A DNA stretch of 64,000 nt from Pseudomonadota bacterium (GTDB lineage: Bacteria > Pseudomonadota > Alphaproteobacteria > Sphingomonadales > Sphingomonadaceae): NCBI GenBank assembly GCA_021847605.1, contig JAJZQN010000003.1, positions 62,001 through 126,000 of the forward strand, in the 5' to 3' direction. The number at the start of each line of letters is the position of its first letter. The first letter of the stretch is position 1. A program made the translations under genes and the position numbers. Below the pieces are notes generated by a model. That model saw only the letters and a list, made by a program, of their open reading frames with translations, had not been told where the DNA came from and searched no databases. Shown here in pieces: positions 1-64,000 of the stretch.

Positions 1-289
1 CCACGCTGCCTGCCAGCTTGACCGGATCGACTTCGCCCTGAAGGAAGTAGACCTGTTCGACCAGATCCTTGGGCCATGGCTGAAAGCGGAAGCTCTCCGG
101 ATCGAGGATGGTGCCGACCGGCAGCGCCTTGACCGCGACCAGCACATGGGGCTGATCTGCCTCGGTGGGCATGGACGCGGCATTGACCTGTGGCGATCCC
201 GACGAACTCAACATGCTGCGCGCAAGCAAGGCTGTAGTGACCGCTATGATAAGCGCCCCCACCAGCAGCACGATCTTCTTTGCATCCAT
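1..289 (-). CDS. cpaB: Flp pilus assembly protein CpaB, 3' part outside window
   Basis: The minus strand reads a 96-codon open start that runs off the window edge. It begins MDAKKIVLLVGALII, one N-terminal membrane segment (about residues 5-22), then a Ser/Gly-rich linker. From about residue 48 it continues 'HVLVAVKALPVGTIL', typical of the SAF domain of CpaB/RcpC, the periplasmic protein that supports assembly or stability of the Flp/Tad type IVb pilus. The prepilin peptidase gene cpaA lies immediately upstream on the same strand (51 nt gap), which is the usual cpaA-cpaB order. The track did not list this ORF because it has no stop in the window. The rest of the tad/cpa locus (cpaC, cpaE, cpaF and so on) is expected to the left but cannot be seen. 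Confidence 0.85.
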   Translation of the reverse strand, partial: MDAKKIVLLVGALIIAVTTALLARSMLSSSGSPQVNAASMPTEADQPHVLVAVKALPVGTILDPESFRFQPWPKDLVEQVYFLQGEVDPVKLAGSV

Positions 290-339
290 GACGAAATTCG
301 CTCCCTCAAGCGGGTATATTGCCCCTCAGGGCACACACA

Positions 340-813
340 TCACGCAAATTGGTTAAGATATCGTTCGCCAATCAGCCAAAGGGTGGCTAGGGATATGGCG
401 ACACCATAGGGTATCTCGGGTTGGCCCGGCTTTTTCCTGACGCGATGGTGGACCACCGTCAGCAGCGTCACGACGCCACCCAGTATCGCCATCAGCATCA
501 ACAGGCTGAGCGTCGTCTGCACCGAGAACCACAGGGCGAGCGCGCCCAGCAGCTTCACGTCGCCGCCGCCCATCATGCCCAATGCGAACAATCCGGCGAA
601 CAGGGCAAAGACGATGGCGCCCAGTAGCAACTGGATCGCCATGCCCGGCCAAGGGTCCAGCCCGTTTGCCAGCCACCATAAAGGGGCCAGCGCGGCGATG
701 GCTATGTTCAGGCGGTTGGAGATGATGCGCGAACGCAGGTCGGTGATCGCTGCGGCGATCAGCAACATGCATAGAGCGGCAATCAGGCCCAGTCTGAAAA
801 ATTCCCCCGACAT
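340..813 (-). CDS. cpaA: Prepilin peptidase CpaA (A24 family)
   Basis: This is a 157 aa, almost wholly hydrophobic protein with about four to five membrane segments. The two catalytic aspartates of type IV prepilin peptidases are visible: Asp25 in 'ITDLRSR' and Asp85 in the GxGD-type motif 'GGGDVK'. The length is that of the short TadV/CpaA form, which lacks the N-terminal methylase domain of PilD. It would cleave the leader of Flp prepilins at the inner membrane before pilus assembly. It lies directly upstream of cpaB. Its ATG is only 20 nt from the annotated ATG of the divergent hydrolase, so the shared promoter region is very short unless the hydrolase starts further in. Confidence 0.9.
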   Translation of the reverse strand: MSGEFFRLGLIAALCMLLIAAAITDLRSRIISNRLNIAIAALAPLWWLANGLDPWPGMAIQLLLGAIVFALFAGLFALGMMGGGDVKLLGALALWFSVQTTLSLLMLMAILGGVVTLLTVVHHRVRKKPGQPEIPYGVAISLATLWLIGERYLNQFA

Positions 814-833
814 GGGGACTTCATGTAGACCAT

Positions 834-1817
834 ATGACTTACCAAAGCGTAACCATGACCATTATGGATTCACCCGACTTGCCCCACCTTCCCTTCGACC
901 GGCGCGCCTGGCCCATGGGTGGCCTTCTCGATTACTGGACGGCGCCCGATGGCTGGCCGATCCGCCGTTATCGGCTGGGCAGCGGCGAACGGGGGCGCAT
1001 GCTCATTCTGAATGGGCGCGGCGACATGATCGAAAAATATCTGGAGGTGATCCAGCATTGGGCGGGACGGGGATGGGCCGTCACCAGCTTCGACTGGCGC
1101 GGACAGGGGGGGTCGGGCCGCCTGACGCCTGATCCGATGTGTGGCCATATCGATGATTTTGCGCACTGGATTGCGGATTTCAAAGCGCTGGCGGCGGATT
1201 GGCGGGCGGAAGGCAGCGGGCCGACGGCGATGCTGGGGCATAGCATGGGCGGCCATATGTTGCTCCGCGCCTTGGCAGAAGGGGCCATGCCGCCTGATGC
1301 CGCCATTGCCGTCGCGCCGATGCTGGGCCTGCACACCGCGCCCATGCCGCGATGGCTGGCGGTCGCGATCGCGCATGCGATGCTGGCGCTGGGTAAGGGG
1401 GAACATCAGGCCTGGACCCAGAAGGAGGGATCGGAACGGCAGCGGCGGATGCGGCAAAAACGCCTGACGCACGACCCGGAACGCTATGCCGACGAAATCT
1501 GGTGGCGCGATCATAGCCGCGACATCGCATTGGGACCGCCGAGTTGGAACTGGGTGGCACAGGCGCTCGATTCGACCCGTACTCTGGCAGAGGGGGATGG
1601 GCTGGCGCGGCTGACGGTCCCTCTGCTGATCCTGGCGGCGGAAACCGATCGACTGGTGTCCACCCCGGCCATTCGTGCGGTGGCCGCCCGCATTGCAGGC
1701 GCCCGGCTGCATGTCTATGGGGCAGAGGCTGCGCATGAAATCCTGCGGGAACTGGACCTTGTCCGGCTCGACGCGCTGGCCCGCATCGACGCCTTTCTGG
1801 ACGAGGTTGCCCGTTGA
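834..1817 (+). CDS. Alpha/beta hydrolase, lysophospholipase (PldB-like)
   Basis: This 327 aa protein has the nucleophile elbow 'GHSMGG' (Ser137 from the first ATG), an upstream 'SFDWRGQGGSGR' strand-loop and a late 'AAHEIL' that could hold the catalytic His. This pattern matches the serine aminopeptidase S33/lysophospholipase L2 (PldB) group, which hydrolyses lysophospholipids or monoacylglycerols. I see no signal peptide, so it is probably cytoplasmic. The start is uncertain: the ATG at 834 leaves almost no room for a promoter next to cpaA, while the in-frame ATG at 864 (MDSPDLPHLP) fits better. Its stop overlaps the TTG start of the next gene by 4 nt, so the two are probably translationally coupled. 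Confidence 0.8.
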   Translation: MTYQSVTMTIMDSPDLPHLPFDRRAWPMGGLLDYWTAPDGWPIRRYRLGSGERGRMLILNGRGDMIEKYLEVIQHWAGRGWAVTSFDWRGQGGSGRLTPDPMCGHIDDFAHWIADFKALAADWRAEGSGPTAMLGHSMGGHMLLRALAEGAMPPDAAIAVAPMLGLHTAPMPRWLAVAIAHAMLALGKGEHQAWTQKEGSERQRRMRQKRLTHDPERYADEIWWRDHSRDIALGPPSWNWVAQALDSTRTLAEGDGLARLTVPLLILAAETDRLVSTPAIRAVAARIAGARLHVYGAEAAHEILRELDLVRLDALARIDAFLDEVAR

Positions 1818-2917
1818 ATCATCCCGACATCGTCGTCATCGGTGCAGGCATTGCGGGCGCCAGTCTGGGCGCGGAGCTGGCGGGTGACGCCAATGTCCTG
1901 ATGCTGGAGATGGAGGATCGGCCCGGCTATCATGCCAGCGGGCGATCGGTGGCTTTCTGGGAAGAAACCTATGGCGGCCCGGCGATACAGCCGTTGACCA
2001 CCGCATCGGGACCGATGCTGGCCAGCCCCGACCCTGATTTTCATGAGGGCAGCCTTCTGTCGCCGCGCCGGACGCTGCATATCGGCCGTGCAGCGGATGA
2101 GGATGCGCGCGATGCGATGATCGCGGCCTTCGCCGGCAAGGTCGATCTTCAGATCATTGATCCCTCCACGCTGGTGCCGGGATTGCGGCCCGAATGGACG
2201 CTGGGTCTGCTGGAGGCAAGCTGTCAGGACATTGACGTCGCGGCGCTTCATCAGGCCTATTTGCGCCAGTTTCGCAGGCGAGGTGGTCAATTGCGCCTGT
2301 CGGCAGGACTGGAATCCGCCCGGCGAGAAGGCGATGGCTGGCGCATCGAAACGCGCGACGGCACCATTCATTGCGGCATGCTGATTAATGCGGCAGGTGC
2401 CTGGGCGGACGCGGTGGCGCTGCGGTGCGGCGTGCCCCCGGTCGGGATTATGCCGTTGCGGCGGACGGTTGTGCAACTGCGCGTCCCGACCTTGCCATCG
2501 CCCGACCTTCCGCTGGTGATGGACCTGCGTGAACAATTTTATTTCAAGCCGGAGGGGCAAGGGCGCGTCTGGCTGACCCCCCATGATGAGGAGCCGTCGC
2601 CGCCCTGTGACGCTGCACCCGAGGAACTGGCCGTGGCACAAGCGATCGCCCGGTTCGGGGAAGCGGTGGATTGGCCCATTGGTGGCATAGACCATGAATG
2701 GGCTGGCCTGCGCAGTTTCGCGCCCGACCGCGTGCCGGTCTATGGCTTCGAGCCGGAAGAGCTGCGTTTCTTCTGGTTCGCGGGGCAGGGCGGTTTCGGC
2801 TTTCAGACGGCGCCGGCCGCCGCGCTGCTGGCCGCTGCTCTGGTCAAGGGAAAGGCGACCCCTTCGGCCATTGCGGGCATCGACGCGGCGCTCTATCGTC
2901 CGGAACGGTTTCGGTAG
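1814..2917 (+). CDS. FAD-dependent oxidoreductase (DAO/glycine oxidase family)
   Basis: This 367 aa protein has the Rossmann dinucleotide-binding motif 'GAGIAG' at residues 10-15 and a C-terminal FAD-binding block 'FWFAGQGGFGFQTAPA' typical of the D-amino-acid oxidase/sarcosine oxidase family. Such enzymes oxidise secondary or D-amino acids, or similar CH-NH or CH-OH substrates; the substrate cannot be read from sequence. The start codon is TTG and overlaps the stop of the hydrolase gene (TTGA), so the pair is one transcription unit. The N-terminal MNHPDIVVIGAGIAG makes the TTG the natural start, because little sequence is needed before the first beta strand. No export signal is seen. Confidence 0.85.
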   Translation: MNHPDIVVIGAGIAGASLGAELAGDANVLMLEMEDRPGYHASGRSVAFWEETYGGPAIQPLTTASGPMLASPDPDFHEGSLLSPRRTLHIGRAADEDARDAMIAAFAGKVDLQIIDPSTLVPGLRPEWTLGLLEASCQDIDVAALHQAYLRQFRRRGGQLRLSAGLESARREGDGWRIETRDGTIHCGMLINAAGAWADAVALRCGVPPVGIMPLRRTVVQLRVPTLPSPDLPLVMDLREQFYFKPEGQGRVWLTPHDEEPSPPCDAAPEELAVAQAIARFGEAVDWPIGGIDHEWAGLRSFAPDRVPVYGFEPEELRFFWFAGQGGFGFQTAPAAALLAAALVKGKATPSAIAGIDAALYRPERFR

Positions 2918-2941
2918 CGAAATACTTGAAGGAGTATGCCC

Positions 2942-3118
2942 ATGGCGCACAAATTCGTGATCGAGAAGAACAAGGCAGGCGAGTTCGTCGCGAAGTTCAA
3001 ATATAATAGCGAACTGATCTTCTGGACGGAGGGCTATGCCAGCAAGGCTGGCGCAAAGAACGCCATCGAATCCATCCTGAAGAACGGTCCCGGCGCCCCG
3101 ATCGAGGAAGCCGAGTAA
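2942..3118 (+). CDS. DUF1508/YegP-family small protein
   Basis: This is a 58 aa protein beginning MAHKFVIEKNKAGEF. It has the short beta-rich repeat typical of DUF1508 (UPF0339, YegP): 'FKYNSELIFWTEGYASKAGAKNAIESI'. Members usually carry two such repeats; this one has a single copy. Function in the family is not established. I moved the start from the track ATG (2936) to the ATG at 2942 because the strong AAGGAG at about 2929-2934 sits 7 nt before 2942 but only 1 nt before 2936. It follows the FAD oxidoreductase by 24 nt and may share its transcript. Confidence 0.8.
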   Translation: MAHKFVIEKNKAGEFVAKFKYNSELIFWTEGYASKAGAKNAIESILKNGPGAPIEEAE

Positions 3119-3125
3119 AAAGCGA

Positions 3126-4436
3126 CTATCCGCGTATCGCTCGTCGGCTGGCCAGACCCATCATGGCAAAGCCGGCGAGCGAAGCGACGACATTGGCCAT
3201 CGCTGCCCCGCGCGTGCCATAAAGCGGCAAGAGCGCCGCCTGAAGCCCCAGCAGCAGCAGCGTCGATACAAAGGTGATGCGCAGCGACAGGCCCGCCCGG
3301 TCGGTCGCCATCAGCAGCGGGCGATAACTGACCCCGATCAGGTCGATACAGGCCGATATGCCCAGCAGTACCAGCAACGGATAGGCGGCAATGAATTCAT
3401 GGCCCGCCACCAGTCCCAGCAGCGGACGGCCGATGGTCACGATCAGCAGGATGATGACCGCGCCCGCCGCCAGCGCGAGTCGATTGGTACGGCGGAACAG
3501 GGCGTCCAGCGCCTCGCCGCCATGGCTTGCATGAGTGCGCGACAATTCGACGAAGATGCTGCGGGACAGCAGGCTGGAAATCTTGGTCAGCGAATTGGCA
3601 AGCTGATTGGCAAGGCGATAGAGGCCCGCGCCGGTGGGGCCGACGAACAGGCCGACGATCAATACCGCGACCTGCTGCCCCACCGACGACAAGGTGGTTT
3701 GCAGGTTGGTGGCGGTCAGGAAACCGACGATGCCCGGATTTTCATGCCGCGCATCCATGGCCCGTCCGGCGGTCCAGCGGCCAAGGCGTCCGGCTCCGAC
3801 CCGCAACGCCAGCCACCAATAGGCCAGTGCGCAAAGCAGTTCGGAAAACGCCCAGGCGATCAGATAGCCGGTGATCGTCGGCATCAGCAGCAGGGCGATG
3901 CCCGCGCCGATCATCCGCCCGACCGGGATCATGGTTTCGGCGAAAGCGGCCGAATCGAAACGGTCGAACAGGCGCAGCACGCCCGTCGGGCTGGACCTTA
4001 TGGTAATCATCATCACCATGCAGAACAGCCATGCCTGAAGCCCCATGCCGGGCGGCAATTCCAGCAGATTGTGAAACGCGACGATGATGACCGCCGCGAT
4101 CAGGCCACCTACCGCAGCGGACGCAAGGTCGATCAGGATGCAGAATCGTAAAACCCGGTTCAGCGCATCGCCATCGTCATTGGTCAGATGTTGCTGGCCG
4201 TAACGCACCACAATCTGCCAGCTATCGAAACTGACGATGGTCTTGATGACGGTGGCGGCGCTCAGCACCAGTGCAAAACGGCCGAAATCCGCGACCCCCA
4301 GCGTTCGTGTCACAATGGCGAGATAGGCCAGGGACAGCACGCCACCCACGCCCTTGCCGCCCAGCAGCCAGCCGGTATTGGCCAGAATGCGCGAGAAACC
4401 GTCCTGCGCTCCGGCGGGCCTGCCCTTCCACTTCAC
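3126..4436 (-). CDS. Polysaccharide/lipid flippase, Wzx-like (MOP superfamily)
   Basis: This 436 aa protein has about twelve hydrophobic segments and no signal peptide. The N-terminal 'NTGWLLGGKGVGGVLSLAYLAIVTRTLGVADFGRFALV' region (quoted in part) is characteristic of RfbX/Wzx O-antigen flippases in the MOP superfamily. It would move a lipid-linked glycan or polar lipid across the inner membrane. The start appears to be GTG. The gene is divergent from a LicC-like nucleotidyltransferase 100 nt away, which suggests the two act on one surface glycan or polar-lipid product, although no glycosyltransferase is present here. Substrate unknown. Confidence 0.8.
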   Translation of the reverse strand: MKWKGRPAGAQDGFSRILANTGWLLGGKGVGGVLSLAYLAIVTRTLGVADFGRFALVLSAATVIKTIVSFDSWQIVVRYGQQHLTNDDGDALNRVLRFCILIDLASAAVGGLIAAVIIVAFHNLLELPPGMGLQAWLFCMVMMITIRSSPTGVLRLFDRFDSAAFAETMIPVGRMIGAGIALLLMPTITGYLIAWAFSELLCALAYWWLALRVGAGRLGRWTAGRAMDARHENPGIVGFLTATNLQTTLSSVGQQVAVLIVGLFVGPTGAGLYRLANQLANSLTKISSLLSRSIFVELSRTHASHGGEALDALFRRTNRLALAAGAVIILLIVTIGRPLLGLVAGHEFIAAYPLLVLLGISACIDLIGVSYRPLLMATDRAGLSLRITFVSTLLLLGLQAALLPLYGTRGAAMANVVASLAGFAMMGLASRRAIRG

Positions 4437-4538
4437 GATGCTTTGATGCCTTCTGTCGTCTGCGCGCCTATCTAGGCGTAGTAGATGTCAGATTGAAGCC
4501 GCCTTTTTTTCGGCCAAATTCCATTCTAATGGGCGGGC

Positions 4539-5306
4539 ATGACCATCCGCAAAGCCATCATCCTGTCGGCGGGCCAAGGCTCGCGCCTGTTGCCGCTGAC
4601 CCGCGACGTGCCCAAATGCATGATCGATTTCAACGGCCGCACCCTCATCAGCTGGCAAATCGCCGCGCTGGCGGCCAATGGCGTGACCGACATCGTGGTC
4701 GTCACCGGCTTCCGCACCGAACGGGTGGAGGATCATGCCCTGCAACTCTATCGCGACACCGGCGCGCGCATCCGCACCCTGTTCAACCCCTTCTTTCAGG
4801 TCGCCGATAACCTCGGCACCTGCTGGATCGCACGGGAAGAGATGGATGAGGACTTCATCATCCTGAACGGCGATACCATCGTGTCGGATGAGATCGTCGC
4901 AAAGCTGATCGCCGGGGCGCAGGATGCGATCACCGTCACGGTGGACGTGAAGGCGGGCGACTATGATGACGATGATATGAAGGTGAACCGCGACGCCAGC
5001 GGCCGCCTGCATGCCATCGGCAAGCGGTTGCTGCCGCCCGATACTAACGCCGAATCGATCGGCATGCTGGCCTTCACCGGGGAAGGCCCGGCGATCTTCC
5101 GCAATCAGGTGGATCAGATGATGCGGACGCCCGAAGGGGTGGAGCGCTGGTATCTGCGCGCCATTGACATCATCGCCAAGGGCAACCGCGTCGGCACCGT
5201 GTCCATCGAAGGGCTGGACTGGCAGGAAGTCGACTTCCCGCAGGATGTGGAAGCCGCCAACGCGCTGACCGCACGCTGGGTCGCCGAAGGGCGCTATACG
5301 GGCTGA
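4539..5306 (+). CDS. Sugar/choline-phosphate nucleotidyltransferase (LicC-like)
   Basis: This 255 aa single-domain nucleotidyltransferase starts with the NTP-binding signature 'SAGQGSRLLPLT' (residues 10-21), followed by 'PKCMIDFNGRTLISW' with the conserved Lys. It has the metal-binding 'LNGDTI' (Asp112) and a 'DWQEVDFPQDVEAA' C-terminus. These features and the length match the phosphocholine cytidylyltransferase (LicC)/glucose-1-phosphate thymidylyltransferase-like group. It would join an NTP to a phosphorylated alcohol or sugar. The divergent flippase hints at a surface glycan or inositol/choline-type lipid pathway. The exact substrate is not determinable here. Confidence 0.78.
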   Translation: MTIRKAIILSAGQGSRLLPLTRDVPKCMIDFNGRTLISWQIAALAANGVTDIVVVTGFRTERVEDHALQLYRDTGARIRTLFNPFFQVADNLGTCWIAREEMDEDFIILNGDTIVSDEIVAKLIAGAQDAITVTVDVKAGDYDDDDMKVNRDASGRLHAIGKRLLPPDTNAESIGMLAFTGEGPAIFRNQVDQMMRTPEGVERWYLRAIDIIAKGNRVGTVSIEGLDWQEVDFPQDVEAANALTARWVAEGRYTG

Positions 5307-5320
5307 CGACTTGCTGAATG

Positions 5321-5354
5321 CCGTTCGTTTCGAGCGAAGTCGAGAAACGAACGG
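5321..5354. repeat. REP-like palindrome, sphingomonad repeat copy 1
   Basis: An 11 bp perfect inverted repeat CCGTTCGTTTC / GAAACGAACGG flanks a 12 nt loop GAGCGAAGTCGA. Variant copies of the same CCGTTCG(T/C)TTCGAGCG...TCGAGAA sequence occur at 19304, 22095 and (reversed) 22121 in this window. It lies between the convergent nucleotidyltransferase and purL genes. Confidence 0.8.
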
Positions 5355-5370
5355 ATCAAACTATCGCTTA

Positions 5371-5413
5371 ATGAAGAAGGGCGCCGGATCATCGATCCCG
5401 CGCCCTTCTTCAT
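5371..5413. terminator. Hairpin between convergent genes, possible bidirectional terminator
   Basis: A perfect 14 bp stem ATGAAGAAGGGCGC / GCGCCCTTCTTCAT with a 15 nt loop ends one base before the purL stop codon. No clear T-run follows on either strand, so rho-independent function is only probable. Confidence 0.5.
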
Positions 5414-5414
5414 A

Positions 5415-7649
5415 TCAGTTGTTCATCAGCGCCGGGAAGAAGCCCTCATGGGCATGGCGCAGATCGCTGAGCGTGGCCCAGCCGATATTCTCGTCCGCAT
5501 TGCCCACTGTCACGGCCTCGCCGCCGGTCACGCCGATGCGGGTCGCGGGAATGCCGGCGGCCTGCGCGCGGGCGATGATCGCGGCGGCATCGCCGGTCAC
5601 GACATAGCGGCCCTGATCTTCACCGAACATCTGCGCGACGAGCAGCGTGTCATTGTCCCAGTCGGGTTCGATAGTCGCGCCGACCTTGCCCGCCAGCGCC
5701 ATTTCCGCGATCGTGACCAACAGACCGCCGTCCGATACGTCATGCACGGCATTGACCTCGCCAGCGCCGACCAGCGCGCGGACCAGATCGGCGGCCTGAC
5801 GTTCACGGCTCAGGTCGACGCTGGGCGCATCGCCCGCCTCGCGGCCCTGCACTTCGCGCAGCCACAGAGACTGGCCGAGGTGAACGGCGGTATCGCCGAT
5901 CAGGACGATGTCCTGCCCCTCACCCTTGAACGCGACGGTCGCCATCACGTCGATATTCGCCAGCAGGCCGATGCCGCCGATGGCCGGGGTCGGCAGGATC
6001 GCCGAACCGCCGCCGGTCGCCTTCGATTCATTGTAGAGCGATACGTTGCCCGACACGATCGGGAAGTCGAGCGCGCGGCAGGCATCGCCCATGCCTTCCA
6101 GACAGCCGGTCAGCTGCGCCATGATTTCGGGGCGCTGCGGATTGGCGAAGTTCAGGCAGTTGGTGACGGCCAGCGGGGTGGAGCCCACGGCAGACAGGTT
6201 GCGATAGCATTCGGCAATCGCCTGCTTGCCGCCTTCATAGGGGTCGGCATAGCAATAGCGCGGGGTGCAATCGGTGCTGATCGCAATGCCCTTGCCGCTG
6301 CCATGGACGCGCACGACGGCGGCGTCGCCACCGGGGCGCTGCACCGTGTCGGCGCCGACCGTATGGTCATATTGTTCCCAGATCCAGCGACGGCTGGCAA
6401 TGTCCGGCGACCCCATCAGCGTCACCAGATCGGCGCCGATGTCGTCGCTTTCGCCGATTTCGCCCAGCGGCTCGACCTTCGACCACAGCTTATACTCGTC
6501 CTTCGGCATGGAGGGACGGTCATAGAGCGGCGCATCGTCGGCCAGCGGAGCCAGCGGAATGTCGCAGACGATTTCGCCCTTATGCTCCAGCACCATGCGG
6601 CCGGTGTCGGTGACATGGCCGATGACGGCGAAGTCCAGTTCCCACTTTTTGAAGATGGCCTCGGCAAAGGCTTCGCGGCCGGGCTTCAGCACCATGAGCA
6701 TGCGCTCCTGGCTTTCCGACAGCATCATCTCATAGGTGGTCATGCCGGTTTCGCGCTGCGGCACGTCGTCCATCTTCAGGTGGATGCCGACGCCGCCCTT
6801 CGACGCCATTTCCACCGAGGAGGAGGTGAGGCCGGCCGCGCCCATATCCTGAATGGCGACGATCGCGTCGGACGCCATCAGTTCAAGGCATGCCTCGATC
6901 AGCAGCTTTTCGGTGAAGGGGTCGCCCACCTGCACGGTCGGACGCTTGGCATCGGCGTCGTCGCCGAAATCGGCCGACGCCATGGTCGCGCCATGGATGC
7001 CGTCACGGCCGGTCTTGGACCCTACATAGACGATCGGATTGCCGACGCCCGATGCGGCCGAATAGAAAATCTTGTCGGTGTCGGCGACGCCCACGGTCAT
7101 CGCGTTGACCAGAATATTGCCGTCATAGGCCGGGTGGAAATTCACTTCGCCACCCACGGTCGGCACGCCGACGCAATTGCCATAGCCGCCAATGCCATGC
7201 ACCACGCCGCTGATCAGATGCTTCATCTTGGGGTGGTCGGGGCGGCCGAAGCGCAGGGCATTCATGTTCGCGACCGGACGCGCGCCCATGGTGAACACGT
7301 CGCGCAAAATGCCGCCGACGCCCGTCGCCGCGCCCTGATAGGGTTCGATATAGGATGGGTGGTTATGGCTCTCCATCTTGAAGATGGCGGCCTGACCATC
7401 GCCGATGTCGACCACGCCGGCATTTTCGCCGGGACCGCAAATCACCTGCGGGCCTTTGGTGGGCAGCTTCATCAGATGGATTTTCGATGATTTATAGGAG
7501 CAATGCTCCGACCACATGACGGAGAAAATACCGAGTTCGGTCAGGTTCGGCTCACGGCCGATCGCCTTCAGTACGCGGTCATATTCTTCCGGGCTGAGGC
7601 CATGTTCGGCGACGATTTCCGGGGTGATCTGGGATGCGGTGCTGGACAT
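5415..7649 (-). CDS. purL: Phosphoribosylformylglycinamidine synthase subunit PurL
   Basis: This 744 aa protein matches the length of small PurL, the ATP-dependent synthase subunit that converts FGAR to FGAM in purine synthesis with PurS and PurQ. Landmarks are '[12 protein letters not shown]' near residue 45, the catalytic-histidine/metal segment '[19 protein letters not shown]' near residue 90, and '[20 protein letters not shown]' in the middle. Two AIRS-like halves are recognisable. Neither purQ nor purS is adjacent. The ATG at 7649 is the standard N-terminus. Cytoplasmic. Confidence 0.97.
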
Positions 7650-7684
7650 GCCCGCGCCTTTAGCGGGGGCGTGTCCGAATCACA

Positions 7685-7723
7685 ATGGGGCGCGGCACCC
7701 CTGACGGATGTGCCGCGCCCCAT
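7685..7723. terminator. GC-rich hairpin between purL and glycine-zipper gene
   Basis: A perfect 14 bp inverted repeat ATGGGGCGCGGCAC / GTGCCGCGCCCCAT with an 11 nt loop sits 21 nt after the stop of the upstream minus-strand gene. No T-run follows in that direction. It is plausibly a terminator or mRNA-stabilising hairpin. Confidence 0.5.
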
Positions 7724-7744
7724 ATTCGTTCTTTCTGCGCCGGG

Positions 7745-8080
7745 TTAGCAGCTACCGTTGCGATCGATGGCGCGGCCGGCGAGGGCGCCTGCACCTGCGC
7801 CCACGACGGTGCCGGTGGCGCGATCGCCGCGGGTGTCGACGGCCCGGCCCAGCAGCGCGCCGGCTACGCCACCCAGCAGCAGGCCGGTGGTGCCGCCCGA
7901 CTTGCGGCAGCGATAGTCGCCACGATAGCCGCGACGGTCGTCATGGCGGCGATAGTCGCGGCCGCGATCGTCGCGATGCCAGCCGCGATCATGGTCACGG
8001 GCAAAAGACGTCGCCGGAACGGTGGCGCTGACGGTGGCGGCGCCCATGGCGATAGCCATGATGGATTTGCTGAACTTCAT
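7745..8080 (-). CDS. Exported glycine-zipper 2TM-domain protein
   Basis: This 111 aa protein has an N-terminal signal peptide (about residues 1-28, MKFSKSIMAIAMGAATVSA...), then a charged Arg/Asp/His/Tyr-rich stretch 'DHDRGWHRDDRGRDYRRHDD'. A glycine-zipper region follows, 'GLLLGGVAGALLGRAVD...VVGAGAGALAGRAID'. This is the 17 kDa surface antigen/glycine zipper 2TM architecture of envelope proteins. No lipobox Cys is seen at the signal cleavage site; the Cys residues are internal and C-terminal. Role unknown, presumably periplasmic or outer-membrane associated. Confidence 0.75.
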   Translation of the reverse strand: MKFSKSIMAIAMGAATVSATVPATSFARDHDRGWHRDDRGRDYRRHDDRRGYRGDYRCRKSGGTTGLLLGGVAGALLGRAVDTRGDRATGTVVGAGAGALAGRAIDRNGSC

Positions 8081-8195
8081 GATCTTTTTCCTCGACCTTT
8101 ATCCTGTGATTCGAGGATTGCCATGAACGGCGTGGCACAAGCCTGAACCGCTTCGTTATCTGCTGTTCAGGAAAGCGCTCAAAGCTGGCGGATAT

Positions 8196-8226
8196 AAAAA
8201 GGGCCGAACCTGTGAAGGTCCGGCCC
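8196..8226 (-). terminator. Rho-independent terminator for the lipoprotein gene
   Basis: On the minus strand GGGCCGGACCT / AGGTTCGGCCC forms an 11 bp stem with one mismatch and a short loop, followed by TTTTTAT. It lies 25 nt past the stop of the lipoprotein gene at 8252. Confidence 0.8.
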
Positions 8227-8251
8227 GCTATTGTCCCGATTTATGTAAAGA

Positions 8252-8635
8252 TCAGACGTGGCAGGCCTGTGCAGCCTTGCCCGGCACGGTGATCGTGACC
8301 TTGTCACCCGAACCATCGACGGTGAAACCACCCTCGGCCGTGAAGGGCTGGCCAGCTTCCGGGGCGGACAGCTTGGTCGGGGTTCCGGCCTTTTCGGTGC
8401 GCAGCAGCGCCGTCTTGTCGTCGCTCATATAGTCGACGAAGATCAGGCTGTTGTCCTTGCAGCGGAACTGCTTGTTGGCCTTGACCGACGGCGGCAGCTC
8501 GACCGGCGCCGCATTGGCAAGCTGGTTGGCCATGGGGTCGGCCGGGCCGCCCACGACTTCGGGTTCGTCACTCTTGTTGCAGGCCGACAGCAGGGTCAGG
8601 CCGGCAACGGCGATCAGGGGGAGATAAGATTTCAT
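8252..8635 (-). CDS. Small lipoprotein, MliC-like
   Basis: This 127 aa protein begins MKSYLPLIAVAGLTLLSAC, with a lipobox LSAC whose Cys is residue 19. After a linker, 'FRCKDNSLIFVDYMSDDKTALL...' resembles the MliC fold (membrane-bound inhibitor of C-type lysozyme): one beta-rich domain with two Cys that could pair (FRC and the C-terminal QACHV). The resemblance is from pattern only. I trimmed the start from 8698 to the ATG at 8635 because the extra residues precede a perfect lipoprotein signal. Probably an outer-membrane lipoprotein facing the periplasm. Confidence 0.65.
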   Translation of the reverse strand: MKSYLPLIAVAGLTLLSACNKSDEPEVVGGPADPMANQLANAAPVELPPSVKANKQFRCKDNSLIFVDYMSDDKTALLRTEKAGTPTKLSAPEAGQPFTAEGGFTVDGSGDKVTITVPGKAAQACHV

Positions 8636-8814
8636 AGCGATCCTTTTATGTGCATGTGCAACATGGGGGTCAACGCAAAAACGGCCATTGTCCGCCATGC
8701 GGTTGGTATGACGTCATGACGTTTTGATGACATACGCTCCCGCAATGCATCATTCGTCCGGGCAACTGGCGCGCGGACTTGACCGGGGGTGTGGTGGCGG
8801 TCAATGGATGCGGC

Positions 8815-9075
8815 ATGGCGATGGACGAGACTAATAACGCACCCGATCCTGCAACCCTGTCTTTCGAGGAGGCATTGCGCGCGCTGGAGGGGATTGTGCG
8901 GCGACTGGAAAGCGGTGACGTACCGCTCGATGAATCGATCGCGCTCTATGCCCGCGGCGAAGAATTGCGCAAGCGCTGCACCGAACGGTTGCAGGCGGCC
9001 GAAGCGCGGATCGCGAAGCTGACCGTCGATGCCAGCGGCGCCGTTACCGGCGCGCAGCCGTTCGGCGCGGACTGA
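8815..9075 (+). CDS. xseB: Exodeoxyribonuclease VII small subunit
   Basis: This helical protein of about 86 aa has the XseB core 'LSFEEALRALEGIVRRLESGDVPLDESIALYARG' (quoted in part) and 'RCTERLQAAEARI'. It associates in several copies with XseA to form ExoVII, which degrades single-stranded DNA from both ends. The track start at 8779 is too long; ATGs at 8815 and 8821 are both possible, and a GGA six bases before 8815 favours it. It leads a plus-strand run and is followed after 2-5 nt by ispA, the usual bacterial xseB-ispA pairing. xseA is not in the window. Confidence 0.92.
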   Translation: MAMDETNNAPDPATLSFEEALRALEGIVRRLESGDVPLDESIALYARGEELRKRCTERLQAAEARIAKLTVDASGAVTGAQPFGAD

Positions 9076-9080
9076 TCGTG

Positions 9081-9995
9081 ATGGCCGGGGGAGGGGGCGC
9101 CTCCGCCACCGACATGGTGCGACTTCGCGCCGCCGGGGTCGCCGTACAGATTGATGCGGCGTTCGATCGTCTGCTAACCATCCCGGACGATGCGCGCGAT
9201 CGCCTGTATGAAGCGATGCGTCACGCGGCGATCGGCGGTGGCAAGCGGCTGCGCCCCTTGCTGGTGCGGGCGACCGGCGACCTGTTCAACCTGTCCGACG
9301 AATCGGTGATGCGGGTCGGCCTCGCGGTCGAATGCATCCATGTCTATTCTCTGATCCATGACGATCTGCCGGCCATGGACGATGACGACATGCGGCGCGG
9401 CAAACCCACCGTGCATAAGGCCTATGATGAGGCGACGGCGATCCTGGCGGGCGATTGCCTGCACGATCTGGCGTTTGAGATATTGGCGGACGAGGCCTGC
9501 CATCCCGACCCGTTCGTCCGCATCGAACTGGTAAAGGCGCTGGCTCTGTCCAGCGGCCCCGCTGGCATGGCGGGCGGTCAGATGATGGATCTGGAGGCGG
9601 AAAACAGCCGCTTCGACCTGCCCACTGTCACCCGGCTGCAAAATCTGAAGACCGGCGCGCTGATCGCCTTCTGCGTCGATGCCGCCGCCATCATGGCGCG
9701 TATTCCCGACGATCGTCGCACCCGGCTGCATGGCTATGCCCGCGACATCGGCCTTGCCTTCCAGATTGCCGACGATCTGCTGGATGTGGAGGGCGACGCT
9801 GTGCTGGCGGGCAAGGCGCTGGGCAAGGATGCGGCGGCGGGAAAGGAAACCTTCGTCTCGCTGCTGGGTGTGGAACGGGCGCGGGAGCAGGGGCGTTTGC
9901 TCGTTGAACAGGCCAAGGCGCATCTGCACGGCTATGGGCCAGAGGCCGACCTGCTGCGCGCCATTGCCGACTATATTGTGGAGAGGGACCGCTAA
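9081..9995 (+). CDS. ispA: Farnesyl diphosphate synthase (polyprenyl synthetase)
   Basis: This 304 aa trans-prenyltransferase has the first Asp-rich motif 'DDLPAMDDDDMRRG' near residues 94-100 and the second 'FQIADDLLD'. The residues before the first motif, 'YSLIHDD', match the FPP-length pocket of E. coli IspA, with a Tyr five residues upstream. It condenses IPP with DMAPP and GPP to give FPP for quinones, undecaprenyl phosphate and carotenoids. A GTG at 9078 immediately precedes the ATG; I use the ATG. It sits directly after xseB. dxs, often a neighbour in this arrangement, is absent. Confidence 0.94.
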   Translation: MAGGGGASATDMVRLRAAGVAVQIDAAFDRLLTIPDDARDRLYEAMRHAAIGGGKRLRPLLVRATGDLFNLSDESVMRVGLAVECIHVYSLIHDDLPAMDDDDMRRGKPTVHKAYDEATAILAGDCLHDLAFEILADEACHPDPFVRIELVKALALSSGPAGMAGGQMMDLEAENSRFDLPTVTRLQNLKTGALIAFCVDAAAIMARIPDDRRTRLHGYARDIGLAFQIADDLLDVEGDAVLAGKALGKDAAAGKETFVSLLGVERAREQGRLLVEQAKAHLHGYGPEADLLRAIADYIVERDR

Positions 9996-10000
9996 ACGTC

Positions 10001-10513
10001 ATGAGCAAACAGCGTATCGGTGTCTATCCCGGCACATTCGACCCCATCACCCTGGGGCATATGGACATCATCCGGCGCGGCGCAAAGCTGGTCGACAAGC
10101 TGGTGATCGGGGTCACTACCAATATTTCCAAATCGCCGATGTTCACCGACGAGGAACGGCTGGAAATGGTGCGCCGTGAATGTGCGGGCATCGACACCGA
10201 AATCGTCGTGACCGGGTTCAACTCGCTGCTGATGGACTTTGCCGAATCGCAGGGGGCCAGCGTCATCATCCGCGGGCTGCGCGCCGTCGCCGACTTCGAA
10301 TATGAATATCAGATGGCGGGCATGAATCAGCAGATCAACAGCCGGGTCGAGACGGTTTTCCTGATGGCGGATGTGTCGTTGCAACCGATCGCATCGCGTC
10401 TGGTCAAGGAAATCGCCCTCTATGGCGGCCCGATCCACAAATTCGTCAGTCCCATAGTAAGGGACGAGGTGACGGCGCGCGTCGAACTGATCGGACGCAA
10501 GGGGCAGAGCTGA
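10001..10513 (+). CDS. coaD: Pantetheine-phosphate adenylyltransferase
   Basis: This 170 aa protein has the nucleotidyltransferase motif 'YPGTFDPITLGHMDII' (the T/HxGH type) and 'IIRGLRAVADFEYEYQMAGMN', both diagnostic for PPAT. It adenylates 4'-phosphopantetheine to dephospho-CoA, the penultimate CoA step; coaBC for an earlier step is at 46-47 kb. The gene follows ispA by 5 nt and looks co-transcribed with it. Confidence 0.96.
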   Translation: MSKQRIGVYPGTFDPITLGHMDIIRRGAKLVDKLVIGVTTNISKSPMFTDEERLEMVRRECAGIDTEIVVTGFNSLLMDFAESQGASVIIRGLRAVADFEYEYQMAGMNQQINSRVETVFLMADVSLQPIASRLVKEIALYGGPIHKFVSPIVRDEVTARVELIGRKGQS

Positions 10514-10627
10514 GGGATAAGAGAGGGGTAAAAGCCCCGCTCAGCCTGCGTTCAGTTGCCAATCGCGATCAGCACGCTATCAGGGCGCGTGGCCCCGCGG
10601 GCCGAAGGATCAAGGAAAGTTCATTTC

Positions 10628-11395
10628 ATGCGTTTCACTCTGGCGCTCAAGACTCTGGCGATCGGTGCCGCCCTTACCGTTTCGGGCGCGGCTTATGCTC
10701 AGGGCGGTGGCAACGCTGAACAGATGAAGAAGGCGGAGGCCGCTGCGCGCGCGCAGCAGAATCTGAAATCGCTGGAAGGGGAAGTCGCGGTAAAGCTGCC
10801 GCCGGCAACCGTACCGGCCGACCCGCAGAATATCTGGGATCTCGACTTGTCCTCGGGCGGTCGCGTCCGCATTCAGCTGCGCCCGGACATCGCACCCAAC
10901 CATGTCGAACGGATCAAGGAATTGACGCGGCAGGGCTTTTACAACGGCCTGAAATTCCATCGCGTCATTCCCGGCTTCATGGCGCAGGGCGGCGATCCCA
11001 AGGGGGATGGCACCGGCGGTTCGCAGCTTCCCGACCTCAAGGCCGAATTCAATCCGATGCCCCATCTGCGCGGCACCGTGTCGATGGCCCGCGCCCAGAG
11101 CGAGGATAGCGCCAACAGCCAGTTCTTCATCGTGCTTTTGCCGCGCATGCAACTCGACAAGAAATATACCGTGTTCGGTCGCGTGATCGAAGGCATGCAA
11201 TATGTCGATGCCATTCATGAAGGCGAGCCGCCGGCCGACCCCAGCGTGATCCTTCAGGCGTCGATCGAAAGCGACGGCAAGCCGCCGGTAACGGCCGCAC
11301 CGCCGCCGCCGCCCGCAGCGCCGTCGATCATCGACGCCCCGTCGATCGCGCCAAAGAAACCGGCGGCCAAGAAGCCCGCACCCAAGAAGAAGTAA
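10628..11395 (+). CDS. Periplasmic cyclophilin-type peptidyl-prolyl isomerase
   Basis: This 255 aa protein starts [24 protein letters not shown], a clear Sec signal peptide with AYA cleavage. The cyclophilin core includes '[22 protein letters not shown]' (quoted in part) and 'NSQFFIVLL', with an internal insertion between strands. The C-terminus is a low-complexity Pro/Ala/Lys tail ending '[13 protein letters not shown]'. The track start at 10556 is rejected because AAGGAAAG lies just upstream of the ATG at 10628 and a signal peptide follows. The conserved neighbourhood coaD-PPIase-queA suggests one operon. It would assist folding of exported proteins. Confidence 0.9.
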
Positions 11396-11420
11396 TCGCG
11401 CCCGAAAGGGCATCGAAGCC

Positions 11421-12449
11421 ATGCGTGTAGATCTGTTCGATTTTGACCTGCCTACGGAGAATATCGCTCTCCGTCCGGCCTCGCCGCGCGACAGCGCGCG
11501 CATGCTGCTGGTTCAGGGCGACGAACCGATGCAGGACCGCATCGTGCGCGACCTGCCATCGATGCTGCGGCCGGGCGACGTTCTGGTCTTCAACGATACG
11601 AAGGTCATTCCCGCCCAGTTGGAAGGGATGCGGGGCGAAGCGCGCATCGGCGCGACGCTGCATAAACGGCAGGGGCTACGCCAGTGGCAGGCCTTTCTGC
11701 GCAATGCCAAGCGGGTGCGCGCGGGCGACCGGATCGATTTCGGCGCAGGCGTCACCGCCATTGCCGGGCCGCGCGACGAGGATGGCGGCGTCACGCTGGA
11801 CTTTGAAGGCGACGAGCCGGTCGAAATCCTGTTGGAACGGGCCGGGCGCATGCCGCTGCCCCCCTATATCGCCAGCAAGCGCCCCACCGACGAACGGGAC
11901 CGCAGCGATTATCAGACGATGTTCGCACGCGAAGACGGCGCCGTCGCCGCTCCGACCGCCGCGCTGCACTTCACGCCGGAATTGATGGCCGGGCTGGCGG
12001 CGGCGGGCATCGGCACGGAAACGCTGACGCTGCATGTCGGGGCAGGCACCTTTCTGCCGGTGAAGGCAGACGATACCGACGATCACCGTATGCACGCCGA
12101 ATGGGGCCGGATCGACGCTGAAACCGCCGATCGCCTGAACGCGGCGCGCGCGTCAGGCGGCCGCCTGATCGCGGTCGGCACAACATCATTGCGCCTCTTG
12201 GAAAGCGCCACCGGAGAGGACGGTATCGTCCGCCCCTTCGCCGACGAAACCCGCATCTTCATCACGCCGGGCTACCGCTTTCGCGCGGTCGACGGGCTGA
12301 TGACCAATTTCCACCTGCCCAAATCGACCCTGTTCATGCTGGTAAGTGCCTTGATGGGCACGGAAAAAATGCAATCCGTGTATAGCCACGCCATTGGGAA
12401 CGGCTATCGCTTCTATAGTTATGGCGACTCCAGCCTGTTGCTGCCCTGA
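11421..12449 (+). CDS. queA: tRNA preQ1(34) S-adenosylmethionine ribosyltransferase-isomerase
   Basis: This 342 aa protein has the length of QueA, starts '[29 protein letters not shown]' (quoted in part) and contains 'LHFTPELM', '[11 protein letters not shown]' and '[17 protein letters not shown]'. It transfers and isomerises the ribosyl group of SAM onto preQ1 in tRNA to make epoxyqueuosine. Its usual partner tgt does not follow; instead an opposite-strand DUF2171 gene does. It begins 25 nt after the PPIase and probably belongs to the same transcript. Confidence 0.96.
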
Positions 12450-12462
12450 TCTGGGTGGCAGC

Positions 12463-12495
12463 AAAAAGGGCCAGCCATCGTCTGGCCAGCCCTTC
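12463..12495 (-). terminator. Rho-independent terminator for DUF2171 gene
   Basis: On the minus strand AAGGGC-TG-GCCA, a 5 nt loop, then TGGC-TG-GCCCTT forms a stem with one internal 2x2 mismatch, followed by TTTTTGC. It lies between the convergent queA and DUF2171 genes. Confidence 0.7.
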
Positions 12496-12512
12496 CTTCA
12501 TGCTATGATGGA

Positions 12513-13460
12513 TCAGCGATAGCGACCCGTGCCGCGCACCGTGGCATCGGTGCGGCTGTCGTCTGACCGCCACGAACGGTCCTGCTCACGGTCACTGAAC
12601 AGAGCATTCTGTTCGCGCTCGGTACGCCACGCGGTCTGAGCCTCATCGGCGGTTTTTTCCAGCGTCACCTTCGTCGCATCCACCGACTTGATCCAGCTTG
12701 ATGGAATCGAATGATGCACGCCGCCCGCATCCGCATCATTCTTGGTCAGGATGATGCGATCACCGCGCAGCTTGTCGACGGTTCCGACATGCTCGCCATC
12801 GCTGCCGACCACATCCTGATGTTCGCGCACCTGGGCAATGGCCTGACGCTGTTCGCCGCGGCGAGTGCGCCATGTCCCGAATTCGCTGTTGAAGCGATCC
12901 CGATTTTCGCGCTGATAATCGGAATAGTCGCGGTCCAACTCGTCGATCCGCTGCTGGCGCCATGCGTGATAGTTGCTGTCATGGTGCGACCCGAAATCAT
13001 GCTGCGCGCCATAGGCCGGGTTGCGATAGCCATTATCTTCGTTGCCATAACCGCTGCGTTCGCCGGTATAGGGGGCATAGCCGCGATTGGGCAGATAGCG
13101 GGTGCTGTTGGCGGCAGAGGCGAATCCGATACGGCTCGACTGGTCGCGTGGGTCGCCATAGGGGCGATTATAATAATCGTCATATTCGCGGCGGCGCTCT
13201 GCTTCCTCATCGCCGAACCAGCTACGGATTTCATCTCCCGCGCGGTCGAAGAAGCCACGATCTTCCGGATCATATCCGGCAGGTTCACGGCGATAGTCGT
13301 CACGGCGATAATCGGGGCCGCCGAACTGACCGCGCGTGCCATAGCGGGATGACTGCTCGTCGCGCCATTCGCGCTGGCCGCGAACCCTGTCGGTTCCGCG
13401 ATCCCAGCCGGTGGCGTAGCGATCTTCGCCATAGGGGCGACGTCCGCCTTGATAACCCAT
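12513..13460 (-). CDS. DUF2171-containing protein with Arg/Tyr/Asp-rich N-terminus
   Basis: This 315 aa protein has two parts. Residues 1-200 are low complexity and rich in Arg, Tyr, Asp and Gly, with a recognisable 'DEIRSWFGDEEAERRR' segment found in many sphingomonad stress-associated proteins. Near residues 212-270 lies a DUF2171 PRC-barrel-like domain: 'VREHQDVVGSDGEHVGTVDKL...IILTKND...HHSIPSSWI'. No signal peptide. DUF2171 proteins have no settled function; PRC-like folds often bind proteins or RNA. It is transcribed alone, with a terminator before queA. Confidence 0.75.
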   Translation of the reverse strand: MGYQGGRRPYGEDRYATGWDRGTDRVRGQREWRDEQSSRYGTRGQFGGPDYRRDDYRREPAGYDPEDRGFFDRAGDEIRSWFGDEEAERRREYDDYYNRPYGDPRDQSSRIGFASAANSTRYLPNRGYAPYTGERSGYGNEDNGYRNPAYGAQHDFGSHHDSNYHAWRQQRIDELDRDYSDYQRENRDRFNSEFGTWRTRRGEQRQAIAQVREHQDVVGSDGEHVGTVDKLRGDRIILTKNDADAGGVHHSIPSSWIKSVDATKVTLEKTADEAQTAWRTEREQNALFSDREQDRSWRSDDSRTDATVRGTGRYR

Positions 13461-13624
13461 TGTCCGTCTCCTTGGTCTGTCTTTCGACGGTGCGATCTGC
13501 GCGCCGTCCGGGGCATCAATGGGTGAGGGGAATCATCGTTCCCGGCGTTACGCAGGAGTAATGTCCTGCGCTTCCAACGGTCCGCCGCTGCCGCCCTGCG
13601 CCACGAAAATTTGCGTGAAACCCA

Positions 13625-13653
13625 TTGCGTGGCGAAAAGGCCTCGCCTATAGG
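13625..13653 (+). promoter_or_regulatory. Sigma70-type promoter of tRNA-Ala
   Basis: TTGCGT, a 17 nt spacer and TATAGG end 12 nt before the tRNA 5' end. The spacing and position fit a housekeeping promoter with start near 13660. Confidence 0.6.
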
Positions 13654-13665
13654 CAGCCCACCTTT

Positions 13666-13741
<76 letters not shown>

Positions 13742-13855
13742 TTTTCCCATATTTACCGATTTTGCCGCAGTCGTCAGGTGGACCGAGTGGTCGATTCTGC
13801 CGAAAATGCCTGGCGCATAATGGCGGCTGCCATGGCCCGACGTCGCGCATATGTC

Positions 13856-14746
13856 CTAGACGGGTGCTGCGACCTCGATCGCGCCGGGTGCGACCTTCAC
13901 CGTCACCGGCGTCTTCGCCAGCACTTCGCCATCGATCGATATGCGCTGGCGCGGGCGCGTTTCGATGCGGAAGGATTGTCCCTGATATTCCTCGGTATGG
14001 GCGTCCCGATCGCGCAGCTTGAAGAATTTCGCATACCAGTCCCACGCCAGCCGCATATGGCTGCGCCCCACGACCGCCTGCACTACGATTTGCCCGGTAT
14101 CGACATTGGCATGGTCCGACAATTCGACCCCGCCATGATAGGGACCGTTCAATATCCGCACTTCCGTCGACCAGATGCGCCGCTCGCTTTTGCCATCGTC
14201 GATCACCAGTCGGAACCCGCGAAAACCGACCGAACATTTGACCGCCCAGATCAGATATCCGATCCGTCCCAGATAGCGTTTCAGCTTGTGCGGCACAGTC
14301 CGTCCGATGATCGGCGACAGGCCAAGCGAGGCGGCATTCACGAAATAATCATCGTCCACCATGCCCAGGTCGACGCGCCGCCGTCGCCCGCTCGCGATCG
14401 TCCGCACCGCCCCGTCCAGATCGAGCGGCAGGCCCAGCGTGCGCGCAAAGCTGTTGGCGGTGCCCAGCGGCAAGACGCCGAACACCACATCCTTGCCCAC
14501 CAGTTCATCGACCGTGCCGGACATGGAGCCATCGCCACCGCCCACAATCACCATCGGCGCGCCATCGGCCACCGCGCCGCGCACCGTCTCATCCATTTTT
14601 GTGGGGTCTTCCACCGCATGGGCGGCGATCAGCCGAATGCCCGCCGCTTCCAGCTTCTCCTTCGCCTGCGCGAACAGATCCTGACCCTTACGGCTATGGG
14701 CGTTGACGACCAGCACGGCGCCCTTGGGGAGGGGTTTCGTTTCCAT
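13856..14746 (-). CDS. Diacylglycerol/lipid kinase family protein (YegS/DagK-like)
   Basis: This 296 aa protein starts 'KGAVLVVNAHSRKGQ' and has the ATP-binding glycine motif 'IVGGGDGSMSGTVDELV' near residues 67-83, followed by 'FGVLPLGTANSFARTLGLP' and 'DDDYFVNAASLGL'. This is the DAGKc catalytic domain with the C-terminal beta-sandwich, the usual size of the YegS/BmrU lipid kinases. It would phosphorylate diacylglycerol or a sphingoid/ceramide lipid; sphingomonads make glycosphingolipids, so a sphingosine-like substrate is possible but not shown. Cytoplasmic or membrane-peripheral. Divergent from the phosphoesterase gene next door. Confidence 0.85.
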   Translation of the reverse strand: METKPLPKGAVLVVNAHSRKGQDLFAQAKEKLEAAGIRLIAAHAVEDPTKMDETVRGAVADGAPMVIVGGGDGSMSGTVDELVGKDVVFGVLPLGTANSFARTLGLPLDLDGAVRTIASGRRRRVDLGMVDDDYFVNAASLGLSPIIGRTVPHKLKRYLGRIGYLIWAVKCSVGFRGFRLVIDDGKSERRIWSTEVRILNGPYHGGVELSDHANVDTGQIVVQAVVGRSHMRLAWDWYAKFFKLRDRDAHTEEYQGQSFRIETRPRQRISIDGEVLAKTPVTVKVAPGAIEVAAPV

Positions 14747-14816
14747 GTCGCAATAACTCTAAGAAAGGGATTTGGGTCCGCCGGGAAACCATATGGCGCG
14801 GATTCGTTACTCTCTC

Positions 14817-15710
14817 ATGGCCCGCATCGCTCATCTGTCCGATATTCATTTTGGCGCGAACGATCAGAGGATCGTGGATGCCGCCACCGCATGGTTGCAG
14901 GAACGTCGCCCCGATCTCGTCGTCATCAGCGGCGATTTCACCCAGCGTGCGCGCGTGGCGGAATTTCGTGCCGCCGCCGCATGGCTCAACCGGCTCAGGG
15001 CGTCGGGCCTGCGCACGCTGGTCGTGCCGGGCAATCATGACGTGCCGCTCTATGACCTGTTCCGCCGCTTCACCCGGCCGCTGGCCCGTTATCGCCGCTA
15101 TATCAGCCATGATCTTTGCCCTTTTTATCAGGACAGGGAAGTCGCGATCCTGGGCATCAACACCGCCCGGTCGCTGACGGTGAAGGATGGGCGGATCAAT
15201 CATGATCAGATGGATCTGGTGCGCGACCGTTTCGCCGATGTGTCACCGGAAAAGACCCGCATCCTCGTCACCCATCATCCGCTCTTCGCCATGCCGATCG
15301 GCCGGGGCAGCGAACTCAGCGAAGCGGTCGGTCGCCATGACGATGCCGTCCATGCCGCGTGCGAAGCGGGCGTGCATCTGGCGCTCGCCGGCCATTTCCA
15401 CCGCACCTATGCGCAGGCCGCCGACCGCATGGTCGAACATAGCGGTGGCGCGCTGGTCATTCAGGCGGGCACCGCCACCTCCACACGCCTTCGCAATGAC
15501 GAGCCGCAGAGCTTCAACTGGCTCCACGTCCACCGTAATGACGAGATTGAGCTACAGGTCATCGTGTGGGACGGCGCCGCCTTCCGCCGCGCCAGCCATG
15601 TCGAATATCGCCGCACGGGTCAGGATTGGGACGGTCGCGACTTGATCGATCCGCCGGTCGTGGGGGAACTGGCAAAGGGCGCCGCACCGATGAACTCCGT
15701 CAGACCCTAA
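14817..15710 (+). CDS. Metallophosphoesterase (calcineurin-like)
   Basis: This 297 aa protein starts MARIAHLSDIHFGAND and carries the full set of binuclear-metal motifs: D-x-H in 'LSDIHFG', 'VISGDFTQ', 'VPGNHDVP', 'THHPLF' and 'AGHFHR'. It belongs to the 3',5'-cyclic-AMP phosphodiesterase CpdA-like group of calcineurin phosphoesterases; the substrate could be cyclic nucleotide, nucleotide or another phosphodiester. I trimmed the track start (14772) to the ATG at 14817 because the first beta strand begins right there. It is divergent from the lipid kinase and its last codons overlap the stop of the convergent methyltransferase gene by 4 nt. Confidence 0.87.
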   Translation: MARIAHLSDIHFGANDQRIVDAATAWLQERRPDLVVISGDFTQRARVAEFRAAAAWLNRLRASGLRTLVVPGNHDVPLYDLFRRFTRPLARYRRYISHDLCPFYQDREVAILGINTARSLTVKDGRINHDQMDLVRDRFADVSPEKTRILVTHHPLFAMPIGRGSELSEAVGRHDDAVHAACEAGVHLALAGHFHRTYAQAADRMVEHSGGALVIQAGTATSTRLRNDEPQSFNWLHVHRNDEIELQVIVWDGAAFRRASHVEYRRTGQDWDGRDLIDPPVVGELAKGAAPMNSVRP

Positions 15711-16573
15711 TTCTTCCCCTTCAGCGCCGCCGCCAGCGATACCGTCGCGCTGCCGCGCCGCGCCGGGCCAGCCTGACTGGGGTCGGGTTTCCACCCCGAC
15801 AGATAGACCAGCACCATCTGTTCCGCCGTGCGCCCGTCCGGGTCGGCGGCCTCGGCGAAATGGGCCGCCGCGCGCATCAGCACCTCGCGCGTCAGCGGCC
15901 TTGGCCGTGTGGTCAGCGCATGGCCGCCGCCCATGCCGCGCAGGTCGTGCATCAACCGCACGATGTCGCCATAGCGGATCGACAAGGCGTCGCTGTCCGC
16001 CACCGGCATCGCGAAACCGGCACGGCTCAGCAGGTCGCCCGCTGCCCGCACATCCACCTGCGGATGGACATGCTGGGTCGGCCGGTCGCCTTCCGCCGCC
16101 AGCATCGCGCTTTTCAGCCGCGACAGGCTGCCCGCCCCGGCAAAGGCCGCCAGCATCAATCCATCGGGTCGCAACACCCGCCGCATCAGGATCATCGCGC
16201 CGGGCAGGTCATTCACGCTGTCCAGCGTGCCGCATGCGATCACCAGATCGAAACTCTCGTCGGCAAAGGGCAGGGCGTCCTCGTCTCCCTGTACGCCGCC
16301 CGCCGCCCGCGCCGCCAGAAAGCCGGGATCGACGCACGCCACTCTCTTGCCCATCGCCTCCAGCGCCGCCTTCGCGCTGCCGTCCGGGCATCCGATCAGC
16401 AACACCTCGGGCAGGTCGCGCTGTACATCGGCCAGCCGGTCGAGCATCTCGTCCAGCATCGCCCGGTGCAGGAAATCATGTTCGGCAAAGCGCGGCATCA
16501 TCCGGTCGCGGTGGCGCGCGCGCACGCTACGGTCGAAAATCTCGGGCAGGCTATCGGGGGCAGCGGAGGACAT
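15707..16573 (-). CDS. SAM-dependent methyltransferase, BioC/NDUFAF5-like
   Basis: This protein of about 288 aa begins MSSAAPDSLPEIFDRSVRARHRDRM, an N-terminus characteristic of the alphaproteobacterial relatives of human NDUFAF5. The class I methyltransferase fold includes 'VLLIGCPDGSAK' (degenerate motif I), 'DALPFADESFDLVIACGTLDSVNDLPG' (quoted in part) and 'RVLRPDGLMLAAF'. NDUFAF5 hydroxylates or modifies a complex I subunit; BioC methylates malonyl-ACP. Without neighbours from either pathway I leave the role open. The ATG at 16573 is preferred to the track start. It is divergent from comF, 44 nt away. Confidence 0.8.
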   Translation of the reverse strand: MSSAAPDSLPEIFDRSVRARHRDRMMPRFAEHDFLHRAMLDEMLDRLADVQRDLPEVLLIGCPDGSAKAALEAMGKRVACVDPGFLAARAAGGVQGDEDALPFADESFDLVIACGTLDSVNDLPGAMILMRRVLRPDGLMLAAFAGAGSLSRLKSAMLAAEGDRPTQHVHPQVDVRAAGDLLSRAGFAMPVADSDALSIRYGDIVRLMHDLRGMGGGHALTTRPRPLTREVLMRAAAHFAEAADPDGRTAEQMVLVYLSGWKPDPSQAGPARRGSATVSLAAALKGKN

Positions 16574-16617
16574 GGCGGGCCTTGTGCATCGGGGGATTGG
16601 CGGCGACAAGGCAGATG

Positions 16618-17379
16618 ATGGCTCTTACTCCGCTTCTCAAGACCTCTTTTTGGAAAGCGGCGATCCGCCCGGCGCTCGACTATGCGCTGCCGCCGCGCTG
16701 TCCGGGCTGCGGATCGGTGGTGGAGGCGGACTATTCCTTCTGCCTGGCCTGCTGGGGCGGCATGGAATTTCTGGGCGATCCCTGTTGCGCACGGTGCGGC
16801 GCGCCATTCCCGCACGACATCGGTGCGGGGGCGGAATGTGCCGCCTGCCTCGCTTATCCGCCGCCCTTCGACAGCGCGCGGGCGGTGCTGGCCTATGGCG
16901 ATGTGGCGCGCACCGTCGCGCTGCGGCTCAAATATGGTCGTCGCATCGGCCTTGCCCGGCTGATCGCCCGGTACATGCTGCGCCATCTGCCTGACATGGG
17001 CGATGATCCGCCGATCATCGTGCCGGTGCCGCTCCATCGCTGGCGGCTATGGCATCGCGGTTTCAACCAGTCCGCGCTGATCGCCACGCATCTTTCCCGC
17101 CTTTCTGGCCTGCCGGTGGATCGCCATGCGCTGCGCCGCGTCCGCGCCACCCGGCCTTTGCGCGGCATGGGCGGACGCGACCGGGCACGCGCGGTAAAGG
17201 GTGCCTTCGCGCTGGCGCCGGGCCATGGCCTGAAGGGGCGTCGCATCCTCCTGATCGACGATGTGCATACCAGCGGCGCGACGGCGGCCGCCTGCGCGAA
17301 GGCATTGCGGCGCGCCGGCGTGGCCGAAATCCGCCTCCTTTGTTGGGCACGGGCGCTGCCACGCGACGGCGCACATTGA
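16618..17379 (+). CDS. comF: ComF family protein (amidophosphoribosyltransferase-like)
   Basis: This 253 aa protein has N-terminal zinc-ribbon cysteines 'CPGCG', 'CLACWGG', 'CCARCGAPF' and 'CAACLAYPP'. A type I phosphoribosyltransferase domain follows with 'VPVPLHRWRLWHRGFNQS' and the PRPP loop 'ILLIDDVHTSGAT'. ComF proteins are linked to natural DNA uptake in some bacteria, but in alphaproteobacteria they are widespread with unclear biochemical role. The start is one of two adjacent ATGs (16615/16618); AAGG is 6 nt before 16618. The track shows only a longer in-frame ORF from 15901, most of which overlaps the methyltransferase gene. Confidence 0.88.
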   Translation: MALTPLLKTSFWKAAIRPALDYALPPRCPGCGSVVEADYSFCLACWGGMEFLGDPCCARCGAPFPHDIGAGAECAACLAYPPPFDSARAVLAYGDVARTVALRLKYGRRIGLARLIARYMLRHLPDMGDDPPIIVPVPLHRWRLWHRGFNQSALIATHLSRLSGLPVDRHALRRVRATRPLRGMGGRDRARAVKGAFALAPGHGLKGRRILLIDDVHTSGATAAACAKALRRAGVAEIRLLCWARALPRDGAH

Positions 17380-17428
17380 CAAAAGGCGCTTTTCCGCCAA
17401 TTTCGGGGGCAAGGAGTGCAGCATTCTC

Positions 17429-17686
17429 ATGGCGAAAGTCGAAATCTATACCAAGGCGTGGTGCGGTTACTGCGCGCGGGCCAAGTCGTTGCTCGAAAGC
17501 AAGGGCGTCGCGTTCGAGGAATATGACATCACGATGGGCGGTCCCAGGCGGGATGAGATGCTTGATCGCGCCAATGGTGGCACCACCGTCCCGCAAATCT
17601 TCATCGACGGCGCCCATATCGGCGGCAGCGACGACATGGCGGCACTCAACCGTGCGGGCAAGCTCGACCCGATGCTGGGCCTCTGA
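17429..17686 (+). CDS. grxC: Glutaredoxin 3
   Basis: This 85 aa protein has the dithiol active site CGYC at residues 12-15, the cis-Pro loop 'TTVPQIFIDG' and 'HIGGSDDM', all standard for GrxC. It reduces disulfides or protein-glutathione adducts with glutathione. The ATG at 17429 follows AAGGAG at a good distance; the longer track ORF (17261) overlaps comF. It is followed after 2 nt by the nitrilase gene, the usual grxC-nitrilase-DUF1178 order in alphaproteobacteria. Confidence 0.95.
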   Translation: MAKVEIYTKAWCGYCARAKSLLESKGVAFEEYDITMGGPRRDEMLDRANGGTTVPQIFIDGAHIGGSDDMAALNRAGKLDPMLGL

Positions 17687-17688
17687 TC

Positions 17689-18534
17689 TTGGACAAGACG
17701 GTTTTGCGCGCTGCGCTGTTTCAGATGACGAGCGGCATCGATCCCGCCGCCAATGCCGCCGCCATCGTGGAGATGGCGAAGCGGGCAAAGGGGGAGGGTG
17801 CCGACATGCTCTTCACCCCCGAAATGGCCGGCTATCTCGACAGTAACCGTCAGCGTGCAGCCGACATTTTGCGCAACGAGGCGGAGGACATCGTGCTGGC
17901 GCAGGTGCGCGAAGCCGCCGCGCGCGAAGGGCTGTGGGTCCATATCGGCTCGCTGCCACTGAAGGACGAGCGCGCCGACGGCCGTCGCGCCAACCGCAGC
18001 TTCCTGATCGATGACAGCGGCGCCATCCGCGCCCGCTATGACAAGATCCATCTGTTCGACGTCGATCTCGCCACCGGCGAAAGCTGGCGCGAATCTTCGG
18101 TCTATGGGCCGGGGAAACAGGTGGTCGCGGCCGACACGCCATGGGGGCGGATGGGCTTTTCCATCTGCTATGACATGCGCTTCCCTGATCTCTACCGCGC
18201 GCTCACCAATGCCGGGGCGACCATCTTGCTCACGCCGGCCGCCTTCACCGTGCCGACCGGCAAGGCGCACTGGCACGTCCTGCTACGCGCTCGCGCGATC
18301 GAGGCGGGTTGCTTCGTCATCGCTACGGCACAGGTCGGTACCCATCAGGACGGCCGCACCACCTATGGTCACAGCATCGCCATCGACCCATGGGGCGAAG
18401 TGCTGCTCGACATGGGGGACGAGAGTGGCCTTGGCCTCGTCGATCTCGACCTCACCCGCATCGCGGATGTTCGCAGCCGCGTGCCTGCCCTCGCCAATCG
18501 CCGCACCATCCCGGCGGATGTTACCCTTTCATGA
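17689..18534 (+). CDS. Carbon-nitrogen hydrolase (Nit1/Nit2-type amidase)
   Basis: This 281 aa nitrilase-superfamily protein has the Glu-Lys-Cys triad visible as Glu45 in 'LFTPEMAGYL', Lys119 in 'RYDKIHLFDV' and Cys160 in 'SICYDMRFPDLYR'. The sequence type is that of Nit1/NIT2-like enzymes, which hydrolyse deaminated glutathione or omega-amides, so it may repair damaged glutathione. That fits its place directly after glutaredoxin. The start is TTG, 2 nt after the grxC stop, indicating coupled translation. Cytoplasmic. Confidence 0.9.
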   Translation: MDKTVLRAALFQMTSGIDPAANAAAIVEMAKRAKGEGADMLFTPEMAGYLDSNRQRAADILRNEAEDIVLAQVREAAAREGLWVHIGSLPLKDERADGRRANRSFLIDDSGAIRARYDKIHLFDVDLATGESWRESSVYGPGKQVVAADTPWGRMGFSICYDMRFPDLYRALTNAGATILLTPAAFTVPTGKAHWHVLLRARAIEAGCFVIATAQVGTHQDGRTTYGHSIAIDPWGEVLLDMGDESGLGLVDLDLTRIADVRSRVPALANRRTIPADVTLS

Positions 18535-18544
18535 TTGTTCTGGC

Positions 18545-19027
18545 ATGATCGTCTTCGACCTGAAATGCGAAGGGCAGGGCCATGTGTTCGAAGCATGGTT
18601 CGGCTCCAGCGCGGACTATGAAAATCAGAAAACGCGCGGCCTGCTCGCCTGTCCGATCTGCGGCGACATGCGCGTGGGTAAGGCGCTGATGGCGCCCGCC
18701 GTCGCTGCCAAGGGCAACAGCCGCCCCGACACCCCTCGACCCGGCGCAGAGTCGCCGTCAGCGCCCGTCCCCATGGGCACGGCCGACGAAACGAAGATGC
18801 GCGCCCTGATTGAGGCGCTGGGGCAGGCGCAACAGAAAGTGCTGGAAAATTCCACCTGGGTCGGCCCCGACTTCGCCGATCAGGCCCGCGCCATGCATTA
18901 TGGCGAACAGGACCGCACCAGCATCCATGGCGAAGTCGCCCCGGCCGAAGCGAAAGCCCTGATCGCCGAAGGCGTGGAAGTCGCCCCCCTGCCACTTCCG
19001 GTCATTCCGCCGCAGGCCAAGAATTGA
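18545..19027 (+). CDS. DUF1178 family zinc-ribbon-like protein
   Basis: This 160 aa protein starts MIVFDLKCEGQGHVFEAWFGSS with a CxxC pair later in 'CPICGDM', and has the conserved C-terminus 'RAMHYGEQDRTSIHGEVAPAEAKAL' (quoted in part). This is DUF1178, a family found beside grxC and nitrilase genes in alphaproteobacteria and without known function. The start is the ATG 10 nt after the nitrilase stop; the track shows it only as the end of a longer ORF. A disordered Pro/Ala-rich segment lies around residues 55-80. Confidence 0.85.
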   Translation: MIVFDLKCEGQGHVFEAWFGSSADYENQKTRGLLACPICGDMRVGKALMAPAVAAKGNSRPDTPRPGAESPSAPVPMGTADETKMRALIEALGQAQQKVLENSTWVGPDFADQARAMHYGEQDRTSIHGEVAPAEAKALIAEGVEVAPLPLPVIPPQAKN

Positions 19028-19062
19028 CGCCTTCGCCCCGGCATAATAGAGCGACCTCGGCC

Positions 19063-19139
19063 GCGCCCATAGCTCAGCAGGATAGAGCGTTGGATTCCTA
19101 ATCCAAAGGCCACTGGTTCGAATCCAGTTGGGCGCACCA
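19063..19139 (+). tRNA. tRNA-Arg (anticodon CCT)
   Basis: A 77 nt cloverleaf: acceptor GCGCCCA / TGGGCGC, D-arm GCTC...GAGC, anticodon stem-loop TTGGA-TTCCTAA-TCCAA giving CCT (reads AGG), T-arm CTGGTTCGAATCCAG, discriminator A and an encoded CCA end. No integrase or attachment-site duplication is seen next to it. Confidence 0.95.
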
Positions 19140-19303
19140 TTATTTTTTGCCTCAGGTGCCGGCGCGGGCATCCGCCCGCTTGGCTATCCTCGCATAAGCT
19201 CGGGCGGCCGTTCGGCCTTGCGAACCCTGACGGGTTCGATGGCGCTCCCTCTGGCCGCACCATTGCTACCCCATCGCCTCCGTCGGCTTGCTCAATCCCA
19301 ACC

Positions 19304-19333
19304 CCGTTCGCTTCGAGCGAAGTCGAGAAGCGG
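19304..19333. repeat. REP-like palindrome, sphingomonad repeat copy 2
   Basis: CCGTTCGCTTCGAGCG followed by AAGTCGAGAAGCGG is a variant of the 5321 copy with compensating T-to-C and A-to-G changes in the arms (GCTTC/GAAGC). It sits in the 250 nt gap between tRNA-Arg and the cytochrome-YceI gene. Confidence 0.75.
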
Positions 19334-19392
19334 CAAGCCCCACGAACGGCCCTTAGCGGACGCCCCCTTTTCGGAAGCGCCCGCCATGTCCG

Positions 19393-20649
19393 TCACTTCT
19401 TTTTGGCGGTAAAGCTGAAGTCCAGCGCGACCTGTGGGGCAAGGCCATTGCTGCTGTCGCCATTGCCCACGCCGAACGGCGCTCGCAGGATGCTGGCCGA
19501 TCCCGTCACCTTGCGCGTGTCGCCGCTGCCCGACAGGGTGAAGCGGATGCTCTGCGGCCGCGATACGCCTTTCAGCGTCAGCTTGCCCTTGGCGCGATAG
19601 GCATTGGCGCCGGTCTTTTCCGCGCCCGTCGCGGTGAAGGTCGCGGTCGGATGCGCCGCCACGCCGAAAAACTCGTCGCCCGGCAGCATGCCGTCCTTAT
19701 ACGCATCGCCCACGCTGGCGCTCGCCATGTCGATCACCGCCTTGATGGTGGCGCTCTCCGGATGGTCGGGGTCCATCACGATGTCGGCGGTCCATTTACC
19801 GAAGCTGCCGCTGATCGCCTCGCCGTCATTGCCCACCGAAAAGCCGATCCGGCCACCGGGCTGCACCGTCCATGCGGGGGGCGGCCCGACCGGGGCGTCC
19901 TCGGCGACAACGGCATTGGCGACGTTGGTCATTCCATTGTCGGCGTTGCCGGCAGCCATGGCTGCGTTGTCGACGGCATCGTCCCCGTCCTCTGCCATGT
20001 CATCCGCCGTCGTTCCGTTATCCGCCAATGCGACGGGGACAACCGGAGGCGCCGGTGCTGGCAGGATGGCGCGCCCCACCCCGAAACCGACCAGGATCAG
20101 GGCAGGCAGCCCGACCAGCAACGCCACCGACCGACGCGGCATCATCCGCCAGATCAGGCCATCACCCATCAGGAAATGGTGCCGCACCGCGCCCGCGACA
20201 TGCAGCGCGAACAGCGCGATGCCCAGCCATGCGATCAGGCTATGCCCACCCTCTGCCAGTCGATGGCTGGCGGCCGGCAGCGGCAGGTGGGGCAGGGGAA
20301 TGGTCCCGAATATCAGCGTCGGCACCTTGACCTTCGCCGTCGATACCAGCGCCCATCCGGTCAGCGGCGCGCCCAGCATGAACGCATAGAGGCCGACATG
20401 CACGCCCGACGCCAACGCGCCCTGCCATCCGCCTTCCAGCTTGGCCGGGCGCGGCTTCCAGTATCGCACGACGATCCGCGCCAGCGTCAGCACCAATATG
20501 CTGATCCCCACCGACTTATGCAGTTGGAACAGGGAAAAGCCGCGCGCGCCCAGACTCTCCAGCGCCCATCCGACGCTGATCTGGAAAGCGAGCAGGGGGG
20601 CGATCGCCCAGTGCAGGACAATGGCGATCTGGCTGTAACGTTGCGGCAT
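19393..20649 (-). CDS. Cytochrome b561 - YceI fusion protein
   Basis: This 418 aa two-domain protein has an N-terminal part (about 1-200) that is a four-helix cytochrome b561-type membrane domain, with candidate haem ligands in 'IVLHWAIAP', 'QLHKSVGI', 'GGHSLIAW' and 'ALHVAGAVRHHF', plus one more hydrophobic segment near 175-195. An Asp/Ala/Asn-rich linker (about 205-260) leads to a YceI-like lipocalin domain (about 270-418): 'GRIGFSVGNDGEAISGSFGKW' (quoted in part) and 'KLTLKGVSRPQ'. YceI folds bind polyisoprenoids such as ubiquinone-8. A b-type cytochrome joined to a quinone-binding periplasmic domain suggests electron transfer at the membrane surface. Confidence 0.85.
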   Translation of the reverse strand: MPQRYSQIAIVLHWAIAPLLAFQISVGWALESLGARGFSLFQLHKSVGISILVLTLARIVVRYWKPRPAKLEGGWQGALASGVHVGLYAFMLGAPLTGWALVSTAKVKVPTLIFGTIPLPHLPLPAASHRLAEGGHSLIAWLGIALFALHVAGAVRHHFLMGDGLIWRMMPRRSVALLVGLPALILVGFGVGRAILPAPAPPVVPVALADNGTTADDMAEDGDDAVDNAAMAAGNADNGMTNVANAVVAEDAPVGPPPAWTVQPGGRIGFSVGNDGEAISGSFGKWTADIVMDPDHPESATIKAVIDMASASVGDAYKDGMLPGDEFFGVAAHPTATFTATGAEKTGANAYRAKGKLTLKGVSRPQSIRFTLSGSGDTRKVTGSASILRAPFGVGNGDSSNGLAPQVALDFSFTAKKK

Positions 20650-20737
20650 GAAATGTCCCCGAAATAACTGGGGTGCAAATTATGTCGCCTGCGCAACCAA
20701 GTCTATCGGCCGCCGCGCAACGGATCGTTTCCCCGCT

Positions 20738-22084
20738 TCACTCCAGATCGATCGCCTTTGCCTGCGCGTCCGGCAATTGCGCGCCCATGACCTTCGCCAG
20801 CGTCGGGGCGATGGCCCGCATGTCGACCCGGCCCAGATCCTTGCCCTTCGCCACGCCCTTGCCCATCAGCAGCAAGGTGGATTGCAGATTGGCGGGGCCG
20901 GGGAAGTAACCGTGCATCCCCTTGACCGGCGTCGGCGCCACCACCGGCGCGCTGGCGCCCCGAAAGATGTCGGTGACGAAGCCGGGCTTCAGGTTGATGG
21001 TGAAACTGGGTTGGGGATTGCCGCCCAGGCGGGCGACTTCGGCCCGGTCGGCAACCCGATCGATCCCGTTGGCGGGATTGGCCGCCAGCGTGTCGAGCAG
21101 CGTCCTGACCCGCGCGGTCAGCACGGCATCGTCGGGCCGCGCCAGCATGATCGCGGCCGACCCGCCCGAAATCCACGGCATCGCCTGCCAGGACGCGACC
21201 TTGCCATCCCTGTCCAGCGTAATGAGGCCCGCGTCGATGAACGGGCGGAACAGGTTGACGCCCGTATGCGTCGCTTCAAACCCATGGTCGCTCGCGACCG
21301 CGATCACCGCGTCGGGATGCGCCTTCTGCTCGGCGGCGATCAGATCGCCGACGATGGCGTCGATCTTTTCCAGCACCGCCTTGGCCTGCGGCGTATCCGG
21401 TCCCACGCCATGCTGCTCATGGTCCAGCGCGGTCAGATATACGGTCAGGAATTCGGGCTTATGTTTCGCGATCAGCGCGGCGGCAAAGCGCCCGCGGTTC
21501 TGGTCGCCCGTCAGGCTTTCGTCGATGCCCATGGCATAGGATTGCCCGACCGCCGTCTCCAGTTCGCCTTTCAGCCCCGGCGTCGCCAGCGCGTCCAGCA
21601 GCTTGGCGTCGTCTGCATGCCCCGTGCGCCAAATCTGCGGCAGGTTCCAGTTCAGCTCCTTGGCCGCGACGCTGACGGGCCAGTGGATATTGCCGGTGGT
21701 CAGCCCCGCCTTGCTGGCGGCCTGCCACAGGGTCGGCACTTTCACATCCTGCGCATACCAGTACCAGCCGCCCTGATTGATGCCCATGGGGTCGAAACTA
21801 TTATTGGCGACGATCCCGTGCGTGGCGGGCGCAACCCCCGTCATCAACGTCGTGTGGCTGGGATAGGTCAGCGTCGGCAGCACGCCGGTCACGCCCGACG
21901 CATGCGCGCCCTGCGTCAGGAAGCGGCGCAGATTGGGGATGGAAAGGCCGCGCTTCTCCGCCTCCATCACATCGCCGGGCCGCAACCCGTCGATGGAAAT
22001 GAGCAGCACCGGCTCTGCCTGCGCTACCGCCGGGACGGCACTGGCGAGGAGGAGGGGGATCAGCGCAAAATTTTTCAAGATCAT
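20738..22084 (-). CDS. Exported alkaline-phosphatase-superfamily phosphodiesterase (NPP-like)
   Basis: This 448 aa protein has a signal peptide (about 1-22, cleavage near VAQA). Metal and nucleophile motifs of nucleotide pyrophosphatase/phosphodiesterases are present: 'LISIDGLRPGD' (Asp32), 'PTLTYPSHTTLMTG' (probable nucleophile Thr73), 'ALDHEQHGVGPDT' and 'ASDHGFEATHTGV'. It would hydrolyse phosphodiesters or nucleotide pyrophosphates in the periplasm. The TonB-dependent receptor gene lies directly upstream on the same strand, so the two may form a scavenging unit: receptor imports, enzyme cleaves. Substrate unknown. Confidence 0.85.
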   Translation of the reverse strand: MILKNFALIPLLLASAVPAVAQAEPVLLISIDGLRPGDVMEAEKRGLSIPNLRRFLTQGAHASGVTGVLPTLTYPSHTTLMTGVAPATHGIVANNSFDPMGINQGGWYWYAQDVKVPTLWQAASKAGLTTGNIHWPVSVAAKELNWNLPQIWRTGHADDAKLLDALATPGLKGELETAVGQSYAMGIDESLTGDQNRGRFAAALIAKHKPEFLTVYLTALDHEQHGVGPDTPQAKAVLEKIDAIVGDLIAAEQKAHPDAVIAVASDHGFEATHTGVNLFRPFIDAGLITLDRDGKVASWQAMPWISGGSAAIMLARPDDAVLTARVRTLLDTLAANPANGIDRVADRAEVARLGGNPQPSFTINLKPGFVTDIFRGASAPVVAPTPVKGMHGYFPGPANLQSTLLLMGKGVAKGKDLGRVDMRAIAPTLAKVMGAQLPDAQAKAIDLE

Positions 22085-22094
22085 GTCTCCACCG

Positions 22095-22149
22095 CCGTTC
22101 GCTTCGAGCGTGTCGAGAAGCGTTTCTCGACTGCGCTCGAAACGAACGG
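22095..22149. repeat. Two sphingomonad REP copies in opposite orientation
   Basis: Copy A (22095-22122) reads CCGTTCGCTTCGAGCG-TGTCGAGAAGCG. Copy B (22121-22149) read on the minus strand is CCGTTCGTTTCGAGCG-CAGTCGAGAAACG. They abut head to head between two co-directional genes and can fold as two hairpins or one long stem. Confidence 0.8.
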
Positions 22150-22159
22150 TGCTTTCTGT

Positions 22160-24481
22160 TTAGAACCCGGCCTTCAGCGTGACGAAGAATTGCTGCGGCG
22201 CGCCGACCAGCAATGTCTGTGCGTCGCCGCTATTGCCAAAGCCGCCCGAACCGATCGTGCCGACATATTTCTTGTCGAACAGGTTGGATGCGTTCACCTG
22301 CACTTCGATCTTGTCGGTGAAGCGATAGCCCATCGACGCATCCACCAGCACCCGGCCGGGTACCGACACATCGTTGGTGTAGCTGTAATAGCGGCGCGAC
22401 ATGTAATTGACGCCGACCCGCGCGAACAGCGGACCATTGTCATAGTTGAATTCGCCGCGCGCCATATGCTTGGGGCTGTCGACCACGGTCTTGCCCTTGA
22501 TCGCGGCGACCAGCGTCCCGTCGGAGCTGTTCAGCACATCGTCGCGATAGGTCGCGTCGGTATAGCTGTACGAACCATAGAGGTTGAACCCGGAACCGAG
22601 GTTGAACGTGCCTGCCGCTTCCACGCCCACGGCGCGCACGCCGCCGACATTCTGTAACGCGGAGGCCAGACCCTGGATCGGGCTACCAACCGTGACGGCC
22701 AGCAGGCGGTTCTTGAAATTGACCAGATAGGCGCCCAGCGTACCATTGAAGCGCGACGTGTTGTACCGCAGGCCCAGTTCCCACGTATCGGACGTTTCTG
22801 GCTTCAGGTCATCCTTGATCGCATCGAACCCGGCCTGATTGGTCGAAAAGGGGCCGGTCGTGGTGGCGCTGGCGAATGCGCGCGTAACCTGCGTGAAGCC
22901 GCCGAAGATTTCCGCTTCGGGCGACAGTTCGACCGCGAAACCGGCATGGGGCTGGAACCAGTCCTGCGCCTTGATCTTGCCCTCGGGGAAGGTCGCCTGA
23001 ACGATGGCTTCCGCCTTGTTCTTAACCTGAAAACCCTTCCAGCCCAGATTGATCGTCACCATGCCCAGGTCGATCTTGTCCTGCACATGATATTGGAACG
23101 TGTCGGTGGTGAAATCGAACTCCCACTGGGTCGCGAACGGGTTCTTGGGATAGTCGCGGAAGCTCAGGCCCGGATTGGTGCTGCTGGCAAAGGCATAGAA
23201 GCGGCGCGCCTGATTGAACTGGTTGTTCTCATACCATGCGCCGACGCTCAGTTGCTGAATGCCCAGCGTATAGTCGACGCTGCCGAACACGCCGATGCGG
23301 TCCATCTCATATTCGGTGGTACGGATCGACATGGGCACGCCGTTGGGGCTGGGGGTATAGGGCGTCGCCCACAGGCCCATGCCGCTGTTCTTATGATAAT
23401 ATCCCTTGATCTTGAACGTCGCCTGTTCGCCGATCGGCGTGGTCAGGCCGATCGCGCCCAGCCAGTCCTTGCGCAGGCCGGCCGCGTCATAATAGGCGTC
23501 GTCCGCGCTGGTGACATTGCCCGGATAGACCTGACCACCCGCGACACTCGCGCCGCTATAGTCATAAAGGCCATCGGGGAAGGGCGACCCGCCATTGTTG
23601 CTGACCAGATCGACGTCGTTCAGGCGATTGGCATAGTCGATCGCGCGGGCATAGTCGGGCGACGTATTGTCCCAATCCCAGCCGAGGCGACGGATCATGC
23701 CCATCGACATGTCCTGATAATCCTGCTCGCGGCGGTCCGAATAGCTCAGCCAGCCGTCGATCTTGGCTTCTCCCACGGGGATGATGACCTTTGCATTGCC
23801 CATATGCTGGTCCTGCGTACCATTGCCCTTATATTTGTCGGTCGACCCATAGCCGTAGGAGGCATAGCCGCGAATGCCGTCGCGCGTACCCAGCGCAATG
23901 CGGGTAAAGGCGCGCCATGTTTCGTCGCTGCCATAGGTCAGGTTGCCCTGCGCGCCGAACGCGCCACCGCTCAGATAATCGGCCGGATCGGCGGAAAAGC
24001 TCTCCACCGTACCGCCCAGATTGCCGGTCGCCTGCGTACCGAGCGAACCCGCGCCCTGCGACACGCGCACGCTGCCGATATTCTCGCTGCTGATCGCGCG
24101 GGTCAGGTGCAGGCCGTTATGATTGCCATAGCTCATGTCGCCCAGCGGAATGCCGTCGAACGTGAAGCCGAGCTGGTTCTGGCTGAAACTGCGGATGGTG
24201 ACGCGCTGCGACCATTCATAATTGCCGAACGGGTCGGCCGACTGGAAATTGACGCTGGGCAGTTTTTCGATGGCTTTCAGAGCATTGGTGCCCGGCGTCA
24301 GCGTCACGAGATCGCGCGTGGTGATTTCCTGCACCTGCCGCGTTTCGCCGCGGCCGAACACGATGATTTCCGCGCTGTCGGCCGGCGCATCGGCCGCATC
24401 GGCGGGGGCGGCATTCTGCGCAAAGGCGGGCGCGGCGCCCAATATGGTGGAGGCGAGCAGCAAGGCTGTGATCGGACGCAT
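22160..24481 (-). CDS. TonB-dependent outer-membrane receptor
   Basis: This 773 aa protein has a signal peptide (MRPITALLLASTILGAAPAFAQ). A plug domain follows: a TonB-box-like 'AEIIVFGRGE', 'QVQEITTRDLVTLTPGTNALKAIEKLPSVN' (quoted in part) and 'SQGAGSLGTQATGNLGG'. The long beta-barrel ends in 'QQFFVTLKAGF', with the terminal Phe needed for outer-membrane assembly. It resembles sphingomonad receptors of unknown ligand rather than classical siderophore receptors. I trimmed the track start (24616) to the ATG at 24481 because the signal peptide begins there. The downstream phosphodiesterase suggests a phosphorylated or nucleotide-like ligand. Confidence 0.88.
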   Translation of the reverse strand: MRPITALLLASTILGAAPAFAQNAAPADAADAPADSAEIIVFGRGETRQVQEITTRDLVTLTPGTNALKAIEKLPSVNFQSADPFGNYEWSQRVTIRSFSQNQLGFTFDGIPLGDMSYGNHNGLHLTRAISSENIGSVRVSQGAGSLGTQATGNLGGTVESFSADPADYLSGGAFGAQGNLTYGSDETWRAFTRIALGTRDGIRGYASYGYGSTDKYKGNGTQDQHMGNAKVIIPVGEAKIDGWLSYSDRREQDYQDMSMGMIRRLGWDWDNTSPDYARAIDYANRLNDVDLVSNNGGSPFPDGLYDYSGASVAGGQVYPGNVTSADDAYYDAAGLRKDWLGAIGLTTPIGEQATFKIKGYYHKNSGMGLWATPYTPSPNGVPMSIRTTEYEMDRIGVFGSVDYTLGIQQLSVGAWYENNQFNQARRFYAFASSTNPGLSFRDYPKNPFATQWEFDFTTDTFQYHVQDKIDLGMVTINLGWKGFQVKNKAEAIVQATFPEGKIKAQDWFQPHAGFAVELSPEAEIFGGFTQVTRAFASATTTGPFSTNQAGFDAIKDDLKPETSDTWELGLRYNTSRFNGTLGAYLVNFKNRLLAVTVGSPIQGLASALQNVGGVRAVGVEAAGTFNLGSGFNLYGSYSYTDATYRDDVLNSSDGTLVAAIKGKTVVDSPKHMARGEFNYDNGPLFARVGVNYMSRRYYSYTNDVSVPGRVLVDASMGYRFTDKIEVQVNASNLFDKKYVGTIGSGGFGNSGDAQTLLVGAPQQFFVTLKAGF

Positions 24482-24731
24482 GATGTGTTTCCCCTGTTGG
24501 CAATCGCCTGCGCGGCGATGCGTTGGGGGTGGCCCTAGGTGGGCGATGTTGCAGACCGATGTGGTGACGTTGACGAAACGAAGACGCATTGATGACAGAT
24601 GTGTCACGAAACGCACTTCTATTTTACATGTGTCATAAAGGTCGCAGTTGCGGCAATTTTATGGGTATGATTGCATAACGAACCGTGACGCTTATGAGGC
24701 GACACTATCACATTGCAGGGAATAACAGGAC

Positions 24732-25169
24732 ATGGCCAAACCCGAATCCTGGCGCTTCGCTCCCGAAGCCTATCGCTTCGTCACCAGCATCGATACGCGC
24801 TTTCAGGATCTCGATACCATGGGCCACATCAATAATGTGGCGATTTCGGGCATGTTCGAAACCGCGCGTATCCGCTTCCATCACCATCTGGGGCGCCATC
24901 CTCAGGAACAGGGCGTTCGCTGGCTGGTGGCCAATGTGAACCTGAACTTCATTCAGGAATCGCATTTCCCCTATCCGTTCGAAATTCATTGCGCGATCGG
25001 CCATATCGGCCGGACGAGCTGGACGATCAGCTCCGCCGCCTTTCAAAAGGGCGAATGCGTCGCCACCTGTGACACGACGGTCGTCACCCATGGCGCCGAA
25101 GGTCGCCGCTCGATCGAGGAATCGCTGCGCGAAGCGATGGAACGCAACTTCATCCTCCAGCCGGCATAA
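24732..25169 (+). CDS. Acyl-CoA thioesterase, hotdog fold (4HBT-like)
   Basis: This 145 aa protein has the 4-hydroxybenzoyl-CoA thioesterase/YbgC hotdog signature 'TRFQDLDTMGHINNVAI', where the Asp is the likely catalytic residue, followed by 'YPFEIHCAIGHIGRTSW'. It would hydrolyse an acyl-CoA or acyl-ACP thioester. The divergent TonB receptor is 250 nt upstream and the DUF983 gene converges from the right, so this gene is a single-gene unit. Confidence 0.85.
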   Translation: MAKPESWRFAPEAYRFVTSIDTRFQDLDTMGHINNVAISGMFETARIRFHHHLGRHPQEQGVRWLVANVNLNFIQESHFPYPFEIHCAIGHIGRTSWTISSAAFQKGECVATCDTTVVTHGAEGRRSIEESLREAMERNFILQPA

Positions 25170-25173
25170 GTCT

Positions 25174-25325
25174 GGTCAGGACTGCTCGACATTCAGAAGA
25201 TGGTGTGGCGAAAATGGTGAATTTTCGTGACCCGGAGCGCAGCGTACTTAAAGTACGTGAGCACCGGAAGCACGGAAATTCGCCATTTGCAGCCCGCCAG
25301 GGCTGAATGTCGAGCAGTCCTCACC
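25174..25325. repeat. Nested palindromic element, ~145 nt
   Basis: Outer arms AGGACTGCTCGACATTCAG (25178-25196) and CTGAATGTCGAGCAGTCCT (25303-25321) are a perfect 19 bp inverted repeat, extendable to 23 bp with one mismatch. Inside are nested complementary segments AAATGGTGAATTTTCGTG / CACGGAAATTCGCCATTT and a central odd palindrome CGTACTT-A-AAGTACG. The element fills the whole gap between convergent genes and overlaps the stop codon of the DUF983 gene. It can fold as one long interrupted hairpin on either strand. Confidence 0.85.
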
Positions 25326-25692
25326 GAAATCCGTACATCCGCTTTGCCCACTGAAACGCAATGACCGCGCCCTTTACCGGCTGGATCATCGCGACCGCCA
25401 AAATCGCGGCCAGCGTGGGCCAGATCGCCGCCTGCCAGCCAAGCGGGATGGACAGGGCGCTGTTCACCTCGATCATCAGCGGCACCAATATATGGCCCAG
25501 CAACAGGATGACGATATAGGCCGGGAAATCGTCGGCCCGATGCCCGTCCCATGGCTGGCCGCATGACGAACAGGCGGCGACCGGCTTCAGGAAACGGCCG
25601 AACAGCCGCCCCTCGCCACAGGCGGGGCATCGCCCGCGCAATCCCATGGCGATCGCTGGGCCAAGCGGGCGGGGCGGTGGTCCGTCAGTCAT
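25321..25692 (-). CDS. DUF983 family membrane protein
   Basis: This 123 aa protein has two N-terminal CxxC pairs in 'RGRCPACGEGRLFGRFLK' and 'CSSCGQPWDGH', then two hydrophobic segments (about 60-80 and 85-108). This is DUF983, an alphaproteobacterial family often found near cytochrome oxidase or DNA-metabolism genes, function unknown; the cysteines suggest a metal site on the cytoplasmic face. The stop codon lies inside the palindromic element. Starts with ATG at 25692. Confidence 0.85.
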   Translation of the reverse strand: MTDGPPPRPLGPAIAMGLRGRCPACGEGRLFGRFLKPVAACSSCGQPWDGHRADDFPAYIVILLLGHILVPLMIEVNSALSIPLGWQAAIWPTLAAILAVAMIQPVKGAVIAFQWAKRMYGFR

Positions 25693-25786
25693 GATTGCTG
25701 GCTAATCGCTGCGGGGCCGTCACGCAACATCGCCGGTCCCTTCACACGCCCTTTCGCGCCACGAAAAGCCTGTTAAAGGGGGCGTC

Positions 25787-26968
25787 ATGCGCCTGCCCGG
25801 TCCTTCCGAAGCCTATATGCTGTGCGATGATGCCCGTGCGCGCAATCCCGCGCCCGCGCGCCTTTATCGCGACCCTGTCGATACCATCACCGCCTATCGC
25901 ATGGCAGAGGTTCAGCCCGCGCTGGACCGGATCGCCGACGCGCGCGAAGCGGGCCTGCATGTCGCGGGCTATATCAGCTATGAGGCCGGTCTCGCGCTGG
26001 AGGGGCGGCTGGCGCCCATCGCCGACCGCCATGACGCCAATCGCGATGGGAATAATGCCGCGCCGCTCCTGTGGTTCGGTCTGTTCGAAGGGGTGCGGCG
26101 CATAGCGTCCGGTCAGCTTCCCTCGTTGCTGCCCCCTGCAACCGCCGCCAGCACCGGCCCGCTGCGCCCGTTGATCGACGAAGCTGCCCATCGTGCCGCG
26201 TTTCAGACGGTGCAGGACTATATCCGCGCCGGCGACATCTATCAGGTCAATCTGACCTTCCCGTGCGAGATCGATTTCACGGGCGATCCGCTGGCGCTCT
26301 ATGCCGCCGTGCGTCCCCGCGCGGCCGCTGGCTATGGCGGTATCATCCGCACCGGCAGCCAGACGATCATGTCCTTCTCGCCCGAACTCTTCTTTACGCA
26401 GGTGCGCGGCCAGCTGACCGCCCGGCCGATGAAGGGGACGGCGACCCGCTCTCCCGATCCGCAGCAGGATGCCGAACTCGCCCGCTGGCTGGCGTCGGAT
26501 ACAAAGCAGCGCGCCGAAAATCTGATGATCGTCGATCTGTTGCGCAACGACCTGTCGCGCGTGTCGCGCGCGGGCAGCGTGGTCGTGCCCGACCTGTTCC
26601 GGGTGGAAAGCTTCCCGACCGTGCATCAGCTTGTGTCGACCGTGCGCGCCCGCATCCTGCCCGGCCTGTCCCCGGTCGATGTGTTGCGCGTCCTCTTCCC
26701 GTGCGGGTCCATCACCGGCGCGCCAAAGGTGCGGGCGATGGAGATTATCGATGCGGTCGAACCTTTCCCGCGCGGCGTCTATACCGGCGCCATGGGATGG
26801 ATCGATCCGGAGGGGGACGCCGCGTTCAACGTTGCCATCCGCACCCTGTCGATCGAGGAAGGTAGCGCCACCGCCCGCCTCGGCCTGGGTTCCGGCATCG
26901 TCGCGGACTCCGATGCGCAGGCCGAATGGGCCGAATGTCTGGCCAAGGGCCGTTTTCTCACCTCCTGA
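25787..26968 (+). CDS. pabB: Aminodeoxychorismate synthase component I
   Basis: This 393 aa protein has the chorismate-binding C-terminal fold: 'GDIYQVNLTFPCEI', 'RPMKGTATRSPDPQQD', 'ENLMIVDLLRNDLSRV' and 'FPCGSITGAPKVRAMEII'. The short N-terminus (about 120 aa) is that of the compact alphaproteobacterial PabB rather than full-length TrpE. It makes 4-amino-4-deoxychorismate for folate, using ammonia from a PabA partner not present here. The lyase-type gene follows 4-40 nt downstream, so the two PABA steps are in one unit. In many relatives they are fused. Confidence 0.93.
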   Translation: MRLPGPSEAYMLCDDARARNPAPARLYRDPVDTITAYRMAEVQPALDRIADAREAGLHVAGYISYEAGLALEGRLAPIADRHDANRDGNNAAPLLWFGLFEGVRRIASGQLPSLLPPATAASTGPLRPLIDEAAHRAAFQTVQDYIRAGDIYQVNLTFPCEIDFTGDPLALYAAVRPRAAAGYGGIIRTGSQTIMSFSPELFFTQVRGQLTARPMKGTATRSPDPQQDAELARWLASDTKQRAENLMIVDLLRNDLSRVSRAGSVVVPDLFRVESFPTVHQLVSTVRARILPGLSPVDVLRVLFPCGSITGAPKVRAMEIIDAVEPFPRGVYTGAMGWIDPEGDAAFNVAIRTLSIEEGSATARLGLGSGIVADSDAQAEWAECLAKGRFLTS

Positions 26969-27008
26969 CAGCTTGACAGCGCCGCTGGCGCAGGCATGGA
27001 ATGACGTC

Positions 27009-27632
27009 ATGGCATTGGCTGACGGACGCTACGATCTTATTGAAACCATGGCCTTCGATCCGCTCGAAGGGATCAGGTTGCTGGAACTCCATCTCGCCCG
27101 GTTGAAAGCCAGCGCGGATGCGCTGGGTTTCGCCTTTGATCGGCATGCCGTGCGCAACGAACTTCAGGCCGCAACCTTCCGTCTGCGCGACCGCAGCCGC
27201 ATCCGCCTGCTCGTATCGCGACAGGCTTCCGTCGCTATTGAGGTGCGCGATCATGTCACCTGGCCACAGGCGATCGTGCCGGTCGCCGTCGTTCCCCGCA
27301 ATGCGTCCGCCGACGATCTGCGCCTGTGTCACAAGACCACGGACCGCAGCGTCTATGCCGATGCGCTGGCACGCGGCGGCACGTTCGAAGTGCTGATGAC
27401 CGATGCCGACGGCTATCTGACAGAGGGGTGCTTTTCCTCCATCTTCGTCGAACGGGGCGAGAAATTGCTCACGCCACCGGCGTCGCGCGGCCTGTTGCCG
27501 GGCATTTTGCGTCAGAGCCTGATTGAGATGGGCGAAGCGATCGAAACCGATCTGCGCGTCCATGATCTTGAAAAAGGGTTCTTTATCGGCAACGCCGCGC
27601 GCGGCATGGTCGCCGCCACCCTGTCGCGATAG
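27009..27632 (+). CDS. pabC: Aminodeoxychorismate lyase-type class IV aminotransferase
   Basis: This protein of about 207 aa matches the PLP fold-type IV family in the form usually fused to PabB: 'RYDLIETMAFDPLEGIRLLELHLARLKASA' (quoted in part), 'LCHKTTDRSVY' with the likely PLP Lys, and 'LTEGCFSSIFVE' with 'PPASRGLLPGILRQSL'. It would release pyruvate from aminodeoxychorismate to give p-aminobenzoate. The start is the ATG at 27009; a TTG at 26973, 4 nt after the pabB stop, is an alternative. The track shows a longer ORF overlapping pabB. The split of PabB and PabC is confirmed by a clear TGA between them. Confidence 0.88.
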   Translation: MALADGRYDLIETMAFDPLEGIRLLELHLARLKASADALGFAFDRHAVRNELQAATFRLRDRSRIRLLVSRQASVAIEVRDHVTWPQAIVPVAVVPRNASADDLRLCHKTTDRSVYADALARGGTFEVLMTDADGYLTEGCFSSIFVERGEKLLTPPASRGLLPGILRQSLIEMGEAIETDLRVHDLEKGFFIGNAARGMVAATLSR

Positions 27633-27753
27633 CCGCGCTTTCCTGCTCTAAAGCCAATCCCGCCCATCTGGCGGTTGCCCCTGCGTCCGTTGCGCTCTAA
27701 GGGGCGTCGCGTCCGCTAATCATGCGGGCCTAGGGGATTCATTGTATTTGGTC

Positions 27754-27797
27754 GCGATTTCGCAGGCAGCAGGCAATTTTGCCTGCTTCGAAATCGC
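27754..27797 (+). promoter_or_regulatory. Strong leader hairpin just before the aminotransferase RBS
   Basis: Outer arms GCGATTTCG / CGAAATCGC (9 bp) enclose inner arms GCAGGCAA / TTGCCTGC. The 3' arm ends 3 nt before GGAGAAAG, the ribosome binding site of the aminotransferase gene (ATG 27818). The left side also carries a direct repeat CAGGCAGCAGGCA, which allows two register choices for the inner stem. A regulatory or mRNA-stability role is inferred. Confidence 0.6.
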
Positions 27798-27817
27798 TCT
27801 GGAGAAAGATTATTACC

Positions 27818-29020
27818 ATGAGCCAGACTTCCGCAGCCCTCGGTCGCATCCAGCCTTCCGCCACGCTCGCCATGAGCGCCCGTGTGAATGCGCTCAAAGC
27901 CGAAGGCGTGGACGTTATTGGCCTTTCCGCCGGCGAACCGGATTTCGACACGCCGGATTTTGTGAAAGAGGCCGGCATTGCCGCCATTCGTAACAATCTG
28001 ACCCGCTACACCGATGTCGATGGTACTGCCGACGTGAAGGAAGCCGTCGCCTTCAAATTCAAGCGCGACAACGGCCTCATCTATAAGCGCAGCCAGATCA
28101 GCGTGAACTCGGGTGGCAAGCACACACTTTTCAACGCTTTGGTGGCCACTGTTGATGTTGGCGATGAAGTCATCATCCCGGCCCCTTACTGGGTCAGCTA
28201 TCCCGACATCGTGAACTTCGCCGGCGGCACGCCCGTCTTCATCGAAGGCCCGGCGTCGCAGGGGTATAAGATCACCGCGGCCCAGCTTGACGCCGCCATC
28301 ACCCCGCGCACCAAATGGGTCATGCTGAACTCGCCGTCCAACCCCTCGGGCGCGGCCTATTCGGCGGACGAGCTGAAGGCGCTGGCCGACGTGCTGCTGC
28401 GTCACCCCCATGTGCTGGTCATGACCGACGATATGTATGAGCATGTCTGGTACGCGCCCACGCCTTTCTCGACCATCGCGCAGGTCTGCCCGGAACTCTA
28501 TGACCGCACCCTGACGGTCAACGGCTGTTCCAAGGCTTTCTCGATGACCGGCTGGCGCATCGGATTCGCTGGCGGCCCTGAATGGATCATCAAGGCGATG
28601 GGCAAGCTCCAGTCGCAATCGACCAGCAATCCCTCCTCGATCAGCCAGGCGGCCGCCGTCGCCGCGCTCACCGGGCCGCAGGATTTCCTCGAAGACCGCA
28701 ACGCCGTGTTCAAAAAGCGTCGCGACATGGTCGTCGCCATGCTGAACGACGCGCCGGGCCTCGACTGCCCGACGCCCGAAGGCGCCTTCTACGTCTATCC
28801 CGACGCCAGCGGCCTGATCGGCAAGACCACGCCCAAAGGTGCGCTGATCGACAGCGACGAAGCGCTGATCGGCTATTTCCTGGACGAGGCGAAGGTCGCC
28901 GCCGTTCATGGCGCTGCCTTCGGCCTCTCGCCCGCCTTCCGCATCAGCTATGCGACGTCGGACGAGGTTCTGAAAAAGGCCTGCACCCGTATTCAGGAAG
29001 CCTGCGCCGCGCTGAAGTAA
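27818..29020 (+). CDS. aatA: Aspartate (aromatic) aminotransferase, class I
   Basis: This 400 aa fold-type I PLP enzyme has the Ib-subgroup aspartate aminotransferase landmarks 'GLSAGEPDFDTPDFVK', 'PYWVSYPD', 'MLNSPSNPSGAAY' and the Schiff-base Lys239 in 'NGCSKAFSMTGWRIGF'. It transfers the amino group between aspartate and 2-oxoglutarate and probably serves prephenate or aromatic substrates too. The start at 27818 has GGAGAAAG before it; the longer track start (27779) lies inside the leader hairpin. A GC-rich hairpin follows the stop. Confidence 0.92.
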   Translation: MSQTSAALGRIQPSATLAMSARVNALKAEGVDVIGLSAGEPDFDTPDFVKEAGIAAIRNNLTRYTDVDGTADVKEAVAFKFKRDNGLIYKRSQISVNSGGKHTLFNALVATVDVGDEVIIPAPYWVSYPDIVNFAGGTPVFIEGPASQGYKITAAQLDAAITPRTKWVMLNSPSNPSGAAYSADELKALADVLLRHPHVLVMTDDMYEHVWYAPTPFSTIAQVCPELYDRTLTVNGCSKAFSMTGWRIGFAGGPEWIIKAMGKLQSQSTSNPSSISQAAAVAALTGPQDFLEDRNAVFKKRRDMVVAMLNDAPGLDCPTPEGAFYVYPDASGLIGKTTPKGALIDSDEALIGYFLDEAKVAAVHGAAFGLSPAFRISYATSDEVLKKACTRIQEACAALK

Positions 29021-29363
29021 GCGACTTCGTGCGGGGGAGGGGCATCATCCTCTTTCCCGCAACGCAACAGGACTGGAACAGGCTTGGGGCCGGGTCATTC
29101 CCGGCCCTAAACGTAAATATTTTCCGCAATCGTCACAAAAAAGAAACGGTCCTTTTCGCGCTGCGGCGTCTTGCGAAAGACGACGGGCGCGCTATATGCC
29201 CGTTGCGTAGTGAAACCTATAAAGCCCGCATGGCTTTGGTCGTTCTCTTCGATGCACTGATCGAAATCCATTCCCGGATCTCGAACGGTTCATACAGGAG
29301 CAAGGCGTCATCATGCAGGGCATCGGCCAGTACAGGCCGCAGAAGGACTTAAAGAAGGGCGTT
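29021..29363. other. Gap with terminator-like hairpin; no gene seen
   Basis: The stretch begins with the hairpin at 29087-29107 and then becomes AT-richer (CGTAAATATTTTCCGC, CACAAAAAAGAAACGG), which may hold the promoter of the small membrane ORF and msrA. A track ORF running through here (28582-29352) is out of frame with the aminotransferase and has no recognisable content. Confidence 0.5.
29087..29107 (+). terminator. Hairpin downstream of the aminotransferase gene
   Basis: GGGCCGGG, loop TCATT, CCCGGCCC: a perfect 8 bp stem 66 nt past the stop, followed by a moderately AT-rich stretch (TAAACGTAAATATTTT) rather than a clean T-run. Confidence 0.55.
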
Positions 29364-29525
29364 ATGGCCATGAAGGCGTTTTTGAAATCCGATCTGTTCC
29401 TCCGCTTTCTGGGCGGATTTGCGATTGGCGCCGTGGCGATGATCGCTTTCCATCAGGAAGAGGCGCCCACGCTGGCGCCGCCTGCCATCGCGTCGACCGC
29501 GACTCATGGCCCGGCTTCGCTCTGA
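29364..29525 (+). CDS. Small single-pass membrane protein upstream of msrA
   Basis: This 53 aa ORF begins MAMKAFLKSDLFLRFLGGFAIGAVAMIAF, giving one hydrophobic segment (about 11-28) after a basic start, then a Pro/Ala-rich periplasmic tail. An AAGAAGG lies 7-13 nt before the ATG at 29364. Its last 20 nt overlap the start of msrA in another frame, so translation of the two may be coupled. I do not recognise a family. The track start at 29313 is probably too early. Confidence 0.55.
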   Translation: MAMKAFLKSDLFLRFLGGFAIGAVAMIAFHQEEAPTLAPPAIASTATHGPASL

Positions 29526-30183
29526 ACGCCTGATTCCCTTGTTTCTGGCGGCCTTGGCCGCCGCTTCTCCTGCACATTCTGAACCCGCGCTGCTGGCGCC
29601 CGCGCCGCTGATCGACGCGGCGCCCACCCGCAAGCTGGAAACCGGTGTCTTTGCCGGCGGCTGCTATTGGGGTGTCGAGGGCGTGTTCTCCCATGTGCAG
29701 GGCGTTCACCTCGTCAAATCGGGCTTCGCCGGTGGACCGCGCAACCGCCGCGTCGATTATGAGCAGGTCAGCATGGGCGACACCGGCTTTGCCGAGTCGG
29801 TCCGCGTCACCTATGATCCCAAAGTCGTCAGCTACGGCACGCTGCTGCGCATCTTCTTTTCGGTCGTCGCCGATCCGACCACCCTCAATTATCAGATGCC
29901 TGACCATGGCACCCAATATCGCAGCGCGCTCTTTCCCCTGAACGCGGAGCAGGACAAGGCGGCCCGTGCTTATCTGGACCAGATGGGAAAATCGGGCCTG
30001 TGGAAAGCGCCGATCGTCACCCGCGTCGAACGCTTCACCGGCTTTCAGGATGCCGCCCCGGACCATCAGGACTTCATGGTCCGCAACCCGCGCCACCCCT
30101 ATATTCAGCGCTGGGACGTCGCCAAAGTCAAAGCGTTGAAGGCGATCTTTCCTAGCCTCTACAAGGACAAGCCCTCCGCCTGA
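29506..30183 (+). CDS. msrA: Peptide-methionine (S)-S-oxide reductase, exported form
   Basis: This 225 aa protein has the MsrA active site 'FAGGCYWGVEGVF' (catalytic Cys53) and conserved 'GFAGG', 'YDPKVVSYGTLLRIFF' and 'PDHGTQYRS'. Unlike the cytoplasmic enzyme, it starts with a hydrophobic signal sequence (about residues 8-25, PLFLAALAAASPAHSE), so it probably repairs methionine sulfoxide in periplasmic proteins. The catalytic core needs resolving cysteines or an external reductant; I see only the one Cys, so recycling must use a partner. Overlaps the small membrane ORF. Confidence 0.9.
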   Translation: MARLRSERLIPLFLAALAAASPAHSEPALLAPAPLIDAAPTRKLETGVFAGGCYWGVEGVFSHVQGVHLVKSGFAGGPRNRRVDYEQVSMGDTGFAESVRVTYDPKVVSYGTLLRIFFSVVADPTTLNYQMPDHGTQYRSALFPLNAEQDKAARAYLDQMGKSGLWKAPIVTRVERFTGFQDAAPDHQDFMVRNPRHPYIQRWDVAKVKALKAIFPSLYKDKPSA

Positions 30184-30197
30184 CAGGAGCATCTATA

Positions 30198-30316
30198 CTC
30201 CTCCCCTGTAAGAGGAGGGGGACCGCCGAAGGCGGTGGAGGGGTATCCTGCCATCGATAGCGGGACACCCCTCCGTCAGGCGCCATGCGCCTGCCACCTC
30301 CCCTTACAGGGGAGGG
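30198..30316. repeat. C-rich palindromic intergenic repeat (CTCCCCTGTAAG type)
   Basis: The left end CTCCCCTGTAAGAGGAGG pairs with the right end CCTCCCCTTACAGGGGAG (one mismatch). Within it are ACCGCC-GAA-GGCGGT, GGAGGGGT / ACCCCTCC and CAGGCGC-CAT-GCGCCTG. The unit therefore folds into a multi-branched structure. It fills the gap between the convergent msrA and CocE-like genes. Confidence 0.8.
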
Positions 30317-30380
30317 TTATCGACCAGCGCGCAAACTGGACTGGCGGCGATATTGCTGAATCCGATTGCCGGTTCTGCCT

Positions 30381-32282
30381 TCAATCCCCCGCGATCGGCA
30401 ACCATACCGCGCTGGCCGCGTCGCCGCCGCGCTGGATCGTCTCTGTCGCCTTCACATAGTCGCCGGGCTTGGCGTCCATGATCGACGGCACCCAGCTTTG
30501 CGGGTTGCGGTCATAGAGCGGGAACAGGCTCGACTGCACCTGCACCATGATCTTGTGTCCGGGCAGGAAGACATGATTCACTTCAGGCAATTGCCACTGG
30601 AAGCTATAGGTCTTGCCCGGCTCCAGCGGCGCGGGCGTCGCAAAGCCATGGACATAGCGCCCCCGGTAAATCTCGATGCCGATGCCCAGCTGATACCCCG
30701 CCATCGTCGGATCGGCCGAATTTTCCTGCGGATAGACGTCGATCAGCTTCACGACGAAATCGCTGTCCTGCCCCGTCGTCGCGGCGCGCAGGTCCATTTT
30801 GGGCGCACCCTTGATATGCACCGGCTTGTCCAGCGTCCCGGTGGAATAGCTCAGCACATCGGGCCGCCCGTCGACGAAGCGCTGATCGTGGACCAGCCAT
30901 GTGCGCCATTCCTCGCCCTGCATATGGATGGGGCGGGGCAGCATCGGCACGGGCTTGGCCGGGTCCGACACATAGCTGTCGCTGCCCGCCTGCGGCTTGG
31001 TCCAGCTCAGGCCGAAATTCTCACCCAGATAGAGCGGCGTATAGGTACCGGCCGGCCATTGTTTCGACACCTCCCACTGGTTGATGCCGCTGGCATAGGT
31101 CAGCACCGGCGGGGTGTCGCAAGCGGGCGCCTGCGTCTTCAAATGGCAATCGAGGAAAGGCTTCATGTACCGCATGCGGAATTGCAGGCCGGTGTCGCCC
31201 TCCCATTTCAGCGGTCCCAGTTCGCGCGCCTCATAATTGACCTGGCTGTGCCGCCACGGCCCGATGGCCAGCGTCAACATGTCATTATTCTTGTCCTGCC
31301 CCTCCAGCGCGCGATAGACGGCCGGCGCGCCATAGCTGTCCTCCTGATCCCACTGGCCCACCACCAGCATCGTCGGCACGGTCAGCGTGCGCGCCGCCAG
31401 CAGCTTGTCCACTGCCTGACCCTGCCACCATGCGTCATAGCTCGGATGTTCCAGCACCTTGCGCACCACGGGCAGGTCGGTGAGGCCATAGGCCCGCGCA
31501 TAATCGCCCGCCGATCCCGCCGCCAGATAGGCGCTATATTCATCACCCGTCCCCTTCGGCACGGCGCCGCCGCCCTTCTTCACCGTCTGGCCCAGATCAT
31601 AATCGAATCCGAATGTGCGGAACGCGCCGTTATGGAACCAGTCGTCGCCCATCCATCCATCAACCATCGGGCTTTGCGGCACGGCGGCCTTGAGCGCAGG
31701 ATGCGGGTCGATCAGCGCCATCAGCGATGTGAAGCCAAGGTAGGAGGAACCGGTGATCCCGACCTTCCCATTGCTTTCCTTCACATTCTTCACCAGCCAG
31801 TCGATCGTGTCATAGGCGTCGGTGGCGTGATCGACCTTCGTCTTGTTGAGCGGCCCGCGCAGCGGCCGGTTCATCACATAGTCGCCTTCCGATCCGTCCA
31901 GGCCGCGCACGTCCTGATAGACGCGGATATAGCCGTCATTGACGAACGGCGCGTCCATCACCGGCAGGATTTCCTCGATCTTCTGGCTGCGGTTGCGGCT
32001 GGTCGCCTTGTCCGCATTATAGGGAGTGCGGCTCAGCAGGATCGGCGCATCCTTCACGCCCTTGCGAAACACGATGACGGTATAGAGCTTGGTCCCGTCG
32101 CGCATCGGCACCATCACCACCCGCCGCACATAGTCCGCCTGCGGCCGCACCCAGTCATAGGATTTCACCTGCTCATTCATCATCGTGTCGGTCTGCGCCA
32201 CGATGGGGGAGGCGGTCAGGCTGAGGGTGGCGGCAAGGGCGAAAGCGGTGCGCGAAGCGGCGCGAGCGGGCAGGTTTCTCAT
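30381..32282 (-). CDS. Exported CocE/NonD hydrolase, alpha-amino acid ester hydrolase-like
   Basis: This 633 aa protein has a signal peptide (about 1-30, ...SPIVAQ). The alpha/beta hydrolase nucleophile motif is GxSYxG at 'GITGSSYLGF' (Ser180), and the following 'MVDGWMGDDWFHNGAFR' is the hallmark of alpha-amino acid ester hydrolases, relatives of cocaine esterase CocE. The C-terminal 250 residues form a jelly-roll. Such enzymes hydrolyse or transfer acyl groups with an alpha-amino group, including beta-lactam side chains, but family members also act on peptides and esters; the substrate here is open. Periplasmic by prediction. It stands alone on the strand. Confidence 0.85.
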   Translation of the reverse strand: MRNLPARAASRTAFALAATLSLTASPIVAQTDTMMNEQVKSYDWVRPQADYVRRVVMVPMRDGTKLYTVIVFRKGVKDAPILLSRTPYNADKATSRNRSQKIEEILPVMDAPFVNDGYIRVYQDVRGLDGSEGDYVMNRPLRGPLNKTKVDHATDAYDTIDWLVKNVKESNGKVGITGSSYLGFTSLMALIDPHPALKAAVPQSPMVDGWMGDDWFHNGAFRTFGFDYDLGQTVKKGGGAVPKGTGDEYSAYLAAGSAGDYARAYGLTDLPVVRKVLEHPSYDAWWQGQAVDKLLAARTLTVPTMLVVGQWDQEDSYGAPAVYRALEGQDKNNDMLTLAIGPWRHSQVNYEARELGPLKWEGDTGLQFRMRYMKPFLDCHLKTQAPACDTPPVLTYASGINQWEVSKQWPAGTYTPLYLGENFGLSWTKPQAGSDSYVSDPAKPVPMLPRPIHMQGEEWRTWLVHDQRFVDGRPDVLSYSTGTLDKPVHIKGAPKMDLRAATTGQDSDFVVKLIDVYPQENSADPTMAGYQLGIGIEIYRGRYVHGFATPAPLEPGKTYSFQWQLPEVNHVFLPGHKIMVQVQSSLFPLYDRNPQSWVPSIMDAKPGDYVKATETIQRGGDAASAVWLPIAGD

Positions 32283-32484
32283 ATGCCATGGGTGCGCCGC
32301 GCGCAGGGCGTGGTCAAGCCGGATTGCAGAGGGGTGAGAGAGCTATTGAGGAGATGGCAGGATGGAAGAGGTTGCCTGCTTGCCTTCCAACAATTCCCTT
32401 CCATAACATATGGTCGAAACCGCATATTGTATCGCGTCGTCCGCCCGTTTAGCCTGACCATCCCGGTCGCCGGTCAGGATATGA

Positions 32485-33333
32485 ATGATGCTGTTGCTTG
32501 CTTTGCTGTTGCAGACCGCATCCACCCAGTCTCCACCGGCCCAATCCCCACCACCGCCTCCACCGCTGCATGGCGGTCCGCAACAGATGGTCTGCCCGGT
32601 AGGCGGTGAACATTTTTCGGCATGGCAACCGACCATGTACAGCACCTATGGCGAACGTCCCGATGGCAAGCCCTACAGCTATCTGCCGCTGCCTTTCCCC
32701 GTGCCGGAATGCCCGACCAACAAATTGCTGCTGTTCGACACTTTCTCCGCAGAGGAGGTGACGGCCCTGACCGGCATCATCGCCACCCCCGATTATCTGC
32801 GCCTGATCGATACGGACACGACCTATTATCGCGCCTACTGGCTGGCGACCCGATTGGGGCGTCCAAAGTCGCAAAGCCTTGGCCTGCTCCTGTCCGCCAT
32901 CTGGCAAGTGTCGCCCGGTGCCATGACTCCACCGTCCACCACGAACACGGACGCGCAACTCCGGCGCTATCAGGCCTTGTTCGTCGGCGAAGTGCAAAAG
33001 CTCGCCGCGACAAGCGATCTGAAGGATCGGACATGGCTGCTGGCTCGCGCCGCCAATGCGGCGCGGCAGATGGGGCGGTTTCGTGAAGCACAGCAGTTGC
33101 TCGACCGGGCGGAACAATCGCTCGCTGGTGTTTCTGACAAACGGGGATGGGATGGCTATGTCGCAAAGCTGCGCATCGTCATTGCGCGCCGGGACGTGAA
33201 TGTCGAACCGCTCGACATGATCCCTGAACAGGCGATCGCGCCCGCCTGCACCCGGCGCGACCACCCGAACGCCTTTGACAGGGGCATATGTTCGCGGCCC
33301 GCCATTGCCGCCCAAATCGCGAAAATGCGGTAA
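32485..33333 (+). CDS. Exported hypothetical protein with proline-rich N-terminus
   Basis: This 282 aa protein begins MMLLLALLLQTASTQSPPAQSPPPPPPLHGG, a short hydrophobic signal then a proline run. The central part has 'CPVGGEHFSAWQPTMYSTYGERPDG' (quoted in part) and two to three helical, TPR-like stretches ('LLARAANAARQMGRFREAQQLLDRAEQSL', in part). Six Cys are visible across the mature chain. No catalytic motif is evident. I recognise it only as the kind of hypothetical protein common in sphingomonads. Divergent from the CocE-like gene and convergent with a hydrolase. Confidence 0.6.
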   Translation: MMLLLALLLQTASTQSPPAQSPPPPPPLHGGPQQMVCPVGGEHFSAWQPTMYSTYGERPDGKPYSYLPLPFPVPECPTNKLLLFDTFSAEEVTALTGIIATPDYLRLIDTDTTYYRAYWLATRLGRPKSQSLGLLLSAIWQVSPGAMTPPSTTNTDAQLRRYQALFVGEVQKLAATSDLKDRTWLLARAANAARQMGRFREAQQLLDRAEQSLAGVSDKRGWDGYVAKLRIVIARRDVNVEPLDMIPEQAIAPACTRRDHPNAFDRGICSRPAIAAQIAKMR

Positions 33334-33375
33334 CGGGGCGAGCGCGATATATGTCCAGCGCCCATCACGCCATCG

Positions 33376-34332
33376 TCATTTCGCCTCTTTTACATAATGG
33401 GCAATGGCAGGCACGATCTCCGGCGTCAGCGGCAGGGCAGGGTCGGCATAGGTTGCGACATTTGCCATGCGATCATCGGATGTGACCAGTTTCAGGACAT
33501 GATTGCTGTTTGGCAGGATGGTCAATGTGGCATCCGGGCTGGCTTGCTTCAGCCGTTCGGCATCTGCGGTCCCGACCTGAATATCCTTGTCGCCCTGTAC
33601 TATCAGTACATGGCCCTTATACGCGCCGATCAGTTTCGCCGGATCGATGGCCATTTCGCTGATCAGGAAATCCTGAACATTGGGCCGGAACAGCCGCGCC
33701 AGCGCGGGGTGAAGCGTGCCGGCATCGACATGCTTCCCCGCTTCCAGTGAAGAAATGGCGCTATCGGCCTGATCCAGAAACGGGGCGTTGGCGGGGTTCG
33801 CCTTCAACTGTTCGCGCAGCACGGTGCCAAGCGGACGGCCCGGCGTCGATACAAGGATCAGGCCGCATATGCCCTGACCGCTCTGAGCGGCCCTCAGGGC
33901 CACCAGACCGCCCTCGCTATGTCCCAGCACCCATATGCATCGGGCGTTTGTTTGCCGCCTTATCGTCTCCACCCATCCATGAACGTCGGTCGCATAGTCA
34001 TCGATCGTAACGGCATTGGCGTCGGGTACGGCCGCGGCGCTGGCAAACATGCCGCGCTTGTCGATACGAACCGACGCAATCCCTTGGGCGGCCAGCCCTT
34101 CCGCCAGCAATTTCAGCGATGCCGCCTTGACGCCCAGCGGGTTGTTGCCGTCCCTGTCGGTGGGACCGGAACCGGGGATCATCAACAGGACGGGGGCATC
34201 CGATCCGGCCGGTGACAGCATCGTGCCTTTCAAGGGGCCATTGGGACCGGGGGTTTCGACATAGGTTTCCCGTGGGGCGGGGGACGCCGCAGTCAACATG
34301 GTCGCACCTATCAGCGAAGCGATCATCCGCAT
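33376..34332 (-). CDS. Exported alpha/beta hydrolase (esterase/lipase-like)
   Basis: This 318 aa protein has a signal peptide (MRMIASLIGATMLTAASPA). The alpha/beta fold shows 'MIPGSGPTDRDGNNP' (oxyanion HGxxG-like loop), the nucleophile elbow 'LGHSEGGLVALRAA' (Ser139), an acid loop at 'VQGDKDIQV' and the His in 'NSNHVLK'. This combination is the BAAT/S9-like 'alpha/beta hydrolase of unknown function' type common in the periplasm of proteobacteria. The substrate is unknown. A DUF2807 gene lies upstream on the same strand, 109 nt away. Confidence 0.82.
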   Translation of the reverse strand: MRMIASLIGATMLTAASPAPRETYVETPGPNGPLKGTMLSPAGSDAPVLLMIPGSGPTDRDGNNPLGVKAASLKLLAEGLAAQGIASVRIDKRGMFASAAAVPDANAVTIDDYATDVHGWVETIRRQTNARCIWVLGHSEGGLVALRAAQSGQGICGLILVSTPGRPLGTVLREQLKANPANAPFLDQADSAISSLEAGKHVDAGTLHPALARLFRPNVQDFLISEMAIDPAKLIGAYKGHVLIVQGDKDIQVGTADAERLKQASPDATLTILPNSNHVLKLVTSDDRMANVATYADPALPLTPEIVPAIAHYVKEAK

Positions 34333-34441
34333 TTCTATCCATTCCTCCGATGATGAATCCTGCGCGCTCCTCCTCGGGACTCTATGCCAATGACGGCGGG
34401 CATCAATCGGTAATCATGACAGGAATTGCAGGCCGCGACCT

Positions 34442-35224
34442 TCAACCGCCATGGGGGATCGCGGCGGGGCAAATTACCTGCCCTTTCCCCATGTTGCGAA
34501 TGGCGCATTGGGGCCGACCCTGCACGACGATGCGCCCCTTGCCGCCGATAGTGCCTGTGGCAGGTCCATCGACGGTCGCTGCGATATCGCCTTGCCCTGC
34601 AATCGCGATGGTCAGCGCGCTGGCATGGGCGGATGCTGTGTCGATTGCGCCCGAACCGGGGATGCGGATGGCCAGCGTCCCTACATCACCGGTCGCCTTG
34701 ATGCGGCCGATGCCGTCGATGGACAATTGCGCGTTGCTGGCGTGCAGATTGTTGATTGTGATGCTTCCGCGCCCATGAATGCTGGCGGCAAAGTCCTTCG
34801 TGCGGAGGGGCAGGATTTCGGCGCTGCCTCCCTCTTCGCTGGTGATGTCGACGGCATGTATGTCCGGCGCGGACACCTCGATGATAAGGGACTGCGACCC
34901 GTTTCGCCGATCGCAATTGGTGCGGGCGGTGACTATGACAGTATCGCCTGCGGCCTGTGATTGCACGGCCCGGTCGCTCCGTCCGGCCCAGCCGATGGTC
35001 AGGCGACCATCCTGCGTGCTGGCTGATACGCACGGCACCAGGCGGGGATCACCTGTCACCACGACGCTTGTCAAAGGCGCCTGCTCAACCCGCATGATCG
35101 CTTTGATGGACAGGTCCACCGCATGGAATGGCTCGACCGGGATAGTGTGTTGAACAGCGCCCGACGCCGCAGCGGAAATCAGCAATAGCGGGAACAAGGG
35201 AAAGCCTTTCTGTATTATCAACAT
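34442..35224 (-). CDS. Exported DUF2807 (GIN-domain) protein
   Basis: This protein of about 260 aa begins MLIIQKGFPLFPLLLISAAASG, a signal peptide. The rest is beta-helical: 'VEPFHAVDLSIKAIMRVEQ' then repeated short beta turns 'SIDGIGRIKATGDVGTLAIRIPGSGAIDT' (quoted in part), as in the 'head GIN' DUF2807 domain. Family members are exported, sometimes surface proteins, with no enzyme function known. I moved the start from 35251 to the ATG at 35224 because the signal peptide begins there. The hydrolase downstream may be co-transcribed. Confidence 0.75.
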   Translation of the reverse strand: MLIIQKGFPLFPLLLISAAASGAVQHTIPVEPFHAVDLSIKAIMRVEQAPLTSVVVTGDPRLVPCVSASTQDGRLTIGWAGRSDRAVQSQAAGDTVIVTARTNCDRRNGSQSLIIEVSAPDIHAVDITSEEGGSAEILPLRTKDFAASIHGRGSITINNLHASNAQLSIDGIGRIKATGDVGTLAIRIPGSGAIDTASAHASALTIAIAGQGDIAATVDGPATGTIGGKGRIVVQGRPQCAIRNMGKGQVICPAAIPHGG

Positions 35225-35371
35225 AATACAGTTCCGCAGGGAAGGCGTCAATATCGGGCTGCGCTGGCCTGCGGCTCCGCATCAGGTGATGCGACGACAA
35301 TGGTTTACAGCGCGCGCCCCGCTTCGGAATTGAACGCATCGCGCTTCAGCCGTCTGGCTGCCTCCAAACGC

Positions 35372-35407
35372 AATCGGGCGGGGTTCGTCGCCGAACCCCG
35401 CCCGATT
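35372..35407. terminator. 16 bp perfect hairpin after infC
   Basis: AATCGGGCGGGGTTCG, loop TCGC, CGAACCCCGCCCGATT lies 26 nt past the infC stop and ahead of the DUF2807 promoter region. It is stable enough to terminate transcription, although no clear T-run follows on the minus strand. Confidence 0.6.
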
Positions 35408-35432
35408 ATCTCTCCCTTGCGGGAAATATGCC

Positions 35433-35966
35433 TTATTTCGGCGACAGCACCATCAACATCTGGCGGCCTTCCATGCGCGGATAGGCTTCGACCTTCGCGA
35501 TTTCCTGCACATTTTCGGCCACGCGCTGGAGCAGGTTCATGCCCAGCTGCTGGTGGCTGAGTTCGCGGCCACGGAAACGCAGGGTGATCTTCACCTTGTC
35601 GCCTTCGCCAATGAAGTCATGGACCTTCTTCATCTTCGTCTCATAGTCATGATCGTCGATGTTCGGACGCATTTTGATCTCTTTGAGTTCCTGCGTCTTC
35701 TGGGTCTTGCGGGCGATGTTCGCCTTTTTCTGGGCTTCGTACTTGAACTTGCCGATGTCCAGGAACTTGCAGACTGGCGGATCGGCGTTCGGAGACACTT
35801 CGACGAGGTCGAGGCCGACCTCATAGGCCTGCTCGATCGCCTCTTGCGTAAACATCACGCCCAGATTTTCGCCTTCGTCGTCGATCACGCGCACCTTGGG
35901 CACGCTGATGAACTCGTTATAACGGGGGCCGGACTTCGGCGGCGGCGCCAGCGGGCGGCGCATCAT
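35433..35966 (-). CDS. infC: Translation initiation factor IF-3
   Basis: The ORF gives 177 aa with the complete IF-3: N-domain '[21 protein letters not shown]' (quoted in part), '[26 protein letters not shown]' (in part), a lysine-rich linker and C-domain '[15 protein letters not shown]', '[12 protein letters not shown]' and 'MLMVLSPK'. It blocks 50S joining and proofreads start codons. The ATG at 35966 has no SD before it. In-frame upstream codons ATT (35984) and ATA (35978) follow GGAG by 2 and 8 nt, so the true start is probably a rare non-AUG codon a few codons upstream, as is typical for infC. It follows thrS on the strand. Confidence 0.95.
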
Positions 35967-35981
35967 CGGGGGACGTATAGC

Positions 35982-36081
35982 AATATCTCCTATGGTCGTT
36001 TCCAGAAACGGACGGCTCTTAGCGGCTTTTGGGCAAAGCCGAAAGGGGTCGGCGCCTCCACATATGCGGAATCACCGACCC
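35982..36081 (-). promoter_or_regulatory. Structured infC leader with non-AUG start candidates
   Basis: Between thrS and infC the transcript contains three hairpins: GGGTCGG...CCGACCC (36075-36081 with 36046-36052), CGGCTTT-N5-AAAGCCG (36023-36041) and CGTTTC-N2-GAAACG (35997-36010). They precede GGAG and the start region GAT-ATT-GCT-ATA. This fits translational autocontrol by IF-3, which discriminates against rare start codons. No rplT/rpmI genes follow. Confidence 0.5.
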
Positions 36082-36096
36082 TATGGCATTGCTGCC

Positions 36097-38079
36097 TCAC
36101 CTTATATCGGGTGCCAGCGCCTCTTTTGCAAGACGTGCGATCACATCGTCGAGTGAAAGGACGCTTTGCCCTTCCTTGCCCAGCTCACGCAGCGCCACCG
36201 TGCCTTCTTCCGCCTCGCGTCGTCCAACGACCAGCAAATTCGGCACCTTGGCGACGCTATGCTCGCGCACCTTATAGTTGATCTTCTCGTTGCGGACGTC
36301 GATTTCGGCGCGAATGCCCGCCGCCCGCAGCTTGTCGACCGCCTGTTTCGCATAGTCGTCGGCGTCCGACACGATGGTCGCGACGACGGCCTGCACCGGC
36401 GCCAGCCACAGCGGGAAACGGCCCGCATAATGTTCGATCAATATGCCGATGAAGCGTTCATAGCTGCCGAAAATGGCGCGATGGAGCATGACCGGGCGGT
36501 GCCGTTCGCCATCTTCGCCAACATAGGAGGCGTCGAGTCGTTCGGGCAGCACCCGGTCCGACTGGATCGTGCCGACCTGCCACGTCCGCCCGATCGCGTC
36601 GGTCAGATGCCATTCCAGCTTGGGCGCATAGAAGGCGCCTTCGCCCGGCAATTCTTCCCAGCCATATTCGGGCGTGTTGAGACCTGCGGCGGCCACCGCG
36701 TTGCGCAGTTCCTCTTCCGCCTTGTCCCACATTTCTTCCGTGCCGAACCGCTTTTCGGGGCGAAGCGCCAGCTTGATCGAGTAGGTGAAGCCGAAATCCT
36801 TGTAGATCCGGTCGGCCAGCGCACAGAAAGCGCGCACTTCCTCGACGATCTGATCCTCGCGGCAGAAGATATGCGCGTCATCCTGCGTGAACTGGCGCAC
36901 GCGCATCAGGCCGTGCAGCGCGCCATGCGGCTCGTTGCGGTGGCAGCAGCCATTTTCATAGAAGCGCAGCGGCAGGTCGCGATAGCTCTTGATCCCCTGA
37001 CGGAAGATCAGGACGTGCGCCGGGCAGTTCATGGGCTTGAGCGCCATCCAGTCGGCATCGTCCGACACCAGCGGGCCTTCGTCCGCGACGTTCGGCACTT
37101 CGTCGGGGATGACGAACATATTCTCGCGATATTTGCCCCAATGGCCCGACGCTTCCCACTGGCGCGCGTCCATCACCTGCGGCGTCTTCACCTCGCGATA
37201 GCCCGCATCGTCGATGGCGCGGCGCATATAGGCTTCCAGCTGGCGCCAGATGATATAGCCCATCGGGTGCCAGAACACACTGCCATGCGCTTCCTGTTGC
37301 AGGTGGAACAGGTCCATTTCCTGCCCGATCTTGCGATGGTCGCGCTTGCCCGCTTCTTCGAGGCGCGTCAGATGCTCGGCCAGCTGCTTCTTGTTCAGCC
37401 AGCCCGTGCCATAGATGCGGCTCAGCATCGCATTCTTCTGATCGCCGCGCCAATAGGCGCCCGATACGCGCGTCAGCTTGAACGCGGCCGGGTCCAGCTT
37501 GCCGGTGGAGGCCAGATGCGGGCCACGGCACATATCATACCATCCGTCTCCCGAATGATAGACGGTCAGTTCCTCGCCCTGCGGCAATTCGGCGGCCCAT
37601 TGCGCCTTGAACGTCTCACCGGCCGCTTCCCATTGCGCGATCAGCGTGTCCCGGGCGATGACTTCGCGGCGCAGCGGCTTGTTGGCGGCGATGATCTTGC
37701 GCATCTCCGCCTCGATCGCGGGCAGGTCTTCCTCGGTGAAAGGGCGATCCTTGGGCGCGAAGTCATAATAGAAACCGTCGTCCGTTGCCGGGCCGAAGGT
37801 GATCTGCGTGCCGGGGAACAGCGCCTGCACCGCTTCCGCCAGCACATGGGCAAAGTCGTGCCGCGCCAGTTCCAGCGCATCGGCCTCATCCTTCGCCGTC
37901 ACCAGCGCAAGGTGGGAATCCTGTTCCAGCGGGCGCATGATGTCGCGCAATTCGCCGTCGACGCGCGCGGCGATCGCCGCCTTGGCCAGCCCCGGTCCGA
38001 TCGCCGCTGCAATATCCCCCGGAGTAGTGCCGGGCGCGACTTCACGCACGGAACCATCGGGCAGGGTGATCTTGAGCAT
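36097..38079 (-). CDS. thrS: Threonine-tRNA ligase
   Basis: This 660 aa protein has, in order, a TGS domain ([17 protein letters not shown]...), an editing domain with '[12 protein letters not shown]' and '[10 protein letters not shown]', the class II core with '[14 protein letters not shown]', '[20 protein letters not shown]' (motif 2, in part) and '[13 protein letters not shown]' (motif 3), and the anticodon-binding domain. It charges tRNA-Thr and clears mischarged Ser-tRNA. The track start at 38169 was trimmed to the ATG at 38079, where the TGS domain begins. Upstream of infC, the usual order. Confidence 0.97.
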
Positions 38080-38111
38080 GGCGGACACAGGAAATCTTTC
38101 TGTAAAATAGC

Positions 38112-38140
38112 AAAAGGCGCAGCCGCACGGGCCGCGCCTT
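38112..38140 (-). terminator. Rho-independent terminator of the TonB receptor gene
   Basis: On the minus strand AAGGCGCGGCC, loop CGTGC, GGCTGCGCCTT then TTGC forms a stem with one mismatch about 110 nt past the receptor stop and just upstream of thrS. A second, weaker GTCCCCC / GGGGGAC hairpin lies at 38156-38181. Confidence 0.6.
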
Positions 38141-38250
38141 CCCCATAAATGGGCCGTCCCCCCTGTCAATAGAAGGGGGACGTTCCTCTATCAGGCAAAT
38201 TGCATGATCCGTGCCGGTTCAGGCGCGCAGTTCACGCATCGCCTCCATCC

Positions 38251-40389
38251 TCAGAACCGATAGCCGATCGTCCCCATCACGTTGCGCGGCGCGCCCACGA
38301 AGCAATCGCCACGCGCCAGACAGGACGCATAATATTGATTGTTCAGCAGGTTGGTCGCGTTGATCGCAAAGCGCCAGCTGTTCCAGTTGATTTCCGCCAG
38401 CGCATCGACCGTGGTGCGCGACGGGATGACGATCGTGTACAGCGTGCCGGCCGGGATAGCGGGGTTCAGGCCATAGGGGTCGACCTGACCCGTCGACTTG
38501 CTCTTGCCGCTATAAACGACACCCGCGCCCAGCCGCAGCTGCGCATCGTCCGTCATGCCGAACGTCTTGGTGGACCAGATGGACGCGGTGTGGCGCGGCA
38601 TATAGTCCAGGCTGCTGTTCACTTCGGACTTCAGCTGATTATAGCCATAATTGACCAGCAACTCGAAATTGCCGGGCAGGGTGTGGCTCGCCTCGAACTC
38701 GACGCCCTTGGTGGTCAGCTCGCCCGACTGGGTGGTGGCGTTGTTTTGCAGGTAGAGGACACGGTTGCGTTCCTTGATATGGAATGCCGTGACCGTGACC
38801 AGAGTGTTCGGCTCCGGCTGCCACTTCATGCCCGCTTCGAACTGCGTGCCGGTCTGCGGGCGATAGGCGCCGCCTGTCGAACCGTCGGCATTCTGGATGG
38901 TGCCGGCCACCGGCAGGAAGCTCTCGGTATAGCTGAAGAAGGGGGAGAAGCCTGCGCCCACTTCACCGATAATGCCCGCGCGGAACGTCGTGGCATGATC
39001 GGTCGTCCCGGCCGATGACGTTACCCGGTCGCGCCGCGCGCCCAGCACCACCGACACCCGGTCGAAAAAGCGCATCTGATCCTGCACATAGACGCCCAGC
39101 TGCTTCTGCGAGTCTGTCACGAACGGGCCGCTCGGCTCATAGGCCGACAGGGCGTCATAATCGATGTCGTACAGGTCGACGATCTCGCCCGAACCATAGG
39201 TCGTCTGCTTGGACACCTTGTTCCAGCTATAATCGATGCCGACCAGCAGCTTATGCTCGATATTCGCGCCGGTGTTGAACGTGAATTGCAGGTTGTTGTC
39301 GGTGGAGAACACATTCATCCGGGCGCGCGACGCGCTCGACGACATGCCGATGGTCCGCCCATAGGTGCCATAGCTGGCATAGGGCAGGAACGGATCGGTC
39401 GGGTAGGTATAGCTGTCGACGCCATGATAATTATAGCGCAGGTCGCTATCGATATAGCGCGCCTTCATGCTCAGGCGCACCGCGTCGGAAAATTTGTGGG
39501 TGATCGAACCGCCGCCCTGCAACGACCGGCCGTCATAACGGTACCATCCCGGCTTGCCGACGAACGTATATTTGTCCAGTGTCCCTTGCGGATAGGCGGT
39601 GTTTGGGCGGAACGTGCCGACGATGGGCAGGAATTGCGACGTCGAACCGGTGTCATCCTCCTGATACAGGCCGTTCAGCACGATGTCGGTGTCGGGCGTG
39701 GGCTGCCAGCGGATCGACGGCGCGAACATCACGCGGTCGTCGGAGACATTGTCGACATAGGTGTCGGCGTCGCGCACCCGCGCCACGCCGCGCACGGCCA
39801 GCGTATCGGTCAGCGCGACATTGACGTCGGCCATCGCTTCCTTGCGGTCATAGCTGCCATAGACGAGGTTGACCTCGCCGCCCATCTTGAACTCCGGCGT
39901 CTTGGAAACCAGGTTGACGAGGCCGCCGATCGAACCCTGACCGAACAGCACGGATGCCGGGCCGCGCACGATTTCCACCCGCTGGAAATTATAGGGGTCG
40001 GACGTGATGCTGGCATAGTAGCTGAAAATGTCGCGCATCCCGTCGCGGAATTGCAGCGCGTCGATGCCGCGAATGTTGAACCCGTCGACGCGGGTGTCGC
40101 GGCCATAGGGATTGGCCAGCACGCCGGCGGCATATTTCACCGTGTCGCTGATGCTGATGGCGCCCTGCGATATGAACTGCTCGGCGGGGATGATCGTCAC
40201 CGGCTGCGGCAGTTGCACCAGGGGCGTCTCGGTCTTCGTGCCGGCATTGATCACGCCGGTCACGATGATTTCCGACGCATCCGTCTGGTCTGCGCCATTA
40301 TCCGCAGGCGCCTGCGCAGCGGCGGAGGTCGCTGCCGACAGGGCGAAAAGTGCGACACCAGTAATGGCGAGCGAGCGAACCGAGGCCAT
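38251..40389 (-). CDS. TonB-dependent siderophore receptor
   Basis: This 712 aa protein has a signal peptide (about 1-26, ...SAAAQA), a TonB-box-like 'ASEIIVTGV', and the siderophore-receptor plug 'QLPQPVTIIPAEQFISQGAISISDTVKY' (in part), 'GFNIRGIDALQFRDGMRD' and 'VEIVRGPASVLFGQGSIGG'. The barrel ends in 'NVMGTIGYRF'. The pattern is that of FhuA/FpvA-type ferric-hydroxamate receptors. Unlike the receptor at 22-24 kb it has no enzyme partner. A candidate Fur operator lies 56 nt upstream of the start. A siderophore biosynthesis locus is not present here. Confidence 0.88.
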   Translation of the reverse strand: MASVRSLAITGVALFALSAATSAAAQAPADNGADQTDASEIIVTGVINAGTKTETPLVQLPQPVTIIPAEQFISQGAISISDTVKYAAGVLANPYGRDTRVDGFNIRGIDALQFRDGMRDIFSYYASITSDPYNFQRVEIVRGPASVLFGQGSIGGLVNLVSKTPEFKMGGEVNLVYGSYDRKEAMADVNVALTDTLAVRGVARVRDADTYVDNVSDDRVMFAPSIRWQPTPDTDIVLNGLYQEDDTGSTSQFLPIVGTFRPNTAYPQGTLDKYTFVGKPGWYRYDGRSLQGGGSITHKFSDAVRLSMKARYIDSDLRYNYHGVDSYTYPTDPFLPYASYGTYGRTIGMSSSASRARMNVFSTDNNLQFTFNTGANIEHKLLVGIDYSWNKVSKQTTYGSGEIVDLYDIDYDALSAYEPSGPFVTDSQKQLGVYVQDQMRFFDRVSVVLGARRDRVTSSAGTTDHATTFRAGIIGEVGAGFSPFFSYTESFLPVAGTIQNADGSTGGAYRPQTGTQFEAGMKWQPEPNTLVTVTAFHIKERNRVLYLQNNATTQSGELTTKGVEFEASHTLPGNFELLVNYGYNQLKSEVNSSLDYMPRHTASIWSTKTFGMTDDAQLRLGAGVVYSGKSKSTGQVDPYGLNPAIPAGTLYTIVIPSRTTVDALAEINWNSWRFAINATNLLNNQYYASCLARGDCFVGAPRNVMGTIGYRF

Positions 40390-40790
40390 ATATTTCCCTT
40401 TTAATGCTGACGAATGTCACTGATCGGCGCGCACCTAACGCTACTCAGAACTATTATCAACTACGGGAGGGGAATTACGGATGCCTGTGGCCCCATGGTC
40501 ACAGCATGGTGGGGTAAGGGCAAGGGCTGCTACTGCGGCAGGATATATAAGTAAAAACAGTGGCTTGTCTGTCTATTTCTGCCCGGCTGGCTCACATCAT
40601 GCCGAAAATGATTGATGATCGGGCTGATCCAAGTTGATTTAACATGGCTCCGGCAAGCGGCGCGCTGCCGGTGATCACGCTGCCTATATTGTGCTGATTT
40701 CGGGCCACAGACGGAAATGCGGTCCTGTGAATGCGGAACGCTGTGATAGGCTCCGGCGGATGCACGCCAATGTGGGCGACGGAGAATGGC
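40390..40790. other. Intergenic stretch between the receptor and a small membrane protein
   Basis: Apart from the Fur-box candidate at 40445-40459 I see no gene, tRNA or strong repeat. The base composition is more AT-rich than the neighbours (AGGATATATAAGTAAAAACA). Confidence 0.5.
40445..40459 (-). promoter_or_regulatory. Candidate Fur box of the siderophore receptor
   Basis: The minus strand reads TGATAATAGTTCTGA, which matches TGATAATnATTnTCA at all but two defined positions, 56 nt before the receptor ATG. Iron-dependent repression is the natural reading for this type of receptor. Confidence 0.5.
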
Positions 40791-41102
40791 GTGGGCAATG
40801 CAAGGCGAATCCTGATCGGATGCGGGCTGGCGGTTGGGGCTGCCGCATTTTTTCTGTTGGGCATGCTTGTGTCGCAACGCACGGAAAATGGACAGGCTCC
40901 GGCCCGGCCTCTCCCGCAGTCAGGCCAGCCCTCGTCTCAGCCTATCGGCCGAAAGATGTTTTCGCCCTCGATCGCCGACGACCCCTATGTGGTGCAGCAA
41001 TGGAGGGAATCCGTCGAAGCGCTCGAACGACGCTGTAGAGATGCGAATGAATTTTGCGCCGAAGCCAGAAACGCAAGGCAGCAGATCAAGGCGATACAGT
41101 GA
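40791..41102 (+). CDS. Small single-pass membrane protein, unknown function
   Basis: The 103 aa form starts with GTG at 40791, preceded by GGAG at 40781-40784 with 6 nt spacing. It begins VGNARRILIGCGLAVGAAAFFLLGMLVS, one membrane segment (about 6-27), then a soluble domain with 'SPSIADDPYVVQQWRESVEALERRCRDANEFCAEARNARQQI' (quoted in part), a helical Cys-containing tail. The track start at 40731 has no RBS. No known family was recognised. The helical tail could mediate oligomerisation. Confidence 0.5.
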   Translation: MGNARRILIGCGLAVGAAAFFLLGMLVSQRTENGQAPARPLPQSGQPSSQPIGRKMFSPSIADDPYVVQQWRESVEALERRCRDANEFCAEARNARQQIKAIQ

Positions 41103-41468
41103 ATATACATCCTGGATAATGTAGGGACGCAGGTCCGGCATCATCCCGACAGAGTGCGGTTCCTATCGGCGCCTATTCTGTCATGACGTCGCTTTGCGGC
41201 ATGGCGTGCTTCTGGCGGTCATGTCCGGGTTTGGGGTCAACACATAGAACGGGCCGGGATATGCGCTAACGCAGTCGGGTGTCGGCAAATCCCCGGTTTC
41301 AGGTTTTCGTACAGGCGATCAAAGCGGCAGGGTTTGGCGCACATTCTGCTATCCCGTTAGCACCACGCCCCAAAGCGGGAGCGAACCCTGTCCGACAACA
41401 TGTGTTTGCCGTCATACCAAAAACGCAATTTGGAAAGGCTGCCGGTCAGCCGCTGTCGCATGGCGAGC
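41103..41468. other. Intergenic stretch, nothing supported
   Basis: 366 nt between a small membrane-protein gene and the convergent reductase gene. The track ORF 41279-41605 mostly overlaps the reductase antisense and is rejected. I see no repeat or RNA gene. Confidence 0.5.
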
Positions 41469-42281
41469 TTAACGTGGAGACCGTAGAAGCGCCATGCCAA
41501 GTCGCAGCACGGCCAGCCAACTTCTCGGCTTCATTTTGTCCAGCCCCACGAACATCCTCGAAACGCGGACAAGCTGATCCGCCGGATAGTCATCAGGCAG
41601 TTTAGCCAATATTTTCGACGCCCGGTCTCGGCCCTTATGGGCCGTCGCTCGATCGGCGCGCCGCAGCAGCAGCGGTAGTTCGTCGCGCGTCGGGTCGGTG
41701 CAATAAGCGGGCTGTCCGGGCTGTTGGCGCCATGATTCCGCGAGAGAGCCCGCATCGACGGCGTCGAAACCCAGCTTTTCCACGATCTGCATGATGGCGG
41801 CCCGGGCCTTGGGATCGTCACCGGCGACGGGCAACGCAATGCGATTGGGATCGCCTGCGCGCTTGCCACCCGTGGCCAGGTTTGACCAGATGATGTTGTT
41901 GAACGCCTTGATTACCGCGAAGCCGAGTTCCTGGGACACCCATTGGGACTCTGCCAGGCTGGCCCCGATCGCTGGAATTGGCCCGTCGCGCAGCGGATAA
42001 TAATTGCCCGCGTCGATCACGATCGCGCCTGGCGGCAGCGTCGCGATCACGGTCTTCGGTAAGTCGGCGATGCGTGCCATCGGGATGGCGATGATGAGAA
42101 CGTCCGCCCGGAGCGAAATGTCGGCGATGGCGACGGCCTTGGCGCCCGTCCTCCGTGCAAACGTCGCGAGACTGTCCGGGCCTCGGGAGTTCGCGACCCT
42201 CACCATGTAGCCCGTTTCGACGAGACGACGAGCGAGCGCCTCTCCGACATGCCCTGCCCCGATGATTCCGATATTCTTCAC
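41469..42281 (-). CDS. NAD(P)-binding F420/NADP-dependent reductase-like protein
   Basis: This 270 aa protein has an N-terminal Rossmann fold 'MKNIGIIGAGHVGEALARRLVETGY' (in part), 'VRVANSRGPDSL', 'IIAIPMARIADLP' and 'VIDAGNYYP'. This resembles NADPH-dependent F420 reductase/KARI-like proteins that sphingomonads use for unknown small-molecule oxidoreductions. It starts with GTG at 42281, preceded by AGGA six bases away. The divergent HxlR regulator and the palindrome in the shared gap suggest it is regulated by that protein. Likely substrate: a small ketone, quinone or aldehyde. Confidence 0.75.
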   Translation of the reverse strand: MKNIGIIGAGHVGEALARRLVETGYMVRVANSRGPDSLATFARRTGAKAVAIADISLRADVLIIAIPMARIADLPKTVIATLPPGAIVIDAGNYYPLRDGPIPAIGASLAESQWVSQELGFAVIKAFNNIIWSNLATGGKRAGDPNRIALPVAGDDPKARAAIMQIVEKLGFDAVDAGSLAESWRQQPGQPAYCTDPTRDELPLLLRRADRATAHKGRDRASKILAKLPDDYPADQLVRVSRMFVGLDKMKPRSWLAVLRLGMALLRSPR

Positions 42282-42298
42282 GCTAGTTCCTATGTGTA

Positions 42299-42310
42299 AC
42301 CATCGATGGT
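42299..42310. promoter_or_regulatory. Palindromic operator candidate in the reductase/HxlR gap
   Basis: ACCATCGATGGT is a perfect 12 bp palindrome 18 nt ahead of the reductase start. Flanking GTA/AAC bases and an inverted second GGTTACA (near 42364) form a wider symmetric pattern. Such sites in divergent gaps are typical of HxlR/MarR-type autoregulation. Confidence 0.45.
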
Positions 42311-42382
42311 AACATAACTATACCAGGTTCCGGTCTGCACAAGACGGCACATGGTGGTGCCTTGGTTACATGGAGAGAACCT

Positions 42383-42787
42383 ATGTCGACGATCGTAACG
42401 GAGCGCTCCGAGGGGGATTCTCGCGGTATCCGAGCCTTGTCCTGCGCCCCGCACGATATGCTGACCCACCTCGGAGACAAGTGGACCATTCTCGTCATCC
42501 TTCTGTTAGCGCAAACGCCGGGCAACAGGCTCAGATTTTCCGAGATAAAACGCGGCGTGGCGGGGATTTCCCAGAGGATGCTGACGCTTACGCTACGGAT
42601 GCTGGAGCGGAACGGCTTGGTAGTGCGCCATTACTTCGCCGAGGTCCCCCCGAGGGTCGAATATGAGCTGAGCCTTATGGGAAAAGGAATGCTGCCTCCC
42701 CTTGAGTTTTTCGCTCAGTGGATCGGTGAGAACTGGCCGGCCATGGAAGTTGCGCGCCGCGAGTATGACGCGAGATCAGGACAATGA
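42383..42787 (+). CDS. HxlR-family winged-helix transcriptional regulator
   Basis: This 134 aa protein has the HxlR pattern: the Cys-containing 'ALSCAPHDMLTHLGDKWTILVILLL' (in part), 'RFSEIKRGVAGISQRMLTLTLRMLERNGLV' (in part; helix-turn-helix) and 'RVEYELSLMGKGMLPPL'. Such repressors respond to quinones, aldehydes or oxidants through the N-terminal Cys. The codon mix (AGG, AGA, ATA) differs from the surroundings and hints at recent acquisition. The ATG at 42383 has GGAG 7 nt upstream. Divergent from the reductase gene. Confidence 0.85.
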   Translation: MSTIVTERSEGDSRGIRALSCAPHDMLTHLGDKWTILVILLLAQTPGNRLRFSEIKRGVAGISQRMLTLTLRMLERNGLVVRHYFAEVPPRVEYELSLMGKGMLPPLEFFAQWIGENWPAMEVARREYDARSGQ

Positions 42788-43113
42788 GACACCAGGCAGC
42801 TATCGTCCCGGTGTTTCCTAAAAAGAGGGTGATTTCCCGACCCGGTCAAAGTCTATGCGGGTAAATCAGGTGTTTTACGACGCCTGAGCGGGCCTGCTGG
42901 CGCTAAGCGTATATCTGGGTCCATTCTATGCACCGCCCCCGGATTTGGGCTGCTCTTCTGATGCCATCGCCATGCCGGTCTGTCTTGCCGGCTCTGCCTT
43001 GCCATCCCGTTCCACGATTGCGGTCCGCTCACCTTTCGAATGTCATGTTTCCTTGACATGATCGGCGAAGGGCCTGTAAAGCTAACTTGTCATTTTGTCA
43101 GGAGTGCTTGACC
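42788..43113. other. Intergenic stretch with a candidate promoter
   Basis: Mostly without features. Near the right end TTGACA (43053-43058), an 18 nt spacer and TAAAGC (43077-43082) form a plausible sigma70 promoter for the membrane-protein/XRE pair, followed by a TTGTCATTTTGTCAGG direct repeat just before the ribosome binding site. Confidence 0.45.
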
Positions 43114-43533
43114 ATGCCCGCTACGCCTACCAACCCGGCCTATCGCCGTTACATGCGCCGAATGATCCCGCTCAGCCTCGTCTATGTCGGCGCTGTGGCG
43201 CTGGCGTCGGTGCTGATCCCCGATCATGCCTCTGCCAGTGTCGCAACGGTTGCGCTGGCGCTTGTTCCCGGTTTTGCGGCACTGGGCTGGATCTGGGCGA
43301 TGGCGCGGCTGCTGGTCGAGTTGGACGACGGATATCTGCGCATGCTCGAGGTCCGCAAATTCCTTGTCGCCACCGGCTTTGCGCTGTCGATCACCAGCAT
43401 CTGGGGCTTGCTCGAACTCTATACCGACGTGCCGGCGCTTCCCATTTTCTTCGTCTGGCCCTTATGGTGCATCGGACTGGTCGTGGGGCAACTGGTCAAC
43501 CGGGTTCAGATGGGCAAGGGAGCCTGTGCGTGA
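43114..43533 (+). CDS. Multi-pass membrane protein paired with an XRE regulator
   Basis: This 139 aa protein has about four hydrophobic segments: 'MIPLSLVYVGAVALASVL', 'VATVALALVPGFAALGWIWA', 'FLVATGFALSITSIWGLLEL' and 'FFVWPLWCIGLVVGQLV'. I do not recognise a named family; the layout matches the small membrane proteins that travel with short XRE repressors in many proteobacteria. The start at 43114 has CAGGAG nine bases before it. Its stop overlaps the GTG start of the regulator by 4 nt, so the two are translationally coupled and almost certainly functionally paired. Confidence 0.7.
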   Translation: MPATPTNPAYRRYMRRMIPLSLVYVGAVALASVLIPDHASASVATVALALVPGFAALGWIWAMARLLVELDDGYLRMLEVRKFLVATGFALSITSIWGLLELYTDVPALPIFFVWPLWCIGLVVGQLVNRVQMGKGACA

Positions 43534-43739
43534 AAAACCGGCTCAGGCTTTTGCGGGCCGAACGGGACTGGAGCCAGAGCGACCTCGCCGCCCATCTGGG
43601 CATTTCGCGCCAGAGCGTGAACGCGATCGAGACGGGCAAATATGATCCGTCCCTGCCGCTCGCCTTCCGCATCGCCGATCTGTTCGCCTTGCGGATCGAG
43701 GATATTTTCTCGGCGGAAAATAAAGAGACGGAAGAATAA
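43530..43739 (+). CDS. Small XRE-family helix-turn-helix regulator
   Basis: This 69 aa protein consists of one HTH_3 domain: 'LRLLRAERDWSQSDLAAHLGISRQSVNAIETGKYDPSLPLAFRIADLF' (in part) with a short acidic tail. It starts with GTG inside the stop of the membrane protein (GTGA overlap). This short YozG/Cro-type regulator next to a membrane protein is usually autoregulatory, and the membrane partner may sense or sequester it. The target genes beyond the unit are unknown. Confidence 0.85.
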   Translation: MKNRLRLLRAERDWSQSDLAAHLGISRQSVNAIETGKYDPSLPLAFRIADLFALRIEDIFSAENKETEE

Positions 43740-43897
43740 GCCTTCCGCCATCCACCGAAAAATCTGTATATACAACTTAAGGCAATGACGAAAATGGCCA
43801 AAATTGTCCATCTCGCCGTTCATCTCCCGCACCAACCGCTCTTGTCCCTCGCCTGCAAGATCGATATTCCCCACCCATCGGGAAAGGAGGGCAGGCA

Positions 43898-44074
43898 ATG
43901 AAAATCCATCATTATGGCTTTGCGGTTCTGCTCTGCCTCGCAACCCTGTGGGGCGTCGCCCATAGCGGCCTGATGCCCGCGACCGGCATGGATGGGGCAG
44001 GGGACATGCGGTCCGTCGCCGCCTCGCACGGCACCTCGCCTGACCTGCGGCGCTATCTGCCCATCATTCGCTGA
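43898..44074 (+). CDS. Short exported peptide ORF, unknown
   Basis: A 58-codon ORF too short for the track begins MKIHHYGFAVLLCLATLWGVAHSG, a basic start plus hydrophobic core like a signal peptide. The rest, 'MPATGMDGAGDMRSVAASHG', is small and polar. A strong AAAGGAGGG stands 8 nt before the ATG. It converges within 4 nt of the DsrE gene end. I do not recognise a family. Alternatively the ORF is a chance product of the leading end of the intergenic region. Confidence 0.45.
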   Translation: MKIHHYGFAVLLCLATLWGVAHSGLMPATGMDGAGDMRSVAASHGTSPDLRRYLPIIR

Positions 44075-44077
44075 AAT

Positions 44078-44467
44078 TCAGGCGATCAGCAGCCGGGCAT
44101 TATCCGCCGTCGCCTGAAGAAAGGCGACCGGCCCGGTCACACGCATTCCAAAAGGCAAATCCGCCACCGTCATGCCCTGCACCGCCATGCCACTCTGACA
44201 GGCGCTGATCTCCACGCCCAGCGCCATCGCTTCTTCCAGCAATTGCGCCAATGTCGGTAGTCCTGCCTCCTGATGCGCTGCATCGCACGGCGCGGCGATC
44301 GGCCCCCGCACCAGCGTCACCGCATCCAGCTGCAGGAAGATCGCCGCCGCACCACACAAAGCCGCCTGTGCGCTCGCCAGCATCAACGCCCCGCGCAATC
44401 GCTCCGCATCCGGGGTCGTGACGATAATCCTTAAGGGGCGCACAGTTCCGCCGCGCATCCGGGGCAA
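44078..44467 (-). CDS. DsrE-family protein
   Basis: This protein of about 129 aa has the DsrE/F-like fold pattern: 'LRIIVTTPDAERLRGALMLASAQAALC' (in part), 'IFLQLDAVTLV', 'LPTLAQLLEEAMALGVEISACQSGMAVQG' (in part) with a conserved Cys in 'SACQSG', and 'VTGPVAFLQATADNARLLIA'. DsrE-like proteins bind persulfide or transfer sulfur (as in TusD) or act as unknown small-molecule carriers. The start is uncertain: ATG 44467, ATG 44458 or GTG 44443 are all in frame. It overlaps the end of the moeB-like gene and so belongs to its transcript. Confidence 0.75.
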   Translation of the reverse strand: MPRMRGGTVRPLRIIVTTPDAERLRGALMLASAQAALCGAAAIFLQLDAVTLVRGPIAAPCDAAHQEAGLPTLAQLLEEAMALGVEISACQSGMAVQGMTVADLPFGMRVTGPVAFLQATADNARLLIA

Positions 44468-45198
44468 GCCGGGTCTTTGGGAACGCTCAGCGTGCGGAAC
44501 CGCATCGACATCAGGTCCGCGATCATCAGTCGCCCGGCCATATCCTCGCCAAAAGGCACCAGCGCGCGGATCACTTCCAGCGCCGCCATGCTGCCCATCA
44601 CGCCGGTCAGTGCGCCGATCACCCCGGTTTCGGCGCAGTTGCGTTCAGGTGCATCCTCCGCCGCGCCGACCAGACAGCGGTAACAGGGCTTGTCCTTCTC
44701 CCACCCGCGATAGGTGGCCAACTGCCCCTCGAACGGCCCAACCGCCGCCGAAACCAGTGGCATCCGCATCTTCTGCGCTGCATCCGCCACCGCCAGCCGG
44801 GTCGCGAAATTGTCGCACCCGTCCAGCACCACATCTGCGTCGCGCAGCATCAGTCCGGCATTGTCCGCATCGATCCGCGCGTTGATGGGGATGAGTTTCA
44901 CGTCCGGGTTCAGCCGCGCCACCGCCGCCATCGCGGCCTCCGCCTTGGGCGCGCCGACATCATCCGTGCCGAACAGAACTTGCCGTTGCAGGTTGGACAG
45001 CGCCACCGCGTCATGATCGATCACCCGGATGGTGCCGACACCCGCCGCCGCCAGATAAAGGATGGCCGGGCTGCCGATGCCGCCGGCGCCGATCACCGCG
45101 ACGTCCGCCGACAGCAGCCGGGCCTGACCCGCGCCGCCAATTTCTTTCAGGATGATGTGGCGGGCATAACGGTCAAGCTGATCGTCGGTCAGCGTCAT
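44431..45198 (-). CDS. moeB: MoeB/ThiF-type adenylyltransferase (HesA family)
   Basis: This 255 aa protein starts MTLTDDQLDRYARHIILKEIGG and contains the ATP-binding loop 'VAVIGAGGIGSPAILYLAAAGVG' (in part), 'NLQRQVLFGTDDVG', the conserved Cys in 'RNCAETGV', and two zinc CxxC pairs ('CYRC' and 'CPGC'). No C-terminal rhodanese domain. This is MoeB, which adenylates the C-terminus of MoaD in molybdopterin synthesis, or a ThiS/other UBL-activating relative. No MoaD, MoaE or ThiS lies nearby. It overlaps the hypothetical gene upstream (45195-45198) and DsrE downstream, forming a tight sulfur-transfer-like pair. Confidence 0.85.
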   Translation of the reverse strand: MTLTDDQLDRYARHIILKEIGGAGQARLLSADVAVIGAGGIGSPAILYLAAAGVGTIRVIDHDAVALSNLQRQVLFGTDDVGAPKAEAAMAAVARLNPDVKLIPINARIDADNAGLMLRDADVVLDGCDNFATRLAVADAAQKMRMPLVSAAVGPFEGQLATYRGWEKDKPCYRCLVGAAEDAPERNCAETGVIGALTGVMGSMAALEVIRALVPFGEDMAGRLMIADLMSMRFRTLSVPKDPACPGCAAELCAP

Positions 45199-45599
45199 GG
45201 CGCATCCGACCACAGGAACCGTACCTGCGACCGCATCCATTGCGGCTCGGCCGATCCGCTCTTGGGAAAGCTGTTACGCAAAGTGCCCAATATGCGCCCG
45301 CTCACGAATTTTTCCACTTCGGGGCAACGCGCATTGACCGGCGCGATCTTCAGCGGCTTGCCGTCGCCCGACAGCAGGAACAGGACTTCGATTTCCAGCA
45401 ATTGCGACCCTTGATAGGGCTTCGCGCCGCTGCAATCACCCTTGCGATAGGCGCGGGCAACCTCTTCCGACCAGCGAGGTGAAATTTTGCGCCCCAACCA
45501 GCCTTCGATCACCGGCACATTGGACATATCCTGCGGCATCGGTGGCGCGGCGCCCGTCATCGGGGCAGCGGCCAGCATCAGCGAAAGCAGAATCGTCAT
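45195..45599 (-). CDS. Exported hypothetical protein
   Basis: This 134 aa protein has a signal peptide MTILLSLMLAAAPMTGAA. It includes 'NVPVIEGWLGRKISPRWSEEVARAYRKGDCSGAKPYQGS' (in part), 'LEIEVLFLLSGDGKPLKI' and 'CPEVEKFVSGRILG', with a likely disulfide between the two Cys. I recognise no catalytic motif. The ATG at 45599 is used because the signal begins there; the track start at 45680 runs into dut. It overlaps moeB by 4 nt and follows dut by 4 nt, so it is co-transcribed. Confidence 0.6.
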   Translation of the reverse strand: MTILLSLMLAAAPMTGAAPPMPQDMSNVPVIEGWLGRKISPRWSEEVARAYRKGDCSGAKPYQGSQLLEIEVLFLLSGDGKPLKIAPVNARCPEVEKFVSGRILGTLRNSFPKSGSAEPQWMRSQVRFLWSDAP

Positions 45600-45603
45600 G
45601 GAA

Positions 45604-46059
45604 TCATACTCCTGTCGAACCGAAGCCGCCTTCTCCCCTGACGGTCTCGTCCAGCATATCGACCAGCGCGAAGCTGGCAAGCTGCACCGGCGCCACGACC
45701 AGCTGCGCGATGCGGTCGCCCCGCTTGATGGGAAAGGGCTGATCGCCCAGGTTGATCAGAATGATCTTCAATTCGCCGCGATAATCGGCGTCGATCGTAC
45801 CGGGCGTATTGGGCAGGCTGATCCCATGTTTCAGCGCCAGCCCGGAACGCGGGCGCACCTGCACTTCATAGCCTTCGGGAATGGCCATGGCGAAACCCGT
45901 CGCCACCGCATGACGCGCGCCCGGTTCCAGTACCAGTTCCTCCGCCGACACCACGTCCATCCCGGCGGCATAGGCCGTGGCATAGGCGGGAACGGGCAGC
46001 CCTTCGCCATGGGGCAGGCGCTTGAGCTGAATTTCAATCGGCGACAGGGGAGAGGGCAT
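45604..46059 (-). CDS. dut: Deoxyuridine 5'-triphosphate nucleotidohydrolase
   Basis: This 151 aa protein has the five dUTPase motifs: '[11 protein letters not shown]', '[13 protein letters not shown]', '[11 protein letters not shown]', '[11 protein letters not shown]' and the C-terminal 'GEGGFGSTG'. It hydrolyses dUTP to dUMP, preventing uracil in DNA and feeding dTMP synthesis. The ATG at 46059 is preferred; the track start at 46065 is a TTG. It overlaps the end of coaBC by 26 nt, the usual coaBC-dut arrangement in alphaproteobacteria. Confidence 0.97.
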
Positions 46060-47299
46060 GGGCAACCTTTTCGATGAGTTTCTGCGCGACCTCGCCTTTG
46101 GGCAGGGACGGCCATGATTCTATGCCTTGGGCAGTCACGATCTGGATCGCATTATCATCGCCGCCCATCGCATTGCCCGACACGTCATTGGCGACGATCC
46201 AGTCGGCGCCCTTGCGCGCCAGTTTCGCCTGCGCATGTTCGGCGATCTTCTGTGTCTCGGCCGCAAAACCGATCAACAGGGCAGGGCGCTGCGCGCCATG
46301 GCCCAGCGTCGCGAGAATATCAGGATTTTCGACGAGCGTCAGGGGCGCGGGCCTGCCCGATCCATCCTTCTTGAGCTTCTGATCGGCGGCATCGGCCGTG
46401 CGCCAGTCGGCCACGGCGGCAACCATGATCGCGACGTCGGCGGGCAACGCCGCCTCGACCGCCGCCATCATCTCCCGTGCCGTCTGCACATCCACCCGAT
46501 CGACCCCGGCGGGCGTCGGCTGGTTCACCGGCCCGGCAACCAGCGTGACGCGCGCGCCAGCCCTCGCGGCGGCGGCGGCAATGGCAAAGCCCTGTTTGCC
46601 TGAAGAACGATTGGCGATGTACCGCACCGGATCGATCGGCTCATGCGTCGGCCCGGCGGTAATCAAGACATGCTTCCCGGCCAAGGCGCCGCTCGCCTCA
46701 AGGGCTGTCGCGAAATCCCGATGGTTGATGACAAACTGTTCCAGCGGATCGGCAACCTTCGGCAGCGCCAGCAATCGCTCGATCTCCGCCGCGATCGCTT
46801 CCGGCTCGGGCAGGCGACCCTTGCCGAATTCGCCACATGCCATGGCGCCATCGTCCGGCTCCATGATGCGGATGCCGTCGGCGCGCAACTGCGCCAGATT
46901 GCGCTGGGTCGCGGCATGATGCCACATCCGCACATTCATCGCCGGCACGGCCAGCACCGGCTTGTCGGTGGCGAGGAGCAGGGTGGTAGCCAGATCGTCG
47001 GCGATCCCGCCCGCCATCTTAGCCAGGATATTGGCGGTGGCCGGCGCCACCACGACCAGATCGGCCTGCCGCGACAACTGGATATGCCCGATCTCGCGCT
47101 CTTCCTTCAGGTCGAACATATCCCCATAGACATGATCCTCCGTCAGCACGCCCAGCGACAGCGGCGTCACGAACTGCGTGGCGCTCTGCGTCAGCACCGC
47201 CCGCACGGCGATGCCCCGCTTGCGCAGCAACCGCACCAGTTCAAGCGACTTATAGGCGGCAATACCGCCCGATATGATAAGAAGGACGCGCTGGGTCAT
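46034..47299 (-). CDS. coaBC: Bifunctional phosphopantothenoylcysteine decarboxylase/synthase
   Basis: This 421 aa protein has the flavin-dependent CoaC half: '[22 protein letters not shown]' (in part), '[27 protein letters not shown]' (in part), 'AMNVRMW' and the catalytic-loop '[13 protein letters not shown]'. The CoaB half follows: '[17 protein letters not shown]' with '[12 protein letters not shown]' and 'FAAET'. It makes 4'-phosphopantetheine from phosphopantothenate and cysteine. The track start (47311) includes four extra residues; the ATG at 47299 fits the homologue start. Follows ubiB after about 140 nt and overlaps dut. Confidence 0.96.
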
Positions 47300-47442
47300 G
47301 ATCGATCGCACATTTGGTCGTGCTACCCCCGCTTGTCCAGTCTATTAGCCTGCATGCAGACATGCGGGGGCAGCTATGGTGATCCAGCAAATCGGCAGCG
47401 ATGTGAGAAGCAGGCGGGCATAGGAATGATCCCGCCGGCTGG

Positions 47443-48984
47443 TCATGACAGCAATTGCATGCCCCACATCGCGCCAGCCCCGGCCACGGCTGCAACCACG
47501 GCCACAACCGCATAGCGCCATCCGCCGCCCACGCGGATCAGCTTGACCTCGCCCAGTGGCGGCGGGGGCGGTGCGCCGCCCTTTTCGGGGAAGGCGTCCT
47601 CGATGCGCTTCACCAAACCCGGCAAACGCTGGAGCGTGCGCCAGCTTTCGATCAGCGTGTCGGCGGCCTTCGCCTCCGGCCCCAGTTCGTCGCGCAGCCA
47701 GCCCTTCACATAGGGGCCGCTCGTCTCCCACAGGTTGATGTCGGGGTCGAGCGCGGTCGCCACGCCCTCCACCATCACCATCGTCTTTTGCAGCAACAGC
47801 AGGTGCGGCTGGGTCTGCATGTCGAAATCGCGGGTGATGGCGAACAGCCCGTCCAGCATCCCGCCGACCGACAATTCGCGCACAGGTTTGCCGCGCATGG
47901 GTTCGCCCACGGCGCGCAGGGCGGTGGCGAACTCGGCGACATTATGATGGGCCGGCACATATTGCGCCTCGAAATGGATTTCGGCGACGCGCTTATAATT
48001 GCCGGTGATCAGGCCATAGAGAATCTCGGCCAGCCACATGCGCGCGCGCCGGTCGATCCGCCCCATGATGCCGAAATCGATGGCGACGATGTCGCCATTG
48101 GCTTTCACGAACAGGTTTCCCTGATGCATGTCGGCGTGGAAGAATCCCTCGGCAATCGCCTGCCGCAGGAATGCGTTGACGAGGCGGGCGGCGATGTCCT
48201 TCACATCATGGCCCGCCGCGATCAGGGCGGCGCGATCGGAAATCTTGATCCCGTCGATCCACTCCATCGTCATGACCTTGCCGGTCGTGCGGTCCCAGTC
48301 GATGGCGGGGATGCAATATCCCGGCATCGCCTCCATCGCCTCGGACAGTTCCGATGCTGACGCGGCCTCGCGCCGCAAATCCAGTTCGCGGGTGGTCCAG
48401 CGTTTGAAGTTTGCGATGACGAGGCGGGGGCGCAGCCGGGCGATTTCGCCGCCCAGTTGCTCGACATGGGCGGCCGCCCATTCATAGGTCTGGATGTCGC
48501 GGTTGAACTGGTCGATCACGCCGGGGCGGATCACCTTGACCGCGACGTCGCGCCCGTCGGTGGTGACGGCGCGATGGACCTGCGCGATGGATGCGGCTCC
48601 AACCGGCACTTCGTCGAACCGGCTATAGACTTGTTCCAGCGGACGGCCGAAACTCGCCTCTATCTGCGCCCGGATCGTATCGAACGACACGGGGGGCAGG
48701 GCGTCCTGCAATCGCAACAGGTCGTTGGCGGCATGATCGCCGACCAGATCGGGTCGCGTCGCCAGCGTCTGGCCCAGCTTGATCGCGGCCGGACCGATCG
48801 ACTGAAACGCATCGGCATAGCGCGGCTGTTTGGGCACGCGCGCGCCGAAACGGGCGATCCGCACCAGCCGCCGTACCGGCGCAGGGGTTAACGGATCACG
48901 CTCGATCCCGGTCAGCGCGCCATGCCGCGCCAGCGTTCGGCCCCATTTGATGAGGCGCCAGAGATGCGTGATATGCGCGGTCAT
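47443..48984 (-). CDS. ubiB: ABC1-family atypical kinase/ATPase UbiB
   Basis: This 513 aa protein has the UbiB signature 'PAAIKLGQTLATRPDLVGD' (KxGQ motif), 'VPVGAASIAQVHRAV', 'VIRPGVIDQFNRDIQT', 'FHADMHQGNLFV', 'IAIDFGIMGRID' and C-terminal transmembrane segments 'AVVAVVAAVAGAGAMWGM'. It is the ATPase/kinase-like factor that supports ubiquinone synthesis at the membrane. It follows ubiE by 7 nt, the common ubiE-ubiB pair. The long C-terminal TM hairpin anchors it to the inner membrane. Confidence 0.93.
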   Translation of the reverse strand: MTAHITHLWRLIKWGRTLARHGALTGIERDPLTPAPVRRLVRIARFGARVPKQPRYADAFQSIGPAAIKLGQTLATRPDLVGDHAANDLLRLQDALPPVSFDTIRAQIEASFGRPLEQVYSRFDEVPVGAASIAQVHRAVTTDGRDVAVKVIRPGVIDQFNRDIQTYEWAAAHVEQLGGEIARLRPRLVIANFKRWTTRELDLRREAASASELSEAMEAMPGYCIPAIDWDRTTGKVMTMEWIDGIKISDRAALIAAGHDVKDIAARLVNAFLRQAIAEGFFHADMHQGNLFVKANGDIVAIDFGIMGRIDRRARMWLAEILYGLITGNYKRVAEIHFEAQYVPAHHNVAEFATALRAVGEPMRGKPVRELSVGGMLDGLFAITRDFDMQTQPHLLLLQKTMVMVEGVATALDPDINLWETSGPYVKGWLRDELGPEAKAADTLIESWRTLQRLPGLVKRIEDAFPEKGGAPPPPPLGEVKLIRVGGGWRYAVVAVVAAVAGAGAMWGMQLLS

Positions 48985-48991
48985 GCGGGCT

Positions 48992-49723
48992 TCAGATCTT
49001 CCATCCGCTATGGATTGCGACCAGCCCGCCCAATATCGGTTCGACCTTGGTATTCACGAACCCGGCGTCGCGGATCATCGCCTCGAATGTGGGCATGGGC
49101 GGGAAGCGACGGATTGATTCGATCAGATAGCGATAGCTGTCGGCGTCATTGGCGAACAGCTTGCCCAGTTGCGGGACCAGCTTATGCGAGTAGACGTCAT
49201 AGACATCCGAAAAGCCCGGCCATGTCGTGGTGGAAAATTCCAGACAGAAGAAACGCCCGCCGGTCTTCAGCACCCGATTCGCCTCACGCAGCGCCTTGTC
49301 GATATGAGTGACGTTGCGGATGCCGAATGCGATCGTATAGGCATCGAACGCTTTGTCGCTGAATGTCAGCTCCTCGGCATTCTGTTCCGACCAGATCAGG
49401 CCTTCATAGCCCTTCTTCTTCGCCCGCTCGACGCCCACGGCCAGCATTTCGGGGTTGATGTCCGACACGGTGATGTCGGCGCCATGCTTGTACATGCGAA
49501 ACGCGATGTCACCGGTGCCGCCGGCCATATCCAATATCTGTTCGCCCCGGCGCGGTTTCACCCGGCGTACGAACTGATCCTTCCACAATCGATGTGCGCC
49601 ACCGGACATGGCGTCGTTCATCAGGTCATATTTGCTCGCGACGTTGGAAAAGACTTCGCGGACCATGCCCTGTTTTTCAGCGGCATCGACGTCGCGATAG
49701 CCGAAGGATGCTGTGTCGTTCAT
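48992..49723 (-). CDS. ubiE: Ubiquinone/menaquinone C-methyltransferase UbiE
   Basis: This 243 aa protein starts MNDTASFGYRDVDAAEKQGMVREVFSNVASKYDLMNDAMSGG and has 'ILDMAGGTGDIAFRM' (motif I), 'VSDINPEML', 'AFGIRNVTHIDKALREANRVLKTGGRFFCLEFS' (in part) and 'GGLVAIHSGWKI'. It methylates the quinone ring in ubiquinone (and menaquinone) synthesis. The track start (49786) is trimmed to the ATG at 49723. It is divergent from mutM, 79 nt away; the promoter pair in that gap was not resolved. Confidence 0.95.
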   Translation of the reverse strand: MNDTASFGYRDVDAAEKQGMVREVFSNVASKYDLMNDAMSGGAHRLWKDQFVRRVKPRRGEQILDMAGGTGDIAFRMYKHGADITVSDINPEMLAVGVERAKKKGYEGLIWSEQNAEELTFSDKAFDAYTIAFGIRNVTHIDKALREANRVLKTGGRFFCLEFSTTTWPGFSDVYDVYSHKLVPQLGKLFANDADSYRYLIESIRRFPPMPTFEAMIRDAGFVNTKVEPILGGLVAIHSGWKI

Positions 49724-49802
49724 GTTTAGCCCTCTAGACAGAGTTGCGTCGCTGTTCCAGCCAAGATGCTGCAATTGTCCCATCACTTCCTAGATAATGG
49801 TC

Positions 49803-50615
49803 ATGCCTGAACTTCCCGAAGTCGAAACCACTGTAGCGGGCCTGCGCTCTGTCCTTGAAGGGGCGGTGCTGACCCGTGTGGAGCCGCGCCGTGCGGACCT
49901 GCGTTTTCCCATCCCCGTCGACCTGCGGCAAAGGCTGACCGGCGCTACCGTCACCGCCCTGTCGCGCCGCGCCAAATATGGGCTTGTCGAAACCGATCGG
50001 GGCGACATGATGATCTTTCACCTCGGCATGTCGGGCCGCTGGCGAGTCGATCCGACGGAAATCGGCACGCATGATCATCTGATATTGGAAACCGCTGCCG
50101 GACGTCTCCTTTCACTCAATGATCCCCGCCGCTTCGGTTCGGTCGATCTGGTGCGCAGCGACGGCTGGACCAGCTATTCTCCTTTCACCCGCATGGGACC
50201 AGAGCCGCTGGGGACGGATTTCGACGCCGCCTATCTGGCAGGCGTGCTGGCGGGAAAGGCGACCTCGATCAAGGCGGCTCTGTTGGACCAGCGGATCGTG
50301 GCGGGGCTTGGCAATATTTATGTGTGTGAGGCACTGAACATGGCGGGCATCGCGCCGACTCGCGCGGCGGGCAAGATCAGCCGGGTGCGATTGACCTTAT
50401 TGGTCGATTCGATTCGGGATGTGCTGGCGGCGGCCATCGTCGCGGGCGGATCGACTTTGCGCGATTATGCGCGGCCGGACGGCGAACTGGGCTATTTTTC
50501 CAAGCAATGGCGCGTATATGGCCGGGAAGGGCAGGCATGCCTTTGCGGAGGCACGGTTCAACGTCGCATCGATGGCGGTCGGTCGACCTTTTTCTGCCCG
50601 AAATGTCAGCGATAG
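49803..50615 (+). CDS. mutM: Formamidopyrimidine-DNA glycosylase
   Basis: This 270 aa protein begins MPELPEVETTVAGL; Pro2 and Glu3 are the catalytic N-terminal pair, so the start must be the ATG at 49803 and not the track ATG at 49797. It has the DNA-binding 'LGMSGRW', 'DPRRFGSVDL', the H2TH region 'IKAALLDQRIVAGLGNIYVCEALNMAGI' (in part) and the C-terminal zinc finger 'CLCGGTVQRRIDGGRSTFFCPKCQR' (in part). It removes 8-oxoguanine and formamidopyrimidines from DNA. Next to rpsT, conserved order. Confidence 0.97.
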   Translation: MPELPEVETTVAGLRSVLEGAVLTRVEPRRADLRFPIPVDLRQRLTGATVTALSRRAKYGLVETDRGDMMIFHLGMSGRWRVDPTEIGTHDHLILETAAGRLLSLNDPRRFGSVDLVRSDGWTSYSPFTRMGPEPLGTDFDAAYLAGVLAGKATSIKAALLDQRIVAGLGNIYVCEALNMAGIAPTRAAGKISRVRLTLLVDSIRDVLAAAIVAGGSTLRDYARPDGELGYFSKQWRVYGREGQACLCGGTVQRRIDGGRSTFFCPKCQR

Positions 50616-50732
50616 CATCACGCACGCTGGTTGACGCATCCCACGATCACCTGTAAGGGGCGCACCTTCACGAGGCAGATCGGCGAATCCGGTTGGCCTC
50701 TTCCAAAGATTTGATGAGAACCGAGGAATAGA

Positions 50733-50996
50733 ATGGCCAATACGCCGCAAGCCAAGAAGCGCATCCGTCGCAACGAGCGCCGCGCCGCAATCAATGGTGC
50801 CCGCGTCAGCCGGATTCGCACCCTGGTGAAGAAGGTGGAAGCCGCCATCCTCGCCGGTGACAAGGCTGCTGCCGCGACCGCCCTTCAGACCGTTCAGCCT
50901 GAACTGGCTCGCGGCGTTGCCCGCGGCGTGCTGCACAAGAACACCGCAGCGCGCAAGTTCGGCCGTCTGACCAAGGCCGTCAGCGCGATCGCCTAA
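50733..50996 (+). CDS. rpsT: 30S ribosomal protein S20
   Basis: This 87 aa helical basic protein begins [36 protein letters not shown], then '[19 protein letters not shown]', the standard S20 sequence. It binds 16S rRNA in early 30S assembly. It is followed by a very strong terminator and sits between mutM and dnaA. Confidence 0.98.
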
Positions 50997-51419
50997 ATCC
51001 CTGACGGGATTTGTTAGATTTCGAAAAGCCCGCTTCGGCATGCCGAAGCGGGCTTTTCGTCATGGCTTCATAATTCGGTCATGATTGCAATTGGCGCTTT
51101 TCCCACGATTCGACGCGCTGCAATAAAGAATTAATCATTTATATTACTGTTTTTGTGTGATTTTTTATTCTCTCCCCAATTTCCGTGGGTTTGCCGAGTC
51201 AACGGCTTTATTTCATTTTTTTGAAGGTTCGCGCCCTTGATCCGGGCCTGCGCGCCTGTCTATTTCTGACCTCCGGCCGCAGTCGAATCACCTTTGCGCG
51301 GTCGTCTTGAGAATGAATGGTACGAATTGCTCGGCAAGGCGGGGGTCTTGCCGGTGGGGTATCTTTGTCGCGTTTTTCGCCCGGCGAACGGGGGGCGTAA
51401 TGGTGGGGTCGCGAAGTCG
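50997..51419. other. AT-rich dnaA leader region; no gene
   Basis: After the rpsT terminator the sequence is conspicuously AT-rich (ATAAAGAATTAATCATTTAT; GTGATTTTTTATTCTC; TTTATTTCATTTTTTTGAAGG) for a genome of this GC content. It probably holds the dnaA promoter. I did not find convincing DnaA boxes (TTATCCACA) here, so I do not call it an origin. Confidence 0.5.
51022..51059 (+). terminator. Strong rho-independent terminator of rpsT
   Basis: CGAAAAGCCCGCTTCGGC, AT, GCCGAAGCGGGCTTTTCG is a perfect 18 bp palindrome; the U-rich 3' arm provides the slip region. It is symmetrical, so it can terminate transcription from either side. Confidence 0.9.
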
Positions 51420-52826
51420 ATGAAGGATGTTGTGCGCGTGGTTGACTGGCAGGACGGATTGGATGCGCAGGCTGATGCTAGTCTCGATTCCGTCTGGGCG
51501 GGCATTCGTGCCGGCCTGCGCCGCGACCTGGGCGCACGCATGTTTGATCAATGGCTGAAGCCCGTGTGCCTGGGCGACTATTGCCCCGATACCCAGACCA
51601 TCGATCTGCTCGTGGCCACCGATTTCAGCGCCAATTTCGTATCCGGTCAGTTTGGTGATCGCCTGCGTATGGCGTGGCGTGCTGCCGGTGCCGGCGTTCG
51701 TGATGTGCGTCTGCGCCGTGCGCCTGATGTGACTGGTCCGCGCTTGCTGGAGGTTGTGCATGTCGAATCGGCGCCGGTCGCCGATGCTCAGCCCGCGCCG
51801 TCCGCCTGCAATTTTCAGCCGCGTCACGGCTTTGCCGATTTCATCGTCGGCGAAAGCAACCGGCTCGCCTTTTCCGCAGCGCAGGCTATGGCCGCTCAGG
51901 CGCAGCCGCGCTTCAGCCCGCTTTTCATCCATGGCAGTACAGGGCAGGGCAAGACGCACCTGCTGCACTCCATCGCGGCCGCTTTCTGCGCTCATGCGCC
52001 GAGCGCACCGGTTCTCTACATGTCCGCCGAACGCTTCATGATGGAGTTTGTGAACGCGATGCGCGCCAATGACACGATGGCGTTCAAGGCGCGCCTGCGC
52101 GCCGCGCATCTGCTGTTGATCGACGATATTCAGTTTATCGCTGGCAAGGGATCGACGCAGGAGGAATTTCTCCACACGATCAACGATCTGATCGACAGCG
52201 GCGCGCGTATCGTCGTGGCTGCCGACCGGGCGCCTCAGCTGCTCGAATCGATCGATCCGCGCATTCTTTCGCGTCTGGCCGGGGGATTGGTCGCCGACAT
52301 CGCGCCGGCCGATCTCGACCTGCGCCTTGCCATTCTGGAAGCCAAGCGCGCCGTGGCGGGTGATCCGCCGGTGCCCGATGCCGTCATCGACTTCCTGGCC
52401 CGGTCGATCCGTTCGAATATTCGCGAACTGGAGGGCGCCTTCAACAAGCTGGTCGCCTATGGCCAGTTGACCGGCCGTTCGATTGATCTGGATTTCGCGC
52501 AGGGCATGCTGGCCGACGCTGTTCGTGCCAACGCCCGCCGCATCACGGTGGATGAAATTCAAAAGGCGTGCGCCGCCCATTATCGGATCGATGCATCCGA
52601 AATGCGGTCCAAGCGCCGTGCGCGCGCCGTCGCCCGCCCGCGTCAGGTCGCCATGTATCTCGCCAAGAAGATGACGCCGCGCTCGCTCCCCGAAATCGGT
52701 CGCATCTTTGGCGGTCGCGATCACAGCACGGTCATCCATGCCGTCCGCACCATCGAACAGTTGCGGGAAAGCAATCCCGACATCGATGCTGACGTTCGCG
52801 CGCTCCTGCGTCAGCTCGAAAGCTGA
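51420..52826 (+). CDS. dnaA: Chromosomal replication initiator protein DnaA
   Basis: This 468 aa protein has an N-terminal domain I helix pair (about 22-80), a linker, then the AAA+ ATPase: Walker A 'GSTGQGKTH' (172-180), Walker B 'LLIDDIQFI', sensor-type 'RIVVAADRAP' and 'SRLAGGLVADI'. The C-terminal DnaA-box-binding domain has the signature 'GGRDHSTVIHAVRTIE'. The start at 51420 (MKDVVRV) is used; the track start at 51294 adds 42 unlikely residues. Upstream lie rpsT and an AT-rich gap. Confidence 0.98.
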   Translation: MKDVVRVVDWQDGLDAQADASLDSVWAGIRAGLRRDLGARMFDQWLKPVCLGDYCPDTQTIDLLVATDFSANFVSGQFGDRLRMAWRAAGAGVRDVRLRRAPDVTGPRLLEVVHVESAPVADAQPAPSACNFQPRHGFADFIVGESNRLAFSAAQAMAAQAQPRFSPLFIHGSTGQGKTHLLHSIAAAFCAHAPSAPVLYMSAERFMMEFVNAMRANDTMAFKARLRAAHLLLIDDIQFIAGKGSTQEEFLHTINDLIDSGARIVVAADRAPQLLESIDPRILSRLAGGLVADIAPADLDLRLAILEAKRAVAGDPPVPDAVIDFLARSIRSNIRELEGAFNKLVAYGQLTGRSIDLDFAQGMLADAVRANARRITVDEIQKACAAHYRIDASEMRSKRRARAVARPRQVAMYLAKKMTPRSLPEIGRIFGGRDHSTVIHAVRTIEQLRESNPDIDADVRALLRQLES

Positions 52827-52875
52827 TCGGACGCGCGCCTCTGGCGCGCGGCACCATAATGGCTAGGCTGGCGCC

Positions 52876-53481
52876 ATGATTCGCCAACTCGCCCTTCTGC
52901 TCGCCTTTTTCATCACCACACCTGCTCTGGCGCAGGCGCCTGTACCCGTAGCGCCGGTCGGCGATGTCCGTGTTGCGATGGAGACGGACTCGGGCCGCGT
53001 CGTCATCGCCGTCCATCTCGACAAGGCGCCGATCACCGCCGCCAATTTCCTGAAATATGTCGATCAGAAGCGTTTCGATGGGACCGCTTTCTATCGCGGC
53101 GTCGGCGCGGCCGATTATGGCTTCGTACAGGGCGGGGCGCAAAATGATCCCAAGCGCGTCCTGCCGCCGATCAGGCATGAAGCGACGAGCCAGACGGGCC
53201 TTTCCCATGATGATGGCGCCCTTTCCATGGCCCGTTATGCGCCCGGCAGCGCTACTGGCGATTTCTTCGTTGTGCTAGGCAAGATGCCGGCCATGGACGC
53301 CCATCCCGAAGCGGCCGGAGACAATCAGGGTTTCGCTGTCTTCGCCCATGTGGTGGAGGGATTGGACGTGGTAAAATCTATCCTGATCGCCCCCAAATCC
53401 GCCACAAAGGGGGAGGGCGTGATGAAGGGGCAGATGCTTGAAGTCCCGGTGAAGATCATCACGGCGCGTCGCCTGCCCTAA
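52876..53481 (+). CDS. Periplasmic peptidyl-prolyl isomerase, cyclophilin type
   Basis: This 201 aa protein has a signal peptide (MIRQLALLLAFFITTPALAQ). The cyclophilin fold is diverged: 'DKAPITAANFLKYVDQKRFDGTAFYRGVG' (in part), 'FVQGGAQNDP', 'LSMARYAPGSATGDFFVVLGKMPAMD' (in part) and 'FAVFAHVVEGLDVVKSIL'. The catalytic Arg and Phe of classical cyclophilins are only partly recognisable, so enzyme activity is likely but not certain. It follows dnaA by 49 nt and may share its transcript. Confidence 0.82.
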   Translation: MIRQLALLLAFFITTPALAQAPVPVAPVGDVRVAMETDSGRVVIAVHLDKAPITAANFLKYVDQKRFDGTAFYRGVGAADYGFVQGGAQNDPKRVLPPIRHEATSQTGLSHDDGALSMARYAPGSATGDFFVVLGKMPAMDAHPEAAGDNQGFAVFAHVVEGLDVVKSILIAPKSATKGEGVMKGQMLEVPVKIITARRLP

Positions 53482-53493
53482 GCGGCTGTTTGG

Positions 53494-54717
53494 CTACGCC
53501 TGCTGTTGATCGATGATTCGGGCGGTCGCCATGTCGGCGGTGACATTCCCCACGGTACGGAAAATATCCGGCACCGTTTCCACCGCCAGCAACAGCGGCA
53601 GAGCTTCTACCGGCACGCCCATGGCAAGGCAGATCGGGCCGGTTGTCGTGAAGAAAGTAATCTGGCTGGGCAGGCCGACCGCCGCCAGGCTGACGATCGC
53701 GGCGACCAGCACGCCCATCACCAGCTGCGTCGGTCCCAATGCCACACCGTTCATCGCCGCCACATAAAGGGCGACGCCCAGATTGGCTGGCGGACTGGTG
53801 ATGCGGAACAGTGAAATGGCGAGCGGCAGCACGATACTACGCGATGTATCCCGCACGGCCAGCGGTCCGTCGCAGGCCTGAATCATGGCGGGCAACGATG
53901 CGATGGAGCTTTGCGTGGAAAAGGCGATGGCCTGTGCCGGCACGGCAGCCTTGGCAAAGCGGGCCGGGCTGATCCGGCCCCAGATCATTACCAGCGGATA
54001 GACCAAAGCCGTCACCGTGAGGCAGATGAGGACAATGAAGCCGATATAATGGAGCAGGGCACCCGCTGTCGCCAGGCCCGACCGGGCACCTGCCACCAGC
54101 GCCAGCGCAAATACGCCCAGCGGCGCCAGCCACAGCACCCATTGCACCACCACCAGCAGCGCATCGGCCAGCGCCTGAAAAAATTCGGTCAGTTGCGCCC
54201 GGCGTGTGTCGGCGATGCGGGTGACGGCAAAGCCAAAGATCAGCGCGAACAGCACGACCGCGACTACCTGTCCTTCGCTGGCGGATTTCAGCGGATTGAC
54301 CGGAATGAAACCCAGCAGCCATTCGGCCGAGGGGCGAACGTCCGGGACTTCTGCAACCTTGCCGGCCCCAGCCAGTGCGCCGACCGCACCGGTGGGCACG
54401 GGCCACAGGTGGAGCATCAGCGTGCCGACCAGCGCGGCGACGGCGGCGGACGCGACCAGCAATATCGCGAACAGGCCGATGGCGCGTCCCGCCATGCCAT
54501 TATTGCGCGCTGTGGTCGCGGCCTGCGCGATCCCCGTCACCAGCAACGCGAAGATCAGCGGAATGAGCGGCATCTGCAATCCGCCCAGCCACGCCTTGCC
54601 GATGGGCTGCGCCACAGCGATCACATCCGCGTCCCATCCCTTACCCCATTCGGCCAGACCGATGCCACAGGCCAGCCCCAGCACCAGCGCGATGAGAATG
54701 CGAACGGTCAAGGACAT
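53494..54717 (-). CDS. Dicarboxylate/amino acid:cation symporter (DAACS family)
   Basis: This 407 aa protein has eight to ten hydrophobic segments. Landmarks of the DAACS/GltP family are the serine-rich re-entrant loop 'AFSTQSSIASLPAMI', 'LPLAISLFRITSPPANLGVALYVAAMNG' (in part) and 'AVETVPDIFRTVGNVTADM', the sodium- and substrate-binding helix region. It would import C4-dicarboxylates or acidic/neutral amino acids with sodium or protons. Starts at ATG 54717. Convergent with the PPIase, apparently monocistronic. Confidence 0.85.
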   Translation of the reverse strand: MSLTVRILIALVLGLACGIGLAEWGKGWDADVIAVAQPIGKAWLGGLQMPLIPLIFALLVTGIAQAATTARNNGMAGRAIGLFAILLVASAAVAALVGTLMLHLWPVPTGAVGALAGAGKVAEVPDVRPSAEWLLGFIPVNPLKSASEGQVVAVVLFALIFGFAVTRIADTRRAQLTEFFQALADALLVVVQWVLWLAPLGVFALALVAGARSGLATAGALLHYIGFIVLICLTVTALVYPLVMIWGRISPARFAKAAVPAQAIAFSTQSSIASLPAMIQACDGPLAVRDTSRSIVLPLAISLFRITSPPANLGVALYVAAMNGVALGPTQLVMGVLVAAIVSLAAVGLPSQITFFTTTGPICLAMGVPVEALPLLLAVETVPDIFRTVGNVTADMATARIIDQQQA

Positions 54718-54837
54718 GCGGCGATTTTCCCCCGATAAGATGCTGCATCCATGGCAACGAACGGCACCACGCTATCCGCGCGGGAGCGAACAGGGCAATG
54801 AAATTTATCCCTGACCCATAAAGCGGGGTTATGGCAT

Positions 54838-55134
54838 CTATTTCAGACGTAGAGCGCGGTCATGATCCTGACCGGGGCCAATGATCCGGTGAATGAAGAT
54901 TTGATCGGGCTGCGCTGAGTAGAGAATGCCATAGCCTCTGTAGGATCGCCGCCGGATGCCATGACGTTCATAGCGCGGGATTAGGGGGAATGCGTGTGGC
55001 ATCGCGCCTATTCGCTTCGCAACGTCCCTTAATTCTTCAATAAAGCTGACGGCTCGGGCAGGATTATCGACGGCGATATGATCGCTGATCCGCTGGAGAT
55101 CATGGATAGCCTGCGTCGACAGGCGTGTGTGCAT
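54838..55134 (-). CDS. parE: ParE/RelE-family toxin
   Basis: This 98 aa protein matches the ParE toxin: 'LSTQAIHDLQRISDHIAVDNPARAVSFIEELRD' (in part), 'RYERHGIRRRSYRGYGILYSA' and 'IFIHRIIGPGQDHDRAL'. ParE toxins inhibit DNA gyrase; the related RelE cut mRNA. The sequence is closer to ParE. It follows the antitoxin gene by 1 nt and is neutralised by it. The pair sits between transport and envelope genes, the only toxin-antitoxin unit in the window. Confidence 0.85.
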   Translation of the reverse strand: MHTRLSTQAIHDLQRISDHIAVDNPARAVSFIEELRDVAKRIGAMPHAFPLIPRYERHGIRRRSYRGYGILYSAQPDQIFIHRIIGPGQDHDRALRLK

Positions 55135-55135
55135 C

Positions 55136-55414
55136 TTACGTCTTCTTGATGGCCGTAGGCGTACCGATGTTGGAGATCAGGACCGCACATATTTTATCGA
55201 GATCATGGCCACCACCGGCGTTCATTTCCTTCAGGCTTTCCTCGATAGAAGCATCCAGATCGGCCAGCCATTGCTCTTCATCGACGATATGTCCCTGATC
55301 CCGCCGGATCAGGTCGCGCACGTAGTCGCTGATGCTGGCATATTGACCATTGTCGATCCGGCTCTGCACATAATCCCGCATGGGATCGGGCAGCGAAATG
55401 TTCATGCTGGCCAT
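55136..55414 (-). CDS. parD: ParD-family antitoxin
   Basis: This 92 aa protein begins MASMNISLPDPMRDYVQSRIDNGQYASISDYVRDLIRRDQ, the ribbon-helix-helix N-terminus of ParD, then an acidic C-terminal tail 'LADLDASIEESLKEMNAGGGHDLDK' (in part) that would wrap the toxin. AAGGAG precedes the ATG at 55414; the longer track start (55510) is spurious. Usual antitoxin-first order with parE next. The promoter is likely autoregulated. Confidence 0.85.
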   Translation of the reverse strand: MASMNISLPDPMRDYVQSRIDNGQYASISDYVRDLIRRDQGHIVDEEQWLADLDASIEESLKEMNAGGGHDLDKICAVLISNIGTPTAIKKT

Positions 55415-55490
55415 CTGAAATCTCCTTGAATGGCCACAATGACAAAAACTGCCATCGATTTCAACGCATGCCAACCGGTGGCCGATCATC

Positions 55491-55523
55491 AAAAAAGCCC
55501 GGCGCTCCATCGGAGCGCCGGGC
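55491..55523 (-). terminator. Rho-independent terminator of the DUF4136 lipoprotein gene
   Basis: On the minus strand GCCCGGCGCTCC, loop GAT, GGAGCGCCGGGC, then TTTTTTG: a perfect 12 bp stem with a U-run, 46 nt past the stop at 55570. It also insulates the parD promoter. Confidence 0.9.
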
Positions 55524-55569
55524 CTTGTTCGGGTTATGGCTGGGAGCCGTCCCGGTAAGCTCGTGCCTG

Positions 55570-56220
55570 TCAGCCCTTCTTTTCGGGCGGCAGGGTGATT
55601 TTTACATCCTCGCCATTCTGGCCGGGGAAGTTGGTGAACATCGCGTCGATCAGGTTAGGCACCAGATAGGTCAGCTTGTTCGACAGCGACTGGGCGCTGG
55701 CCTTGCCTTCGAACAGGCGGCGATTATCGGCCGCGCGATCGATCTTCATGCTGAGGTCGCTGGTATAGACGGTATAGCTGGACACGTCATTATAGCCCGC
55801 GCCGCCGAACAGCCAGGGATCATAAAAGCCATAACCCCACGGACGACCCCAGCGGCCACCCCGGCCCATGCCGCCATAGGGGCCGAAGCCACCCGCGCCA
55901 AAACCGGTCGAGCGCACCTTTTCGCGGCCATTGTCGACATCATAGGCAACCCGCACGATCAGGTCCGCGCTCTTGGGATCGCTCGCCACGACATAGCCGG
56001 TCTGGCTCAGTCGCTGGCCAACCATCGATGCATAGTGCGCGAACTCCAGGCCGCCAGCCAGATTGGGATTATCGGCGACAATGGCAAAGCTCTGCCCGGC
56101 AGGAGCGGGGAGCTGCTGGAACCGGGCGACGTCCGCCTTGAAAGAGGTGGCGCAGCCCGAAAGGGCCACCAAAGCCAGTGCTGGCGCCGCGAACAGACCG
56201 AACTTCTTGAAACGGGTCAT
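55570..56220 (-). CDS. DUF4136 lipoprotein
   Basis: This 216 aa protein begins MTRFKKFGLFAAPALALVALSGCATSFKADVARFQQ with lipobox LSGC. Regions include 'FAHYASMVGQRLSQTGYVVA', 'DLIVRVAYDVDNGREKVRS' and a Gly/Tyr-rich insert 'FGPYGGMGRGGRWGRPWGYG', then 'SSYTVYTSDLSMKIDRAADNR' (in part). This is DUF4136, outer-membrane or periplasmic lipoproteins of unknown function. The track start (56328) is trimmed to the ATG at 56220 where the signal begins. A strong terminator follows. Confidence 0.8.
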   Translation of the reverse strand: MTRFKKFGLFAAPALALVALSGCATSFKADVARFQQLPAPAGQSFAIVADNPNLAGGLEFAHYASMVGQRLSQTGYVVASDPKSADLIVRVAYDVDNGREKVRSTGFGAGGFGPYGGMGRGGRWGRPWGYGFYDPWLFGGAGYNDVSSYTVYTSDLSMKIDRAADNRRLFEGKASAQSLSNKLTYLVPNLIDAMFTNFPGQNGEDVKITLPPEKKG

Positions 56221-56416
56221 TTTTCTGCGTCCTGTAACAGGCATATGCCTGAATTTAGTTTTGCGCCTTACGTTAGCAAAACGCAACTGAACATCGTTTG
56301 AACGCGCAGGAAAACCAAACGGGCGCAAACCATGTCCCCCAAATACAGGACGCCGCTGCTAGTTCCGATCCGTCATCCCGCTGGCAAAGACGAGGAAACC
56401 GTTGCAGAAGAGCAAC

Positions 56417-57022
56417 ATGATCGCCTTCCGCTCGCTGTTGCTCGCTGTTCTACCTGTCCTTCTTGCTGCCGCACCGGCGCCCGACTCGCAGGATCGCGCG
56501 ACGCCCGATGGCAATCCGGGTGTTTGGCTCACCGATGCCGACTATCCCCTTGATGCGCAGCGAGCGGAGCAGGAAGGGGTTGTCGCCTTTGAATTGGCGA
56601 TCGATGTCAGGGGCGTGCCGACTCGATGCACCGTGACGACCAGCAGTGGTGCGCCCAGTCTGGACAATGCCACCTGCGCCAAACTCATGGAGCGCGCCCG
56701 ATTTAAGCCGGCGCACAATGCTGCGGGCAAAGCGATAGCGGATACCTATACAGGCCGCATTACATGGCGACTGCCGGACGTTGGCACAGGCATGCTGCCA
56801 CCATTGCCGACCACAACGATCATGACATTTTATGTTGAACCGGACGGCATGGCGACCAATTGCCGGATCACCGTAAACGGACAGCCATCCCCTGACCTCA
56901 GTCAATGTTCCAATCAGATACTTGGCCGTCGTTATCCGATTCAGAGGGATGCCGCCGGCACCCCGACCCGTCAGAAAATCCGCATAACCTTGGGCTTTGA
57001 AAAGGTCGACGAGGACAAGTGA
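56417..57022 (+). CDS. Exported protein with two TonB-C-like domains
   Basis: This 201 aa protein has an N-terminal signal-like segment (MIAFRSLLLAVLPVLLAAA). It then has a TonB C-terminal-type domain (about 30-115) with 'YPLDAQRAEQEGVVAFELAIDVRGVPTRCTVTTSSGAPSLDNATCAKLMERARFKPA' (in part), and a second shorter copy 'MTFYVEPDGMATNCRITVNGQPS'. The domains carry paired Cys. The TonB-C fold normally contacts TonB-dependent receptors; here, with no anchor helix or Pro-rich spacer, the protein is probably secreted or periplasmic and not an energy transducer. Start: ATG 56417 (TTG 56402 also in frame). Confidence 0.7.
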   Translation: MIAFRSLLLAVLPVLLAAAPAPDSQDRATPDGNPGVWLTDADYPLDAQRAEQEGVVAFELAIDVRGVPTRCTVTTSSGAPSLDNATCAKLMERARFKPAHNAAGKAIADTYTGRITWRLPDVGTGMLPPLPTTTIMTFYVEPDGMATNCRITVNGQPSPDLSQCSNQILGRRYPIQRDAAGTPTRQKIRITLGFEKVDEDK

Positions 57023-57057
57023 CCGGCGATGTCCTGCCCGCCGGTCACTCCCTATGT

Positions 57058-58062
57058 TTATCGCATCAGGCCCATGGCGTCATAGGCTGCGCGCAGCGTC
57101 GGTTCGGCCGCCGCCGCGGCCTTCGCTGCGCCCTTGTCCAGAATCGCGTCCAGCATCGCATCGTCGGTGCGCAACTCGTTGAAGCGCGCGCGGATCGGAC
57201 GCATCGTTTCGACCAGCACTTCGCCCAGTGCCGGCTTGAACGCACCAAAGCCCTTGCCGGCAAATTCCGCGCATACCGCATCGATGGTGCGGCCGGTCAA
57301 GGTGGCCAGGATGCCGACCAGATTGCTCGCTTCCGGGCGTCCGACCAGTCCCTCGGCCGTTTCAGGCAGCATTTCCTGATCGCTCTTGGCCTTCTTCACC
57401 TTTGCCATGATGGCGTCGTCATCATCGGTCAGGTTGATACGGCTCATGTCGCTGGGGTCCGACTTCGACATTTTCGCCGTGCCGTCGCGCAACGACATGA
57501 TGCGCGCCGATTCCTTGGGAATGATCGGCGCGGGCAGGGTGAACAGGTCGACGCCGAAATCGGTGTTGAACTTGGTCGCGATGTCGCGGCACAGCTCCAG
57601 ATGCTGCTTCTGATCCTCGCCCACCGGCACATGGGTCGCCTGATAAAGCAGGATGTCGGCGGCCTGTAGCACCGGATAGACGAACAGCCCGACCGACGCA
57701 CCTTCGCGATCCTTGCCGGCCTTGTCCTTGAACTGGGTCATGCGATTGAGCCAGCCGATCCGCGCCGTGCCGTTCAGCAACCAGCACAACTCGGCATGGG
57801 CCGGCACGCGCGCCTGATTGAACAGCACGCTGCGGTCCGGGTCGATTCCGGCGGCGACCAGAGCGGCGGCCATGTCGCGCACGTTGCGGATGCGTTGTTC
57901 GCGCCCTTCATGCACGGTGATCGAATGCATGTCGGCGAGGAAGAAGAAGCACTGGCTGTCGCCCTCCATCTCATCCTGCATCTTCACCCAGTTGCGGATC
58001 GCGCCGAGGTAGTTGCCAAGGTGCAGATTGCCGGTCGGCTGGATGCCGGAAAGGACGCGCAT
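57058..58062 (-). CDS. trpS: Tryptophan-tRNA ligase
   Basis: This 334 aa class I synthetase has the HIGH-type motif 'PTGNLHLGNYLGAIRNW', the KMSKS motif 'TAKMSKSDPSD', and 'LFNQARVPAHAELCWLLNG'. It charges tRNA-Trp. I trimmed the start to the ATG at 58062 (MRVLSGIQP). It follows murJ by 16 nt on the same strand, a common murJ-trpS pairing in alphaproteobacteria. Confidence 0.97.
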   Translation of the reverse strand: MRVLSGIQPTGNLHLGNYLGAIRNWVKMQDEMEGDSQCFFFLADMHSITVHEGREQRIRNVRDMAAALVAAGIDPDRSVLFNQARVPAHAELCWLLNGTARIGWLNRMTQFKDKAGKDREGASVGLFVYPVLQAADILLYQATHVPVGEDQKQHLELCRDIATKFNTDFGVDLFTLPAPIIPKESARIMSLRDGTAKMSKSDPSDMSRINLTDDDDAIMAKVKKAKSDQEMLPETAEGLVGRPEASNLVGILATLTGRTIDAVCAEFAGKGFGAFKPALGEVLVETMRPIRARFNELRTDDAMLDAILDKGAAKAAAAAEPTLRAAYDAMGLMR

Positions 58063-58078
58063 GGAATTTGATCCGTTC

Positions 58079-59656
58079 TTATGAAGTTGCACTTTTGCGG
58101 CGCATCAGCGCCTTGATGTCGGACAGCCGATAGGCGCCTGTCGCGACACAAGCCAGCCCGTACAGCGCCACGCCCGCGCCGACAAGCAGGGCGAGTGCCA
58201 CATAACGTCCGAGCATGGGACCGCTCAGCCAAGGATCGAACAGTCCTTTGCCCGCCCATAGCGCGCCGCCCATCACGATCGCCGCCAGCGCGAGGCGGGG
58301 CAGGCGCCGCCGCAATCCCGCATCCGCGCTGAAATGCCCGCGCGCCACCAGCGTACGATACAGCATCGCGACATTGACCGTGGAGGACAGGGCGGTGGCC
58401 AGCGGCGGCCCGATATGACCCAGCGTCGGGATCATCGCCATATTGCCGACGATGTTGATGACGATGGACAGCATCGCATAGCGCACCGGCGTCTTCGTAT
58501 CGCCCCGCGCATAATAGCCCGGCGTCAGCACCTTCACCAACACATAGGATGGCAGGCCGATGGAAAAGGCCGACAGCGCCCATCCGCATCGCATCGCGTC
58601 GTCGGCGCTGAACCGGCCATATTGAAACAGCCCGCGCACGATCGGCTCCGCCACGGTCAGGAACGCGACCGTCGCCGGCAGCGTCAGGAACAGGGCCAGT
58701 TCGATGCCCCGATTCTGCGTCTCCATCGCTTCGGCGTCCTGCCCCTTGGACAGCATGCGCGATATGGTGGGCAGCAATATGGTGCCAAGGCCAATGCCGA
58801 TCAGGCCCAGCGGCAACTGGTTCAGCCGGTCGGCATAATAGATATAGGTGATGGAACCGGACGCCAGCAGCCATCCCGACAGAGCGGTGGAGATCAGCAG
58901 GTTGATCTGCGACGCGCCGGCACCAGCGGCAGCGGGCAAAATCTTGCGCAGCAACTCGCGCACATCGCCGTCCAGGCGAGGCCGTTGCAGCTTCATCGAC
59001 ACGCCCGCGCGCCGACACGCCCATATCAGCCATAAAAGTTGCAGCGCGCCGCCAATCGTCACCGACATGGCCTGCACCCGCGCTGTCTCATATTCGTCGG
59101 CCCCGTGGAACAGCCACAGTCCTGCGATCATGGAGATGTTCAGCAGGATCGGCGCCGCCGCATTGACCCAGAATTTGTCGAGCGAATTGAGGATGCCGCC
59201 GAGCAGCGAAGCGAGCGAAATCAGTGCCAGATAGGGGATGGTGATGCGCGACAGCATGACAGCGAAGGCAAATTGCTCCGCAGTCGGGTTCTGCCGCGAA
59301 AATCCGCCGGACAAGGCCCATGTCAGCGGCCATGCCGCCGCGATCATCGCGGCGGTGAACAGGATCAGCACCGGCAACAACACGGCCAGCGCCCGCTGCG
59401 CAAAATCGTAACCGGCGGGTAATCCGCCGTCGCCCGCCGCTTTCTGGTTGAACAGCGGGATGAAGGCGGCGGAAAAGGCACCCTCTGCGAACAGCGCGCG
59501 AAACATGTTGGGCAGTCGGAACGCGACGCCGTTGAAGGCGTCGGACGCAAAACCCGCACCGACATAGCGCGCCGCCAGAGAGTCGCGCACCAGCGCCAAT
59601 ATCCTGCTCGCCAGCGTCAAACCGCCAACGGAACCAAGAGCGCGAACGAGTTTCAT
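58079..59656 (-). CDS. murJ: Lipid II flippase MurJ
   Basis: This 525 aa protein has about fourteen membrane helices and the MurJ-type start 'KLVRALGSVGGLTLASRILALVRDSLAARYVG' (in part), 'DAFNGVAFRLPNMFRALFAEGAFSAAFIPLFNQ' (in part) and 'LLISTALSGWLLASGSITYIYYADRLNQLPLG' (in part). It flips lipid II across the inner membrane for peptidoglycan synthesis. The track ORF begins at 59734, but those extra residues translate a repeat (see 59673-59702); the real start is the ATG at 59656. Upstream of trpS in one operon. Confidence 0.95.
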   Translation of the reverse strand: MKLVRALGSVGGLTLASRILALVRDSLAARYVGAGFASDAFNGVAFRLPNMFRALFAEGAFSAAFIPLFNQKAAGDGGLPAGYDFAQRALAVLLPVLILFTAAMIAAAWPLTWALSGGFSRQNPTAEQFAFAVMLSRITIPYLALISLASLLGGILNSLDKFWVNAAAPILLNISMIAGLWLFHGADEYETARVQAMSVTIGGALQLLWLIWACRRAGVSMKLQRPRLDGDVRELLRKILPAAAGAGASQINLLISTALSGWLLASGSITYIYYADRLNQLPLGLIGIGLGTILLPTISRMLSKGQDAEAMETQNRGIELALFLTLPATVAFLTVAEPIVRGLFQYGRFSADDAMRCGWALSAFSIGLPSYVLVKVLTPGYYARGDTKTPVRYAMLSIVINIVGNMAMIPTLGHIGPPLATALSSTVNVAMLYRTLVARGHFSADAGLRRRLPRLALAAIVMGGALWAGKGLFDPWLSGPMLGRYVALALLVGAGVALYGLACVATGAYRLSDIKALMRRKSATS

Positions 59657-59672
59657 AAGATCATCCCTCGTT

Positions 59673-59702
59673 CCGTTCGCCCTGAGCTTGTCGAAAGGCT
59701 GC
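59673..59702. repeat. Sphingomonad 'FDKLRANG' repeat copy upstream of murJ
   Basis: CCGTTCGCCCTGAGCTTGTCGAAAGGCTG belongs to a repeat family whose reverse-strand translation reads QPFDKLRANG. It lies 17 nt upstream of the murJ ATG and creates a false in-frame extension of the ORF. Confidence 0.7.
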
Positions 59703-59808
59703 TCTGTTTTTGGAAGAGAGCAGCGATTCGACATTTGGGCGAGACTCTCGCCTCGCCCAAGCAGAAATCAGAGGCATCCTGTAGTCAGACCCGAAATCAG
59801 GCTCGAAA

Positions 59809-60315
59809 TCAGGCGTTGCCGGCCGGCTCACCTGCGGTCGCCTGCATCTGCTCGGCCTGCTGCATGTACAGCGCGCCGAAATCGATCGGGTCCAGCAGCA
59901 GCGGCGGGAAGCCGCCGTCACGAACGGCATCGGCCAGAACACGGCGAGCGAAGGGGAAGACGAGGCGGGGCGCTTCGGCCAGCATGAACGGCTGAATCTG
60001 TTCCTCGGGCACATTGCGCATGCCGAACAGCGCGGCATAGAGCAGCTCCACGGCAAAGGCGGTGCCCTGCGGTGCGATCGCCTTCACTTCGATCTTCAGC
60101 GCGATTTCCAGCACTTCGTCACCCACGCGCTCGGCGCCGATGTTGAACTGCACGTCGATCTGCGGCTGTTCCTGCCACTGATAGACGGCCGGGGCGTTCG
60201 GATTTTCGAACGACAGGTCCTTCACATATTGGCTGATCAGCGCGATCTGTGGCGTGGTGTCGGCGCCATTGAGCTGGCTGGTGATGAAGGGGGTGGTTTC
60301 GGCTTCGTCGGCCAT
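59809..60315 (-). CDS. secB: Protein-export chaperone SecB
   Basis: This 168 aa protein has the SecB sequence 'TPQIALISQYVKDLSFENPNAP', 'IDVQFNIGAERVGDEVLEIALKIEVKA' (in part) and 'FAVELLYAALFGMRNVPEEQIQPFMLAEAPRLVFPFARR' (in part). It keeps preproteins unfolded and hands them to SecA. Divergent from the Tim44-like gene, as is usual in alphaproteobacteria, which fits a shared role in protein translocation. A REP-type repeat and 150 nt separate it from murJ. Confidence 0.95.
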   Translation of the reverse strand: MADEAETTPFITSQLNGADTTPQIALISQYVKDLSFENPNAPAVYQWQEQPQIDVQFNIGAERVGDEVLEIALKIEVKAIAPQGTAFAVELLYAALFGMRNVPEEQIQPFMLAEAPRLVFPFARRVLADAVRDGGFPPLLLDPIDFGALYMQQAEQMQATAGEPAGNA

Positions 60316-60545
60316 AATCTTTAAATCCTCAAATCCCTGATGTCCCGGCGGTACATATACCCCCGGTCGGCTGACCCGCGCGCTTAGCAGGGGCGCAAAG
60401 GCAGGGCAATCCGCTCTTCATTCACAAAAATGCCCGGAATTTTACCGACAGGCGTCATTTCCGGGGCAAGCCCCTATTTGAAGTTGTGGGCAAACATGCC
60501 TATGTTGGCCGGAACAATGTCTCCACGCAAAGGGTATAGCCTTCC

Positions 60546-61199
60546 GTGTATGTGATCGTCATTCTCGCCATGATCGCCGGTTTTCTGGCGCTGCGGCTCT
60601 ATTCCGTGCTGGGCAAACGCACCGGCCATGAACAGGAGCCTGCGCTGCGTCCGGCGGAAGAACGCGCCAAGGTAACGGTGCTTGCGCCGCGCCCCATGGC
60701 GGAAGGCGGCGGCGATTCGGTGCGTCTGGCTGACGGCCTCATCACCCCGACCGCCGAAGCGGGGGTTCGCGCGTTGATCGCTGCCGACCGCAGCTTCGAT
60801 GTGCCCCAGTTCGTGGAAGGCGCCAAAAGCGCATATAAGATGGTGCTGGAGGCTTTCTGGCGTGGTGATCGCCAGGAACTCGAATGGCTCTGCGACGCTG
60901 ACGTGCTTGCGTCTTTCGAAGAGGCTATCGCGGCTCGCGAAGCCGATGGCCATGTCCTCGACAACCGTCTCGTCCGCATCGACAAGGCGCAGATCGTCTC
61001 CGCTTCGGTCGATGGCCGCATTGCCGAGGTGGCTCTCCGCTTCGAAGCGGACATCAGCGCTGTTACCCGCGATCAGGACGGCAATGTTGTCGCCGGGTCG
61101 CTGACCGATGCGGTCGGTACGCGCGATATCTGGACCTTTACCCGCGACATTCGCAGCGCGGACCCCAACTGGAAGCTCAGCGAAACCGACGAAGCATGA
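60546..61199 (+). CDS. Tim44-domain protein (TimA-like)
   Basis: This 217 aa protein has one N-terminal membrane helix (VIVILAMIAGFLALRLYSVLG), then the Tim44 domain: 'FDVPQFVEGAKSAYKMVLEAFWRGDRQELEWLCDADVLASFEEAI' (in part) and 'DIWTFTRDIRSADPNWKLSETDE' (in part). Bacterial Tim44/TimA is the relative of the mitochondrial import-motor adaptor; in alphaproteobacteria it sits near secB and mltA, as here. The start is GTG at 60546 because the helix begins immediately. Its stop overlaps the mltA start by 4 nt (ATGA). Confidence 0.87.
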   Translation: MYVIVILAMIAGFLALRLYSVLGKRTGHEQEPALRPAEERAKVTVLAPRPMAEGGGDSVRLADGLITPTAEAGVRALIAADRSFDVPQFVEGAKSAYKMVLEAFWRGDRQELEWLCDADVLASFEEAIAAREADGHVLDNRLVRIDKAQIVSASVDGRIAEVALRFEADISAVTRDQDGNVVAGSLTDAVGTRDIWTFTRDIRSADPNWKLSETDEA

Positions 61200-62443
61200 T
61201 CCGTCGTCAAACGGGGGGCGCGCTCGCAGCAGCGCTGATGCTGTCCGCCTGCGCGGGTGGGGTCATTCCGCCATCGGCCGGCGGCCCTGCGCCGTCCCGA
61301 CCGGGCGGCGAAGTTGCAACCCGCCCCGTTCCATCGACGCCGCGTCCGACCCTGCCGGTCGTCACGCCAACCGATCCGGAACTGGCGACCGATACCGCAG
61401 CCGCGCTGGGCATCACCCGTGGTCCCGATGTCGCCAGCCTGATGCCGCCGGGTGAACGATCGCGTCAGGCGCTGGCCGCTTTCCGCCTGTCCTGCCCCTC
61501 GTTGATGAAGCGCACGGATCAGAGCGGCCTCACCAGCGGCGCAGACTGGAACAATGCTTGCGCCGCCGCATCGAGCTGGCCTGAATCCTCGGCCAATGAA
61601 TTTTTCGCCCGCTATTTCGAAGCGGTGCAGGTGGGCGATGGCAAGGCGTTCGTCACCGGCTATTATGAGCCGGAAATCTCCGGTTCGCGCACCCGTCAAT
61701 CGGGCTATGACGTCCCCATCTATCGCCGCCCCAATGACCTGATCGACGTCAATCTCGGTGCGTTCAGCGACGCGCTCAAGGGCAAGACGGTACGGGGCAA
61801 GGTGCAGGGCACTAACCTCGTCCCCTATGACGAACGCTCGCAGATTGTGACCGGTTCTCTCGCCGGGCGCGGTCTGGAACTGGCATGGGCGGCCGACCCG
61901 GTCGAATTTTTCTTCCTTCAGGTTCAGGGCAGCGGCCGTCTGAAGCTGCCTGATGGCGGCGTCATGCGGATCGGCTATGATGGTCAGAATGGCCGTGACT
62001 ATACCGGCATCGGCAAGCTGATGAAGGATCGTGGCCTCATTCAGGCCGGGTCGATGCAGGACATCATGCAATATTTGCGCGCTCACCCGACCGAGGGTGC
62101 GGCGATCATGAATGAAAACAAGAGCTTCGTCTTCTTTCGCGAACTGACCGGCGCCGGGCCGCTGGGCGCGATGGGCGTGCCCGTCACGCCGGAAGCAACC
62201 GTTGCGGCTGATCCCAAATATATTCCCATGGGCGCACCTGTCCTCCTTTCCCTCGACCGCGCCGAACCCAACGGTATCTGGATCGCGCAGGATACCGGGG
62301 GCGCGATCAAGGGTGCGAATCGCTTCGACAGCTTCTGGGGCGCCGGCGATCGGGCACGGGGTGTAGCAGGGGGCATGGCTGCCCGTGGAAGCGCCCTCAT
62401 CCTGCTGCCGATCGGATCGAGCGCCCGGCTCGTTCGGCCGTAA
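61196..62443 (+). CDS. mltA: Membrane-bound lytic murein transglycosylase A
   Basis: This 415 aa lipoprotein has the lipobox 'ALMLSAC' followed by a Pro-rich linker. The MltA domain shows 'FFARYFEAVQVGDGKAFVTGYYEPEISGSRTRQ' (in part), 'LEWAWAADPVEFFFLQVQGSGRLKLPDGG'-type strand (in part) and the 3D domain 'GIWIAQDTGGAIKGANRFD' with the catalytic Asp. It cleaves peptidoglycan to 1,6-anhydromuropeptides in the outer-membrane/periplasm region. Coupled to the Tim44-like gene upstream and to an Smr gene downstream. Confidence 0.95.
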   Translation: MIRRQTGGALAAALMLSACAGGVIPPSAGGPAPSRPGGEVATRPVPSTPRPTLPVVTPTDPELATDTAAALGITRGPDVASLMPPGERSRQALAAFRLSCPSLMKRTDQSGLTSGADWNNACAAASSWPESSANEFFARYFEAVQVGDGKAFVTGYYEPEISGSRTRQSGYDVPIYRRPNDLIDVNLGAFSDALKGKTVRGKVQGTNLVPYDERSQIVTGSLAGRGLELAWAADPVEFFFLQVQGSGRLKLPDGGVMRIGYDGQNGRDYTGIGKLMKDRGLIQAGSMQDIMQYLRAHPTEGAAIMNENKSFVFFRELTGAGPLGAMGVPVTPEATVAADPKYIPMGAPVLLSLDRAEPNGIWIAQDTGGAIKGANRFDSFWGAGDRARGVAGGMAARGSALILLPIGSSARLVRP

Positions 62444-62453
62444 GCCTTCGGCC

Positions 62454-62990
62454 ATGGTGCGGCGGCCTCTTTCTCCCGATGAGCAGGCGCTCTGGGAAGC
62501 GCTGGCCCGTACGGTTCGGCCGCTCAGGCCCGGCGCTCGACCGCAGCCCATGCCCGTTTCGCCCGTAAAGGCGAAGCCGGTCACGGCCACGCCGCCCCCG
62601 CCCTTCATGGCTCCCGTGGCGATGCCGGTTCGTACCCCCACGGCCACGCTCGATTCGACCTGGGAAAAACGCATTCGTGGCGGCAATCTGACGCCCGATT
62701 TCAGCATCGATCTCCATGGTCACACGCTTTCCGCCGCGCATGCCCGCCTTAACCAATTGATTTCTGCTGCATGGGCGCAGGGAGCGCGCACTTTGCTCGT
62801 CGTCACCGGCCGTCCGCCAAAGATACGTGGCATCGGCAATGCGGAAAGCCGGCGCGGCGCAATTCGCGGCGAAATCGGCCATTGGCTGGAAAGCGGCCCC
62901 TATGCCGACCATATCGCCAGCATCCGAGTCGCCCATCCGCGACATGGCGGAGACGGCGCCCTGTACGTCATTTTGCGCCGCAAAAAATAA
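62454..62990 (+). CDS. Smr domain protein
   Basis: This 178 aa protein has an N-terminal Pro/Ala-rich tail (about 25-70) and a C-terminal Smr domain: 'LTPDFSIDLHGHTLSAAHARLNQLISAAWAQGARTLLVVTGRP' (in part) with the DLHG motif, and 'RGAIRGEIGHWLESGPYADHIASIRVAHPRHGGDGALYVILRRK' (in part). Smr domains are nicking/RNA-binding endonuclease-like modules related to MutS2. Here it is the free-standing bacterial form. The start ATG 62454 follows mltA by 10 nt; the longer track ORF overlaps mltA. Confidence 0.88.
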   Translation: MVRRPLSPDEQALWEALARTVRPLRPGARPQPMPVSPVKAKPVTATPPPPFMAPVAMPVRTPTATLDSTWEKRIRGGNLTPDFSIDLHGHTLSAAHARLNQLISAAWAQGARTLLVVTGRPPKIRGIGNAESRRGAIRGEIGHWLESGPYADHIASIRVAHPRHGGDGALYVILRRKK

Positions 62991-63089
62991 CTGTTTCTGT
63001 CACCGATGCTGAGCCTTTTTTAACCACTGTCCTGCAAAACTTCTTGATCGGGTCTTTCCCGTGGGAGCCACAGCGGGACAGGGAGGCAT

Positions 63090-64000
63090 ATGCAGGGCGT
63101 GACATTGAAAAGCCGCGCTGCTGCCTTTGCCTGCGCCGCGGGGGCGCTGGTCTTCATCCTGTCGCTGGTCCTCAGCTACAGCAGCGGGCCTCAGGATGAC
63201 CTGCTGACGGTCGGCCGTGCGCTGATTATCGCCATTTTATGCGGCACCATGAGCTGGGCCTCGGCCAGTCGCACCATCGCCACCACTGCAACGGCCCTCG
63301 ACGCCGCGACGGAAAGGCTGCTGGCCGCCGCCCATGGCGATCTGCAATCCCAGGTGCCTGTCGACATTGCGCGCGAACTGCCCGACCTGTCGGTGGCGAT
63401 GCAAAGCCTGTTCAGTCAGGTCCGCACCAATCTGGATCATGTTCAAACGCTGGCCCTGTTCGATCAGGTGACGGGCCTTGCCAATCGCACCAGCTTCTGC
63501 CGTCAGGTCGAACGGCATCTGGCCGAGCGGGAGGGGGAGGATATGGCGGCCCTCTTCTTCATCGATCTCGACGGGTTCAAGGCGGTGAATGACACGTTGG
63601 GCCATGCCGCCGGTGATCAGTTGCTCGCCCGTGTTGCCGGGCGCCTGCGCGAAGTCGTCATGGCGCAGGTCAGCACTGGCGTGGGCGATGCGGTGATCGG
63701 TCGCCTCGCCGGCGACGAATTCACCATGTTCTTCCCGCATCTTTCGGGTCGCAACGCGGGCGCGCGCATTGCCCGCGCCATTCAGTTCGCGCTGGGTGAA
63801 CGCTTCGATCTGGGCAGCCAGCATGTCGATCTGGGCGCGTCGATCGGCATTGCCTGCTACCCCGATCATGGCGACACATTGCCTGCGCTGCTGCGCGCCG
63901 CCGACATCGCCATGTATCATGCCAAGCATCAGGGGCGGGGCAGGGCCGAAATCTACACCGACGAACTGGCGCTGGAAGCGGCGGATCGTGCGGAGCTGGA
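63090..64000 (+). CDS. GGDEF-domain (diguanylate cyclase-type) protein, cut at window end
   Basis: This ORF of about 303 codons, open at the window edge and missing from the track, begins MQGVTLKSRAAAFACAAGALVFILSLVLSYSSG, one membrane segment, with a second at about 41-58. A HAMP-like helical region follows, then a GGDEF domain: 'FDQVTGLANRTSFCRQVE', 'LFFIDLDGFKAVNDTLGHAAGDQLL' (in part), the active-site loop 'RLAGDEFTMFF' (AGDEF rather than GGDEF) and 'ASIGIACYPDHGDTLPALLRAADIAMYHAKHQGRG' (in part). It would make cyclic di-GMP or bind it; the window ends where an EAL domain could begin. RBS GGGAGG is before the ATG. Confidence 0.88.
   Translation, partial: MQGVTLKSRAAAFACAAGALVFILSLVLSYSSGPQDDLLTVGRALIIAILCGTMSWASASRTIATTATALDAATERLLAAAHGDLQSQVPVDIARELPDLSVAMQSLFSQVRTNLDHVQTLALFDQVTGLANRTSFCRQVERHLAEREGEDMAALFFIDLDGFKAVNDTLGHAAGDQLLARVAGRLREVVMAQVSTGVGDAVIGRLAGDEFTMFFPHLSGRNAGARIARAIQFALGERFDLGSQHVDLGASIGIACYPDHGDTLPALLRAADIAMYHAKHQGRGRAEIYTDELALEAADRAEL

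Follow-up and report, generated by a model that had tools for sequence, protein, structure and literature searches.

Judged by analogy, the closest known kind of element to the palindrome described here, in its way of working, is ERIC/IRU/RU-1 of enterobacteria and Vibrio, an imperfect palindrome over its full length of about 127 bp that has TA ends and a target duplication, is dispersed, often lies near the ends of genes and appears in transcripts as a hairpin (PMC2229807, PMC10969869). The mechanism by which ERIC-like palindromes move has still to be established, and the term MITE is used for such repeats in a wider sense that does not require a parent element (PMC2229807). Correia/NEMIS and RUP are likewise palindromic miniature elements that duplicate TA (PMC2229807). 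Palindromic or intergenic repeats have also been described in alphaproteobacteria, namely the Caulobacter CcrM-associated intergenic repeats (CIR), which are about 110 bp long (PMC2229807), RIME and the Sm repeats, which are dispersed intergenic elements in Rhizobiales (PMC2573895), and Bru-RS of Brucella and the Rickettsia palindromic elements (RPE), which measure about 100-150 bp (PMC2267715, PMC2229807).

A long palindrome between two convergent genes

The element lies at 25179-25320 on the plus strand of the window, the whole stretch of 64,000 nucleotides that was analysed. These limits, which enclose 142 bp, were set by comparison with other copies, and covariance model R1 scores this copy at 150 bits in its own genome; its orientation is that of the family model, and the plus strand carries GTGAGCACCGG. 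On the left is a 4HBT thioesterase gene (24732-25169, plus strand; Pfam PF13279/PF03061) that ends 9 bp before the element, and on the right is a DUF983 gene (25321-25692, minus strand; PF06170) that is convergent with it. The initial annotation had described a long palindrome between these genes with perfect outer arms of 19 bp, two inner layers of complementarity and a central CGTACTT-A-AAGTACG palindrome, and in each of these respects it was right: the fold has 19 consecutive perfect pairs in its outer arms, the middle layers pair in the way claimed, and the central stem-loop is at 25243-25257 (plus strand), where sequence, fold and compensatory changes in columns 60-62/70-72 agree. The stem-loop is part of a conserved core, GTGACCCGGAGCGCAGC-stem-loop-GTGAGCACCGGAAGC (25227-25275, plus strand), defined in the class-wide alignment A4. 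The predicted fold of 25160-25340 reaches -102.4 kcal/mol on the plus strand (z -10.7) and -93.4 kcal/mol on the minus strand (z -9.8), and neither value was reached by any shuffle.

The outer arms as they pair in a repeat search extend slightly beyond the element, from 25174 to 25196 and from 25303 to 25325 (both on the plus strand), and are 96% complementary over 23 nt. The DUF983 stop codon had been placed within an arm; this is correct for the arm as first drawn and incorrect for the element proper, which the stop codon abuts. A TCA at 25321-25323, whose reverse complement is the TGA stop of the DUF983 gene, directly repeats a TCA at 25176-25178 (both plus strand), and since the two flank the element, the target duplication of the window copy may be a 3-bp TCA or a decayed TA.

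A dispersed family inserted at TA

The element belongs to a family whose copies are scattered through alphaproteobacterial genomes. Eight places in its own genome match model R1 (the window copy counted), in diverged form. Within Sphingobium, 78 of the 94 genomes have matches, S. indicum B90A and S. chlorophenolicum NBRC 16172 among them; the number per genome ranges over the 94 from 0 to at least 36, counting hits on the reverse strand of the palindrome. At the level of the class, the core model R2 matches 41 of 385 sampled alphaproteobacterial genomes, from about 39 genera. The exact core pattern was found in Novosphingobium, Sphingopyxis, Erythrobacter, Qipengyuania, Phyllobacterium, Mesorhizobium, Agrobacterium and a Brucella sp., and BLAST matches lie on plasmids of Shinella, Ensifer and Aminobacter. 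The length is exactly 142 bp, the mode, in 70 of the 101 copies with clear ends. We note that copies share ancestry, and that neither the copy counts nor the counts of alignment cells given below are counts of independent events.

Throughout the class the core is nearly constant (GAGAACCG-N-AGCGCAGYG, the stem-loop, then TGAGCANCGGAAGCGCAG). The arms differ between genomes and match within each copy; they read CTAGAGCCAATCGAC in genome G012, CTAGGCTGTATCGAC in G359 and CTAGGGTGTGTGGGG in G351.

Comparison with relatives shows that the family has moved. All 28 Sphingobium relatives examined retain the convergent thioesterase-DUF983 pair and lack the element there, the gap between the genes being only 12-37 nt in 19 of them. 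For other copies, we joined the flanks and searched for the empty site in sister genomes, which yielded about 20 alignments of filled against empty alleles; the clean ones are insertions of 144 bp, or of 168 bp in a longer variant. The targets are YTAR with the TA duplicated; when a site is predicted with one TA, it aligns without gaps to the empty allele in nearly all cases. That the duplication is TA alone follows from two comparisons, L184/L251 (empty TTTAGG, filled TTTA...CCCTAGG) and L187/L253 (empty CCTATA). Of the 101 copies, 88 begin after a left triplet CTA or TTA and 90 are followed by a right triplet TAG or TAA; because the boundary search favoured TA, these counts lean towards TA, but the empty sites are independent of it. 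An architecture of about 140-147 bp flanked by TA, with unrelated arms, also occurs in several distant families. Of 54 copies from across the class, 16 have TA at both ends, and many of the 54 are too decayed for their ends to be clear. The proposal that this is a mobile palindromic repeat is thus sustained by dispersed copies, by the empty site in relatives and by the filled/empty comparisons, and the two signs of mobility that had been named alongside it are both present, TA being duplicated at other copies and the window site being empty in relatives.

In eight relatives (L153, L155, L156, L157, L163, L165, L176 and L178) the thioesterase-DUF983 gap holds unrelated hairpin-rich sequences (GTCATTCCCGCGAAGGCGGGAAT in L153), which makes the gap a recurrent landing site for repeats.

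The first base of the element is G, so that a stop codon whose TA serves as the target is restored as TAG. A native stop codon of the neighbouring gene was at 12 of 19 resolvable empty sites (about 63%), on our reading of the alignments and counting three sites where the sister allele is now TGA. The expected share is about 17%, a rough figure from 53 non-coding YTAR sites in this window, which gives a binomial p of about 1e-5. Moreover, an open reading frame of at least 120 codons ends exactly at TA+G in 53 of 74 copies with long flanks, versus 11 and 19 in control frames. The excess of stop codons could reflect either target choice or the survival of harmless insertions. Among Sphingobium copies with long flanks, stop codons abut the right end about twice as frequently as the left (44 versus 20), a bias of orientation.

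We consider it well supported, with a probability of roughly 0.85, that the window element is a copy of a non-autonomous, ERIC-like mobile palindrome, an alphaproteobacterial miniature element. Insertion of the family at YTAR duplicates TA and leaves a full-length hairpin of 142 bp (or 166 bp); the TA hit is very often that of a stop codon, with the first G rebuilding TAG for a gene reading in from either side. The strand with GTGAGCACCGG is kept foldable, its inner core fixed and its arms free to vary as long as they remain complementary. According to this model, a trans-acting factor, probably a TA-targeting transposase, would recognise the fold or the core and not a fixed terminal sequence. 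Copies that settle at gene ends would become part of the transcript as a 3' hairpin and influence the ends of the mRNA, much as the hairpins of ERIC and NEMIS do. The window copy entered the gap between the thioesterase and DUF983 genes within this lineage. Several points count against the model. In G012 and G359, the two genomes searched for arms, neither a transposase nor a longer element sharing the arms turned up, and arm matches there are single copies and ordinary genes; the terminal arms are the least conserved part, unlike those of a MITE; and the window copy has TCA and not TA at its ends, with no close empty relative to fix its exact boundary. A candidate pair of arms 5 kb apart was rejected as an autonomous element, as no transposase-like gene was seen inside it by eye.

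A narrower form of this model, and not a full alternative to it, is that the family is a classic MITE that arose from a TA-targeting insertion sequence of the IS630/Tc1 or IS5/IS427 type through internal deletion. The family has features of TA-type MITEs, being short and non-coding, with complementary inverted ends and TA duplicated between filled and empty sites (the window copy, with TCA/TCA, lacks the TA form), and lineage-specific end sequences are common within a genome, as such an origin would lead one to expect. In the usual MITE, however, the ends are the most conserved part, for the transposase. Here the reverse is found, with a core fixed class-wide and terminal arms that are least conserved but complementary. 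A palindrome over the full length with a class-wide conserved core, and the failure of the searches of G012 and G359 to turn up a parent element sharing these ends, speak against this origin, and we regard it as possible but on the whole doubtful.

One strand appears to function folded

The initial annotation had also raised the possibility of a structured element, and the fold is borne out by covariation against controls as well as by a wobble bias confined to one strand. Among 38 copies, changes on both sides occurred in 24 of 43 pairs (8.6 in shuffles), there were 107 covarying cells (18 in shuffles), and 96.9% of cells were paired, compared with 33-39% when partners were slid. The locus is therefore not the unique sequence devoid of covariation that the initial annotation had set against its own reading. 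On the strand with GTGAGCACCGG, G.U pairs occupy 599 cells and A.C mismatches 121 over 116 copies; two G.U pairs are nearly fixed across these copies, and the outer arms keep the bias (about 71 G.U versus 27 A.C). Since an excess of G.U over A.C on one strand is what is expected if that strand functions folded, these comparisons of sequences point to the strand with GTGAGCACCGG functioning single-stranded, as RNA or as DNA. Resident copies, moreover, change slowly: over seven orthologous filled pairs the element has accumulated 32 differences, against about 74 predicted from the flanks, with four double compensatory changes in place, so that the element evolves about 2.3 times more slowly than flanks that are mostly coding. 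This fits constraint, and so some function, or else repair of one arm from the other.

The covariation, the strand-specific wobble and the slow, compensated change of resident copies relative to mostly coding flanks are also what would be seen if the element were a structured RNA gene or a cis-acting 3'-end element held by selection, its dispersal being incidental. We think this improbable in view of the recent insertions, the empty sites and the spread of match numbers among species within the genus (0 to at least 36). The gene contexts are also mixed (35 convergent, 28 tandem and 8 divergent among copies with both neighbours called), no associated gene family was seen among the neighbours of copies, and no Rfam family scored above its gathering score, the best match being to mir-1272, which is below threshold and implausible.

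If the folded strand is instead DNA, the element might be moved as REP/RAYT or IS200/IS605 elements are, through recognition of the folded lagging strand. A core with conserved unpaired bases, arms free to vary and a wobble bias on one strand would all suit such a mechanism, and in the sister pair G361/G362 the strand of the element follows the replichore in about 14 of 17 independent copies; this strand bias was, however, not seen in G359 or G008, and the GTAG-foot anatomy was not noticed. REP sequences are 20-40 nt long and have an associated RAYT transposase, whereas the element here is 142 bp. To our knowledge, HUH single-strand transposition would not be expected to duplicate a TA target, which also counts against this mechanism, and we give it little credence.

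A strong hairpin between convergent genes could in principle be an intrinsic terminator common to both, but this is very improbable here because no T-tract follows the hairpin, as it would in a standard terminator (on average 2.7 T in the 12 nt that follow the element, with 6 or more in only 2 of 101 copies), and because the hairpin is far longer than a terminator requires, as the initial annotation had remarked, is dispersed and also stands in tandem and divergent contexts.

Relation to ERIC and other palindromic repeats

The present family has the full-length imperfect palindrome and the TA duplication of ERIC but a different class of hosts. The layout of the core is similar as well, with a G.U wobble and a GA internal loop below a 5-bp stem. 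The best match of model R1 in 688 bases falls on ERIC in register (16.2 bits), while model R2 gives ERIC 11.6 bits, which is not significant (E 0.64 in a 50-kb control). Of 400 structure-preserving shuffles, 1 attained the score of ERIC against the core profile; ERIC was chosen for this comparison once the likeness had been seen. At the level of sequence, homology with ERIC is only suggested by these results, and for this reason we do not file the family as ERIC.

With respect to the other repeats, membership of CIR is excluded: CIR consists of two arms joined by a linker and carries GANTC, whereas the present element is one long hairpin and GANTC is absent from 84 of 101 copies. Model R2 has no match in S. 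meliloti pSymA or pSymB or in A. fabrum pAt, and membership of RIME is unlikely given 0 matches on the S. meliloti megaplasmids, the replicons of that species that were searched. For Correia/NEMIS and RUP the listed terminal repeats measure 24 bp and 9 bp, respectively, and the ends of RUP match an IS630 element, whereas the present family keeps its core and varies in its arms. The likeness to Bru-RS and RPE is one of description. The core sequence has no match in the full text of the papers searched; part of the family may nevertheless bear an older name in some host, RIME, CIR, Bru-RS and RPE having been compared by description.

A more far-reaching possibility, which we put forward tentatively and think unlikely as a whole, is that this is an ancient class-wide family of mobile palindromes whose folded core is recognised, whose targeting of stop codons is oriented and whose ancestry is common with ERIC of gammaproteobacteria. 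If so, ERIC-like elements would form one proteobacterial superfamily with a mobilising enzyme yet to be found. The many recent Sphingobium insertions with matching empty sites, genomes with 0 copies beside others with dozens, and the class-wide core make a search for the mobilising enzyme practical. Insertion at stop codons would let the element spread while sparing the genes, which would gain a hairpin at their 3' ends.

Several variants and locations deserve mention. One variant has an extra 24-nt core hairpin (about CTTGAAGCGAGTCACGTGCCTCGCTTCAA; L060, L061, L062, L063, L051, L187 and L188); its full-length hairpin is 166 bp and it inserts as 168 bp, TA included. Another has a different 5' middle arm, of the GAGCCGTCAGGCCAGCGCAGC type, with the core unchanged (L005, L006, L045 and L052). 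Three contigs from IMG/VR that are listed as viral (L074, L075 and L076) each hold one core copy. Finally, six small genomes of 1.3-2.1 Mb from distant families (G070, G206, G211, G425, G436 and G486) hold about ten or more copies each, and near-identical copies inside some of them suggest recent activity there.
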